The notes under the pieces are model-generated. The model had not been told where the DNA came from. It saw nothing but the letters and a program-made list of their open reading frames with translations, and ran no database searches. Below, piece by piece: positions 1 to 64,000 of a stretch of 64,000 bases of DNA. Source of the stretch: Ectocarpus siliculosus (lineage: Eukaryota > Sar > Phaeophyceae > Ectocarpales > Ectocarpaceae); contig FN649737.1 in the NCBI GenBank assembly GCA_000310025.1, forward strand, positions 174,014-238,013, given 5' to 3'. The translations under genes and the position numbers were made by a program. Each line of letters begins with the position of its first letter. The first letter of the stretch is position 1.

Positions 1-662
1 GCTGCCCAAACTTGGCTCCGAGAAGCTCAGAGTAGTGGAGTGTTCAGTCTTATCCGTTAGATGACGAACAGGGGTCTTGAGGCTAGGACCAAATGACGAT
101 GTGCCTTGGTGCGCTCTGCTTGCTATCCAGTACGCAGACCTCCTGCATTTAGGGGGTGGTTGAGCATCTTGTGTCAATTCCCCCGGTTTCAAATCGGACA
201 ACAATTCCATAGCAACTGTCCTCGCCCCCCTCGACCAGCTGCAGCCGAGTAACCAGTGGGAACTCCGTGTGCATCCCCGACTGCGTTGCGAGCTAGGATT
301 TCGGAAACGCACTTTGGATGCAACAACCCTTTGCCTAACCTCCCCATGTCAAATGAGATGCTAGGACATGTTTCAACTCTTCCGCTTTTCTCCCCTGGTC
401 GAAAGCTTCCTTGCCATCATTCCATGTTATTCATCCATGTTCTGTTTTGGAGAAATTGCCGACCGTTCCGATAACCACGAAGAAATAACACGGATCTCAA
501 CGAGTTTAGTCATCTCCAGCGACGTTCCGAAACAGCACCAAAGCATCGACAAAATACGAACCGAAGCATGCATTTGCCAATCCCCAGAGATCATCATCCT
601 CTCCTTCCTCCCACCGTCTAGGACCGCGCGTCAGGCCCAGGGTCTTCCCTGGCACCTCACAG
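1..662. other. Unassigned sequence upstream of the first recognisable exon
   Basis: No confident coding exon or RNA gene was found here. The first clear exon starts at 663 after a CACAG acceptor and needs two bases from an earlier exon. This stretch is therefore most likely intron of the filamin-repeat gene, with its upstream exons before the window or too short to recognise. Confidence 0.5.
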
Positions 663-3600
663 GGCCCATGGCCCCGGATTGCACTCGGCGTCCACCGGAA
701 CCCCGGCATCCTTCACAATCCGGCTCCGTGGCCGGGGCTGCGGGGGGGAGGGGGAACGCACGCACGCGAACCAGAACGCCTCGGCAGAGGACAGCCTCCC
801 GCGGGCGATGGACGACAAGCACTTCGTGTACGTGTGGATCGCGAGCACGGACCACGTGCTTCACGCGGCGGTCGTTGACAACGGGGACGGAACGCTGACC
901 GCCACCTATGAGAGCCCGTATCCCGGGGACTACCTCGTACACGTCCAGGACGTTTGCACAGATATGAGCGTCGTCGGAAGAGGGAAAAAACGCCCAGGGG
1001 AGAGGGCTAAGGCGATCGTGGATAGCCCGTTTAGGTTGACCATCTCTGGGGAGATAGCTGTCGACGTGGATGATCTTCCTCTGTGTGACGCCGAGCACCC
1101 TCAGGAAGATGAAGAAGACACCTTCTGGCGCACAGGATCGTGGATATCCTCAAAGTTTGCCAGCGCAAAACACGGCGTGTTACGGGACGGGTGGGTCTTC
1201 CAGCCCAAGACCTGCGTCCACGACACGTTCTCGTACGACGATCTCATGCTGTTGGCCACGGGTTCGAAAGAGCCGACTTGGCTTTTGATCCTGGGGACGT
1301 CCGTTCAGCGCGGGGTGTTCTTGACGCTCGTGGACATGGTCCTCGCCCAGGGACAAAAGAGCGACTTTGCCACCAGCGCTATCCAAAAGTGCTGGGGCTT
1401 CGCGGAGGTTCGCGTTGGGAACCTCCGCCTTACGTATCAAGTGAGTGGGGGTAGCTAACGGCAGGGTCAATCGAACTGTCACGTGGACGTTTCCTGATGT
1501 AATCGTGGTGCGTGTGAATGGCTGCATTCGTTCAGCGCGCCGTGTCCTCGGTCGAACTTGTTTTTCTGTTGGACCCTCTCGGGCAAATCACATACTCCGA
1601 CACGTCCCACCAACGTCATTGACCCGCCCGACCTTTTCCCCTCTGGTTGGACTCCCTCCGGCAGGACCTACGATTACACGAGGTCGGACTAGCTCAGGAC
1701 GACTCCGCCGTTTGTCACGACGACAAGCTAGCTATAAACAACGTCGCCGTTTTCGTGGCCGCAGCAAGGCGCTTCCTGAGGAGAAGTGTTTTCGCGGCAG
1801 GCAAACAGTGGCCTTCGGTGATCATGGCCCCACCGTTCATGGAAGACAGCGACGAAGCTGCAAACCTCCCAATCACGGTACGGAATCCAACTATTGGTCA
1901 GCCCGCTCCACTGTAGGACAGGAGAAGGTTGAGGTTGCATCAACTCTCATCCTGGCTGCAACACGCTATTCCATGAACCTAGTGGCGTCCATGGTACCCA
2001 CCGTCGATTTCAATTACAGGTCATCATGGACGCGCTTCCTTCGGCTTGGAATGGCACGCTCCTCATGATGGAGCATATGGCCGGGTTGGTGAGTGAGATC
2101 GAGCACGAGCCGATTGCACGTGCGTTTGACGCAACCATCTGTAGGACGCCAATGCCCCTAAGCCAACACGTGCCACACTGCCGCAGTCGAGCTCATCGTC
2201 GACCTGATCCAATATCAATGGAGGGGTGTCATGCTCATGGCTCTTTGTCGTTGGGTGTGTGTCTATTTTACGCGCAGGGATTCACGTACAACTACGACAA
2301 TCCCACCGCGGCAACCCTAGCCGAGGTGAACCCCACCTGGCACCTGAGCAAGTTCATCGGTGTCGACAACGGCCTCGGGCGGATTAAGAGATATCAGCAG
2401 CAGGATGCTCGTACAAAGTTCATGAGCACGTTCCCGGTGAGAAGGGTGTTCTATTCCGCAGTGTATTCACTTCTCCCGCCGTCGTGTGTGATTTTCTCTC
2501 GTGACACAATGGTGATAGGGTCCGCATAGTGGACGGCCAGTCGCCAGGAGGGGCCGAGCGCCCATCTCACCATGCGCCCTACAGTAGGGCCAAGACAAAT
2601 ATCTGAAAGGCACTTCACCGAGACACCGTTACCATGCTGAATTCCGAAAGGGGACGAACTCATCAAGGACGGCTGTTGTTTGGGATACCCAAGGCTACTC
2701 AAGGAGTTTGAACGATTGAAGGGGTCGCGGTGCTAATGGCTGATACCGATATACTTCTTGCGAGTATTGGTCATGTTGCGTCAGGGATAATCGTATTTAT
2801 AAGAGGAGCGGGTGATTCAGAGAAACAAATATGTGTTGGAGAGCCTGGATCATTGAGATGTATTAGTAATTTATTCAATCGTTGCAAATAGATGTTGGTT
2901 GGCGACTCGCTGTCAGCTCGAACAGCTCGATGGACGATCAACCGAAACAAAACACCCAAAACTTCCGAGAAGATGAATCTGTCGCTTTTTGTAGCCGGGC
3001 ATCAACAACAACAACAACAACAACAACAATGCGGGGAGCGAGTCTTAAACAAGCCCAGCCTGCGATGTATGCACACGCGCAGTGTCGCAAATTGATAAGC
3101 GCACGCTCAAGCCTATCCCGAACCCACTAGATGGAAAAATCCAGAACAGTCAAGCAAACCGCCAGCAACGGATTTTCCTTGTGGGCGTGTCGTGCTGCAG
3201 ATGTATCAGTCCAGGCTGTTCGAAAACGAGTTTTCGTCTCCTGGACGAGCGTGCTACGGATGTAGCTACCACTACCACTACGTGACGAAGGAAACTGCAC
3301 CAGAATCGTTCAACGGGTCCAGGATGATTCACTCCGCGGTTACCGAAATGCTGGCAAACGTGAGTTCCAACGAGGCTTAGTTTGGGCTGGTTTGGTCAAG
3401 CTTTGGGCTGGTTTGACGTTCTCCATGCTTCTCAATCCTAGCGCAAGCGCGCCGCTTTCCGTTGAACAAAAGTCACCGTACACCTTGTTGTTTTCAGGAA
3501 GACAATTGAGTACAGCAGAGGAAATCGTCGCCGACAGATGTTGTGAAAATGTGTCCCTTTTTTCAAGGTCATCTCCAAAACATTTTTTATTCACAGACAC

Positions 3601-4535
3601 GTTCTTTGTGCGTGGATGGTGAAACGCGCGAGAGCACGCTGTTGGCTGGCGCAGGCAGTAGTTCCTTGCACCAATGTGTTTTTCCTCCCACCGATGATTG
3701 CGTCCGGGCTTGGTTGGCAGATTGTGATATCGAAAGCTGTCGGGTCGAAAGCAGCTTTGTACGAAAAGGCGACCCCCTCGACAAACACACACCGTGGTGG
3801 GGGAAACGAAATATTTGAGGTGAGAGCCAGCGCTACAAGTTAGGTCCCACCCTTCAACAAATAATGCGGTCCAGAAAGTGTGGAGACTCGATATCATCGA
3901 TCCGGTGTTGGGGACCGTACCAAGACGTGCTCGTGTGCGGGGGGGGTAGTGGGGTTCTTTTTTCTTGCCACTACACAGCGCTAGTCGGCTTGGTTCCACA
4001 ACACAACTTGTACGGCGGCTGCATCGACGGTGTGACGGCAGATGGCAATGCCTCAAGGCGGAGGGGCGGTTTGTTGCACATGCTCTCGCATTCCGAGTCA
4101 GAGATGCCCCAGTAGTATCGCCATATTTGGGAATATTTGTGGTAGCGTGATGCTGTGGTATCCTGATGCTGGGGGCATGTCGATGGTATACGGGCCTATG
4201 CTGTAGATATCTCAAGTGCAAGATAAAATTGGTACCAGGGTAGGGTGTTTTTGATACCCTAACGGCAGTAGGAAGAAGCAACGAACGGCGCTCCCCTCTC
4301 CTTGCATTCGATTACTGTTTGGCAGGTTTGCACAGACTGTCCCGCGAGCTTGATTCCGCATCACGTCAAGCCGGTCCCTGTGCCGGTGTGCAATGCCACC
4401 TCGGTTTTGGCTGGTGACGCGGCAGTGGGCGAAGCGTGGGGCGGCAGAGGATGCCCGCAGTGGTGCTCGAAAGAACCAGTGGATGGGGTGCTCAACTTGA
4501 AAGACGTCCGCGTGTGCAGTAGGGCACGCAAGTGA
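663..4535 (+). CDS. Filamin-repeat protein with SGNH/PC-esterase-like C-terminal half (5' partial)
   Basis: Exons: 663-1440, 1665-1877, 2020-2088, 2278-2436, 3201-3359, 4326-4535. All five internal introns are GT-AG and phase 0, giving about 528 residues. Exon 1 encodes one filamin/ABP280 immunoglobulin-like repeat: GPGL near its start, then PASFTIRL, DNGDGT, YPGDYLVHV and DSPFRLTI. Behind it comes WLLILGTSVQRG, which resembles the GDS block I of PC-esterase/NXPE-type SGNH hydrolases with Thr replacing Asp but Ser kept. Exon 5 has GSRMIH, a candidate for the distal catalytic His. Filamin repeats mediate protein-protein or actin-linked contacts; the esterase role is inferred from weak motifs only. 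The 5' end is missing: the first exon begins mid-codon, so more filamin repeats may lie upstream. The 3' end is uncertain, with an alternative last exon at 4897-5011. Its neighbour (AsnRS) is convergent. Confidence 0.72.
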
Positions 4536-4896
4536 CCATTTTCTTGGTCGACAGCGCTTTTTATTAAGACCCACGTACGACTTTGGCGTGGTGGAAAAGG
4601 AGGTGCCTCAGCAACGTGAGGTTGTTCCCGTACCTCTTACTTTGCACGTTCATAACGATCGATTAGGACTGCTGTGGGGGAGTGTATTTCCAGCGTTTTT
4701 TTTTTTCTGGTTGGGCGAGACGCGAGGAATTCCACTAGCTTTAATTAAGCCTAGACGATATATCTAGACTTGTACATACACACAATAGTTTGAGCTGGTG
4801 AGGGAAATACGTTGTTGGAACCAAGCACGCGGGCAGTAGGTGTTGTGTCGTTCTACCAAATACATCGTTACTGATGTGTGCATGTTTCCTTTATAG

Positions 4897-5011
4897 GCAG
4901 CACCCAGAGCCATGCATGGCTCTAGGCCTTTGGATGGGGCGTTCGGATTTTGGTTACCTTGCTTGTTGTATTGTGGGCGTGGTGATGGTCGGCTTTTGTG
5001 TGCAGTTCTGA
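4897..5011 (+). CDS. Alternative terminal exon encoding a hydrophobic C-terminal tail
   Basis: If the last exon of the filamin/esterase-like gene is spliced at 4531 (CGCAA|GTGACC) instead of being read to TGA at 4533-4535, it joins in frame to a strong acceptor (TTTCCTTTATAG|G) at 4897. The new reading frame then ends at TGA 5009-5011. The added residues include a hydrophobic run, FGYLACCIVGVVMVGFCV, which looks like a transmembrane anchor. The matched phase and pyrimidine-rich acceptor support it; the weak donor (C at +5) argues against it. Confidence 0.35.
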
Positions 5012-8000
5012 GAAATGTTTTACAACAACTAACTGGGGTGAGTATTTGGCCCCCAACTCACTGGGATCCCGTGACCCATTCTCTTAGGTGGATGTCAAAC
5101 CCCCTTGGGGCGGGATTGGCGAGAAGTGGCGGCAGGGGGTGGGCTATACATTGCAACGGAACTAACAGCAGTGCGATTCGATGATAGATATTCCTTGTAT
5201 TTCCACACACGCACGCACATCGTGGAACCTTTCCGAGAAGGGCCAGATTGGTGTGAAGCATACAGGTATCACCGTTTTCGTGATCCCCCCACACATCGAC
5301 TTTGTAGGTACGTGTCGTGTGTGGATTGGAAGGCCGGCGGAGTTGCACCCCGGCCTGGTTTGTAGAGGACAAGGATAGAATCACACCCTTTTTCTATTTT
5401 CTATCTTGATTGGTGATCGTTTGATTCTACCACGAAGTATATTATTTTATGTTGTTCGGCTTCGCGTGCCGAGCGGGAGTAATGACTTCATTCCTTGAGG
5501 ACAAATTTCCATTGTTTTCTTTTTTGGATGTGTCACTGCTGGCTGGTTGGATCATCCTGTTTTGTTTCGGTTCGTCTGGGCTCAAAATCGCGTTTGTTTG
5601 CGATTATTTTTTATGGTGGCGATCTATTTTTTCGTTGATTTGTGCTCAACATCGCGCGTTTTTGCGATGATCTGTTTTGGTCCTTTTCTGGTTTTTGTTT
5701 GGTTTTGTACGCTATGGAAGTGTGTACCTTTTGCTGGTAATTGGTCTGTGACCACCGAAGTAAAGCGTCTGCGTCATTCAGTTGGACGATAGATACTGAA
5801 CAGATCCAGACCGGAATAATAACAGTATCAAGTGGAAAACGACAACAAATCTATTCATCATGTGGTTTGGAGGCCCACAAGCATGCCCGCGTGTTTGAAG
5901 CTGCGAGACTGGCGGGGTTAAGCAGGGAGAATTTCACAACGAACGACATCAGTTTAGGGGAATGACAAAGTATTCAGAAATAATCCATGTTAGCCAGACC
6001 CGGGTGAAAAGTGCTACAGGCACACATCCGTGCACGCATACACCCAGCTGTTGGTAGTCCTTATATATCGACGTTCGGAAGCTACAGTAGCAGTCTGTTT
6101 GAGGCGTCGGGATGGCTGTTTGGGTTGTTGGATACAAGATCCGATCTGGAGAGTATGTGTGTGGTGTGGGCGGCATACTGTTGGGGGGGCTCTCGTGTGT
6201 GGGCGGTATACTGTTGGGGGGGCCCCTCGGGAGCCCGCGCATGTGTTCACTCCGCGTCTGTGTCTGTCTGTACTCCCTGTATTTGAACGTGTGCTGGAAA
6301 TAGCACTGGTTGTGTGACAATCAAGATTTCATGTCATCTTCATCGGTCCCAGGGTAACATAGTCCCGAGACTCTATGCGTGGGAAGGCAAGGGGGCCACA
6401 AACACAGTCAGTGCAACGGTTCGCACTTCAATCATCATTCACGCATTGACCTAGTTGTTAGCGCCCTCGACCAACCCTAGACCTAGACCAAGGGTTCTCA
6501 CGTGCGTTTCACTGAGCGGAGGCTAGGGTGACTACGGTCGGTGCGGTATTTGAGTGCTGTGCCCCCAAAGTGTCCATTTGGGCTGCTTCCAGTTCTAGGA
6601 GGGCCGTGGGAGGGTTAAGAAATCCCGGCTCAAAAAGGGATACAGCAGTAGGATCTCAGTCAAGAATCAATCATCATATCCTAAAACCCCCACTGACGAA
6701 AAATACGAAAAGAGCCTCGGCCAAACTAAGAGGGCCTACAAAGTGATGATGCTGTATGTTGTAGGAGTTCCGGATCTACACATTCTTAAGTATCTCTCCC
6801 GGGGAACAAAACGCTTTTTCGAAGTAGAAAAAGCGCAAATTCTGAGTACGCCAACAGAAACAAGGAGGAGGTTATAATATTGCCAACAATGGAAGGAAAG
6901 CACCGTGGCAAGGAAACAACGAAATATCAAAAGAACGGCCCGAAAAAAACTTTCCTTCTCATCATCATCACCATCAGCAGGTCTCATAGCATTATTCTGT
7001 CTCCATAACGAGCATAATTTAATTATTAATTTGGGTGAGGCCTCCTACGCCGGCTGGGGGTCCACGCCTGGTATGTCCTCCCCCGCGCGATCCGGCCACG
7101 GGTTGGGTGTCCTTCGCTCGGGGTGGCGCCTACTTCCGATAAACGGTCCAGGTACGGCAAAGACCTGCATGAACTTGACGGGCGTGGGCGGGATGGTCTC
7201 AAGAATTTCCCACCCGACTCTGCCCGCGAGGTTTCGGGACCGAAAGTCACTTAGTATCAGATATTTCGATACAATCTGCGGTTCCATGATTTGTTCCAAA
7301 TCGGGAGGGATCCGTTCGATCGGAACGGATCTTAACCTGCTGGGATGAAGGGGGGAAATGTCTCGCCATTCGCGCTCCGCGGCCCGTTGCAACGCATTTT
7401 CAGCATGCTCACACTGACAATAATTTCCATCAGTGTTTTGTTTGAACCCTGATTTCCGAGATCCTAACGTCCCAAACAGGCTGGCTTGCCAACGTCGTTC
7501 TATAATACGTACGTACGGGCCCGCAGTTATACCAGACTATATATATTTCGACCTTGGCAAGCTAAATAGCCTGTTTGGGACGTTCGGATCTCAGAATCAG
7601 GGCCCAAACCAAACACTGACGGAAAATAAATGTTGTCAATGCGAGCATGATGAAATTGCTTTGTAACGAGCCGCGGAGCTCGAAGCGCGAGAGCTTTCGT
7701 GCATCCCAGCCCAAGCCGGGAAAAAAGGTTCGAAGTATCGGCCTGTTCCGACGCGATGCTGGGGCTCCAAACTTGATTTCCGGGCGACCGAATATGCGTA
7801 GTCTCTCCCCCCTTTTCGACAAGAACCACCAGAACGAACGAGCACCAATTGACGATCTGCTGGCTTCCGAATAGGAGGAAAGATAGGGTACTCTTTGCCA
7901 CAACGGTTGGTGGTTCTCGTATAACATCATATGCCCGTACCAAAGGCATTTAGTTGTGCCCGACATTCGCAGGCGATACCTCACTCCAACCGCGGGAGTT

Positions 8001-9042
8001 CTCGAGGTAAAAGGGGGAACACAAAAGTGGTAGGTTGTTTCTGTGCCACCCTAACGTTGCTTACCGCGGTGGGGAGGCCCAACCTTCTTCGTATCGTACA
8101 AAATACCGCCTAAGTTACATAGCAAAACTGCACCGAGCAGAGTGTGATTATGCGCAAGGTTCCCGGAGCGAAGCGGCTCGTGTTCAAAAGTCACGGGCCG
8201 GGTAGCGGAAAGTATTAATCCTACGGCAACGATTGATCTTTTAGCAGCAGTGGATTTGGTTTCAGAAGAAATGAGTATTGCTCCGTCCCAACATTGTTCC
8301 ATACGAAGTACCCCCAACGCGAGGAAGCGCGCCTCATGATGAGTACGTCGAAACAGCTAATAGTGCGCTACGGCAACATAGACATTCATATACGCAAGAC
8401 GTTCACGTTTACCGAATACTTTCATGTTTGCAAATGCATATCCAAGAAACATGTAAAAAACAGTGGGCAGACAATAAAAAGCGACGAAAAAATTGAAAAG
8501 CTGGCAGCTTTTCCCCCAGGGTAAAGTACCCGGCGGTCAGGATGTACCAACGTCCAACACAAAAAACACCAATTCTTGCCACCTCTGCACCCGCGAATCC
8601 AATCCTGGCAAGAAGGACACCCTCGCAAGCAGTGTCGACGCCATCTCTCGCAATCTCGGCCACCAGGGGTCCTTTCCTTAATCCTTTTGGAGTCTGGAAC
8701 TACGAAAAAACAACACCAGCCGTAGACACGGTGACCAATGTATATTCAGCGGATCATTCCAACAGCGATAGACGTTTCCCTTCAAGCTCCCGGTTGCTTG
8801 CCAAGCAGGCACAAAAAGGCGGCCGTTGGGGTCTCGCATCGCCGGTACGATTCTGGTTTGACTGCAGACTGAAATACTCATACAACACCGAACAACGAGG
8901 ACGCAAAATGAAAAACTGGGTACGGCGCAGCTTGGTTGAGTGAACGAACAACTTGGGAAGAGTCACGACCCACCCGAACCACCGAAAGGTTAGACCTGCT
9001 GGCAGCCCCAGACAATATCCTCAGGAAAACGCAATCCTTCCC
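5012..9042. other. Convergent intergenic region between the filamin-repeat gene and AsnRS
   Basis: About 4 kb with no recognisable gene on either strand. It contains a 26-bp near-duplicate rich in G around 6163-6221 and a large foldback palindrome around 7330-7730. The short open frames match no family I can recognise and lack splice-consistent continuation. Both 3' UTRs must lie here, but I cannot place polyadenylation sites. Confidence 0.6.
7330..7730. repeat. Foldback (inverted-repeat) element
   Basis: The left arm, about 7403-7495, is the reverse complement of the right arm, about 7553-7651, with only scattered mismatches. Both contain AACGTCCCAAACAGGC-type sequence read in opposite directions. 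A loop of about 57 bp (AT-rich, with tandem TACG and TATA) separates them. Similarity continues outward through CCGCGG and CTGGGATG blocks to about 7330 and 7730, with more divergence. It could form a hairpin of well over 90 bp per arm. No transposase frame is recognised; a MITE or foldback remnant is the simplest reading. Confidence 0.75.
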
Positions 9043-9262
9043 GGCCGCCAACATGCAGCGAATAATCGGGACGAGGCGTGACCTTGCAACAGAACAGGCC
9101 GCCACCAACAACCTGAGAATGACCAGAACGAGCCGTGAAATTGCAACAGAACAGGCCGCCAACTAACAGCAGCGAGGAATCAGAAGGAGGCGTGACTTTT
9201 GCAACCTCACAGGCCGCCGCCAACAAGCAGCACCGAGGAATCAGAAGGAGGCGTGGCCCGGG
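9043..9262 (-). repeat. Minisatellite overlapping the AsnRS stop codon
   Basis: Four tandem units of 54-58 bp start at about 9043, 9097, 9154 and 9212 (each begins GGCCGCC on the + strand). The last unit runs into the final AsnRS codons: the stop-codon block TCAGAAGGAGGCGTG at 9241 recurs, nearly identical, at 9180. The array therefore duplicated the last codons plus proximal 3' UTR several times downstream of the functional stop. Confidence 0.8.
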
Positions 9263-12200
9263 TACCGGGGGAAGGGGATGACGTCACGGATGTTCTCGAT
9301 GCCCGTGGCGAACATGACCAGCCGCTCGAAACCGAGCCCGAAGCCCGCGTGCTGGATAGTGCCGTACCGCCTGAAGAATTAATTGACGCCAATAACGACA
9401 AAACGAACGCACAAATTAATACCCGTGAATGGAAGAGAATTTATTACTCCGGGCAGTGGACGGCATTCGATTGCAAGGGTCGGGATGGGATTGTTGTGGT
9501 CCACCAAATATATCGCGTTGCTGGCGCCTGGCAACACGATCTACACATGCCGGGAGCGCCTCACGGACTCTATGTTTACTGCAACCCATGCTACACCCGA
9601 CAGTAGCATCATAATGGTCCAGGAGAACATCAACAACAGAAAAAATGTCCGAACAACATCTTGTGTATGGGCCTACTATTGACCAAAAAGCTCACTTCTT
9701 CCGTTACTCCCGACAGCTGTTGACACCAAAGGACAACATCACAGGCTCCACTTCAACAGCCATAAAGATACTTGGGGGCAAAAAATCGACAAGCAAAAAC
9801 CTCACGTGTTCTTCCCTTGGTCCCTCCCCAGCAAAACGGCAGAATAAAGGTCATCCATATTATAACACGCAATTGTCGCTCTTCTGTGCAGCATGCGAAC
9901 ACGTGTTCGCAACCTTGCTGTCATGAGCCACAAAGCATACATACACCCACACCGGACCTTGCTGTCATGAGCCACAAAGCATACATACACCCACACCGGG
10001 TCATCTAAAAAACAGTCTTCGCGAGCATCTTGTCCCACAGCATACCTGAGGTCGAGGTACCACGAGATGGAGTCTTCTGGGAGGTTCATCTCCTTCGCAC
10101 GCTTCGTCAGCTTGCCCAGGTCTTCTTCTCGCTGGGATCCGCCGATGATCTCACCTGGAGATGATTGGAGATACGAAAAGCAGCAAACGGCGTGTTGAGC
10201 GGCGCAGATTGGGGGGGTGGGGATCTGCAGTGAGTACGGGGGGGAAGTTGTTGCATGCTTTTGCCCATCGATCACTCGTTGCTGTGTGTACAGGCGACCG
10301 GTCGCTGCACTTCCCTCGGCAACTCTGTTCCAGATCTATCGAATGCTTCCTGAATGGCCTTACAAGTGCTCCGGCCACTGGTAGGCAATATCAAGCTTCC
10401 TGCTCAGTGACCTGAAGCACTCCCAAGAGTGCGCCTTGCCGTGGTGCACGGTCTCTTACGTAAACTTACGAAAATTCTTACGCAAAACTACGAATAACGA
10501 AACACCATGTTCGTGCCTTGGGAACCTTTCGAGGTAGGATTCGAACCCCTCGGCCACCGAGACATCCGACAATCAGCATGATTTCCACAAAAAACAGTCT
10601 CAAATTTCAACCTCTCGCGTGTTGGGCAGGATGAAACAGACAGGCTTCCGACTAAAAAAATATTTCGGTGTCTCACCGATTTTGATCACAAGGATATCCA
10701 CATGCGACAATCAGCATGCTTTCCACAAGATTCATTCATAATAAATTTCAAGAAAACAAACGAGTGCCAGTCACGTGATGGGCAGAAACAAAGACGGATG
10801 CAGACGTATGCTTCCAACCCACAAATTATTGCGAGATTCTCACCAATTTTGGGCACAAGGATGCCCACATGCGACAATCAGCATGCTTTCCACGAGGAGA
10901 TTGTGCATCATAATTGCAAGGAAACAAAGGCGTGGCCTTCACGTGATGGGGCAGAAACAACAATCGTGCTTCCGACGCACAAACAATTGTTTCGATATTC
11001 TCACCGATCTTGGGCACGAGGATGTCCATGGCAGCCACAGTCTTCCCGTCCGGGTTGAGCTTCATGTAGAAAGCCTTGATGTCCTTCGGGTAGTCGGTCA
11101 CGATGCACGGTGCGTTGTACACCTTCGGCCGAATACGTTCACACCACAATATCAGGACAACAAAATCGTACATAGAGTCAGATAACACACACATCAAAGT
11201 AGGACAACAACCATTGTAGGGTCAGATATAACACGGCTGGCAGAGTATATTCACCTGTTTCGACAGGCCTCGGTAGCATCCAAGTACCGAGGAGGTACAT
11301 GAAGAGCTCAGCGGTGGCGACAGCGTTGGGTGAGGGCCAGTCCATAGTTCATAGCACGACAGCAACGATAGAGGGAGGCCCTCACATGCAACCCCCCCAA
11401 ACCTTCAGCCGCAGGCCTGCAACGGCAACACCATCGACAAGGAACACTAGCGAGGCCACAGTATAACTTCGTAGTACCATGTTGTATTCTAGTACTTGCC
11501 TTTTCCGCCACGTAGCGTTCGTGCTCCGAGCCCAGGTCATCTCCCCACTCGGGTATGACACTGAACTCCACCTGAGGCCCCGTTGACACACAACCCAAAT
11601 AACGAGAACGGGAGGGGGGGGGGAGACGTGGAATTAGTACAGACGCTACTCGAGAAGAATGGCAATGCATCACCCTTGGTCTGCGCCTCGACAACCGAGC
11701 GAAAGAGAGGGTCAACATTCCGCATTTTCTTTCCGTTCGCAACAGGCGGCGGAGAATTTGATGGCTCGGTAGCACAACCAACGGTGGATCTGCGCCGGCA
11801 ACATCGACAAGTCTGGCAGATCCTGTTGTCCCCGTGGCCTCTCTTCGAACAAAAGCACACACAACACAATTAAACCATGGAACAACCTCGGGGAAATCGT
11901 TCCCTCCAAGAACACCCATGAAAATAACCGTGAAAGCAGCATCCCAATACGGTTGTACTAATACGCGGTACGGCACTGACCTTGCCCTCCTTGGCGTCCT
12001 TTCGCACGAGGTCCACCAGCTCGGTGTACGTCATCCTGACGAAATCGTTCTGCAGCACGTTCTTGAGTCGTTCTCTTAGGCCGGGCTCTCCCCCCGGACA
12101 CGTCTCGAAGAACTCTAGGTCCCCCTGCATGCACACATCACACAGACATATACCGGGAGTGCGTCTGTCAATAGATTCTTCTTCGGTAACCCCCCTTGCA

Positions 12201-15200
12201 GTCCTCCCTCTTGCTGCTACGGCGGGGTACAAGGATGCTTTGATGCTCTAGTCCGGGCCCCTCCCTCCGTGTAGGGTAAGCGTCAGGCCAAGAATACAAC
12301 CAAGTCAATTTCGGCGTTGATATGTCTCTCGCTTAGGGTGCGAAAAACACGGCAAACGAGACAACACGCAAGTTCTTGCTCTGGCGTTGAGAGGTCTCTT
12401 CGTGGAACATGTACGTATGGCAAACGAGCACACCATCACGTCTACTCCCGGTTTCAGTATGGGTTCCCCAAGTGTATAGGTTTTAGTATGGGTGATCCCT
12501 TTGTACTGGTTTTAGTATCGGTTTAGCGTTGAGATGCCTTCTTGGAGTCTTGGAGAAAAATCAAGGCAAGTGCGTCTACTTGGCGTCGATATGCATCCTC
12601 GTTGGGAAATTTGAAAGAAATTTGGGCAAGGGAGCACACATCCAAACAATCACAAACGCTGTAGGGTTGAGGTGCAGGAAATGTAGGGCAAGCGAGCATA
12701 CCATCACGCCTACTCTGGCGTTGAGATCCATTCGTAGGAAAATTAGGGTAAGCGAACACGATCACGTCTACATTGGCATTGAGATACCTCGGTGCGAGAT
12801 TAGGGCAAGCAAGCGCAAAGTCAAGTCTACTCGGCATCCAGATTCCTCCGTACGAACTTCAGAGCACGCGAGCATACAATCTCAAGTCTACTCTGGTGTT
12901 GAGACCCCTTCTTGTAGGAAGGAAATGTCAACGGCAAGCGAAAATGAACTCAAGTCTAGCGCTGTGGAGCTTCATCGTGGGATCAGAAAAACTTTCACAG
13001 CACCTGGCAGTGTCCGAGCGCGTAGGCCACGAGGTACTTGAGGTAGTCCTCCGCCAGATCCATGTCGTCCTTCAGATCAGCGAAGGCCACCTTTTAGAGT
13101 TGAAAAGGACGAAAGCAGAAACGATGAAAAACAAAATGAAGATACGTCGGCACACAAATCACAACGAGCTCAAAAACAGAAGAATCCGTTTCACAAGCAA
13201 AACCGAAAATAGAAATGGCCACAAAGAGATAAGATTAATCAAATACGCAACCAAAGCAGCCAAAGCATGCCATGCGTCCAACAAAAACGATCAAGAGGCC
13301 GAATGTCACGGGCGGACGGCCATCAGCAGCCAACACACCCACCACACCGTAACGCCGTAGCAAACAGCAGCCTACCTCGGGCTCGATCATCCAGAACTCG
13401 GCCAAGTGCCTGGAGGTGTGGCTGTTCTCCGCTCGGAAAGTTGGTCCGAACGTGTAAACGTCCCCCAGGGAACACGCATGGGTCTCTACGTTGAGCTGTC
13501 CCGACACCGTCAGGCACGTACGCCGAGCGAAAAAGTCCTGCGAAAAGGGGGGGTAAACATGGGAGGGAGATGGAGATGAGCGGCGTGCGTGATTGTGGGG
13601 CGTGGCAAAGAAGCAGTGTAGGTATGGGGGGGGGGAGGGGGGTGAGCCAAGTTGGGTAGAGCCTTGGGCGATTCTGAGGGCGTGACTCGAGTATCGTATC
13701 AAGTATGGCACAAACCTCGAATGCATGGGGGGTGTCACGACGCTCTAAGGCATGGCCCGACGCTTGTTCCAAGAAACGGTTGCCGTTGCAATGGTTTCAA
13801 CCGCAAGGATACAACAGTCTCCTTGCTAACCTCTCTGTCTGTCTGTCCGTTTGTCTGTCTCCATCCCCCCTCTCTCTGTATGTGTGTCTCTCTCTGCCTC
13901 GGCATGTGGCGTAGGATCTCTCCCCCCCCCCCCATTCCCTGTCTCTCTGTCTCGGCGTGCAGCGTAACATCCCTCCCCGTTCCACAAACCCAGCGACAAC
14001 AAGGTCGAGTCACTACTTCACCTTCGAGTAATCCACCGCCCCCGCCGGAGTCATCGGAGGACCTCCGCCCGCCGCCGCCGCATGCCCGTTGCCCTCCTCG
14101 CCACCAGCGTCGGGCAAAAGCGTAGACACTGCGAACTGCTCACCCGCCCCCTCGCAATCGGCCCCGGTTACGATCGGCGTGTGGATGTAGAGAAAGCCTC
14201 TGTCGTTGAAGAACTTGTGGGTGGCGAAGGCCATGGCGTGGCGCACGCGCATGGCTGCCGAGTGCATCTGGTTGGGGTTGGAAAAAAGGTCGGTTTAGAC
14301 ATGTAAAATTGTTGAGTGTATTGCTAGAAGTTGTTCGTTTCGAATAACTGGACAATGATGATGTCATTAGAACCGAGTAAGACAATGCTCAGAGAGAAGA
14401 GAGAAGAGAAAGGTCTACGTCGTACCATAACCGCGTCCATCTTACCCCCCCCCCCCCCCCCAAAAAAAAACGTACCACGGCCGAACCAAGCGCTTTGGCA
14501 GCAAACGGTAAAAGATTGAATGGAACCCTTTTTAACTCTTTATGGGGACGTTCTGCGGACTTTTTCCCCTTAAATACTATTCAGCGCTGCTGCTGCTGCT
14601 ACTCCCTCCCTTCATGGCTATTAAAAAACAAATCCAAACCCCCCAAAAAAAATCCAAAGTAAACAACGCTGATTTTCCGTAATAAAAAACAAAACAACGA
14701 AAACATCCTTTTCCAATTTCCTTTCCTTTANNNNNNNNNNNNNNNNNNNNNNNNNNNNNNNNNNNNNNNNNNNNNNNNNNNNNNNNNNNNNNNNNNNNNN
14801 NNNNNNNNNNNNNNNNNNNNNNNNNNNNNNTTTTACCCCCCCCCCCCCCCCGAAAGAACAACGTACCACGGCCGAGCCAAGCGCTTTGGCAGCAAACGGT
14901 AGAGGATTGAATGGAGCCCTTTTTAGCTCTTTATGGTGACGTTCTGCGGACTTTTCACCTTCAAATACTATCGAGCGCTGCTGCTGCTGCTACTCGCTCC
15001 GTTCATGGCTATGAATAAGCAAGTCCAAACCCCCAACAAAAAATCGAACGTAAGCAACGCTGATTTCACGTACTAAAGACCAAACCAACGAACACATCCT
15101 TTCACAATTCCATTCGCTTTAACAATTATATTCTACCCCCCAAAAAAACTCGAACGTACCCAACGGTTTACTTCACATTGTCAAAGATACAACAACAATG

Positions 15201-18200
15201 AACATCTTCTCTTTCGATTGGATTCCATTGGATTTGATTGGAGGCAGCCTACCTTCGTCCTGGGTCTTAGGTGAGCAATACTGCGGAGGAACTCCAGGGA
15301 GTGGGCCTTCTTCGCCAGGGGATAGGTGGAAGCTCCAACAGTCCCGTCCGGCTCGTAGACGCACCCAAGCACCTGAAGGAACCAACACCAAAAAAAAACC
15401 AAGGGCAAAGAGGAAGTGACTGTGACAGGGTAGTCGGTTGGGGAGAGAGGTTCACAAAGAGGCTGGAAAAAAAAAGGGCTGGCCAGAGAATAGAAGTAGC
15501 GGGTAGAAGGTGAGAGGGAAGCGGCCATGGCAAAGAAGTGGATTGCGGAGGGAGGATAAGGCTGAAAAACATATTGGCCAGAGAGCCAAAGCAGCTGGTA
15601 CATGACGTGTCAAAGGTGTCAACAATTAAGATTCACACGGCAGTCGCCGCCAATCTCCAACACGTTCGTTGATATCACGCCCCGAAAAAAAAAAAACGTG
15701 TACCCTTTTCTATACAACGCCTCGTCGGCCTACACTCTTGTCTGTACCTTTCTTTTCTACACATCTCCCTTCAACATTTTTTTGTTCATCACTGCTGTAA
15801 ATCAGAGCTCACACACAGCTCACAGAATTTCTGCACAAGTAGGAGCTCTAATCCCGTGGTCACACACAAGGGTCCCTCCCCCCGAGGTCCCTCTTCCACC
15901 CCTTGCCCTTGGTAACTCACAACGTGACCGGCAAAATCCTCACCGCCTGGGCGCGAATAAGAGTTGAAAACCATCAAGAATCACGCTGTCGTCGTCAAAG
16001 TGTCGTGAGCTACACAAGGTGCACAAGGTACACACAAGGTACCGCCCCCCTTCGGACACGGTGTGCCCCGTAGCCAACTCGAGTTTACCAGTCTCGCCAT
16101 CAGCAACGACAGCTCCTCCGGCGACCTTAGTCTTCCTTCCAACAATGAGCTAAACCCCTGACCAAGGTGGACGCGCGAGGCACTCTCGAAACGCGACGCG
16201 ACGCGACGCCTCAGCCATGCCATGTCCCGTTTATTCTGCTCAATTGCCGTTACGTTCACCACCTTGCGCCCACTTCAGTAACCCAACTATACGAAAACAC
16301 GGCAAGGGTTGATACCCTACCTTCCTCTGAAGCAACACCACGACAGTCCGTAGGTGTGGATTTTGCCCTCCGTGCGTCCAAACCACGGCAATCAATAATG
16401 TATGCATACTTGCTGATCGTTGTGAATTTACTTCCAGCACATTTATTATTGTTCTGAAATTGTGCCCACCTCGACTTCGTCAGCCTTGATCTCCACGTCC
16501 TGCCCCTTGCCCTTGGAGGCAACTACCGTCCCCAGCACCGACACGGACGCGCCCACTCCCCCGCAACTGGCGGCCGCGTCGAATCCAGGCGCTCCCTTCG
16601 ACACCACCACCTGAGAGAGACGGCATGCATGTTGGCATGCATGTTGGGGATGCGCGCGCATGTCTTTGCGTGTCTTCGGCGGTGCTTTTGTCCTCATTTT
16701 TTTATTTACCTAAAGTCAAGACAGATTTTTCAGGATGTGAGTGTGAGGACAACGTCCAGGCCTGTGAAAAGGAAGCTTTCCGCGGGAAGTTTTGTTCGAC
16801 GTAGTGCTGTTTCGAACGGGTTTCCGAGCGATGCTGTTGAAATTGAGCAAGGCAGGAGGGCCCTTATCTACACGAAAAACACGGCACCGCCACAAGCAGG
16901 AAGAGCACGAGACTGCTGACGGATGGAAGCGACTCCGCTGTTGTACACGGGACCTGTGTGTCATTCGGACAGGGAGACAAGCACTTGTTTGATTGGTCCA
17001 GAAGAACGCAGGTGCAAAAACAAGGGCTACTTTTCGCCCCTCCCCTGGCTGCCCCCCCCCAAGCGCCATATTCAAACACCGTCACCCCCTCCAACCCCCA
17101 AGATGACGTACCATGCCTTCCAACGACAACAACATACAAGCACCGCCGAACACAGAAACAGCACCGACACCACAGATTCCACCCAAAGCACAAGAGACTG
17201 GACCAACACTACAAGCGAGAGCTGCTAAAAAAAAAAAAAAAACGAGTACAAAAAAAATGTAGGGGGCACCGTGCTACGTCTTCGTTGCACGAATACAAAA
17301 AAGTCGATATTTTTCAACGGGGTGGAACACCTCCACCGCCGCAACTGCCAACGACGTACCATCTCTTCCATATTGCTTCCAAAAACGAACGTGATACCGC
17401 TACATACAACAACAGCTCTGTCGAAGACACCAACAGCACCAACACCAACACCTCCCATCAATCACAACACCGCTGCCGCAAGCCCACCTGCACCGTGCCC
17501 GAACAAGACCCGTCATCCACCACCAGGAACAGCAGAGCCCCCTTGCTCGCCGCCCTGGCCGTCCTCAGCCAGCCCTTCACCACCGCCTTCTGCCCCACCA
17601 CCGACGTCCCGCTGGCCAGCAGCTCCCTCACCCTCACCCTCTTCCTCCTGAACCTGGCCGGCGCGACCTCGAGACGCCTGGAACCCTGGACCACCGACGC
17701 GCTCGACATCAGATCTCCGCTTTCTCCGACGACCGGAAGGGGCTCATCCCCCGCGGCACCGGCCCCCGCACCCGCCGCCGCTCCCGCCGCGGCCTTGACA
17801 GCTGCCGCCGCCGGCGGCACCTGCTTTTGCTTCCCCTGTCCCTTGGCCCCGGCAAGCCCGCGCGCGGAAGCAGCGGGTGCGGGTGCCGCCGCCACCGCCG
17901 TTGCAGAGAATGCGGGGTGATGGGTGACGGTTCGGTACCACCGCAGGACGTGGGGGAGGCCCGCCAGATCTCTCGCGCCGAGGGATGCAGCCCCTCCTGC
18001 GACGCTGCCCTCGATGAGATCTCTCGCGGCGCACGCGAGGCCCACGTCCGCGATGGTCGTGCGCTCGCCCACCAAGAAAGTGCTGCACGCGTGTTTCGTG
18101 TTTCGTGTATCGTGTTTCGACAACAAGGGGTATAGAATGCGCCGAGGATGTTTAAAAGTAACGGTTCAGAATACTTACTAACCGCCACAATTAAAATATG

Positions 18201-21200
18201 ACGTGGAATTAGATCTATCGCGCTTATCGTTGGAATCATGAATTCATGCACGGTCATACAAACAAATAAATAAATTGGGGGAGCGGCAGGTAAGAACGGT
18301 TGTGCACGATGTTGGGCCGAGTGGGAGCAAGGCGACAAGCAGTGGCACATGTATGAGGGAGAGATTTGACTGAAAGGTAGGGGAACCTTGACTAATCAAT
18401 AAACACCCCCATTGAGAGAAAAAACACGCGTACACACGATGGGCGTGAGAGCGAATGAAAACCTGAAGAACTAAAAACAACCCGCGAAATGGGGGGGGGG
18501 GGAACAACGGACGCCACTCCCAGAGCGACCAAACGAACTTACACTCCCCAAATGACAAAAATGGAAAGCTCACGTGAGCATAAACGGCACCAAGCAAAGG
18601 AACAAAGGCTCACAAGGACAGGTCTGAAGCCGTGCCCCTAACCCAAACAACATTGACTACAAGCAAGACGCCATTCGCTTGGGACCTCTTGCACAGGCCT
18701 GCCGTCCCCTCGAGGTAGGTATCTCCCCTCCCGACGCAACACCCCTTTCGTGTTGGGTCAACCAACCCGTTCCCTCGCAAACGGCTGAACACACCTCGTA
18801 GAGAGCGTGGCGTTGGCCGTAGCCAGGAAGGACAGCAGGTGCCGCTTAGCCTCGGCGATGACGGCCTGGTTACCCGAAGCCGCCGCTAGCGCCTGCGCCG
18901 GGACCTCCAGCTCCTTCCAGCACGTCTCTAGCCACTGGTCCGCCTTCAAGACAAGACGAGACAAGACAAGACAAGACAAGAAGGGCGCAGAAAAGGCTTG
19001 ACACGGCTGTTGTGCTCCGGGCAAGAAAAACAAAAAACGATGTGGAAACCATGTATGTATGCATATCGCGCCTTCGGGTGGACGTCTAGTGAGTTGTGAG
19101 CACTATTACATGGTCTCGCTGGTCTGGTCATGGACGGCGAGGTACTGGTGTCGTGCCGGTCAGTGACCTTCTAACTCCAAACGATATTCTAACATTGTAC
19201 CACGAGAGGGGGCCAGCGGACGGTTTATTTGCGATTGAAGTTTCGTACTGGAGTGACACAAAAGAACCGGATACTGCATGTATCATTGATCGCTTGAGCG
19301 TTCTCTCGTCCCGCTCAGAAGAGAGGCGTACACTCGTTTGTCGTCTGCCCTATTTAGCACGGTCGTCGATGTTTCTAAAACACACCCACACACACACAAC
19401 ACACACACCGAGGGAGTCTCTCCCATGACCGGGTGTCGGCCATGGTTCTTTCCAAGAGCTTACCGATTAGTCTATAGCCTCATATAGACTGGCGTCTTTT
19501 CATTGGTCAGCCGGCTAGCGCGGTCGGTGTCAACAACAACGACACACCCACCAGACCTCCCTCCATTTCAATGGTCAGCCGGGTCACGTAGCGCGGTGGG
19601 CGTTCACAAAACACACACACACGCAAAAGACACAAGCCGTGTTCTTTGTCCCGCTACAAGACTGACGTCCTTTCATTGGTCGGCCCATTAGCGCGGTCGA
19701 TGCTAAAAAAACAAACAAACAATAAAAACACCCACCTGGGCCGACTCGAACTCGCTCCTTCCGTACAGCGAAGAGTCCGCCTTCGCCATCGCCAGGGTCC
19801 TCAGGATGGCGTTGCTCTGGGTCACCGCCTCCTCGCCCCCAACGGGCGCCGCCTGCCCCGGCCTGCAGACCTTGAGGACAAGCCCCTTGGCCAGCGGCGC
19901 GAAGGCCTCCATCTCTTCCTCCGACATGCCCGTCTTGAGGTCGAGGTCGATCCCGGCCATGCTGAGCAAGATAACGATGCCAAGGTAGTTGTGTGGTCCG
20001 ATATGGTCGGTTTTGGAAGTTACATGGGGTGGCAAGGGAAGGCGTGAGGTAAGGCGAGGAAAACGACATCTTACGCGATCGGATTCATAAGTGGGCAGGT
20101 GCGGGAGGAGGAAGACGTGCAAGGCGGGGCGATAAAGGGGGAGGGGGACCATGGGGGCACAGCAAAATATATTTGGCAAAGCGACGAGGGGAGTTACGTT
20201 GGGCAGTTGGGGGGAGGGGGGTTACTGCTCTCGAGGGATAGCGCTCTTCTGTCATCCTACATGTAACAACACGGCCTTTCATCAGTCGAGATGTCGGGAC
20301 CGTGACATGTACTGGAAACTCCGAACCGCGAACGGTCACTTCCAAATACCACCTGCTGGGTCCCGCTAGCTGATGAACTGGAAAGTCGGCCCCCCTTGTC
20401 TCTATCCATTCGCTCTTGATCCTCTCTTGAATAAATACATACTTATATCAATATAAAATAATAGGCATGTACCTGGCACTATTTTTAGAAAGTATACATG
20501 ACCTCACAAAAAGACCACCCGTTCGAGATTATACCACAGTCGAAGGGGATGTGTTGAGGTCTTTACAGCAGTGAGTGAAGAAACCGGCTGGATACTGGGC
20601 TTGTCACTATCGGATGTGAGTAATCCTCCGCAACCAACACAAAAAATAGGTTGCGGCGTGGCAGACATGATGAAGCTCGGCGGGAGCAGCATGCGGCAAC
20701 AGCAACACAAAACCACTTTTCCGGGAAATGCGCTTGTTGTTCACATCAGCGTTCTCCACGTGAGAAATCTTATAGCGCGTATCGATATACATTTGGCGCC
20801 ACGTAGAATACGACAACCAGTACCCAGCTACACAGTCGATGTGTTTGCTGTAGGAACAAATGCGGATTCTGATCGCAAGCACATGTAGGGGCAGCTAATT
20901 CAGCGATAAGGTGCTGGGGCTGTGGCACACGTTGCCGCTGGATAATCAGCACGCTTCACCCCGACCGTCGTTGCAGAAGACAAAGGTAGCCGATGCACTC
21001 CTGTGTTCAAATCTAGACTAGTTGTCTGCTGTTCACATTTCGGTTGGTGGCATGCGCTCGCTTCCACAAGGGCGACTACAGCACATACAGCTATAGATTT
21101 CCACAAGAACCACGATTTGTGGCCGAAAATGGTCTGTCTTTTAGCAACACCCTTTCGTTGCCGAAACAGACGCGTTTGTTGCGAATGCACAGCGATAAAG

Positions 21201-21396
21201 ACGGCCTCAGCAACCACGAGAACTCATGTGTGCACCACCCTCTTGATCGTTGCCACGGTTGCGGCACGCTTGCTTACCGTGCCACGACGCAGATCTTTCG
21301 GACGCGGTAGTCTTGCTGCTCGTCGCTGGCACTGGACCACAGCTCGAAGCCGATCCCGGAGCCGATCAGCGGCAGCGCAGCAGCATCACCCGCCAT
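9241..21396 (-). CDS. NARS: Asparaginyl-tRNA synthetase, bacterial type, with N-terminal GST-like domain
   Basis: Exons (- strand): 21396-21278, 19961-19736, 18943-18795, 18082-17488, 16610-16470, 15372-15253, 14267-14022, 13537-13376, 13090-13004, 12124-11981, 11571-11500, 11122-11005, 10154-10046, 9370-9241; about 805 aa. It ligates Asn to tRNA-Asn. Residues 1 to about 235 resemble a glutathione-S-transferase fold ([46 protein letters not shown]). An Ala/Gly/Lys-rich linker follows. About 320-450 is the OB-fold anticodon-binding domain ([28 protein letters not shown]). The rest is the class II core: motif 2 [20 protein letters not shown], then [26 protein letters not shown] and motif 3 [10 protein letters not shown], ending [12 protein letters not shown]. 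All phases agree. One intron (11499-11123) is GC-AG. Start: the ATG at 21396 has A at -3 and GCG after it. Targeting (cytosol or organelle) cannot be read from the sequence. A 100-N gap lies inside intron 6. Confidence 0.93.
9912..9999. repeat. Perfect 44-bp tandem duplication
   Basis: 9912-9955 and 9956-9999 are identical 44-bp units starting ACCTTGCTGTCATGAGCC. They lie in the last AsnRS intron. Complete identity indicates a recent duplication. Confidence 0.95.
10555..11035 (-). repeat. Tandem repeat duplicating an exon end and its splice donor
   Basis: The 3' end of AsnRS exon 12 plus its donor (LVPKIG then GTGAGA, true donor at 11004) recurs at about 10843 and 10676, each time followed by the same degenerate intron sequence (GGAAGC..., TTTCTGCCC...CACG). 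Periods are about 161 and 167 bp. A further partial unit starts near 10560. The copies keep GTGAGA after the G of the ATCG/ATTG context. Confidence 0.82.
11498..11499 (-). other. GC splice donor, AsnRS intron 11
   Basis: The exon ends GCG GAA AAG at 11500 and the intron starts GCAAGT. Using GC keeps phase 0 and joins AEK to VYNAPC, as AsnRS alignment expects. The nearest GT, at 11495, would shift the frame. Confidence 0.8.
12310..12990. repeat. Degenerate minisatellite of about 60-70 bp units
   Basis: About ten imperfect copies of a unit containing TCTACTCTGGCGTTGAGA, then a variable part, then AGGGCAAGCGAGCA and CCATCACG, fill much of AsnRS intron 9. Units differ by substitutions and small indels, so the array is old or little homogenised. 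Confidence 0.75.
14442..14730. repeat. Left flank of assembly gap, near-copy of the right flank
   Basis: Begins with a poly-C run and repeats the content of 14831-15121 in the same order (CGTACCACGGCCGA, CAAGCGCTTTGGCAGCAAACGG, GCGCTGCTGCTGCTGCTACT). Most differences replace a base by its neighbour, lengthening A, C or T runs, as in low-quality base calling at a read end. Confidence 0.85.
14731..14830. other. Assembly gap (100 N)
   Basis: Exactly 100 N, the usual placeholder for a gap of unknown size. It lies inside AsnRS intron 6 (15252-14268), so no coding sequence of the model is lost. Flanks on both sides carry the same sequence. Confidence 0.99.
14831..15121. repeat. Right flank of assembly gap, near-copy of the left flank
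   Basis: Starts with poly-C and matches 14442-14730 along its length. It reads as normal complexity sequence where the left copy is degraded. A short third partial unit (TTCTACCCCCC, then CGAACGTACC) follows at about 15131-15163. Confidence 0.85.
18945..18983. repeat. (ACAAG)n simple repeat beside an exon acceptor
   Basis: About seven pentamers of ACAAG type (one ACGAG variant). On the - strand this is a CTTGT-rich tract ending two bases before AsnRS exon 3 (starts 18943), so it doubles as the polypyrimidine tract of that acceptor. Confidence 0.85.
19485..19705. repeat. Three tandem-like copies of a dispersed repeat (CATTGGTCAGCCGG family)
   Basis: The block TTTCATTGGTCAGCCGG, then TAGCGCGGTCGGTG, recurs at about 19497, 19568 and 19673 within AsnRS intron 2. 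A reverse-oriented relative lies at about 29900-29945 (CACCGACCGCGCTAACCG, then CTAATG). CA-rich spacers separate the copies. Confidence 0.7.
20511..20575. repeat. Dispersed repeat copy, family shared with 35703-35770
   Basis: Read on the - strand, both copies could encode STHPL, a short gap, WY, one residue, L, one residue, RVV. DNA similarity covers about 60 bp. One copy is in AsnRS intron 1 and the other in an intron of the repeat-protein gene. Nature unknown. Confidence 0.6.
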
Positions 21397-21874
21397 CGTT
21401 GTGCACTCAATCCTTTCAGTCGCAGGATTTTTTCTTGCAGAAGTCGGCGCCCGTGCCTCTGTACCTTTCCGCTGTGCTCTCTTTCCCTTCGCGCTGTAAG
21501 CAAACACGATCAACTCTGCACCTTGTGTGCAACAACAACTAACTGCATTGAGGAGACTGCCGGGGTTCCGCAGAGCAAAATAATGGTATGCAATTTCCTT
21601 GTGCCGGTCGCGATACCCCTTGCTACGCCAGTTTGCGCCAATTGCGCCAGTATTTCGTTGCGTGTGCAACACCACGCACTCGTGTGCACTGGGCAGCAGC
21701 GGGTACATTTGTGGCTGTGAGGGTGGGTAACCCTAAGTTCCTCGACATCGAGGCTGTGGCCGTGAGATTCTCTGCAAGAAGCAGCACCGCTGTGTTAGCA
21801 CCGTACTGCAACGGCAGCACCAGACAGTACACGCGTGTTTCACGTGCAGCTACTGCTGCCTACGTCCTTTCACC
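21397..21874. promoter_or_regulatory. Shared upstream region of AsnRS and HCCS (head-to-head)
   Basis: The start codons of AsnRS (-, 21396) and HCCS (+, 21875) are 478 bp apart. No other gene lies between, so this DNA must hold both 5' UTRs and core promoters. I see no convincing TATA box; a bidirectional promoter is inferred from geometry alone. Confidence 0.6.
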
Positions 21875-24800
21875 ATGGGAACCACAAGCTCCAAGCTTCC
21901 GGGCAGAGGGTCGGGAGAAGCCCCGGTGCAGCCGCAACACGCCACCGCCAACTCTACGCCTACTGCCTGTCCGCTCGGGTTCGACAAAAAGACGAGCACA
22001 AAGGCCGAGGGGAGAGACTCGGGTCCTTCTGCCAACCGCAGCAGTAGCACCGCCGAGGCACAAGCGGCAGCGTCGTCATCGTCTTGCCCCGTCAAGACGT
22101 TGCTTCCTGGCAGCGGGGCCGGCTCCGCAGCACCAGCACCTTCCGCCGACGCTCCCACTTCCAGCTGCCCGGTCAAGGAAGAGAACCGATCGAAGGTAGC
22201 CAAGTACCTGCACCCACACAAGTACAACGTGTACAGTCAGAGGATAGACACCAGGGATGGTCTGGACCCCACCAACAACATGCCGGCCAACCCCAACCAG
22301 CAGCCGGCTCCCGGGCAGGAGAAGCCCCTGTCCACGGCGAGGGTGCCGAGCACAATCCCGAAGGGCGGGGAGGAGACCACCTGGACCTACCCTTCACCGC
22401 AGATGTTCTGGTGAGATCGTGGTACAGCACGGACCTACGTACCGCCGTACATCTGTGATACCCATAGGAAATCGATGTAGAAGTGTTGTACATAACACGT
22501 GTCCATGTCCGGGTTGTCTCGGTACTGCTGTACTGAAATTCGAGCGTCTTGGGTGCACCGACAAGGCCAACAGCCTCGCAACCATCTATCGAGGCAGATA
22601 TATAGTGTGGTGCAGTAGTGCCCGACAGGCGCACGGCCAAACCCTACCATCGACGTGCACAATTAGAGAGGGACCTGACGCCTTCTGCATCAGTATCGTA
22701 AGCCATCACCCACACTACATCTGCGAGCAACGGATGCCGACACAGACATCTGCATGGCAGCAACAACACTATGAACTGTAGAGCAACATTCCTACGGTCA
22801 GCCCGACCCTGCTGCTCGTGATTCAGAAATGATTCCATCTGCAGCGTTTGCTCTGCACTAGTAGTCTACACAAACAACACCTACTATTTTCGCGTTCTCG
22901 GTAGTGTATGTGCTGCCTCCCCCCGGTAAAGCCATCGCATGCCGCATGTTGTTTTCTTGCACGGGCACTCAGGAACGCTCTGTCGCGCAAGGGGAAGGCC
23001 GATAACACCGAGGAGGGAGACATGGATATCGTCGTTTCGATCCACAACAACATGAACGAGCTCACCTGGACTAAGATATTGGAGTGGGAGAAGTTGAGAA
23101 GGTATGTGCAAGACTTGTTTTGTTTCAGGTCCAAGCAAATTACCTCAAATTTCGTTGGTCTGCTGCAGGTTAGTCTGTCTCTCTTTGACTGTACCGGTAC
23201 GTGTTTTTTAAGAGTAAAACATTTTCTACAATGTATATTGCAACGCTTGTTTTTTGCACGTATCTGTTTTTAAATGGGTTTTCACAAAGGCTAAATCTTC
23301 GTTATGATTTTCCCGAAGAGTAACTTGGGTAGTACTCATCCAAGACTGACACCTCCCGCTTGACGTTGTGTTTCGTGTGGGAGGGGGGGAGCACTCATGT
23401 TTTGCATGCCTCAGCGATTAGACCGTTGACCACGCGTCCTCAAGCGGGCGGAGGATTGTTGCCAAAGGAACGATCATCGATGGCCAATCGTTCCTCCCTG
23501 CTTTGCCAAAGGTGGCTCAAGAATGCTTTCCCTGCCTATCTATCCTGTCTATGATAGAAGAGGGGCGGATATTCACTTCTTCACGTTGGGGGAGGCAGGT
23601 AGCGGCGTCTCCGCTTGCATGTTTGGCTTCACAAGGTATTGGTTGGTGCCTTGCTGCATTTAGACCGTGGTACGAGGGTTGGGATTAACCTACACAGCGA
23701 GCGTCAACCCTTCACACGACAAGCAACTTTTCACAAAACGCAGACAAGAGCACTGTAGAAGGGATGGGAAAAAAATTATCGCTGCTCCTACGTACTCGGT
23801 CGAACATGTTGTAGACTGTCAACAAACCATCCCCGATTGGCCGGCCGTACAGGAACAAGATTTTCTCTGCCTCGTCCTCGAGCGCGTTGGTCTGACACAC
23901 CGCTAGCGCTGACCTCGCCTGTCGAACGCACGTGTGTCTCGCCACAATCGTGACCTCCACCTGGGCGGTGCGCGAAGTCGTGGAGGGAGCGGCGTCGACG
24001 GCGCGGAGCCCCGCTTGCTGCGGTTCTTGGGCCGCCCTAACGACACGGCCCCGAAGGCGCTGGCGAAGATGATGCTCGGACACCCGCTGCCGTTCGACCG
24101 TCACGATTGGGTGGTGGACAGGGGAGGGGACGAGGTACGAGGGGGGCTCCGCAGGATGCGGACCGGGGGGGGGACTCTGCGGAGCCGAAATCAAAACGGT
24201 TTGGCTAGTCGGCGCTGAGGTCTCAGGACAATGACCCACCTTGAGTGTTCAGTCTGGGTTTCGGACCCCACGACTATTATTTTATTGAAGCCGAAATGCA
24301 ACCACTAGCCTAGTCGAAAGTGCTGACTAGTCTTTTTTCCCCGAGAATTCGGAAAGCAACCAACAACAGAAGTGTAAAAAAATGGGGACGCAGGAGGGAG
24401 AGGAAGGGACGGACGAAGCGTACTACGCTGTCTAAGCACGAGCCGATGACGGTTTTAATTTATTCAACCGTAGTGAGTGACCCCCCTCCCCTCCTCCGTT
24501 GCTGCAAACACCCGGCTGTCAGCGGCGGTACGTGATCGACTACTATTACGACGACGGTGCTGTCGATGAAGAGGGGATGCCAGGGCTTCACGCGGAAGGG
24601 GCGGTGAAATCGATCAAGGTAAGGTGATGGACTGTGCGTGCGTGTATGCACCATCGGGCCGTGCGCATTGCTTTAGAACGGCTCACTTTTGTCCTTTGTT
24701 GCTTTTCCCGGTGGCGCTGTGCTGTGAGACTTTCGGTTGGCCATCAAAAAGTGCAGACTTTTGTACCGTATGTTGCATGACGTAGGATATCACACCCCCT

Positions 24801-26325
24801 TGGCCGATTTTCAAAACTCGATTACTCCGCGGCGAAGAGGATGCCGAAATCAAAGGATACGTTTTCGGAGAGCTCTCTCTCGACGAGACGGTTCCAACGC
24901 CGCCATTTGTCGGCACCATCGCTGCTCTTCCCGCCTAGTAATCGAGCTTCGAAAATCGGTACAGGGGATGTGATATCCTGTCCAACCTACGGTATGTGCG
25001 TGCTTGCATATGACCATCTTGTGCGCTCGGAGGCGAGTATTTTCAACACGCCGGCCGCGCTGTGCTATTGCCGCGTACGAAGCCAGCAGGAACAGCTCTT
25101 TGCAAGCACGAAGTATTGGATGTATAAATTGACTGGTGGTGATGCTACCACTACCAAAGCTGTAGCGCAGCTTTCCAACATTGGAGTGGAATGTGAGAGA
25201 GTAAGTTTTTCGTTTTGGATCGTCGGGCTGTTCGAGTCAGCATCATGTCAGCTGTGTGAGCTTTGGATACGTCACACCGCAGCTGGCGGTGAGTTGTGAG
25301 GGGGTCCTGCTGTTAGCTGTTAGCTATTATTGTCATCTTGCATCATCACCCCCCCTTGATGCTCTCATGAACATCTACTCCTGATTGATCACTTGTAGAA
25401 ATGACGCACTGATGTTGCGTGTTGGATCGAAACAGGTTGACGTTCGCCCCGCTTTGGACAGCTTCCGAGACTTGGCAGACCGATTCGTGCAGATGCCTTT
25501 CGCGCGCTTGACGGGAAGGAGCGAGTTCGTCCCGCTCAGCTTGCGCCCCTCTCCGACAATGAAAGCAAGGGTGAGTCTCTGAAATAGGTTTTGCGGTTGC
25601 TGGTGGATGGCGACGATGGACTTATCAACATTGTGGTATAGTAGTTGTCGGTGGGGGGGAAGGGGTTCTTGGTGGAGTGTCCGCGGCAGGTGGAACACCT
25701 CTGTAGCTTCTTCTGACGTCACGTGTTGCCGCTGAATGCCCCCCGCCCCGCCCCTGAAATGATTATCTCGGTGGCTTCTTCTGACTTCACGTGTTGTAGT
25801 GCCCCCCCCTCATCCCTGAAATCCGATTATCGTGCCCCCCCCCAGGAGCCGTGGGCAAAGCTTCGAATGGACCAAGGCCTCCCCTCGCCCCCTCCCGCTG
25901 CTGCCGGTGCGGGCTCAGCAACAGCAGGAAGCGCGAGCTCTGCGACGGGAGCGCCGCCGTCGACCAGAGAACGAGACGCCCGCGCTCTGAAGCGCGTGCA
26001 GAAGAAGTGCGCGAAGCCGCTGGGCGCCTTGCGTGCGGCGGAAGGCGCCGGAGACGCGGCGCTGGCGGAGGCGGCGGCGCTAAAGCTGGAGTACTGCACG
26101 GCCCGGTACCTGTGCAAGAAGGAGGCGTTGGCGTATAAGGAGGCGTTGGCGTACGCCGGGTCCTCGGGGAGCATCGTGGGGAGCGACACGGCGCACGCGT
26201 ACTGGGCGGAGATGGCGCTGGAGCGAAGGCTGGAGGACATGCGAGGCGCTCTGACCGCGTTCACCGAGAGGCAGATGGAGGCGCGGCGAAGAGAGGAGGA
26301 GGAAGGCGGAGAAGGCGAAGCTTGA
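21875..26325 (+). CDS. HCCS: Holocytochrome c synthase (cytochrome c heme lyase)
   Basis: Exons: 21875-22410, 22973-23101, 23978-24134, 24523-24618, 25436-25570, 25846-26325; phases 2,2,0,0,0; about 510 aa. It attaches heme to apocytochrome c in the mitochondrial intermembrane space. The N-terminal part has three Cys-Pro sites (ACPLG, SSCPVK twice), like the heme-binding CPV motifs of the family. Then come NQQPAPGQ, YPSPQMFWNAL, IHNNMNELTW (holds the conserved heme-ligating His), LLRFLGRPND, LPFDRHDWVVDR, RRYVIDYYYDD and VDVRPALDS. The last exon adds an Ala/Glu-rich, Cys-bearing helical tail (CTARYLC). At about 510 aa it is much longer than the usual 270-300, because of both a low-complexity N-terminus and this tail. 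The start ATG has a CACC context. The exon 3 acceptor (CGCGAAG at 23977) is the least certain border. Introns carry a SINE-like copy and a MITE. Confidence 0.93.
23386..23524 (+). mobile_element. SINE-like repeat, copy A (near full length)
   Basis: Reads GAGCACTCATG, then GCATGCC, CAGCGATTAGACCGTTGACC, GCGTCCTC, and ends TTTGCCAAAGGTGGCTCAAG. The same string order appears in reverse at 55537, 59322 and 44841. It sits in HCCS intron 2. The GGTTAGACC block resembles a Pol III box A. Confidence 0.7.
24784..24979. mobile_element. MITE copy 1 with about 40-bp inverted ends
   Basis: Left end AGGATATCACACCCCC, then CGATTTTCAAAACTCGATTACT; right end is its reverse complement with few mismatches (AGTAATCGAG, then CGAAAATCGG, ending GGATGTGATATCCT). 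Length is about 196 bp, inside HCCS intron 4. There is no coding capacity. The ends match the element at 54693-54897. Confidence 0.8.
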
Positions 26326-28414
26326 CGCTTTGCAAAACGGTGGCAGTTCGGAGGCGCAAGCAGTTGGTGGTGTTGTGACTAGGGGACAATGGCAGTCAGA
26401 GGGGGGTTTGCGGGGTGTGTCTTTTTGGACTGGATGCTGAGCTCTTCCACGTTTGCCTGGGGGGTAGTAGCGAAATGGACGGCGAAGAGTTGTTGGAAGA
26501 ACGTGAGGTCGTGGACGCGAAGACCGACACCATCGTTCACGTTATTAACGCTTTCTTGTTTCTGGGGCAGCAGTACTACTTCGTCTTGCAGTGCTGCTGA
26601 ACATAAGGTACGATATGCTTTCACGCAGCATGGTCCGCTAAATAGTGTACGTTGATGACGCCTCGGTAGGTATCGCAACTTAAAATGAAGCCGGAATTTT
26701 TCGGAGCACTTCCCCACAAGACAAGGACGTTGTGGTCGTAGCCAGCACGGGCAGGTTGTGGGGCCTGCAGTACTCACGCCCAAGGCTACCAGGTTGGAGC
26801 TTGTGCCCAACCTGATCGTGCCTGTTTGTCCTGTCCACCCTACTTGTTGCAACTTTATCCAGGTTGGAGTTCTTCATCTTACGCCGCATGCATTCTTTTT
26901 CTACAACACTAGAGGACTCTCTCGATATTGTAGCAGGGTTTCCGTACTTGTGAGACACCAAACAAGTCGACGCTGCATGAAAAAAGCACAGCTCTAGAGG
27001 GACGACTTGTAGCTTGATACAGAGCTCTGATTTCTGCTCCTTCAGCTCGTGAAATGTGGTTCGTTTACGCGGGTTTCACAAAGGAGGCGACACAGTCAAT
27101 TGGGGATTCCTAGTCGCTTGCCTGTCCCTGACAAAGGAGCAAACGCTACTTCGAAGTAAGTCACACTTGGCGGAGGAAAACACGCACGGTCACTAGAAAA
27201 ACAACGGGGCAGACTACAATCACCCCCCCCCCAAGAAAAACATCTACGGGTACTACAACCTCCCCTATAAAAGAACAAACATGATAGATTACTTACCCTC
27301 CTAGGCCCTTGAAACTTCACTGTGAAGACATATATCACGTCGATGCTACCTGCGGTAGTTCTTCTATGGGGATACTATCCTGTCGGGCAGATGCCGTTAT
27401 GTATGCACCCATCCCACAATCCATGTTACGGGGCTTTGAATCTTGGTGCATGGTTCGGAGCCCCCACCGGTCACTGTTCAATCAACATAGAAGTGCATAC
27501 TCCACAGCCCGCCACGATTTCACGACAAGCTTACCGTGGCCGAGCTCGCGATGAGCAAATAAAGTGAGCAGCACCGACAGCACCATCAACAACACTGGCA
27601 ACATCTATGAGAGGTTCAGAACAACCCCAGCGTTAGATCGTTGAGGGGGAGGGCCTGCGGCTAGACTACTTGGGGCCAAAAGCGAAACGTGTGAGAAGCA
27701 CGGCCGTTGACGCCCTCATACACCAATGGCAAGTCGAGCAATGCCGAATCGTACGCGAAGCATGCACGATCTAGCTACTCAAATCGGGCTGGAGTAAATA
27801 CTTGACGCTTTTTGTTCCCTGACAAACTTCGTCCACACATTCTGGGGGGATCGCACTCAACCTCAACCAAATATTCGGGGTTCTAGGTACACAACGTTGC
27901 TCATCAGTAGAGCTTCCTACCGGTGCAACAACAAAAACAGTCACCTGACAACGTGCCAGCAACAGGACATTTTCGTGACAATAGCAGGTCGTTCACTCCA
28001 TTAGAGGTAACAAGGAGGACCAAGGCGGATCCCAACAAACGACCGAAACTGTACTACCCACAGATGATATGATAAAGGTTGGACATTTGACGCCCTTGCA
28101 CGTGGCATTCCTGAGCCCGGGCTCTCAAACAGAGCTATTGCTGCCACCCCTCCCCCCTCTCTTTCACCCCCCCCGGTCGTTCTGCGGCGCTTCGTGCTTG
28201 GTGATGTGCGAGCCTACATAGTCCGGCGAGAATCCAGCGTGCCCTGTCCCGGCTTTGTTGGGATGCGAGGCCGAATGTTCAACGACTATGGCATGTGCGG
28301 CTATGTGTACACCCGTCATCTACTGGCTGAGGGGGATAAGGACGAGAAGGTGTGCCCCTCAGTATTACGGAAACGGCCTCCCGTCACCGACCAAGGCTTC
28401 CCGATGTTGCATCC
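26326..28414. other. Convergent intergenic region, HCCS and repeat-protein gene
   Basis: About 2.1 kb between two 3' ends. I find no gene with family similarity or splice-consistent exons. A divergent SINE-like fragment lies near 28225-28312 (- orientation). The rest is unremarkable apart from C-rich runs near 27224 and 28160. Confidence 0.6.
28225..28312 (-). mobile_element. SINE-like repeat, 5'-half fragment
   Basis: Reverse-oriented fragment with GGCCGAATGTTCAACGACTA, GGCATGTG and TGTGTACACC, matching the GTGTAC...CATGC...TAGTCGTT part of the family. It is diverged and truncated. Confidence 0.45.
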
Positions 28415-31400
28415 TCAGTAGTCGTACACCTCCTGCCCCTCTCCCTCTCCCCCCCCCTCCTGCTCGTCTTCCTCCTCGTCCCCGACCGGGGGGGGCAGGG
28501 GAGGGGACGCCGTCGCCCCATCCCCCCCCGTCGCGTGCGTCTCGCTTCCCTGCGCCGGGGGCCCCATGGACTGCTGCACCGACGGCAGCGACCCCGGCAC
28601 CGAGGGAAGAGCCACGTCGACGTCGCTCGTGCCCTCGGCCACTGCTGCTGCGGCATCGTCCGATGAAGTGTCCAGGGGGGACTGGGCGCCGGCCTCGCCT
28701 TGTCCTCCGCCGGCGGTGGCGGCGGGGGGCGCCTTGGTGGACGAAGTAGCCTGCGGGGAGCGACGGCGCGTAGCCAGCTGGGGCTTGAAGGGGCACTGCT
28801 GCGACTGGAGGTGCTCCGCGCTCTGGGGGCGAGGGGAGGGGGACAGGCGGGCGTAAATGTGAGCAGCAAGTTTTCTGTGGGAGGTTTGTTTGGACTTCGC
28901 TTGGAGATCAACGAGGAGGATGCGCGTCTCTGTGCTTGTTCTGCTTCGTAAGAGCGCTTCACCTCGACGAAATCGTCTACGAAAATGACCCCCAGTTCTC
29001 CTGAAGCCTTGAAATCGGCACACAAAATGAATTATACCACCGACGCCGTTGGTGCCATGATTCGAATATTCCCACCCCCTTCGCCAAACGCAAGGACGAT
29101 GACCAGTTTCTGGTTCATGTGTGCGAAACAAGCCGGTGCCGGCAAAACCCCGGGATATTGCTCCGTCCGGGCATTACATAGGGATGGGAGGTCAATGGTC
29201 TAATGACTACGGCATGGGTTTATATGAGTACACCCCCCCTACGCCACCCCGCCCTCCCTCTCACCAGAGTCCTCGAGAACCGCTGCGCGCTGGCCTCCTT
29301 GTAGAGCTCCTCGTACACCGGCCCCTGCCTCTGCGGGCTAAGGCTCCGCCCCATGCGCGTCTTGTGAGAGGCCAGCTGAGGGGAGAAGGTGCACGCCTTC
29401 ATGTCCTCCTGCACAATAAATAACACGGGCCCAGAGGCAAGAAACGTCGAAATCAGGCCGGGGCTCGACTTCCTATTTCGTCGCCACTGTCGAGCAGAGG
29501 TTGCTTATAGTAGAGCTTAGTGTAGGGTCCACCGTTGAGCTATAGTTTCACCACTATTTTCTATTTATTTGTGAAAATATGGGATGGGACCCTCTGTTTC
29601 TTGACGAAAAAAATCTTGTTTCTTGACTGTATTCACATCATTATTTCGAGAACGAAAGCGTGCCGAGGCGAGGGTGGGTGTCGAACGAAGACGGACGGCT
29701 TCTTGAATCATAGGGGGTGACGCACGCTGGAGCACGTCCTACGGGCGTCGGAGAATGCAGGCTTTGTTGGGCCACTCTCCCATCAACGTCAAGTCACTGT
29801 ACATACGACGAACGGCGTGAACGTCACTCCGGAGGTGTCATCTATTGGTATTGTTGGAATTGTACCACTGCTTGTATGTCAACCGTCGGTTGTGCGTGTT
29901 TTTCATTAATGTAGCACCGACCGCGCTAACCGACTGGCTAATGGAATTATGCCTGTAGAGGGGTAACAAACCCGAACACGCTTACAGTCGAAGGGTTCTA
30001 CCGACGCGAATGTGTGAATTGTTGTTTGCAGTTACATTGCGCCAGATACAAACTGGGCGTGTTGCAAAATGTGTTCACGCACGAAGGCGGGGACCCACCC
30101 GCCAACCCCGCGACCAACTGTCTGTGCAGAAAATGGGTCCCGGAATTGTTCGACGGGCTTGGGGATATAGATATACGTGACCCGTCATGCCATTCCCTCC
30201 CATATTATCCTGCAGCCATTGCTCTTGCTCGTTAGACAGGAAGATGGCTTTAGAGGGTTAAAACAAACGCGACAGGAGTCCAGGCATACACCATCGATTC
30301 ACTTCATCTCTAGATCGTGTGCTCTGCCAGCGTACGCCAAGTATCCGGAAGCTTCACAAATCACTCCCAACTCTGTTTTTCCGCCTTCGTAAGAATCAAG
30401 GCCATTTCGCATGTGCTTGTGTGTATACTCGGCAGGATACAGCTCTCCGAGAACTCCGAGGGGGTTACGCAGATGTGACAGATATGAATATGATATACAG
30501 ACAGAGTTGGTGCCTTTGCCTCTTCTTGCTTACGTCTGTCATTCGTAAATACAAGGAACTTTGGTCAATCCTTTCTGCAGAAACGGTCTCGACAAGAGCC
30601 CGCGAGCGTGACAACGCAGTACACGCGCCGACACCCAAAAAAAGTGTAACAGCAGTAAGAGCGTGAGTGACATATGGGAATTATTTCACCGAAAACAGAA
30701 TAAAACCCGTGGAGTGAGCCTCCGTCATGAGCGAGCATGTGGGATGATGTGTCGGGTTTCACCCTTCGTCAGTGTCTGCGTCTCACCTCGCGAACTCGTT
30801 CCCTGGCGTTGGTCTTGTCGACGTGCTTGGCGTAGAGAGTGTCGAATAACGCACCGCCCCGGGACCCCGCCTTGAAGCGACTGCTCGGTGTCAGGAATAC
30901 GGGGAAATAATGCGAGTCTCCAAAAAAGAAAAATGCGCTCCTTCGGGGTAGTTGGTGCGCTGTGGCTCACAGTACCAATCTTCTACTGTTGTCTGCCAAA
31001 AAACAATGTACGAATAGTTAGAAATTTGTAATTGATATGCTTGTATTATGTTGAGTAGTTCTCGCTCGTGTTTTGAAAGGGATTGCGAGTCATTTCTGCG
31101 CTAGAAGAACGACCCCCCCACCCGATGTGGTACACATTACCAACCTTTCAAGAAATGAAGCTGAGATCAGAGGAACCTAACACTATCTACCGGAACACAG
31201 CCAGTCTAAAGGATCACACACGGCCTCAGATGAATACCATCATCTTTGCGTAGAACCATGGCGAATTTAGTGGGGGGGGAAGTTGAAACGGTTTGTCGAG
31301 GTCATGATCGTCTCAGCAGTCGACATCCGGCTCACGAACACACACACGAACCTGTTCTGTGTGGACGAGACGTCAGGCTGAAAGGTGCACAGCTGCATCT

Positions 31401-34092
31401 CCTTAGCCTCATCCTGGTCTCGAAATGTCGCGGTGTAGTTCCTCGGAGACTGCGACCTAGCCGTCTGGTGTGTTTGACGTGGTTCGGTGGACACGGTGCC
31501 GAGAGGATGCATTAATTGTTGGGGAACCGAAGGCGAGGGAGGTCGTTCTGTTTTTCACGATCGATCATTCATAACTCAGCATCTCGATCGCGTCATCAAC
31601 AAGAAGAATGAACAACGAGGGCAACACGAGCCGTACTGTAGCAACAGCAACAGCGGACCAACAAACAAGACAACGACAACAGCAACGACAACAACAACAA
31701 CGTCACTATAAAAAAAACAAACCCCAGCGACAACGTGTCTTGTCGTCTTCACTTGCCTGCCTCTCCTTCCCAAGCTTGTACATCGCGTCCGCCCAAGATT
31801 CCTCCGGGTTGTCACGGCGCCGGGGCGACGACGACACGGACTTGCTCTTGAAGTGTGGCTGAAACGTGCACTCCGGGTCCACGAAGGCCTCGCGGGCCTT
31901 TACGAGCAGGACGGTTTCGGTAGAAAGTGAAATGGAAATGGAGGATACGAGTGAGACGTGGTGTGTGCATGACACGTGCTGACCGCGCTTGGCCGGAGAC
32001 ACGCGTGGCAATATCCTGGATGATCGCCGGAGCGCATTACCCCCGCAAACAAACCAGCACGGCGTGTTCAGCGCAAGCAGTGAGCGTAGGAAGCTAGCCA
32101 CCACGACACCTCCAAAAATTAATATTGAAACGCCAAGGAAGGCACGCGTACCTGTACGACAACAACGTGCCCATCCCGAACATCCTAGCGATTCGAATCG
32201 TATCGACAGGGAACATACGCGGACGCAAAAAAAAATGCTTCCCCGTGCAAAATAGATAGGCCAGACTGCTGAGAGAAGGGGGGGGGGGGTTCCATAGGCC
32301 AAGGGGGGGCGTACCTGAGCCCGGCCCCTCGCGCTGTAGAGCCGCTCGTACACGGGCTCATTCTCGGTGTCGACGCAGAGTAGCTTCTTCCCGCCTTTGG
32401 GTACGTGTTTGGCTACGAGGGCGGGGGAGAAGGTGCACGTCATCCTCTCCTTGGTCGCCAGTTCCTGTCGACGGAGGAGGAAGGGTTGTTTGCTACGAGA
32501 AGCGTATCGTGAAACAGCAGCAGCACAGCTGGGGGCCGCAACAGTGCACCATCCCGTTGTAACAAAAAAAAGACGGTTTTGGCCGAAAATAGAAAAAATG
32601 CGATAGGAAACACACCCACCCGCTCTTTGTGCACTAGAAGGTTTGTGCTAACAAGAAAAAATGTAAGGACGTACCCAGGTGACACGCCTACAGTATTGCC
32701 AGGCGGTCTTCCTTCTGGAGCTAGGTTGACCAATGATGCTTCTTGGGAGAAAACGAAACGTGCAATTGTCGCTTGTGCGAAGTGTGCCCTCGCCCCTCAT
32801 AGTCCCCGTCCCAACACACTACGACGGCAACAACAGCCTTAAAAGTCCACAACACACCACACCACCACGTACGGTAATGACCACGGCAGCCTTTACATCA
32901 ACAACAACATCAAGAACCACAACCGTCCCTGCCGCGCACCTCCCGCTTGGCCTGCTTGGTCATGAGCATCTCCCCGTGGAGCCCGAAGAGCCTGTCGTGC
33001 GTGTTCGTGTTCCCCGCGGAGTCCCTTCGCCCGCTTCCCGCTGAAGACCTTCACAAGAATAAGCAAGCGTTTCAGCCAAGGATGCGGTGGCGGAGGGGGG
33101 GGGAGGACGAGGGTGGCCAGGAGCGGTGTTTCACGATGGGTACAGGGAGGGTGGTTGGGGGAGAGGAAGGGAGTTGTATTGGGAGAAATAGTAACTCTAC
33201 AAGACGATAGTCTGAATACAAGGTAAGTTAGCCTTGGCTGTGAAGGGTGCGTGGAGTTGAACGTAAGGCTAACCCCGACAAAACTAGCAGTGCTCATGAC
33301 GCAAGGAGAGGAGGGAAGAACAACAACATGCCACGGACCGATTCACAAGCAAAAAAAACTAACTATCTCAGAACGCTTTCCTCATGCAACAAAAATAAAA
33401 CTCACCAAGATAAACGGATCAAGAACCAAGAAAAAATCACCCACCCCAAGAAAAAAAACGCTCCGGTCGCTCACCGCTTGGAGGAGCCTGAGGTGTCCGG
33501 ACGGAAAGTGCAGGCCGCTAGCTCCTTGGCGGCCCTGGCCTCCTCGCGACTCTTCGCCAGCGCCGCCTGTGTCTCCGGAGTTGCGTACAGCCGGTCCGCT
33601 ACCGGGGCCTGAGAGTTTAAATATTCGCCGTCCGGAGCAAGCGCAAGAACGGCGGTGCGTACGGTTGGGGATGCGGGGGATGCGCGGGGGGGGGGGCGGG
33701 GATGGCTTTAGTTTTGTTTTCATATTTTTCACAGTTGGAGAGTTAAGTTGAGGGATCGGTCCCTCTGTCTGTCTCTGTCTCTGTCTCTGTCTCTGTCTCT
33801 GTCTCTGTCTCTGTCTCTGTCTGTCTGTGTCTCTCTCTGCCTCCCTCCTCGTTGTGGCGTGAAAAAGCCACGGGTTTGGTATCTACCGTTGTTCCTGCTT
33901 TCTCAAGACGATGCTTCGACGCGCCTTGGTCGTGGTGAAGACAATAGCTTCAGCTAGTGGGTCTATCCCCCGTTTGTTGAGACTAAAAAAGTGCCGAAAA
34001 CGCGACTTTCCCGCCCGTTTACGTCGGTGGCCGATGGGATTTTAAGCTGTGCTTGGGGGATTATGTTCGACAAGACGATAATCACCGACAAC

Positions 34093-34125
<33 letters not shown>

Positions 34126-34954
34126 CATTCAACAAATGTTTTCCTCCAAAATGACCTGCTTCCCCTTGGCAGCCAGAATCTTCTTCGTCAGGGCCTTGGT
34201 GACCACCGTGTCGGGGGAGAAGGTGCACTCCTTGTACATGGCCTCGGCGGTGGCCTTGGACTTGTCTTCCGCCCGCTTGTGCCCTTCCACCGGGGTAGTC
34301 GCCGACATCTTGGCTGCCAGGCGGCTGGAGACACCCACGGCAGCAGGCGGCGACAGGCACGGTGCGGAGACGGCGAGGTGGAGGGGGTTACGCTGCACGC
34401 CAATGTCTACGGTACAAGGTGTTCGTCGGGACAGGGGTTGGCAGTTGCCATCTACAGTGCGCTACAACGGCGGTGTTTCTCAAAGAGGTGGCACCGTCGT
34501 GACGAAAGATGAAGTGATTGAAGATATCCCACGTGCATCTAGCATGGCAACGAAACGGCGTCATTTGCAGCGCCGCTCTTTGTAGTACGAGCTGCGTGAC
34601 CACCGTGATATCATTCTCTAGACCAGATGCCCGGTCACAACCCACACAACACATATTGCGGGATTTACGTGTATCGTTGCAGCAGGGCATGTGTGCAGCA
34701 AACGTATGTCAATGTCGGACGAACTCTGTCGACGGCCTACATTTCCGAAGCTTGGAGTCTGAAACAACGCTCCCTGGGCCACAGGAAAATCGGGCAACCG
34801 TTAGCTGTTGTCGTGAAACACGGTGCTTTCGGGGAGTCAAAAAATCATTTTTCCATTATGCTTTGGCAAACACGATGGTACCTACCTAGTAGCTCGTTCG
34901 GATAATATCGATATCGTTTTTTTTCGGAGTACACACACGTTCCATGTTTCAGCC

Positions 34955-35005
<51 letters not shown>

Positions 35006-35049
35006 GCAGCAGCAGAAGCAGCAGCAACAACACCAACACCACCACCACC

Positions 35050-35081
<32 letters not shown>

Positions 35082-37620
35082 CAACAACAACAGGGTGGTG
35101 CGTTTTTCCAGACCTGCTGGCAGTGGGCAGCACCGGGCGGAAGGACAACTTCTTGCTTTCCTCTTGGGCCAATCGCTCCCTCTTCTCCAGCTGCTTGTTG
35201 AAGTCCTGGCCAAGGATAGCGCAAGAATATGGGAGGGGGATCGCCGTACAGCAGGGCCGAAAGGTAGATGAGTGATCGGGAAGATTTTTAAAAGAGTGCC
35301 ACACGATTACCCTCCCCCTCGTGTTGGAGGCGGGCCGCAGCACTTCATCTATAGATATCGGCATGGGATAGGGTCGTTCCTGAAGCGCGCGAGGTTCACT
35401 GTGTCGAAGCGGAATACTAGCTAGTTGTGCAGGAGGGAACCGTGTCTCAATTTACATATTTATAATTCCATGGAATAATGCGATATTTTTCACGTACCTT
35501 GTAGAGGTGGTCTGATGTAACGGCTTCCTCGGACTTTCTGCCTTTCTGCTTGGACGACAGCTGAAAGAAGGGAGGTGGCCGTGCGAAATCGCACGGACAA
35601 AGGGTCGTTAGCAAAAGCACAATTGAGACACACACACACACGCAGCTAGCTAACCTCGCACATCCAATTGTTTGCAATATGTTTCGTAGAAAATAGTCAA
35701 TCACGGATTTACTACAACCCGTTTGAGACAATACCACACTCCAAGCGGATGGGTTGAGAGTTTAGAGATCTTTGAATAGGTGGGGAAATTATTCTGCTTC
35801 GAGGTAGAGATGTGCAACGCGCACCGGAAGACACGGCATACCGTAGGGCAGCTGGGGGCAGCCCCGGGGGAACCTTGTCCCACTTAAAGGGCTGCTGCTG
35901 CTGCTGTTGTGGTCGTAAAAAAAATGAATCGGCATTGCGCTGGCGTACCTGTGGTGCGAAGGTGCAGCCAGAGGTAGCGGTCTCGTCCCTCTTGGCCCTC
36001 AGCTTTTCCTGCGGGCGTGAACGAACATTCGTCTTTGTTGCTTTTCTGTTGTTGAAGGTGTTCCCAAAAGATAGCGATCCCCTTCCTCATACAATATTTT
36101 TTCAGCCCACCTTACGCTGGCGATACCGTCAGGCGAGAGCAATTGGGAGTGTGCTTTGTGCTTGTTCACCAGTTTTGAGTTTCTCAATGTTAAAGTTGCT
36201 TGCATTTTACCCTAAAAGGATCCTGAATCTCGAGATCGAGCTGTCAAGGTTAAGTCTTTCCATACACGTGGTTCATGTCTCTAAAGGCTGCTGTTGTGAG
36301 AGAGAACATCATGAGGGACTCCGTAAATCGGGCCACGCTCGTCAAGCCGTGTGCGGGGGGGGCATCATCAAATGCCGCAGACGGCAGCCGTGGGTATCAA
36401 TAAACGATAATAGAAGTGCTCTTGTAAATTTGATGCTTGCAGCTAGCACCGCGAAATAGTTACCAATACGCTAAAGGGGGGAAAACGTCCCATCACCCTC
36501 GCGCATGTATCGGGAAACCCCAATAAAAGATAGCTCCTGGACCAGCCAAATACTGGTTTGATAGGAAGAGCATGTCCAAGAACCTGATTCGCTTGTGCGA
36601 CGGGCTTGGTCTACAGTAATAATCACGAACTGCTGTTTGACCTCGAGGAAAATATGCGATTGAGCCCGGCCTTACATGTAGCTTATCATTTGCCAAAGTG
36701 TGAGCTACTGAGCGTAAATATCGGACAAGATGCGCGGACGTAGAAATTCAGGAGAGGTCGACACGCCTACTGTAGAACCCCTGTGTTCTCGGGGACCCGT
36801 TCCAAAACTGAGCCGATTTTATTCAGACGCTCCCAACTACTTTCAGCCCTTTCAAGCCTTCAGCTGTTGATGAAGAACCGTGAGCACGGGAGGTCAACCT
36901 CACCCTCGGGGGAGGGTACACTCTCGTTGAAAACCTACAGTAGTAGGTGCATCCTCCCACGCTCCCAGAAACAGCGAGCAACGAAAGAAGGCCGTGAGGA
37001 AACAACCGGAGCGGGGGACACTGCTGTAAAGCAAAGGAAAAATATGCCGGATGCATGTCGTGCGTCACATGTACGCTATCATACGCTTTGCTTACCTGCG
37101 TCTGCCGGTGTTTCTCATACATTTGCTGCGACCTTTCTCTCGTCGCAGGTTTGTCGGCGGATGTCGTCCGGGCCGACTCCATTCCATCTCCATCCAGTCC
37201 ACCATCTTCCCTTGCCACAGGAGCTGGAAATCCGGCGGGGGGGGCATCCAAAACCTCTCCGCCCTGTTCTCCCTCGCTTGCTGCGGCCGATGTAGCGGCA
37301 GGCACATCGCCCCCAGTAGTGTCAATGGCGGCGGCCACCTCCGAAGGTCCTCCGGGCGACGACTTGTTCTTGCGGCGTCCTCGCTTGGCGGGTTTCTTGG
37401 CCCGTGGGGCCGTCTGTTGGTCAGAGTATAGAGCCTCAACGTTGCCAACACCAGCTTCGCACCCAGCGCCAAAGCCGGCGGGGTCGCCACCGAAGATAGA
37501 CTCGTCGTCTGCTGCTCTTGATCTCTCCGCACCTTCCTCGGACTCTCGTCCCGGGGGCGACAGGAGTGTTCTCTCTGCTGAGGTTGACCGGTGGGATTCT
37601 CTACCGGCGGCAGCCATCAT
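28415..37620 (-). CDS. Unrecognised protein with about nine Y-box/CTFxP repeats
   Basis: Exons (- strand): 37620-37096, 36008-35949, 35560-35498, 35205-35114, 34324-34156, 33608-33475, 33048-32940, 32464-32315, 31897-31757, 31413-31352, 30880-30787, 29408-29265, 28822-28415; about 716 aa, every phase matching. Residues 1-165 are low-complexity, Ser/Ala/Glu-rich. About 165-600 holds repeats of about 25-65 residues: an aromatic box (QMYEKH, HLYKDF, RLYATP, RLFGLH, VYERLYSA, AMYKLG, TLYAKH, ELYKEA), a charged helical stretch, then CTFAP, LSFRP, CTFSP, CTFRP, CTFSP, CTFQP, CTFQP, CTFSP, CPFKP. The C-terminus is acidic and ends VYDY. There is no signal peptide, membrane segment or known catalytic motif. 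A scaffold or cytoskeletal role is only a guess. Intron 9 uses a GC donor. It is divergent from the kinesin gene, so co-expression is possible. The exon chain is well supported; the function is unknown. Confidence 0.82.
29165..29238 (-). mobile_element. SINE-like repeat, 5'-half fragment
   Basis: GGAGGTCAATGGTCTAATGA, CTACGGCATG and ATGAGTACACCCCCC, the reverse complement of the family 5' half. It lies in the last intron of the repeat-protein gene and ends 27 bp from an exon (29265). Confidence 0.6.
31755..31756 (-). other. GC splice donor, repeat-protein intron 9
   Basis: The exon ends GAG AGG CAG at 31757 and the intron starts GCAAGT. This keeps phase 0 into the next exon (GAT GAG GCT). 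The following GT at 31752 would break the frame. Confidence 0.75.
33767..33826. repeat. (TCTGTC)n simple repeat
   Basis: About ten CTCTGT hexamers followed by CTGTCTGT. It lies in the intron between exons 6 and 5 of the repeat-protein gene. Confidence 0.95.
34956..35093. repeat. Compound trinucleotide tract (CAG)n(CAC)n(CAA)n
   Basis: A run of CAG with AAG interruptions, then CAC, then CAA, about 138 bp in all, immediately 3' (on the - strand) of exon 4, which ends at 35114. It is intronic, so the poly-Q/H/L frames it opens are not protein. A (CAA)n run lies in the same intron at 34092-34127. Confidence 0.95.
35703..35770. repeat. Dispersed repeat copy, family shared with 20511-20575
   Basis: Same order of blocks as the 20511 copy (ACAACCCGTTTGAGA, ATACCACACTCCAAGCGGAT, GGTTGAG). 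It lies between exons 3 and 2 of the repeat-protein gene. Confidence 0.6.
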
Positions 37621-38335
37621 GTCTGAAATTAGTTCTTTTGCTGAGGTTGCCTCGGCTGAACTATGGCGTTCTCGCTGTTCTGGTGTGTAAGTTGTTGGTT
37701 TGTCTCCTCTCTCCTCTCTCAGCCTAGCTATTCGCTGGGGCAGGGCACGTTGTGGACTGCCAGGGCGTGTCGTAGGAAAACCTGTTTACAGCAGACAGAG
37801 ACTGCACTTATAGGTTTTCTTCTTGAGTGGTGCAAGGGCAGTATCGATGTGTGATTGAACGCTGCTGTCGATGTGTGAGGTGTGAGGTACGAGGTGACGG
37901 GGTGTGGCTGGATTGTTCCGGTTCGGCAGAACCTGTTCTCATCTCGTGACGGTTACACGAGGTTATGCCGCATCGGCGCGTGGATCTTTTTTTTATTTTA
38001 CTTAATATGACACAACAATTTTTTGCGTTTTCGCACACCTGTATCCGCTCCATTTCTCGCATACGACAGCGATAACCGTACACACTCTCAGCCCGGGGAG
38101 AGGTTCCATCCTTCGTGCCGGATACGTCCGCGAAATACGAGCGTTGGGGTGAACACGAAGAGTACAATCAACACCTCAAACAGAGCAACAGCGCGGTCAA
38201 CAGTGGGTGATCAATGTTGTTCCGACTTCGAACATTTCTAAGCACCTTGACGAACGATTGAAGGACACAAGCCAGAACTTCCTCCTGTTGGTCACAGGGC
38301 ACGCCTGAGTACCAGTGTGGAACTTAGTGTTAGCA
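37621..38335. promoter_or_regulatory. Shared upstream region of repeat-protein gene and kinesin
   Basis: 715 bp between the start codons of two divergent genes. No coding exon is evident. Both transcription starts should be here; no specific promoter element is recognised. A T-rich run lies at 37986-38000. Confidence 0.5.
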
Positions 38336-41300
38336 ATGACCGCCGAGGGTTGGAATCGCCACTCCACAGAGGGCTGGCGTCGAGGGCAGCTGGAGAGTTT
38401 AAAGCTCATGAGCAAGAGCCAGGTAAGCGACGCGTTATGCTGTACGGTCTGTGTTGTATGGAGTACCGTTATCCTGGTGTTTTCCGATACAAGCGGACGA
38501 CAGAGTTACAGCACTACATATCATCCCAGCTGCAACACCTGCCACCATGGCATGGCGTTCTATTGGTAGAGAAGTGCTTGCACATGGATACTGCAAGAAT
38601 CATTGGCGATCGAATATCTTGCACCATTCGTCCGCAGTACTGCTGTACAGCAGTACCGTGTGCAGACACTATGCATGTGTAGACTTGAGACTCCAAGCGG
38701 GGTATAATCTACACGGTATATGTAGGTACACATCATGCACGCAATGGCTTGATGTTCCCAGGCTCGAAAGACCCATTAGACTGCTACTGCCTGTAGGGGG
38801 GTGAGATACCATGACAAGATTTCTGTCACCCTATGCTTGTGGTCGGGATCAACGTGCTGTCGGCGCGACACGCCGCAGGCAGCGTTACTTCGCGCGTACG
38901 CTGTCGATCGGATCCACGAGAGAGACTCGCTGGTAGAGGCAGCCCTGGCTTTCGTCGTGAGCACCGCGGAAACGACGAGCAGCATCGGAGGCAGTGGGTC
39001 GACAAGCGCAAATGACGAGAACGGATACGACGCGAAAGCAGTTCAGGAACTGCTGGAGTGGCGAGAACGGCTCGGGGAGGAAACAAAGAATCTCGATCTC
39101 GGTGATGCCGTAGACGGTAAGAACTACTACATGAATATACACATACGTACGTGTCGAGTGTCGTCCTTTTGGAATCCATCTCGTTTTCAAGCGATTTTTC
39201 ACCTGTGCTGTGCAATGCTTTCACGCGCTTTCCCGTCTGGACACTTCCGAGGGCCTTCATTGACGAAACAACTTCATCGCTCGCTCCAAGAGATTGCAAT
39301 CTACGGGGCGCTATGAATGATAACGATTTCAGCATGTCGCACTGTGTTCGTTTAATCGCTGCGTGTGTCTATGAAATAGGTCGCCTGAGCGAAGAATTGA
39401 AGCATCTTAGAAAGGAGTGCCGTTTGCAGGCTCGGAAGCTTGAACTAATGCAGCACAACCTGGAGACGAGAGAAGACAAAGAAAACGAGCTTAGACGCAA
39501 GGTGAGGAAGGCGAAGAGCCTTCGGGCCGCATCTACTACACACGACATCTTCTCTTTACATGGAAATAAGTACTACAGCCAGGTAGAAGGAGGAAATGAG
39601 TAATGGCAGAGGGACAGAGCTACGTGGACAATGGGACACGTTCTTCAAGGAGTGAAGCCACTGTACGACCAAGGCCCGAGAACATTTATTAACAGCACTA
39701 GATTGTGCACACGAGTAGGGCAAGTAAATTCAGAAACACTATAAACTCCCGCATGAACTCCCGCCAACGAACCACACACATTGACCAGCGACCAGGAGGA
39801 AAAATCGCTTCGCCGCACGGCATGACCAGTGCACACTAGACAACACTGTCCAAACGGATGCAGGTTTGATCTCCTTGCTAGCCCCTAAGAGTTGACCAGG
39901 AGCGGGCGTCATGCAATCTCACACCACCGCCAGCGCAGATGGATACTGGAGCAGCTACCCTTTTCCAACCAGACATTGCATGCGGCGACTCCTCATCAAC
40001 AAATGAGCCGGTACACTGTGCAGTATGTCTGGCACACACATCACAAGCTCGCCCTCCTTCGCTGCACTAAATTTTCATGCACGCCAAACGGTGGTACATT
40101 TTCCTAAATTCTCAATACACCTGTGGAGTTCTTGAGTCACAAGGCACAACCAACAAATCCGTTTGCAAGAATCAGGCATCACACGGTCTCACCCCTGGTG
40201 TACTTATTGCCGTGTGCTGTTTCTCGTATGCGGGGTCACCGTCAATTTTGTTCATGAACCAAAACTATAGGACTGCCTTAGTCACAATACCTCTCCACAA
40301 ACCACCGGCCATAAATTTCGAAAGGTCAGCAACGTCGACGTACGCCGTTTCACGCTCCTCACCCTCTTGTGTATCCTCGCGTGGGCGACAAACGTCTTTT
40401 TTCAGCTTCGAAAGTCAGAGACTCTGTACTCTAAGCTGCGCGACCTTCTCCGGGATGTGCGTGAAGAGCTCGCGGCGAGAGAAAAGGACGGAGTGGTGCC
40501 GAAAGAGGACTTTGAACACCTGTGTCAGAAGTATGACAGAGCCAAGGCGAAGGTGCGGGGGCTGTGTATTGTTATCGTTGCCTACGTAGGTGGTAGTGAT
40601 GATGATATTATCGACCGGTCCCAGACAATATTCACGTTTTGAATAATCACGTGTTGAATGAAGATGGCTGAAGTGAGACCCTTTCATTCGGCGGAGGAGT
40701 GCTATCTACAGCAAGCTGAACACCTGCCACTGCCCCCGGGTGTCAACTGGTGATGGTGCTGCAGATCCGAGCCCTGAAAGACGTGGCGGAGACGTTCTTG
40801 CCGGGGGACAGTCGAGACACGTCGCCCCTGCCAACGCCACGGCCTCGTGGAGACTCTTCACGGCCAGAAGACCAGGCAAAAGGCGCAGGAGGAAATATTG
40901 ATCCTACCGTAAGTAGTGCGGCTCTGCGATATGGATTATTGCCTCGCCTCGACTTCCACGAACCCCTTGTACCAAGCAAATATTGTATTGATATGACCAC
41001 ACGAGAAAGCGTTTGTTGTTACAGGTTGGATCAGTACGGCACATGAAGATACGAGGGTAGCACGTCGTAACGATCTCCTTGTAGTAAGTGGTACAGAAAC
41101 TGCAGGACATCCTACTAGCATGTGTAGGACACCACACCATACGCGATGAAAAGTACAACAACTCCGGCAACAAAACGCCAACACAGGCACTGAATAGTGA
41201 CGGGTATCGGCCACTGACAACAGCGTGGCGAAAATTGTAGAACAGTACCTGACGTGTCATATCGTTACGGTAACCATGAGGTACCCAACCAGACCCTTCG

Positions 41301-44300
41301 AAGAGCATCGAACAAGAGAGCGACGAAGCCCCCGCTTCAAAGAATATCTTACGTATGTACTCCTGAACCGTAGGTGGCTAAACGTGAATCGGGTCCTGAG
41401 AGTCTCTTCCAGTGCTATAGCGAACCCTGGGTGAGGCGGGAATCTCACGGTGCCGTGATTGGTGCGCGGGTCGTGGGACACGAAAAAATTATAGTCTGTG
41501 GGATGTTCGACGATGCCTGACTTTCGTCAGTGTTGGGGGGGTGTACTCATAGTCGTGCATGCCATGGTTGTTAGACCATTGACCTCGCACGAGCCGGGAC
41601 GGAAGACGTCGGGTTCTCACCGGACCTTGCCGGACCAGGCTCTCACATCACCGTGCGCGTCACTGGGATGGCTAAAAACATATGCCTTAAGTCGACAGTT
41701 TTGTCGCTGCAGTAGGCTGGCTATTGCAAACGGCAAAGGCACAAATCAAGGACGGTTCCGCATTATTTTCCGTCTCCACCGTGGATCGCAAGTAGACAAG
41801 GCCCGAAACGTGCTTGGCGATCTGTCAACAGATGCATCCACATTGTATTTTCAGCGAGGGTGCACCGACCGGTCGTACTCGCGTGCTTCATTAGCGGGCA
41901 GTTGTGCGCTTGTTTTCTTTGACTACGATCTAAAGCGTCTTCGGGGTGGAACAACAACAACAACGTACGGCACCAGCAGAGTGTCCAAGACCAGCATCGA
42001 CGAGTGATATTCAGTAGATACCTGACAAGATGTGCTTCCCTCTTTCTGTTGACATTGCTCCAGGAACTTCTTCATGGCGACCGTGTCAGCAATGCTACGG
42101 GGGAGGCTCGCAACGAAGAGCCCAAGGCGGATTCGGCAAAGGCGGCCGACAGCGGCGGTCCAGTGGAGGGCAAGGCGGTCGCGTCGACATTGTGAGATGT
42201 TCAAGAAAATGTTTTCGACATTTTGCGTCGAGGGCGGGGGTGAACGCGGCGTTTGGGTCACGAAGCGTGCGCCGCTGGGGAATGAGTAGACAAGTGCTGG
42301 ATTGATAGAGGAGCAAGGTTTTAGGTGCGGTCGTTTAAACCAGATCTCACGAAGAAAAATAGGTTCTCCTGTGGGACGATCGGCATGCACGTGTCTCGCT
42401 TGAGACGGTAGACGACAGCACAGCTTCATCCGAATATCACCCACTCGCGACACATGCACGGCGCGTGGAATGACCTTCGCGTTTACGGTCGGTCGGCTTC
42501 AACAGCGACGCCGCAGGTGGTGGTAAGGAGTCGTCGTCTTCGGCTGGCGATGGTGGAAGCGACGGCCGTGACAACTCGGGGGAAGCGGTAGCGACAAAAG
42601 GCGAGGAGGACAACGGGGGAAACGGCGACGAAGCGGAGGAGGCTGCGAGCGTGGAGGTGGTGGTGGAAGAGAAGCGGCTGTTGCGGCTGGAGCTGGACGA
42701 AGCCAACAGGAAGATGGAGAAGGCCAGACGAGGGAGGAAGGCCGCCGAAAAAGTGCGTGCGTCTCTACAAGGGGAAGGACGGTGCCATCTCGTAGAGAGG
42801 AACGCGTCGCCTATTTCATTCTAGACGTCAGTTTTGACACCGCTCGGTATGTTCGCATGTCTAGCATGTATTTCTGTGTGTCACCTAAAACATTCAGACG
42901 TTAGGTTTTACACCTACGACCCGGTATGTGTTCCGGGTGCATCAGCCAGGGTCGCGCAAGCGGCAAGGCCACGAAAGAGTCCTCCTTCTCCGTTTGACCA
43001 CACGTGCAAAGTATTGATAAATCTCAGTACGTGCGCCTCAACACCACAGGAAAAGGAGGGGCTAGTGGGGGCGATGGCGACCGAACTGGGAGAGCTGGAG
43101 AAGGCGAAGGATGGACAAATTAGAGTGGCCAACCGGGAGGTATGTATGATGTGGTCGAGAAGCAGGAAATATCACGGACCATAACTTCATTTATGCTTCG
43201 AGGCACGGAAGAACCGAATGAGTAATTCTACTCCAATCACGTGATAATTGTGACGAGTTCGAGGCTCGTCCGACACGCCAGTACGATCGTTCATGTCGTA
43301 CAACTGTTGTGCTACCGGTAAATTGGGGGATGGCGCGCACAATCGTGTGCGTGCGTGCGGTCGACTTTGAAATCGCTTCTAAGGTTCGCCCGATCTGACC
43401 CCTGTGTGGACTTGGAAACTTATCAATCATTGGGTTTTCTGCTCAAACGAACACCCCTTGCGCGAGGTAGTCAGTCATTGTGCCTTCACTTCACTTTTTC
43501 CGAATGGGCTGTCTATGGGTTCTCGAACCGAGCCTAAAAGAAGCGGAGCCTCGGGTACTCCTGGAAGCACTTCCGTCGTGTACACACACGAACTTCTTGG
43601 AACCGCCGACATGGCTTAGGCACAACTTGTTCCTCTTGGCGTGGTGTGCTGGTATCGTACGAATACTATGTACCTCGTGGTCACGGCCGTAGAAAAATAT
43701 ATCTGCGGGGACTCGGGAGCAAGCCGACCACAGGCAAGGCAGAGCTACCAACGGTATTTTTTACAGCAACAGAGGTTAACTTCTTCGCCAACTAGACAGC
43801 AAGTGTTCCTAACTGAACGCGCAACAGGTGAAGCGCCTGAGGGCACAACAAGAGCGCAGCCAGCGCACCGTTCGAAAGCTCGCTAGCCGAGTAGAGGGCG
43901 AGAGGGCCGCGTTCCGCGGACTGGCTGTGGAGGTGAAGAGCCACCTCAAAGCGCTCCCAGAGGCCGCTACCGCTGCTATCCGTGCTGTGCAGGCGAGCTG
44001 ACGTCGAAGTATGTCATGAAGTGTTGTGATGGTGTGATAAGTCTAGCTGAAACAGAGGTCCTTCACAAATGTTGGTGTAATAACCGGTTTGATTGGGTGG
44101 TAATCCTGTATAAACAAACGCAAACCTGAAATGGGCGACAAGCATGTGATGGCGTGTAAGCGTTCTGTTTTCCCGACTCTACGTCTATTTCTTCAATCAC
44201 TTCGGGTTTAACGATACGTCCCGCGATAACCCCGCCACGCATGAACAAATCCCTTCATGTCCTGTGCCGATTGCAGTCCTAAAGGGTGAGATACAGTCGG

Positions 44301-47300
44301 CGGGGGAAACATTTATTCGTTACCCCACCTTTGAGGAAAGTCGCGGTACCGGAAAATATACTTCTCTGCATACTCGCTCAGGTTTTGCCACCGTTTCGAA
44401 CTGCCATGCCTTTCCAAGCTCCCAGCGAGGTACGGCTCTCTATTTCGAGCACAGCAAATGTTCTACTGTGAAAAGATGCGTGTTTGCTTCACATGTGCAC
44501 GAAAATATTGTCGTGACGTCCTTCTCGTTTTCGTCGTTGCCGTTGTCGTTGCTCGGTGCAGTCTCGACTCGACGGAGTCGACGGCCTGGTGGCGGACATG
44601 CGGAAGCAGTATGCGCGCGAGTATCGAGAGAGGCGACGCCTGTTCAACGTCGTGCAGGTGAATAAGTGGCGGCAGGTAGAGTACACACCATCCACCCATG
44701 TTCGATAAGGTTCCGAGAGAGGTCAACACCGACGGCGCAGTCACTCCTGCCGACAAAAAAAATCAAAATGCTGAGCTCATCTAGACCTTTGCCTGCTCCC
44801 CTAGCCTAGACATTGACCTCCCCTCCAAGAAAAAAACATGTCTGAGCCACCTTCGGCAACGCAGGAAGGAACGATTGGCCATCGGTGAACATTACCCCGT
44901 CCACTCGAGGGCGCGCGGTCAATGGCCTAACCGCTAAGGCACGCGAAACATGAATACTCACAACATCGCACTTGATATTTCGCGTTCATCTCGTGCACAC
45001 ACTCAGGAACTTCGGGGCAACATCCGAGTGCTGTGCAGGTGTCGGCCGCGGACGGCACACGATAAGGGCGGGGGGGTCTGCGTGTCCTTCCCAGGGGAGG
45101 GGGGCATCGAGCTGGTCAACGAGCGGGGCAAGAGAAAGGCATGGAAGTTCGACCAGGTGCCCGAAAACAATATCGTTTTGCACACAGGGAGCACAACCAT
45201 GCTGCTTCCAACGGCGGTATCCACGTTCGTGTATTTTTTTATTCTGAAAAATACCGCGGGGGTGCCTGTGTTTGACCTAGCGGTTTCGATGTTTCCGCCC
45301 CACCCTGATGTTGGTGACTCTGACGGTAGTCATTGTTCCTGCGTTCTGCGAAAACACAATACCTCAGTTTGCCCTTGTCTCGACCGCTTGTCCAGCCGGT
45401 CCAATCGCGGATGCTGTCTGGCCGGTCATTTCGGCGAAACTTCAAGCGAACAATGACCTCGTCGACAAATGCCAATAGATTGTAGCTAACGTGCTTCTAC
45501 CTATTTGGTTGCTTCTTCGCAAGGTTTTCGGGTTGGAGGCCCGGCAGGAAATGGTGTATGCCGAGGTTTCTCCTCTCGTCATCAGTGTCCTGGACGGTTA
45601 CAATGCCTGCATCTTCGCCTACGGCCAGGTAGGCCCGGTCGACGTTCTAATAAGCCGCACAAACACGACGCGCACTGTCCAAGCTGATTTCCAGCTGCGT
45701 CACCCCCCATGCCGCCATCGCCACTTGGGGGAAGACCTGATGTGCAGGAATGGGAGAGAAACCTTGGAACTCAGTCAGTAAAGACAACAATCATACCTTG
45801 TCTTGCCCTCGCAAGGGGTCGAAATTGGAGCAACACGACCGACACCATCGAAACGCCTCGAAACTACATTATGCATGCTGACCTCACCCTAAATGCCCCG
45901 GCCATGCGCGGAGGCTACATCTTTGGTTTTGTGTCCGTCTGTGCGGAAACGAACCGCTCCTTTCAGACCGGTACCGGTAAGACGTATACGATGATGGGGC
46001 CGCCTCGCGATCGCGGGGTCAACGCGCGCGCTCTGGGGGACCTGTTCTCTCGCAGTGCCGCACGGCGGGGAGAGGTGAGCAGCCGCCACGGGTAGAGGAG
46101 AGGCGCGGAGCCACGGAACGCCTGCTCGGGTTTTCGGGGACAATTTCGGAGGCTGTGTTGGGGGGAAAGTTTCACACCCTGTACAAATACAAATAACAAA
46201 TACAAATAACAGTTGCGTGTATTGGTCCAGGGCAGTATTTGCCTCCAGACAAATATTTGCGCAGGTTCTCAGGAGAGTATTTGCCTGCAGGCAAATATTT
46301 GCGCAGGTTCTCAGGAGAGTATTTGCCTGCAGGCACATATTTGCGCAGGTTCTTAAGAAAGCATTTGCCTGCAGGCACATATTTGCGCAGGTTCTCAAGA
46401 AAGTATTTGCCTGCAGGCAAATATTTGCGCAGGTTCTCAAGAAAGTATTTGCCTCTAGACAAATATTTACGCAGGTTCTCAAGAAAGTATTTGCCTGCAG
46501 CCAAATGTATTTGCGCATGCGGAGATATTGACCTCTTCGGCCTACAAGTGCGTATGCATGTATGCACAAATGAGACCGTTGAGCCCGGTGTATTTGCAGC
46601 CGCAAATATCAATGGGTGTTTTTTGGGCCCTTGATTATTCTTGTTCTTTGCCACAGGAGTTGACTCATCCAACGATACGGAATGAGTGAGATGGTGGAGG
46701 GGTTGTGGCGTCGGCGAGTGTGGCCGTGCGTGGCTGTTGTAGATTGATCCTGTTTTTTTCCACCCCGATCAACGGATATTTCAGATGCACGCTTCAGCGA
46801 TGGGCTTCTGCATTTCCGAGACCAATCTCCCATCGCATGCATGACATGCGGCTAGTCTCTCCCTCCGACTCTCCCCGCAGTACCAGCTGTTTTTTTCAAA
46901 ATATTTGTCAGGACAAATACAATAATATTTGCGCAGGTTCTCGATAAAGTATTTGCCTACAGACAAATATTTGCGCAGGTTCTCAGGAGAGTATTTGCCT
47001 ACAGACAAATTTTTGCGCAGGTTCTCAGGAGAGTATTTGCCTGCAGGCAAATATTTGTGCAGGTTCTCAGGAGAGTATTTGCCTACAGGCAAATATTTGT
47101 GCAGGTTCTCAGGAGAGTATTTGCCTACAGGCAAATATTTGTGCAGGTTCTCAAGAGAGTATTTGCCTCTAGACAAATATTTGCGCAGGTTCTCAAGAAA
47201 GTATTTGCCTGCAGGCAAATATTTGCGCAGGTTCTCAAGAAAGTATTTGCCTACAGACAAATATTTGCGCAGGTTCTCAAGAAAGTCCGCAGGTTCTCAA

Positions 47301-49863
47301 GAAAGTATTTGCCTACAGACAAATATTTGCGCAGGTTCTCTAGAAAGTATTTGCCGACAGGCAAATATTTGCGCAGGTTCTCAAGAATGTACTTGCCTGC
47401 CAGACAAATACCAAATAATGTATTTGTACAGGGTGTGGAAAGTTTGGCGCACCTTGCCGCAGCACTCTAGCTGCGTATTCTCTCCTGTGCTGATGCATCA
47501 CACGCCGTAGTCGTTTCATGTCCAGCCGCTCCCCACCGCTCGAATATAACGTCTGTCGCAAGGTTTAAAGTTAAGGTTCCAAATTTCTGTTTTTCCTGAA
47601 GAATACAGTGGTAGCACAACAATGTCGCCATCCCGCGTATGTATATGCCCCGTCATGCAAAGGAGAAGCTGTTGTGTTTGCTCAGAGCGCTTCACCGGCG
47701 ATAGGACGGTTCCGGTGATATGGTTCTACATATGTTCTTCTCCACGAAATGGATGAAAAGACATGCTTCGCATGCATGCCTATTGAGGATTTCATCATTT
47801 GTTGGAAAACGAACTTTCTCGTTGCCCTCGCCAAAGGTGGACGATACCATCACACTCTCCATCCTGGAGATCTACAACGAGCACATCCGCGACCTGCTAA
47901 TCGAAAGCACCGCCTTCGGAGGAGAGCAGCGAAAACTGGAGGCAAGCACATGGGTTTGGTGTAGAGTTGAGACGTCTCTTTCCAGCAACCGTTTGGGTCT
48001 TCGCAAGCAAGCATTGGCTAAGCACCTGTGGGTGCAATCACGACAGTAACTTGTATTCCCCGGGCACGATATTTCGACTTCACCACCAAATATCTGGCGA
48101 GAAGCTGCCACCACTGAAGTTGGTTGAACGTCGGGGGCGGTCCAAGGAGCGATAGTGTATGGCTACGTATAGTTGCCCGTCTTTGCCTGACATGTGGCAG
48201 TGCATGTTTTTTCGCTGTCGACCGGCTATCGAAAAGGTTCGGCACGGAGAACGGGGCAACCACGTCCCGGGACTCACGACGGTCACGGTTTCTACCCTGG
48301 AAGAGGTAAGGGTAAGGTTTACGATCGTAGTTGACCATCGATGCGGTTGCTGTGGCTGTTCGCTGCTTAGCATGCGTCGCTGTGGCACACTGCGGTTGAC
48401 CTTGTTGACAACTGTTTGTCCCAAATATTCGTAGCCATACATACTCGAAACCCTCGGGACAAGAGATCTTTCAGACTACAGTATCTCTCGGGCCGTGACT
48501 CCAAACCACCATTCGAATACTGCACCCCATACTCCAGGTGTTGAGGATGCTGGCCATCGCCGACAAGAACCGGGCCTCCGCCTGCACCAACCTCAACGAC
48601 CACAGCTCGCGCAGGTGCTTGCCTCTTTTTCTCCGTGTAGAACCAATTGACTTGCGGGAAAGCGCGATGGAGCGTTTCTGACTTGTCTTGAGGAATTCCA
48701 AACTCGCCGGAAACAAAAATAAGGGAATGGATGTGGATTCCTAAATAAAGGAAGCCAACAATTCTTACTTGTCGTGTTGTTTGAGAACCTTCGGTAGTTC
48801 ATGGTTCATGTTCTCATAAACAATATTCTACTCTTTGACTACATGTATGTACGAAGCATGCGACTCATCTCCCCAACTGTCACCCCCCTTGCCCGCATGC
48901 CCCCAGTCACTTGATTTTGTCTGTCAATGTGGACGGAGTGAACAGGCACACCGGGGCGACATCGGCGGGCCGATTGCATCTCATCGATCTGGCGGGGAGC
49001 GAACGCATCAGCAAGGTGTGGAACACTTCTCGGCCACTGCTACTGGTAACGTACCGTCAAACCACAGAAGAATTGCGACACAAACACTCTGTGCTCGCCG
49101 CCACCCCCAAACACTCACACGATAGCATGGTCCCAACACGAATTTTCCCCGCACATTGTTCATTTTGTGACATTTTATTTTCAAAAAAACATATATGCGA
49201 CGGCGTGTGAATGTGGTATATTCACAGTCTGGAGCGGCCGGCCAGGCGCTGAGAGAGGCACAGAATATCAACAAGAGCTTGAGTGCTCTCGGGGACGTGA
49301 TTGCGGCGAGGGCCTCCCGCCAAGGCCACGTCCCTTATCGCAACTCAACCTTGACATACCTTCTGCAGGTCAGTGATTCAATTATTCAAGTGCATGTATG
49401 AATCACCTTCTTTATTTTTTCTCGAGCCTCCGTCGGTTGTCGTCTCCCTCGTGGTTTGTGTTTAGGGAGCTGCGTATGTTCACCGAGGTGGTCCATGATT
49501 CGCGTGCGTCGCCTAAAGCATCTCTGCAGTACTATAAGTGATTAAGCAAGGGGCAACGGAGTGTGGTCTCGCCTCCATGGGCAGAGGCACCACACGATGC
49601 CTTCAAGGCATATTCACTCGAGCTCGAATCTTCCGCAAGAGCTACATACATGTACGACATTTTCCTTTGAAACTCACTCACTCGCCTACCCTGCCTCGCA
49701 GGACTCGCTGAGTGCCGACTCCAAGACCCTGATGCTCGTGTGCGTGAGCCCGGTCGTGCAAAGCGCCGAAGAGTCCTGGTGTTCCCTCAACTTCGCCGCC
49801 AGGGTTCGCACCGTGGAGCTTGGAAAGGTGTGGCAACGTGTGAAAAGATGTGAACACATGTGA
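38336..49863 (+). CDS. C-terminal-motor kinesin (kinesin-14 type)
   Basis: Exons: 38336-38422, 38879-39116, 39380-39501, 40406-40552, 40765-40908, 42064-42191, 42506-42752, 43050-43139, 43828-43992, 44562-44657, 45007-45156, 45524-45628, 45967-46074, 47837-47941, 48237-48305, 48538-48614, 48907-49015, 49228-49368, 49702-49863; about 829 aa. A minus-end microtubule motor is expected for this class. Residues to about 455 are mainly coiled coil ([39 protein letters not shown]). The neck ends [14 protein letters not shown], typical of C-terminal motors. Motor motifs: P-loop [12 protein letters not shown] (split by an intron), [12 protein letters not shown], switch I NDHSSRSH, switch [29 protein letters not shown]. 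Two introns have GC donors, and intron 13 holds a transposable element. The start (ATG 38336, 27 bp after an in-frame stop) is likely. The last border is uncertain: a GT at 49828 could lead to one more exon. Confidence 0.92.
41535..41630 (+). mobile_element. SINE-like repeat, 5' half with box B-like block
   Basis: GGGGGGTGTACTCAT, GCATGCCATGG, TTGTTAGACCATTGACCTCG and GGGACGG, then CGGGTTCTCACC, which resembles a Pol III box B about 45 bp after the box A-like GTTAGACC. It lies in kinesin intron 5. Confidence 0.6.
43993..43994 (+). other. GC splice donor, kinesin intron 9
   Basis: The exon ends GTG CAG at 43992; the intron begins GCGAGC. Phase 0 into TCT CGA at 44562. The alternative, GCT|GTGCAG six bases earlier, also keeps frame but fits the donor consensus worse. 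Confidence 0.55.
44841..44961 (-). mobile_element. SINE-like repeat, copy D (near full length)
   Basis: CTGAGCCACCTTCGGCAACG, AACGATTGGCCATCGGTG, CTCGAGGGCGCGCGGTCAAT, GGCCTAACCGCTAAGGCACG and ATGAATACTC: the reverse of copy A. It lies in kinesin intron 10 and ends 45 bp before the exon at 45007. Confidence 0.7.
46230..46515. repeat. 42-bp palindromic unit array, left
   Basis: About six to seven units containing GTATTTGCCTGCAGGCAAAT (a near-perfect palindrome centred on CCTGCAGG), then ATTTGCGCAGGTTCTCAAGA. Because 42 is divisible by 3, frames stay open on both strands without being genes. Confidence 0.92.
46922..47410. repeat. 42-bp palindromic unit array, right
   Basis: About twelve copies of GCAGGTTCTC, in the same orientation as the left array, with CTACAG/CTGCAG/CTCTAG variants in the palindrome. 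One truncated unit lies at about 47286-47300. Confidence 0.92.
47942..47943 (+). other. GC splice donor, kinesin intron 14
   Basis: The exon ends AAA CTG GAG at 47941; the intron begins GCAAGC. It joins RKLE to [13 protein letters not shown], as motor alignments expect. A GT at 47954 would keep frame but insert four extra residues (ASTW). Confidence 0.65.
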
Positions 49864-49975
49864 AAAATTTTTGAAGCGTGTGTGAAAACGTGTGAAAACT
49901 TGCGTGAAAACGTGTGTGAAAACGTGTGTGAAAACGTGTGAACACGCGTGAAAACTTGTGCCAACATAAGATATG
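49846..49975. repeat. Degenerate GTGTGAAAAC repeat after the kinesin motor
   Basis: About ten imperfect GTGTGAAAACGT-type units start within the last kinesin codons (if read to 49863) and continue downstream, fading into CATGTGAAATCATG-like variants. Confidence 0.8.
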
Positions 49976-52313
49976 AAATCATGTTGAAACATACATGTGA
50001 AATCATGCGACAGACAACATGCGAAAACACAAATGAAATACTCGAAAAAATCTTCCTTCACGTCGAGGCTCTGCATAAAATTGGTGGTGGCGTGCAATAT
50101 TGTATGCAATGTATGGATAGCTATGTTCAAATGACAGTAGTCAATGTCGATGAGGTCCGCACGGCCCATGCTGTGGAAGGTTCGAATAAATAGTATACCC
50201 CCTAGAGCTTTGAGGAGGCACTAGCTGTTTCAGTCGCACTCCTAATGCAAGACGACCTACCCTCTCTGTCCACCCAGCATCGCGCTACAAACACCAACAA
50301 TCGATGCCTGCTTGATCTCGACAACGACATGTTATTAGGCTCACAAGCATGGCGCGAGCGGGGCGTCCGCTTAAGGCGTCGGCGCTGTTCCGCTTTCGTC
50401 CCCGGCTGGACTTCATTGAAACGGTTACTTGCACCCAGTTTACGCATTTTATTTGCGAGGGAAAGACTGGAGGGGAGAGGGGAGCACACCCAGGAACCCT
50501 GCAACACCATTGAGATAGCTTCATTTGCGCGTAGTTTAGGATACGGTGTACAGTAGCAGTAGCTCTTCTGCCGTAGGTTTCGAACTGACTTTGTCGGAAT
50601 TTTCGAAACTCGCCTGGATTTTTTCATGGCGCCTCGCCGACACCCGTTGCGCGACGGCGTCACATGAGCGAACGGCAAGTTCCATAACAGCGGCTGATGG
50701 CGATGAATCGATGAACTTTGCCCCGAGTCACATGGTGCTTCTGTATCCTGTCTCGCATCCGTGCTTGGGTACGCATTGGTACGTGCATGTCAAAAGATCA
50801 GGACCGAATCGGACTCAGCACCCACCGAAACCTTGAACCAACTCTGAATGTTACGTACCACAGTACATTAGCGGACAGGGCCTCTCATCGCCAAACCGCC
50901 AGCAGAAGACCGCAGGAGTGAATTCAACTGCACGTAGCCCGTTTCTGCCCTTGACCCCGTTCGACGAGCGTTTAGCAGCCATGGTGCGTATGATTGACTG
51001 TCACAACCGGAGGCCCCGTGATCCAATCGAAGCCGTACATAGAATACGACTCTTGTTGTGCATGTAGGTTCCCAACTATCGAGTGTCGAAATTATTCTTG
51101 TTCTACAGCAGTCGTAGGATAGCGTCGACTCAGACACAGTTGGGGGTCGATTCTTCACACTCGCACCACCACGCGCAACAGCTCGCGATCATACGAAAAT
51201 CGAACAATAATGACGAGAGCAGCACCAATCCAGGTGGTTGTACACGTGGTCTTCCTATCCCCAAATGCAACAGGCCGAATGAAAATGCTAATAGAGGCAT
51301 GTTCATCCAATATATAGGAGGTTCGAGGGTGCGATAACGAGCCTGAAGTCACACAATCGTTTGGGTGCGATGGATTCAACGGCACTTGCTTTAGATTCGC
51401 TGGTTCCCTTACCCAGGAAGCACTTGTAATGTTTAGTCGCAACGTCGCAACAGAAACTGAAACCCATAAAATTCCTCGAATTGGTCGTGAGGTTCACAAC
51501 GACATGAGGAGGCTTGGTCGCCGTACTTCCAACATTCTTGACGTGACAACAACAAACATGCCACGAGTTACATTGAGTGCACACCCAGCCACCATAGTTC
51601 GGCCGTCAGTCTTGTGCTGAACATCTAGCCGCTTGTTGTAGACCTCAAAAAGTATCATCTTCATAAGCCAACAACTGCAGAAAGAATAACGGGAAAACTC
51701 GACAGACAGCAGAGCGAGCTGACACAGACCGTTCCCCTAACGTATGCACACAACCCCACATGACGATTTCGATCGAGCTTACAAGCCCGATAACAAAATC
51801 GCAAAATGGGGCCCCACGTCGCTTTATCTATCCTTGCCCTTTGCCCAACGACACCGCAAGCATCAACGCATACCACGCTATGCATGACACCAGGAAAGCG
51901 CCACGCCGGTCAAGACGGTAGGATTTTCTCCCAACGCACACTCACACATATTCAGGCCACTTCCCCCCTCTCGCTCGGAGCTGGGGCTGTGGTCAGTCAA
52001 GTAGTCGAAGTGTCTCACGCTTCTCCTCATCCGTCTCCCCGTCATGAATCAAGAAATCAACCCACCAAATAGCAGCTCTCGGAAACACCCTCGAAAACAA
52101 GGAGGCGGGGTGTGCCTCTTCCCCCAGGGCACCTTCCTTCGTGACGGGGGTAATCATACCTCCCCCTAAAAAATCCCGTCAAAACGTCGTCCCCCGTTAC
52201 TCAGGGGCAAGCAAGGCTCAAGATCTTACGCCCTTGATTCTTTGTGAAGCACCCGATAATAACCACAGCAAAGCGCCCGCGCAGGGGCTCCTCTTCACCA
52301 TCCCACCTAACCT
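49864..52313. other. Convergent intergenic region, kinesin and CNOT10
   Basis: About 2.4 kb between two 3' ends. Apart from the GTGTGAAAAC repeat at its left edge, I see no recognisable gene, RNA or mobile element. A missed terminal kinesin exon could be here, but none stands out. Confidence 0.55.
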
Positions 52314-54564
52314 CTATTTGTGGCTCAATCGGCCCTCTTTTAAAACCTGCCGGCAGGGGAATGGGAAGGAGGCAGATTGGGCGGCAAGGAGAATGATCGG
52401 TGAGATAGGTGTCAAAGAAAGTGAGCGGTAGCAGCGGTCATGCCAAAGGACGGAGAGGATGCAAGATGTAGAGAGCGAAGAAAAGCTACGCGTCAGCAAA
52501 CAGATTCGGATCACTCTCCGCCGAAAAAGTTCATTCGGCATCATCCTCATATATCAACTACAATCAGGCAGCAAGAAAATTTGCATAGGTAAAGAGCAAA
52601 CCAATACAACAAAGCAAAGTCATATCACCGTACTCAATTCAAAACACGAGCCAAATACAAGACCAGAATAAACCAAGTAGATCGACCGACCTGAATCAGC
52701 ACAAACACCACCACCAAAAACAACAACACCACTACAAACCACCACCACCACCACCACAAACACCATCCACCAAACACCAACAACAAAAACAACACTACAA
52801 ACACCAACAACCACCAACTCACCTGGAGGGCCTCCGCGATGTTCCCCTGCCGCACCAGCACGTACACCGCGGTCCTAAGCACCGCTCCACTGCCAGGACA
52901 TATCCCCATCGCCGTCCTCGCACACCGCTCCGCCTGACCAAGGCTCCCCGACAGAGCGTGCACCACAGCAAGGTTAGCGTGGAGAGACGCCCGAGCCTCC
53001 TCCGCTGCCTTCGGAGACAGAACAACCCCGCCCCCTCCACCAACTCCTCCGGCCGCAGGGGTCTTTGGCGCCCCTCCCGCCGCTGCCGCTGCTGTCGCCG
53101 CAGCAGCAGCAGCAGCGCTTGCAGAGCTCGACCATGCGTCTGTGGCGGTCGTGGATGCGGAGGCGGCGGCGGCGGCGCTGCAGGCGTTTTCGGAGATAGG
53201 CGAGAGGTGCTCCAGGGCTTCTGCCGGGCGGCCTAGTAGACACAAGGCCTCCGCGGCGTAGAGGTGGGCGAGATGCCTGCTCTCCGTCAGGGCAGCAGCC
53301 GCAAGGAGGAGAAGACAGCACGAGAAGGGCAGCGCAGCGGGGTCGTGAGAAGACGCGAGCAACACAAGACGGCATGAGAAAAACGGTTGTAGAGATGTGT
53401 ACGTGTATGAGAGGGGAGATGCTCAATGCTGCAAGCTGATTCTTTTGAATGAGGGGGGGAGGTCTGTCTTCGATCTTCGACTTTCCGTAGGCAACACGAT
53501 GGTGGGACGCGCGATTGGCGAGACGCTTTTCGTCGTTAAGAAGTATTGAACGTAAACAAAACAGGATAAGCGGTTAATCACTTCATGTGAGGACATCTGC
53601 TGCTAACAGACAAACTCGAAGCCTCGTCAGGAAAACATGTTCCGAGAAGTTTTGGGGATGTTGAAGGCGCGGTTCTTGTGTGTGCGCGCGTGTTTGTTGA
53701 TGACGGACATCGCGATGGTTGAAAAAAAAAGAAAGAGGTGAGACTGCTGTGCCGTTAATATTGAAAGTCATGACATCGAAACGCCCAGAGAGGAACCAGC
53801 TCACCAACCAACACGCAACGCCTACATTCTCTATACAGTTACCTAGCCTCTGTTCCATGCAAACACTACCGTTGTTTCTCGGTTCTTCGCGTTCCGTGCC
53901 AGAGAGGCCTCGCAACAAGAGCGCGCAAGGGAAGGGAGCACGACCCCCACACAGCAGTGGAGGTGTGCCCGAAGGAAAGGATCAAGATCAACACTGCTGC
54001 TGTAGGCGTCCAACAACCCAGGAGAGATAGCGCTGGTGTGCGTGGCACCCATCCATCCATCCATCCATCCGTCTATCCATCCCACATGAACTCACGTGCT
54101 GACGGCGGAGGGATTTGTCTCGAGCAAGCGCCCCGCGTAGGTTAGCGCCGAGACCGGGTCGTCGAGCCCCAGGTGGACGTACGCGAGGTCAGCAAGCGCC
54201 ACCTGCCCAAGCAACAAATGTACAGGAGGGGGGTAATACGATAGTCAGTCTCAAACGAAAACATGATGCAAAGAGTTTTGTGTGGCCACCGATTGGAGAT
54301 AGCTCCTACCCGTCAGAAACGCTGCAAGCGCTGATTGGGGGGGGGGGAAAGAGATAGAGCAGGTAGGAGGACCGTCTTGCTTTCGCGGCTGCCTTCGGCG
54401 AATGGAAATGAACAGCGGGGGGTTGTGTTTAGGCTTGAATGTTTCACAACGTGCCGCGCATCGATTTTCAGTCAGATCATGCTCACCACTTACCCCAACT
54501 ATCGCAATCACAAATAATACCATAAACACCAGCAAATAATCCACAGCAACAACGACGATCGGAT

Positions 54565-54600
<36 letters not shown>

Positions 54601-57600
54601 GCGAAAGAGGTATGCATCTATTCTACTGCGCACGACGCATCACCAACGTTGCAACGGCACCAACAACAACACCAAGAGCACCACCACCGCATATGACACA
54701 AGATAACACATCCCTTCGACCGATCAAGGCTCGATTTATCAACAGCAGAAAGTGTCGCAGCGCCGAAAACGGCGGCGGCGTTGAAGCCGCCTGGTCGATA
54801 GCTCTCCGAAAACGTATCGTTTCGTTCATGCATCCTCCTCGTCGTGGAGTAACCGAGCTTTGAAAATCGGTCCAGGGGGTGTGATATCTTGTGTCATGCC
54901 ACCTACGGCACTACACCCACCCGGTAGAGCTCCTCCGCCATCACGCTGTCGCCATCTCCCGCCGGCGTCGCCGCCCCCCCTCCTCCACCGTCCGCGTTGT
55001 TGCTGCTGTGCCCACCCTCCGCGTTGTTGCTGGGAGCCAGCCCCTTCGCCACCAGCCGCGTGGACATGCCGAGGACACTCGGTTGTCCCCCTAGGAGGCC
55101 TGCTGCTCCCGCTGCGGCCGCTTTCTTTACGCCCTGCCCACACAAGAAAAAAAAAAGAGAGAAAAAAAAAAAAGCCGGAAAAAAAACGAGCAAAAATCAA
55201 AACAAGGATGCAATCGGGGTGAAAATACGATACGGAACCTAGACCGAAGGTCGATTTCGGACGAAAAAAGAACGAGCAAAAATAGTACGAAGATGCAATC
55301 TGGGTGAACATACGATAGGGAACTTACATCTGAGGCCGATGTTGGACGCAAAAAAAGCGAGCAAGAATAGTACCAAGGATGCAATCTGAGTGAAAATACC
55401 ACAAGGACTCTCCATCTGAGGTCGACTTTGGACGCAACAAACTCCCTGACGTTCTTCACCGAAAATATATGAATCGAATCAACCAACCACCATTGGGTCC
55501 TCCTTCCCCCCGCGCACATGGGCTTACCCCCCCCCCTCCACCATTGGCAAAGTAGCAACGAACGATAGGCCATCAGCGACCGATGGGAACAACGCTCCGT
55601 CCTCTCGAGGACACGTGGTCGATGATCCAACAACTACCTATGGCATGCGGTAACATGAGTACGTCCCCGATCCGCATTGCCTCACCTGCTTACGCGCCGC
55701 ACACAGGTACAGCACGTTGTGCAAACACCGGCTAGCGTGGGCCAGAGAGCAACCTCCTCCAACTGCTCCTCCTCCTCCTCCTGCCGTGCTCCTTCCTCTC
55801 TTCCCCGCCGTCGCCGACCTCCCCCCCCCCGGCGCCGTTGCTGAGCCCCCGTTGCTGCTCTCCGGCGCGCCGCCGCTGCCGCCGCCCGCGGCGGCGCCGT
55901 CCTCGTCAAGAGCGGGGATAGCACCGTCTCTGTCTCGCCTGCGAGCGTGAGGACGATGCAGAAATATTATTTTTATCATACAACTCGGATGCACCAGAAA
56001 GGATCGACTGCTCGCAAAGAAGAAGTGGGTCATCGTGTTCTTGTTATGCCTTTTCTTATCCGTCTCGTTTTCGGCCCAAAAAGGGACAGCAAAAAAAAAA
56101 GCGTAAGAAGTAGCTTAGCCTGACAAGCGCACGCACGGACGGTGGTTGTTCAAACACCGGAGGCGCGTACCAGAGAAAATGCACGCAATTCAGATCGATA
56201 TCTGCACGTACAACTCTCACATCGCATTGATTTTTCTTGGCGCTGACACCCCGCCTCCTCGCTCACTACACATCCCACCCGCACCGGCCCGGTTACACAC
56301 AGTCCCCGTGCACTACGGTACCCTTTACCTGGCTGAGTCACCGCTGCCACCGCTGCCGGCGGCAACGCCTCCAGAGGAGTTCCGAGGTAGCAGCACGCGT
56401 CGGTGTTGGCCTTTTCCCACGGGGGTCCAAGGAAGCGGCCCCCTCCCCCCCGCCGCAGCATCTGGCCCCGCGGCAGCGCCGGTAGCTGACGATGGTTTCG
56501 ACCCGACTGGGCTCGTGGTGGTGAACGGGGAGCCGCTGTTGCCGACGCCGTTGCTGCTGAGGCGGTGTCGGGCGATGCTGCACTCCGCCATCCGGAGCCA
56601 TAGGTGGGGGCGGTTGTGGAACAGCAGCGCCGCGCGCTCGAAGCAACGCAGGGCCTGCGGCAGAGGAGATCAGCGCCGGGCCGGCACGCAGATTGCGGAG
56701 GTGGAAGCGTGGCATCGGGGGGGGGAGCGCAGTGTGGTCGTGAGTGGGAGGGGGTGTACTCGAGTAAACGCATGGTGCAGTCCTTAGATCATAGACTTCG
56801 TGTCCCAATTATGCAGGGAGGGAGCCGGGGCTGGTTTCCAGGCGAGCGAGCTTGAAGTGCCGTTACAGCAGTAGGCTGGGGCGACGGGAGCACATATAAC
56901 GAACCGTAGTTGCAATGATGAAAACCGGAGATGTACGTATTGCTTCTCGCGTGGTATGTGTCCCGTTGTTGCTAAGGAGTGAAATAAATGACTGCCGAAA
57001 ATCGTAATCGAGATGATCATGTCGGTTGCCTCAGCTGTCTCGGCAAGGCGAGGGAGGGGGGGTGCTATCGGGCAATCCCGTCACCAGATGCAGGCATGCC
57101 ATCACCACCGCCAAGAGTCAATATCCTTATCCTTACGACAGCACAATTCTTGTCGCTATCCTCAAGTATCACTTCCATCACTACCACCATACAACCGACA
57201 GCCACAGCAACACCGCCGCTTCATCTTCACTTTCAAGCATTGTACGTTACGCCGCCATCACCACTTACAACACCGTTCCACAAAAAACCGAAACAACATA
57301 AAACAAAGTTCACCACGACAAGGACCCAAGAAAATAAACCACGTACAACAGCCTCATGGTATCAATACAATGGACACCAACTTCCCGTAGGTTCCAAGAT
57401 ACTGGTACCCGATTTTCAAAGTCCGAATATTCTACGGGAAAGGGGATGCACAACACAACGATAGGTTGTACCAAGTGACCAACATGGGACAGATGGAACG
57501 AGACGGTTGGTCCTGACGCCGCCATTTTCAGCACCGTCACTATTACTACAGTCATACGTTTCATAATAACAGAGATTTGCCAAGAGGGTGTGTGGTATCT

Positions 57601-57889
57601 AACGCAAGCAACGACAAGGACGCTCGCTCGCTCACCTCCTCGGGCTTCTCGGTGAGCAAGAGCTGTAGACCGGTGTTATACAACACCTCACACGTTGGAG
57701 CGGGTGACACATGACCGTCCTTCCCACCGCCCCGCCCTGCCGCCGCCGCCTCGCCACCAACATCCGCCCCCGCTTCCCCGCCCTTGCCCAACGCCTCCAG
57801 CGCCTTCTGGAAGTAGTGAAGGGCCACATGGTGCCGCTTCAGCTTATGATGCAAGCAGCCCTGATGGTCATGACGAATCAGCATGCATA

Positions 57890-57933
<44 letters not shown>

Positions 57934-60900
57934 GCGAGAGGGCAAGGGTCCCTCCAGGCTATGCTATATGGCATGGGAATTAGGAGTGGGGGTTGCGTAT
58001 GGCAAGGTAAAATGAGAGGCTGTGATGCATCCTAGCACAGTGTTTGACAGACGAGGCCCTGTTCGTAATGCTACGAGGGTGAAGGTGTTCTTGGAGGATA
58101 CAGTACGATTCAGATCGTTGTTATCCCTGTCGGATATAGCGCGTGAACTACGTTCGCGGCAACAGTTGCGTGAGTGTCTGTATGAAAAAAGGGGCAGCAT
58201 ATGCAGTCGAGTCAGTCAACCAACGGGAATCGATCGCCTCCCCCGGGAACAAACTAGTAATACTTCTCGCCCGGCCCCCAAATAAAAAAAATGCCACCCA
58301 GACAGCAGAGCAGCGGTAGATGAAACAAAAACAAATTAGAGAAAAAACACTCCCCCGTCTTTCCAGGGTCTGGTTTTTTACCCGAACTCCTCCTGTACTC
58401 CATAGGGAAGCCAGACGAAAATTAATCATCATCAACAACAATACAACAACCCCCCCACAAAAAACCACAATAACAACAACAACAACATCCCTACCATATT
58501 GTTGAAGTAGGGAGGACCAACCGCCTCCCCGGGCCCCGAGTACTCCTCGGCACCCTGAAACCCGTGGCACGACGCCAGCAACTTGAGAGCCTTCCGGTGG
58601 TTATCCCGCAGGTACTCCAGGTTTGCCTGGCAGAGGCGTCAATACGGTACGGTATCGGGGCATGGGGGAGTACCCATGTCAACGAATGCCGCAAGGGGTT
58701 CTCCCAGTGGAAAAAATGAAGCATCCCCAGGCAAAGCGTTAATCTTGGTCGCGCGAGGTGTACTCATGTAAGCGCATGCCGTAGTCGATAGACTGTTGAC
58801 CTCCCGTCCCAACGATGCCGGGCGGAGCGATATGCCGGGTTTTCGCAGGCCCAGGCTATGTTTCACAAGACAAGGATGAACCAGAAGCTGACATCATCCT
58901 CGCGTTTGCTGCGCCAAACTAGATGTAACCAAACGGTTTATTGGGCATCCCAGCTGTAACCAAACGTTTCACGTCCGGTAGGCACCGTAGTCGTTAGACT
59001 GTTGACCTCGCACCCCTACAATGCCCGGACGGAACGATATATCCGGTTATCGTGCTCATGCATCTACTGATAATGACCACAGGCGTCCCTGTCTTGACGG
59101 AGCACGCCCTGCTTCCCGGGCGTGAGACTTACAGACCTCGGGCTCTACATGGTTGTTGCCGACCATTACAGGATATTTATTCCCTGGGTGCAGAACTAGG
59201 ACGGAATTCGCGGGTGCTGAACGAACCAAGGAGGACAGTAGGACGTAAGAAGAGCGTACAACATCAAGACAGCTAAGACCAACCAAAATAGCACCCGCCC
59301 CCGCCCCCGCCCCCGCACCACAACTCTTGAGCCACCTTTGGCAAAGTAGGAAGGAGCGATTGGCTATCGGTGATCGGTCCTGTGGGAATAATGCTCCGTC
59401 CTCTCGAGGACGCATGATCAATGGTCTAACCGCTACACGCAAATCATAAGAGTAACGCCCCCCCCGTGCAGCAACGCAGGATCCTTAGTGCCGATGAAAA
59501 GATGCAAGCTCCAGTGCCTGCCTAAAGCAGGAGGACTCACCTTGAGGTACAGCGCAGCCATGTTCTGGACACCGGCAGGGGGTACAGGGGAGAAGGTCCC
59601 CTGCTGCTGCTGCTGCTGCTGCTGGCCGCCGGCGCCCCCTGCCCCCCCCCCGCTGGCCGCATCGCCAGACCCCCTCAGCTCCCGTTGGAAGATCTCCAGT
59701 GCGCTCTTGATCTCCTTCTTGGACGTCTTGGTCTATTGTAGAGGGCAACGTCGGGCGGCGTGTTCGAAAAAGCGAAACATTGGCAATGACCTGGCAAAAC
59801 ATTGACATTGGCCATGACCTGGAGAGGAGGGGCTCTACTTCGACCGCCTTCGCGAGCATATTACGAGCTGTTTGTGAAATACAGAGGGGGGTTTTCGTAA
59901 CCCTAAGCCTACCCCGTACCCCCTACAAAAACCAAGCTTATTTGTCCTCGCGAACGCTGCTGCTCCATTTCACACCAGAGGCCCTGGGAGTAGGGGTAGG
60001 GTAAGGCTGGCCGGGAAAACAACCAACCGTTCCGGACATGGAACTCGCCTGAAACGGATACACTAAATGACGGGTTTGCAATGTGGGGAGTGTTTTTTCT
60101 CTCTGGAACTTACAGCCGGCGGAGCAGATGGGGCTTTTGCACTTTGTGCAGTCGAGGAGGTGCGGACCCCTCCCCCCATCCTGCCAGACTACATCGGAAA
60201 ACATCTTGTGACGAATTGGAAAAGTTCCAGTCGGGGGTAACAAAAGCAGCCATCAGCGGTGTACACGGTGGCGCCGGAGCTGTGCAGGGCAGGGCACCCT
60301 GCCTGCCACGCTAAACCCGGCCTTGCAAAGGGGCCAGTGTGCGCTTACTGCTGAATAGGCCTTCCTCTCGTCCCTGTCGCGAAGGTTCTGACCCACCTGC
60401 TCCTGCAGCAGCAAAACCTTGGCCTTGTACAGGTGAAGCCGGAACGCAAACTCCGTCTGCTCCGCCGAGCCGCCGCTGCCGGTGTCATCCTGCTGCTGCC
60501 GCCCCGAGTCACCGCCACCGCCACTGGAGACCCCCGGGAGAAGAAACGCAGCAGTGGCACAAGAATATGAACGCCGTCCGAAAATGGTAACCTCGACCAC
60601 GACGACAACAGTACTCGGAATGCGAAGTCAAGTACCGCAAGTTTCCTCGGACAAGAAAGCATTGGCACAACAAAAACGCCATCAGAAACACGGGAAACCT
60701 CAACCGCCATATTCGGTCTGTGAACCAAAGTACCGCATGTTCCCAATCGATCAGTCGTACGGCAATGGCCAAACACGACGTCGGGGATAAAGAAGCTGAG
60801 GCATGCACGGTACACAAGCAGAAGGCCACAGCAGCGTCAAAACCAAACTGGCGCCGCAACTGTTCTCACAGAGGCGTTATGGCAGCGACGTCAACGGTAA

Positions 60901-62016
60901 AAATATGGTTCAGGGGGTATAGTACTGTATGCATATGTAGGAGGTAAGCGGTGTGAATTCCGTTTCGGATTTGTCGCTGTGGGCGGAGCGAAAGGTACGG
61001 ATAATTGTAACCCCTCCCGTTGGACGGGCTTTCAAAACTCGATTGCACCGTAACCAAGAGGTATATCACAAACGCCAACCGACACGTTTGAAGAAACCTT
61101 TCGGTGAGAATTTTCTCCCAAGATCTACCGCTGTCAGAAGTATAAGTAAGTCCCGTTGGTTGGGGAACTATCGAGCATTGCAAGTGGGTCGGGGGTTGTG
61201 GGATTCATACTTCGGGTAAGGAGGCGTTTTTTCTGGCCTCTTTCTCTCGCGACCGTTAGCTCGTGGTACAGTAGTGTATCTGCCTGGTGATCCAGCAGCA
61301 GCGAAGTCGCCTCATCAGTGATCCTGTCTTCACGTATTGTTCCTCCAGATCATTCTAATAAAAAAACGGTGCCATGAGGTGTAGAATCCAGATGTTGTAT
61401 GCGCCACTGTTAGAAATTTCTGCATCCTCTCGATCGTTGCCAACACAAGGTGAGCTCTCACTCTGGGAGAGTGATAACTGAAAGCATGCTTGTCAGCATC
61501 GTTTTCGTAGACAACACGGGTTGGCCGGTGGGAAGGGGGCGGTTGTGCACTTGCTTGATCGTCCTCTCTAACCAACTGCTGCTCCGCTGTGCGAAAGTTT
61601 CAGCAGCACGTGTTGCAGTTCCATGCACGGAACAATCTCAGACCACCGTTCCGATCCAGGAGCGATTTATCTCGTACCTCTCGTGTTCTACAGGAGTAGA
61701 TAGCCTGGTGTTTAGGATACCCGTGCTGGGAAACGGAGAACAGCAGTTGCTTTGGTGTAATGACCGCAATCTTGGCACAGACAGCACCACAGCAAGAGCG
61801 ACGTCAGTGTAGTGATGCCAAATCCCTTCGGAGAACAACGCTGAGAAAATCCTTCAAGCACTGACTCCACAACTTGGCGTCACAACGAACAACATCACAC
61901 GCTACCCGTTCCCCTATTCGACGACCACCCCAACGATCAACCCATGGCACACAACACCAAGCAACAACAGCAGCGTGTGAAGACTGCGGAAGACGACTAC
62001 ACAGCTGCCGTGCACC

Positions 62017-62048
<32 letters not shown>

Positions 62049-62832
62049 AAGCACAACATTATACAGTGCAGTAGAGGCTGGCTGGCTACTCGAGGAGAGC
62101 TGTTTTGTGTTGTCTCTCTCACCTATCGCCGCCACCGCCCGAAGAGTTGAGCGCGTGGGGCCGCTCCAGGAACGCCAGTACCGCCGCCGTCTGCGCCGAG
62201 AACCTCCTGAGGTTGTCCTCTGTGTGGAGGTTGCCCCTGGCCGAGTGGCACAACACGTCCAGCAGCAGCAGGCAGATGTGGATCGCGAGGCTATCGTCCA
62301 GGGGCTCCATGTGCAGGAACAGCCGCTCCAGCACTGCCTGGGCGGCCCCGTACTGCTTCTGCTGGAAGCGGAGCGCGCTCAGGTTGTAGAGGAGGACGGA
62401 GGCGTCGACGTCGAGCTCGGCCAGCCCGGCAGCCGCCGTCGCAGCCGCCCTGGCCCCGCCGGAGGTACCCACCACAAGCGTCCCGGTCAAGGCGCGGCTG
62501 CTTCGCCTGGAAGCGTTGGCTTGCTCCTGGTCCGAGGCGTCGTCGTCCTCGTCGTCCGAGTTGTTGTTGCTGCCGTCGCCGCCAGCGCTTGCTCTGGCCA
62601 GGCGGGAGTGGATGGCGCGGAGCGTGGACTCGAGCTTGGCCGGGTCGGCGAAGCCGCGGGCGCCGTGCTCGCTCAGGGCGAGGTTGTGCTGGGCCCGGAA
62701 GTCATTGGAGGCGTCGGAGGAAGACCCGCCGGCGTCGCCGCTGCTCCCTGGTGCAACCGAGAGGCTAGAGAGGTGGGAGAGGGCCTCGCTGTACTTTCCC
62801 GCGGTGTATGACGAAAGGGCTTGGGTAGCCAT
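52314..62832 (-). CDS. CNOT10: CCR4-NOT transcription complex subunit 10 (TPR protein)
   Basis: Exons (- strand): 62832-62123, 60523-60349, 59732-59541, 58626-58495, 57860-57636, 56654-56329, 55938-55686, 55133-54921, 54202-54096, 53276-52823, 52346-52314; about 939 aa, all phases matching. CNOT10 is a TPR scaffold (with CNOT11) of the CCR4-NOT deadenylase, acting in cytoplasmic mRNA decay. Family signs: N-terminal MATQALSSYTAGKYSEAL, LLYNLSALRFQQKQYGAAQ with LFLHMEPLDDSLAIHICLLL, FRLHLYKAKVLLLQEQ, ANLEYLRDNHRKALKLLASC, GCLHHKLKRHHVALHYFQKA, CFERAALLFHNRPHLWLRMA, LADLAYVHLGLDDPVSAL and YAAEALCLLGRPAEALEHL. Low-complexity Gly/Ala/Ser and poly-Q (exon 3) insertions separate TPR blocks. The last exon is only 33 nt (VLKEGRLSHK then stop). 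Introns carry many SINE-like copies and a MITE. Confidence 0.9.
54046..54080. repeat. (CATC)n simple repeat
   Basis: About eight CCAT/CATC tetramers, ending 16 bp beyond the donor of CNOT10 exon 9 (ends 54096), inside the following intron. Confidence 0.9.
54568..54599. repeat. (CAG)n tract
   Basis: About ten uninterrupted CAG triplets, in CNOT10 intron 8, so not translated. Confidence 0.95.
54693..54897. mobile_element. MITE copy 2 with about 45-bp inverted ends
   Basis: Left end ATGACACAAGATAACACATC, then CGATCAAGGCTCGATTTAT; right end GAGTAACCGAGCTTTGAAAA, then GGGGGTGTGATATCTTGTGT, finishing CAT. The ends are reverse complements with few mismatches and match 24784-24979, including an internal TCTCCGAAAACGTATC block. 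The right end is 24 bp from CNOT10 exon 8 (ends 54921), next to its splice donor. Confidence 0.8.
55186..55440. repeat. Tandem repeat of about 80-85 bp in CNOT10 intron 7
   Basis: Three imperfect units with CGAGCAAAAATAGTAC, AGATGCAATCTGGGTGAA, ATACGATAGGGAAC and GAGGTCGATTT, then GGACG. The first unit abuts a poly-A tract (55146-55190) that serves exon 8 as a T-rich acceptor tract. Confidence 0.85.
55537..55665 (-). mobile_element. SINE-like repeat, copy B (near full length)
   Basis: CCATTGGCAAAGTAGCAACG, AACGATAGGCCATCAGCGAC, CTCTCGAGGACACGTGGTC, GGCATGCGGTAACATGAGTA: the reverse complement order of copy A. It ends 21 bp from CNOT10 exon 7 (ends 55686). Confidence 0.7.
56750..56830 (+). 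mobile_element. SINE-like repeat, 5'-half fragment
   Basis: GGGGGTGTACTCGAGTAAAC, GCATGGTGCAGTCC and TTAGATCATAGACTTCGTGT follow the family order with substitutions. It lies in CNOT10 intron 5. Confidence 0.5.
57894..57928. repeat. (GA)n simple repeat
   Basis: About 17 GA dinucleotides, 34 bp upstream (on the - strand) of CNOT10 exon 5, forming a CT-rich tract before its acceptor. Confidence 0.95.
58756..58850 (+). mobile_element. SINE-like repeat, 5' half with box A/B-like blocks
   Basis: GTGTACTCATGTAAGCGCAT, GCCGTAGTCGATAGACTGTT, GACCTCCCGTCCC, then GCCGGGTTTTCGC (box B-like). In CNOT10 intron 3. Confidence 0.65.
58978..59060 (+). mobile_element. SINE-like repeat, 5'-half fragment, second copy in the intron
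   Basis: GTAGGCACCGTAGTCGTTAG, ACTGTTGACCTCGCACC, GGACGGAACGATATATCCGG. Direct neighbour of the 58756 copy in the same orientation. Confidence 0.6.
59322..59465 (-). mobile_element. SINE-like repeat, copy C (near full length)
   Basis: CTCTTGAGCCACCTTTGGCA, AGTAGGAAGGAGCGATTGGC, GGACCGATCACC-like block (reverse), CTCTCGAGGACGCATGATCA, ATGGTCTAACCGCTACACGC. Best-preserved copy. It lies in CNOT10 intron 3, 76 bp from exon 3. Confidence 0.72.
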
Positions 62833-63100
62833 GCTACTTGTGCAGTCCTTGGCCTAGTGCAAGGAGACAACAACAACACATTTGCTCTGCTGTCGGCAGT
62901 CGGCGGGGGCACCCGCACATTGCGCAACTTATCGGATGAATGTGAGGGGGAGTTCTGTCTATCGATTGATGAGTGCCGGATTGATGAGTGCGTCGCCCCC
63001 TTGCCTCGCTCGCTGGCTGTCCGGGGTCTCTTTGCTTGTCGCTCTTGGCAGGCACGCACCACTACAGCACCCCGCACCACCGCCCAAAGCAAAAGGAACC
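62833..63100. promoter_or_regulatory. Shared upstream region of CNOT10 and a possible + strand gene
   Basis: 268 bp between the CNOT10 start codon (-) and a candidate + strand start at 63101. It contains short direct repeats (TTGATGAGTGC/GATTGATGAGTGC). No core promoter element is recognised. Confidence 0.4.
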
Positions 63101-63135
63101 ATGGCAGACGAACACAGTATCACTCCGGACGAGAG
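63101..63135 (+). CDS. Possible first exon of a downstream gene (3' partial)
   Basis: ATG in the good context AGGAACCATGG opens MADEHSITPDE and runs to GAGAG|GTGCGT, a reasonable donor, at 63135 (phase 2). Its placement 268 bp head-to-head from CNOT10 fits the strand-alternating pattern of the window. No domain can be recognised in 11 residues, and the second exon is not found before 64000. Confidence 0.35.
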
Positions 63136-64000
63136 GTGCGTCCTACATCGTTTGTTGCTAACTTGCTGTTTCCGGCACTCTCCTTTCCTGAGTCGCCTTC
63201 ATGGCGGGTTGTAGTCCCTCTCTCACTCGTCTACCGCCAAAGGGTTGGGTAGGATAGCAAAGTTTGTATCAAGCCTCCATATGATCCTTGTCAAGCGGTA
63301 CCCGCTCCGGTTGATGATCACCCTTCGGCCGTTTGCTCTGCTGTCTTGAGTTGGATGGCGATCCAAGAGGGATTTTCGTTACATCGGCAATGCGTTGTAT
63401 TGATTTTGATCTTTACCCACTGCTCCCTCGGAGAGCCGCACAACACCAGCAACTAAATTATATCAACCCCGATGCTGCACATATCGGGACGAAGCAGCCA
63501 ACGTTGCTCGGCTTTCCAACTGCCCGGGGTGTGCATTCCAGGGTGCATAACCTAGATATGCTTGTTCCAGGTCTTGTGCAAGGCACTTGGTGTAATATTT
63601 TGCAAGCATTTTTCTCACGTCCTCGCGAGCGTGGGTACTACTGTTGCCCCCCCCTTCTCTCGGCACAGCAAAAACGGGTTGTAGAGTGTATGTACACTCC
63701 GTTTCTGGATGGAAAATCCGACACAGGTGGCGTGGATTCTATCAGAGTGCGCGCAGCGTTGCGGTGTTACCCGCCCCCCCGGCCTACGCCCTCCGTGTTC
63801 CGCGCTGCCATTCTCATTTTTTGCTCCCCACCTGTACTCACCGACCTCCACGTGTGCTGTCTTTGTATTATCATATTGTAGTAGTGCCTGTGGTACGTAA
63901 TGAATCCGAGTGACTCGCCCCCCCCCCCCCCCCCCTCCCAAAGCCCAGATATCAAAACCCAAACTTCACCCAAAAATTTAACAACTTATAAATACAACCT
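63136..64000. other. Unassigned right edge
   Basis: 865 bp with no recognisable exon. If the start at 63101 is real this is its first intron. A poly-C run occurs at about 63918-63936. Confidence 0.5.

Follow-up and report, generated by a model that had tools for sequence, protein, structure and literature searches.

A transposon within a kinesin intron

The window, by which we mean the whole 64,000-nucleotide stretch of Ectocarpus siliculosus DNA analysed here, includes part of a kinesin gene on the forward strand. The P-loop exon (45967..46074) and the next motor exon (47837..47940, as far as it was examined) are separated by an intron of 1,762 bp (46075..47836) which has GT at 46075 and AG at 47835–47836, and which contains the element that is the subject of this work. 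Positions 45601–45628, 45967–46074 and 47837–47940 join in frame and match kinesins (KIFC3 is the best match, E 2.2e-17), in agreement with the original prediction that the element lies between these two exons. As the splice sites are intact and in frame, the element would be removed from the kinesin transcript along with the intron.

The element itself is 1,265 bp long (46173–47437), with a G+C content of 44% compared to 53% for the whole window. Its ends form a perfect inverted repeat (46173..46191 on the forward and 47419..47437 on the reverse strand), and while this perfection had been predicted, the length is 19 bp and not 18 bp. The predicted 8-bp direct duplication is also perfect, with GAAAGTTT found exactly on both sides (46165–46172 and 47438–47445). 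When the window was scanned along its full length for perfect 12-bp inverted repeats set 100–3000 bp apart and with a perfect 8-bp duplication outside, this element was the sole match, and the same scan of 50 block-shuffled windows returned none. The left terminal repeat has an outer 14 bp, CACACCCTGTACAA, that both subfamilies described below have in common, and an inner part, CAAATA, that differs by type. It is followed by a subterminal stretch (46192..46233, forward strand) with more CAAATA motifs, as seen when 17 elements were aligned over their first 56 bases.

Inside the ends are the two predicted same-orientation arrays of a 42-bp unit, which together contain 17 palindromic 20-mers (seven in array 1 at 46234..46517, with the consensus TATTTGCCTGCAGGCAAATA, and ten in array 2 at 46924..47410, both on the forward strand). 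Between the arrays is a middle segment without a transposase (46518..46923), which alignments found to be common to three other copies of ~1.2 kb. The within-array interval is 42 bp in 14/15 cases, and the remaining interval of 62 bp, in array 2, results from one 20-bp partial duplication. Only four of the 17 20-mers are perfect palindromes, and because the core GCCTGCAGGC on which the units were said to be centred is exact in just six of the 17, it is a consensus across units and not a constant core. We also considered hairpin formation by single units, and this was weak when three of them were folded as single DNA strands (z-scores of -2.13, -1.81 and -0.04, a modest effect). No tRNA was detected within the window that might indicate a tRNA origin for the element.

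All of the stop-to-stop frames in the element are repeat frames and none encodes a transposase, as expected of the non-autonomous transposon that had been proposed. It should be noted that as 42 is a multiple of three (3 x 14), the arrays give rise to long open frames of repeat-like character (in the window element these reach 198 aa from stop to stop, and they are also seen in L069–L074 and L088), and such spurious frames could be mistaken for proteins during annotation. The window has a separate tandem array at 55178–55441, with a unit of 85–86 bp present in about three copies.

A dispersed family with a common 14-bp end

We searched the genome (189.5 Mb in 492 contigs) and found the 14-bp end CACACCCTGTACAA at 77 exact places (38 on the forward and 39 on the reverse strand) compared to three for a reversed-pattern control, while a 17-mer end with one mismatch or less had 54 matches compared to none in the control. 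Target-site duplications (TSDs) were compared for 32 end-paired copies, a set which includes two pairs with one common end as well as a duplicate described below, and 13 of these were perfect 8-bp duplications, four had one mismatch, and 15 had 2–7 mismatches. The expectation that further copies with these ends would be found in the genome was therefore borne out, and the window element is a non-autonomous transposon, with terminal inverted repeats (TIRs) and TSDs, belonging to a dispersed family. Three of its relatives, at C2, C26 and C30, are close to full length and 96.4–97.2% identical to it, and among the four relatives of ~1.2 kb those at C2 and C30 are without a clean TSD. There is also a truncated copy at C13, and a 405-bp derivative at C4 that is present again at C21. 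We rejected the last two as separate insertions, since they share both flanks and so represent one insertion that was later duplicated. The repeat that flanks these two copies has a counterpart in the window (54686–54897) with 85% identity.

Members of a sister subfamily have the same outer 14 bp with a different inner end. Four 1.7-kb copies of this subfamily are 99.1–99.7% identical and have four different perfect TSDs, which indicates recent movement. A 1.7-kb copy at C476 sits within a high-copy dispersed repeat. We joined the flanks of this copy through one TSD and searched the genome with the resulting sequence: among the 40 scored matches from 1,575 candidates, 39 crossed the junction uninterrupted and the remaining one was the C476 locus. 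Four junction sequences were fetched, and these had a single exact AAGGGTTC in three cases and AAGGGCTC in one. The empty sites are paralogous and lie in the target repeat of the C476 copy. Insertion accompanied by 8-bp target duplication is thus demonstrated for a 1.7-kb relative with the same 14-bp ends, and the single-copy empty sites that had been predicted were seen for this relative and not for the kinesin insertion.

The 13 perfect TSDs, read on both strands, have an A at position 2 or a T at position 7 in 24/26 half-sites, with the opposite seen in 2/26. The target pattern of the family is NAANNTTN, and it is matched by the TSD of the window element.

The arrays and the ends carry the same motif

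Two types of end can be distinguished by the inner sequence, which is ..ACAAATA in what we refer to as the A-type (which includes the window element) and ..ACAACTA in the C-type. Inside the seven A-type elements, CAAATA accounts for 271/281 CAANTA motifs, and in the 13 C-type elements CAACTA accounts for 236/250. The palindrome arms follow the type of end, with TATTTG..CAAATA in the A-type and TAGTTG..CAACTA in the C-type. This tally took in 20 of 25 elements, leaving aside L075 (with ends of CAAACA and CAAAAA), L077 and its duplicate L020 (one damaged end), L079_568 (a nested duplicate) and L016 (a duplicate of L083). As elements within a type are related, the totals of 271 and 236 cannot be treated as independent observations, and they describe consistency and not the number of events; the matched change may reflect one or a few events. 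The site-to-site interval is exactly 42 bp in 164/197 cases across 18 array-bearing elements, and this period is found in both types even though the A- and C-type units differ outside of the palindrome. Taken together, these sequence comparisons suggest that the arrays hold binding sites suited to a single protein, which is most likely a transposase provided in trans.

The arrays might instead be passive, if a satellite had been captured by an ordinary MITE or had grown within it by slippage. The number of array sites differs among copies (from 7 to 18 per element) and tandem palindromic DNA is prone to slippage, both of which would be expected of passive arrays. The same ends are also found on five small or aberrant elements of the analysed set with no recognised array site (L077, L078, L083, L085 and the duplicates L016/L020), which indicates that long arrays are not strictly needed. 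Homogenisation through slippage or unequal exchange could also produce even units without selection, but it leaves the match between array and terminal motif, seen in both types, unexplained, and the 42-bp period recurs in subfamilies with a different unit sequence. In addition, the A-type units are found only inside element copies: a 21-mer specific to the unit has 75 matches, each of which falls inside one of seven copies (one of these truncated), and no free A-type array was found in the assembly. This last result also runs counter to the suggestion that the element could act as a satellite nursery. We therefore regard passive arrays as unlikely. The palindrome was also seen in one viral contig, in unrelated-looking coding sequence and with the ends absent, and we took this to be chance.

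An autonomous copy and the choice of superfamily

No autonomous copy of the family was found amongst the 24 convergent pairs, spanning 143–2,465 bp, from the 103 ends listed, to which one search contributed 100 of its 128 matches, and the hAT copy with the same ends that the original prediction had looked for did not appear. Five frames tested in the relatives had no match to a Pfam family above its cut-off. Pairs of the subterminal motif (64 matches) span 1.9 kb or less, except for one of 6.1 kb at C71 which has a frame with the EsV-1-7 motif and a DDE_1 transposase. We rejected this as an autonomous copy after reading the locus by eye, as the two frames, which are separate, belong to a Tc1/mariner-type element with its own inverted ends that sits within the 42-bp array of a C-type copy (L100 and L108, C71:139300–144300). 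It resembles a Tc1/mariner element with the EsV-1-7 domain that has been described from Ectocarpus, and the motif is reported to have proliferated in brown algae and to be known otherwise mostly from giant viruses (PMC12477816); we found 150 scored matches to it in the genome from 880 candidates. Two further leads were also set aside: 10 kb inward of an end at C13 (L081) there was no second end and the frames looked like host repeats, and the two single ends at C16 have sequence in common both outside and inside the supposed end, and may therefore be a duplicated stretch.

The original prediction had assigned the element to the hAT superfamily, in which case it would be moved by a hAT transposase of this genome. 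The 8-bp TSD, the short TIR and subterminal motif clusters like those of Hermes are all consistent with this, and the genome does have hAT genes (20 matches to the PF05699 dimerisation domain). The TIRs of hAT elements generally begin in the manner of CAG or TAG, and a target pattern of nTnnnnAn generally applies to hAT beyond Hermes. The ends here begin with CACAC, and the pattern of NAANNTTN (24/26 half-sites) is opposite to the nTnnnnAn preferred by Hermes (PMC10368747, PMC2803484), which counts against the hAT label. None of the 20 PF05699 matches lies between paired ends among the 103 listed; the nearest is 760 bp outside the C476 copy, and another is at C9, where it lies outside an end by 7.7 kb. 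We find the predicted assignment to hAT to be unsupported and consider it doubtful. The hAT-like frame near the C476 1.7-kb copy is 459 aa long (L089, C476:1104600–1107600).

Another candidate is a non-autonomous KDZ element of the Zisupton or Dileera kind, moved by a giant KDZ transposon such as those described in Ectocarpus. Among KDZ elements, TSDs of 8 bp are known from Zisupton and Dileera and CA..TG termini from Kyakuja (PMC12730594), and the elements here have both a TSD within the 7–8 bp of KDZ and CA..TG termini. KDZ also makes up a far larger share of the Ectocarpus genome than hAT in a published table (1.80% compared to 0.05%; PMC12477816). The KDZ profile PF18758 had no match in the genome and none in the control genomes, and so is uninformative here. 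We put this forward tentatively as a possible assignment.

It is also possible, and we again say this tentatively, that the family falls in some other superfamily with TSDs of 8 bp, whether P-like, Novosib-like, or new and so far undescribed. In favour of this, hAT and MULE matches do not fall inside the end pairs listed and there are no KDZ or P matches (the P-type profile PF21787 had none in the genome and likewise none in the control genomes). The 14-bp end string CACACCCTGTACAA is also absent from the open papers searched, which is a weak point. Against a P-like element is the Galileo TSD consensus, GTATTAC, which differs from the pattern here. CACTA/EnSpm elements have TSDs of ~3 bp and CACTA-like ends, compared to 8 bp and CACAC here. 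MULE TSDs are typically ~9 bp compared to 8 bp here, and none of 45 matches to the MULE profile PF10551 is between paired ends among the 103 listed (the nearest lies 19.7 kb inward from an end at C9 that is unpaired and has one mismatch). Nor does the element resemble a Foldback of the Tetris type, as the TIR is 19 bp and the two arrays are direct and not inverted. We found no described family sharing these features in the papers searched, and the family may stand in Repbase or the Ectocarpus library under an unclassified name.

A model for the function of the arrays

We consider it probable, from the sequence comparisons above, that these elements are non-autonomous cut-and-paste transposons moved in trans, with constant 14-bp ends and with the array motifs acting as sites for the transposase or a helper. 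Movement by cut-and-paste duplicates the 8-bp target, as shown for the family, and the transposase would act in trans, being encoded by none of the copies found. The outer 14 bp would be the constant end for recognition and cleavage, and CAAATA here, or CAACTA in the sister subfamily, would be the site for the transposase or its helper. We read the repeated motif, which is carried by the inner end, the subterminal stretch and the palindromic arrays, as a binding site because the array and end motifs have changed in step. Each 20-bp palindrome might bind one dimer, and since 42 bp corresponds to about four helical turns, the dimers on neighbouring palindromes would line up along the same face of the DNA. 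The array could then concentrate transposase beside the ends, with the dimer and the four-turn step favouring cooperative loading.

Hermes, a hAT element, is a close functional parallel for transposase loading, which here is predicted. Two subterminal repeats of its left end (STR1–STR2) form a quasi-palindromic pair to which the transposase binds cooperatively and with strict phasing, and Hermes likewise has an 8-bp TSD, a short TIR (17 bp) and numerous short subterminal motifs, 17 at one end and 14 at the other; in contrast to the family here, Hermes has the nTnnnnAn TSD and a known transposase, and a long regular 42-bp palindrome array is not part of the account given of it (PMC10368747). 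The soybean CACTA/Spm elements Tgmt* are a parallel for subfamily-specific subterminal motifs, where coevolution with a TNPA-like binder is raised as an idea by the authors of that study, although these elements have CACTA ends and a 3-bp TSD unlike the CACAC ends and 8-bp TSD here (PMC2613891). Galileo (P superfamily) and Tetris of Drosophila have non-autonomous copies with tandem repeats within their ends, with extra transposase sites reported in the repeats of Galileo, and for Tetris, which has TSDs of 8–9 bp, an autonomous copy was likewise not found; however, their repeats are of ~140 or ~220 bp and lie in long inverted repeats, and those of Tetris have seeded free satellite arrays whereas none was found here for the A-type unit (PMC4168063, PMC4079207). 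Also comparable are the Ectocarpus KDZ and 'DNA/Unknown' families, considered here by description only, which include Zisupton with its 8-bp TSD and many non-autonomous DNA transposons (PMC12477816).

One possible reading, which we offer with some hesitation, is that the two types record a switch in the DNA-binding specificity of a transposase that may be undescribed. A single base of the hexamer, which separates CAAATA from CAACTA, would have been exchanged in concert across the array, the subterminal stretch and the ends. The preference for NAANNTTN, the four-turn period of 42 bp and the outer 14 bp would have been kept, and the arrays would serve as a loading scaffold on one face of the DNA. 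A change of binding site without loss of mobility is hard to see in most transposon families. In this family the ends seem to have changed in step with some 14–18 array sites in each long element, and the two types would provide a natural before-and-after pair for the coevolution of a transposase and its sites, and the regular four-turn palindrome array would be a testable model of cooperative transposase loading.
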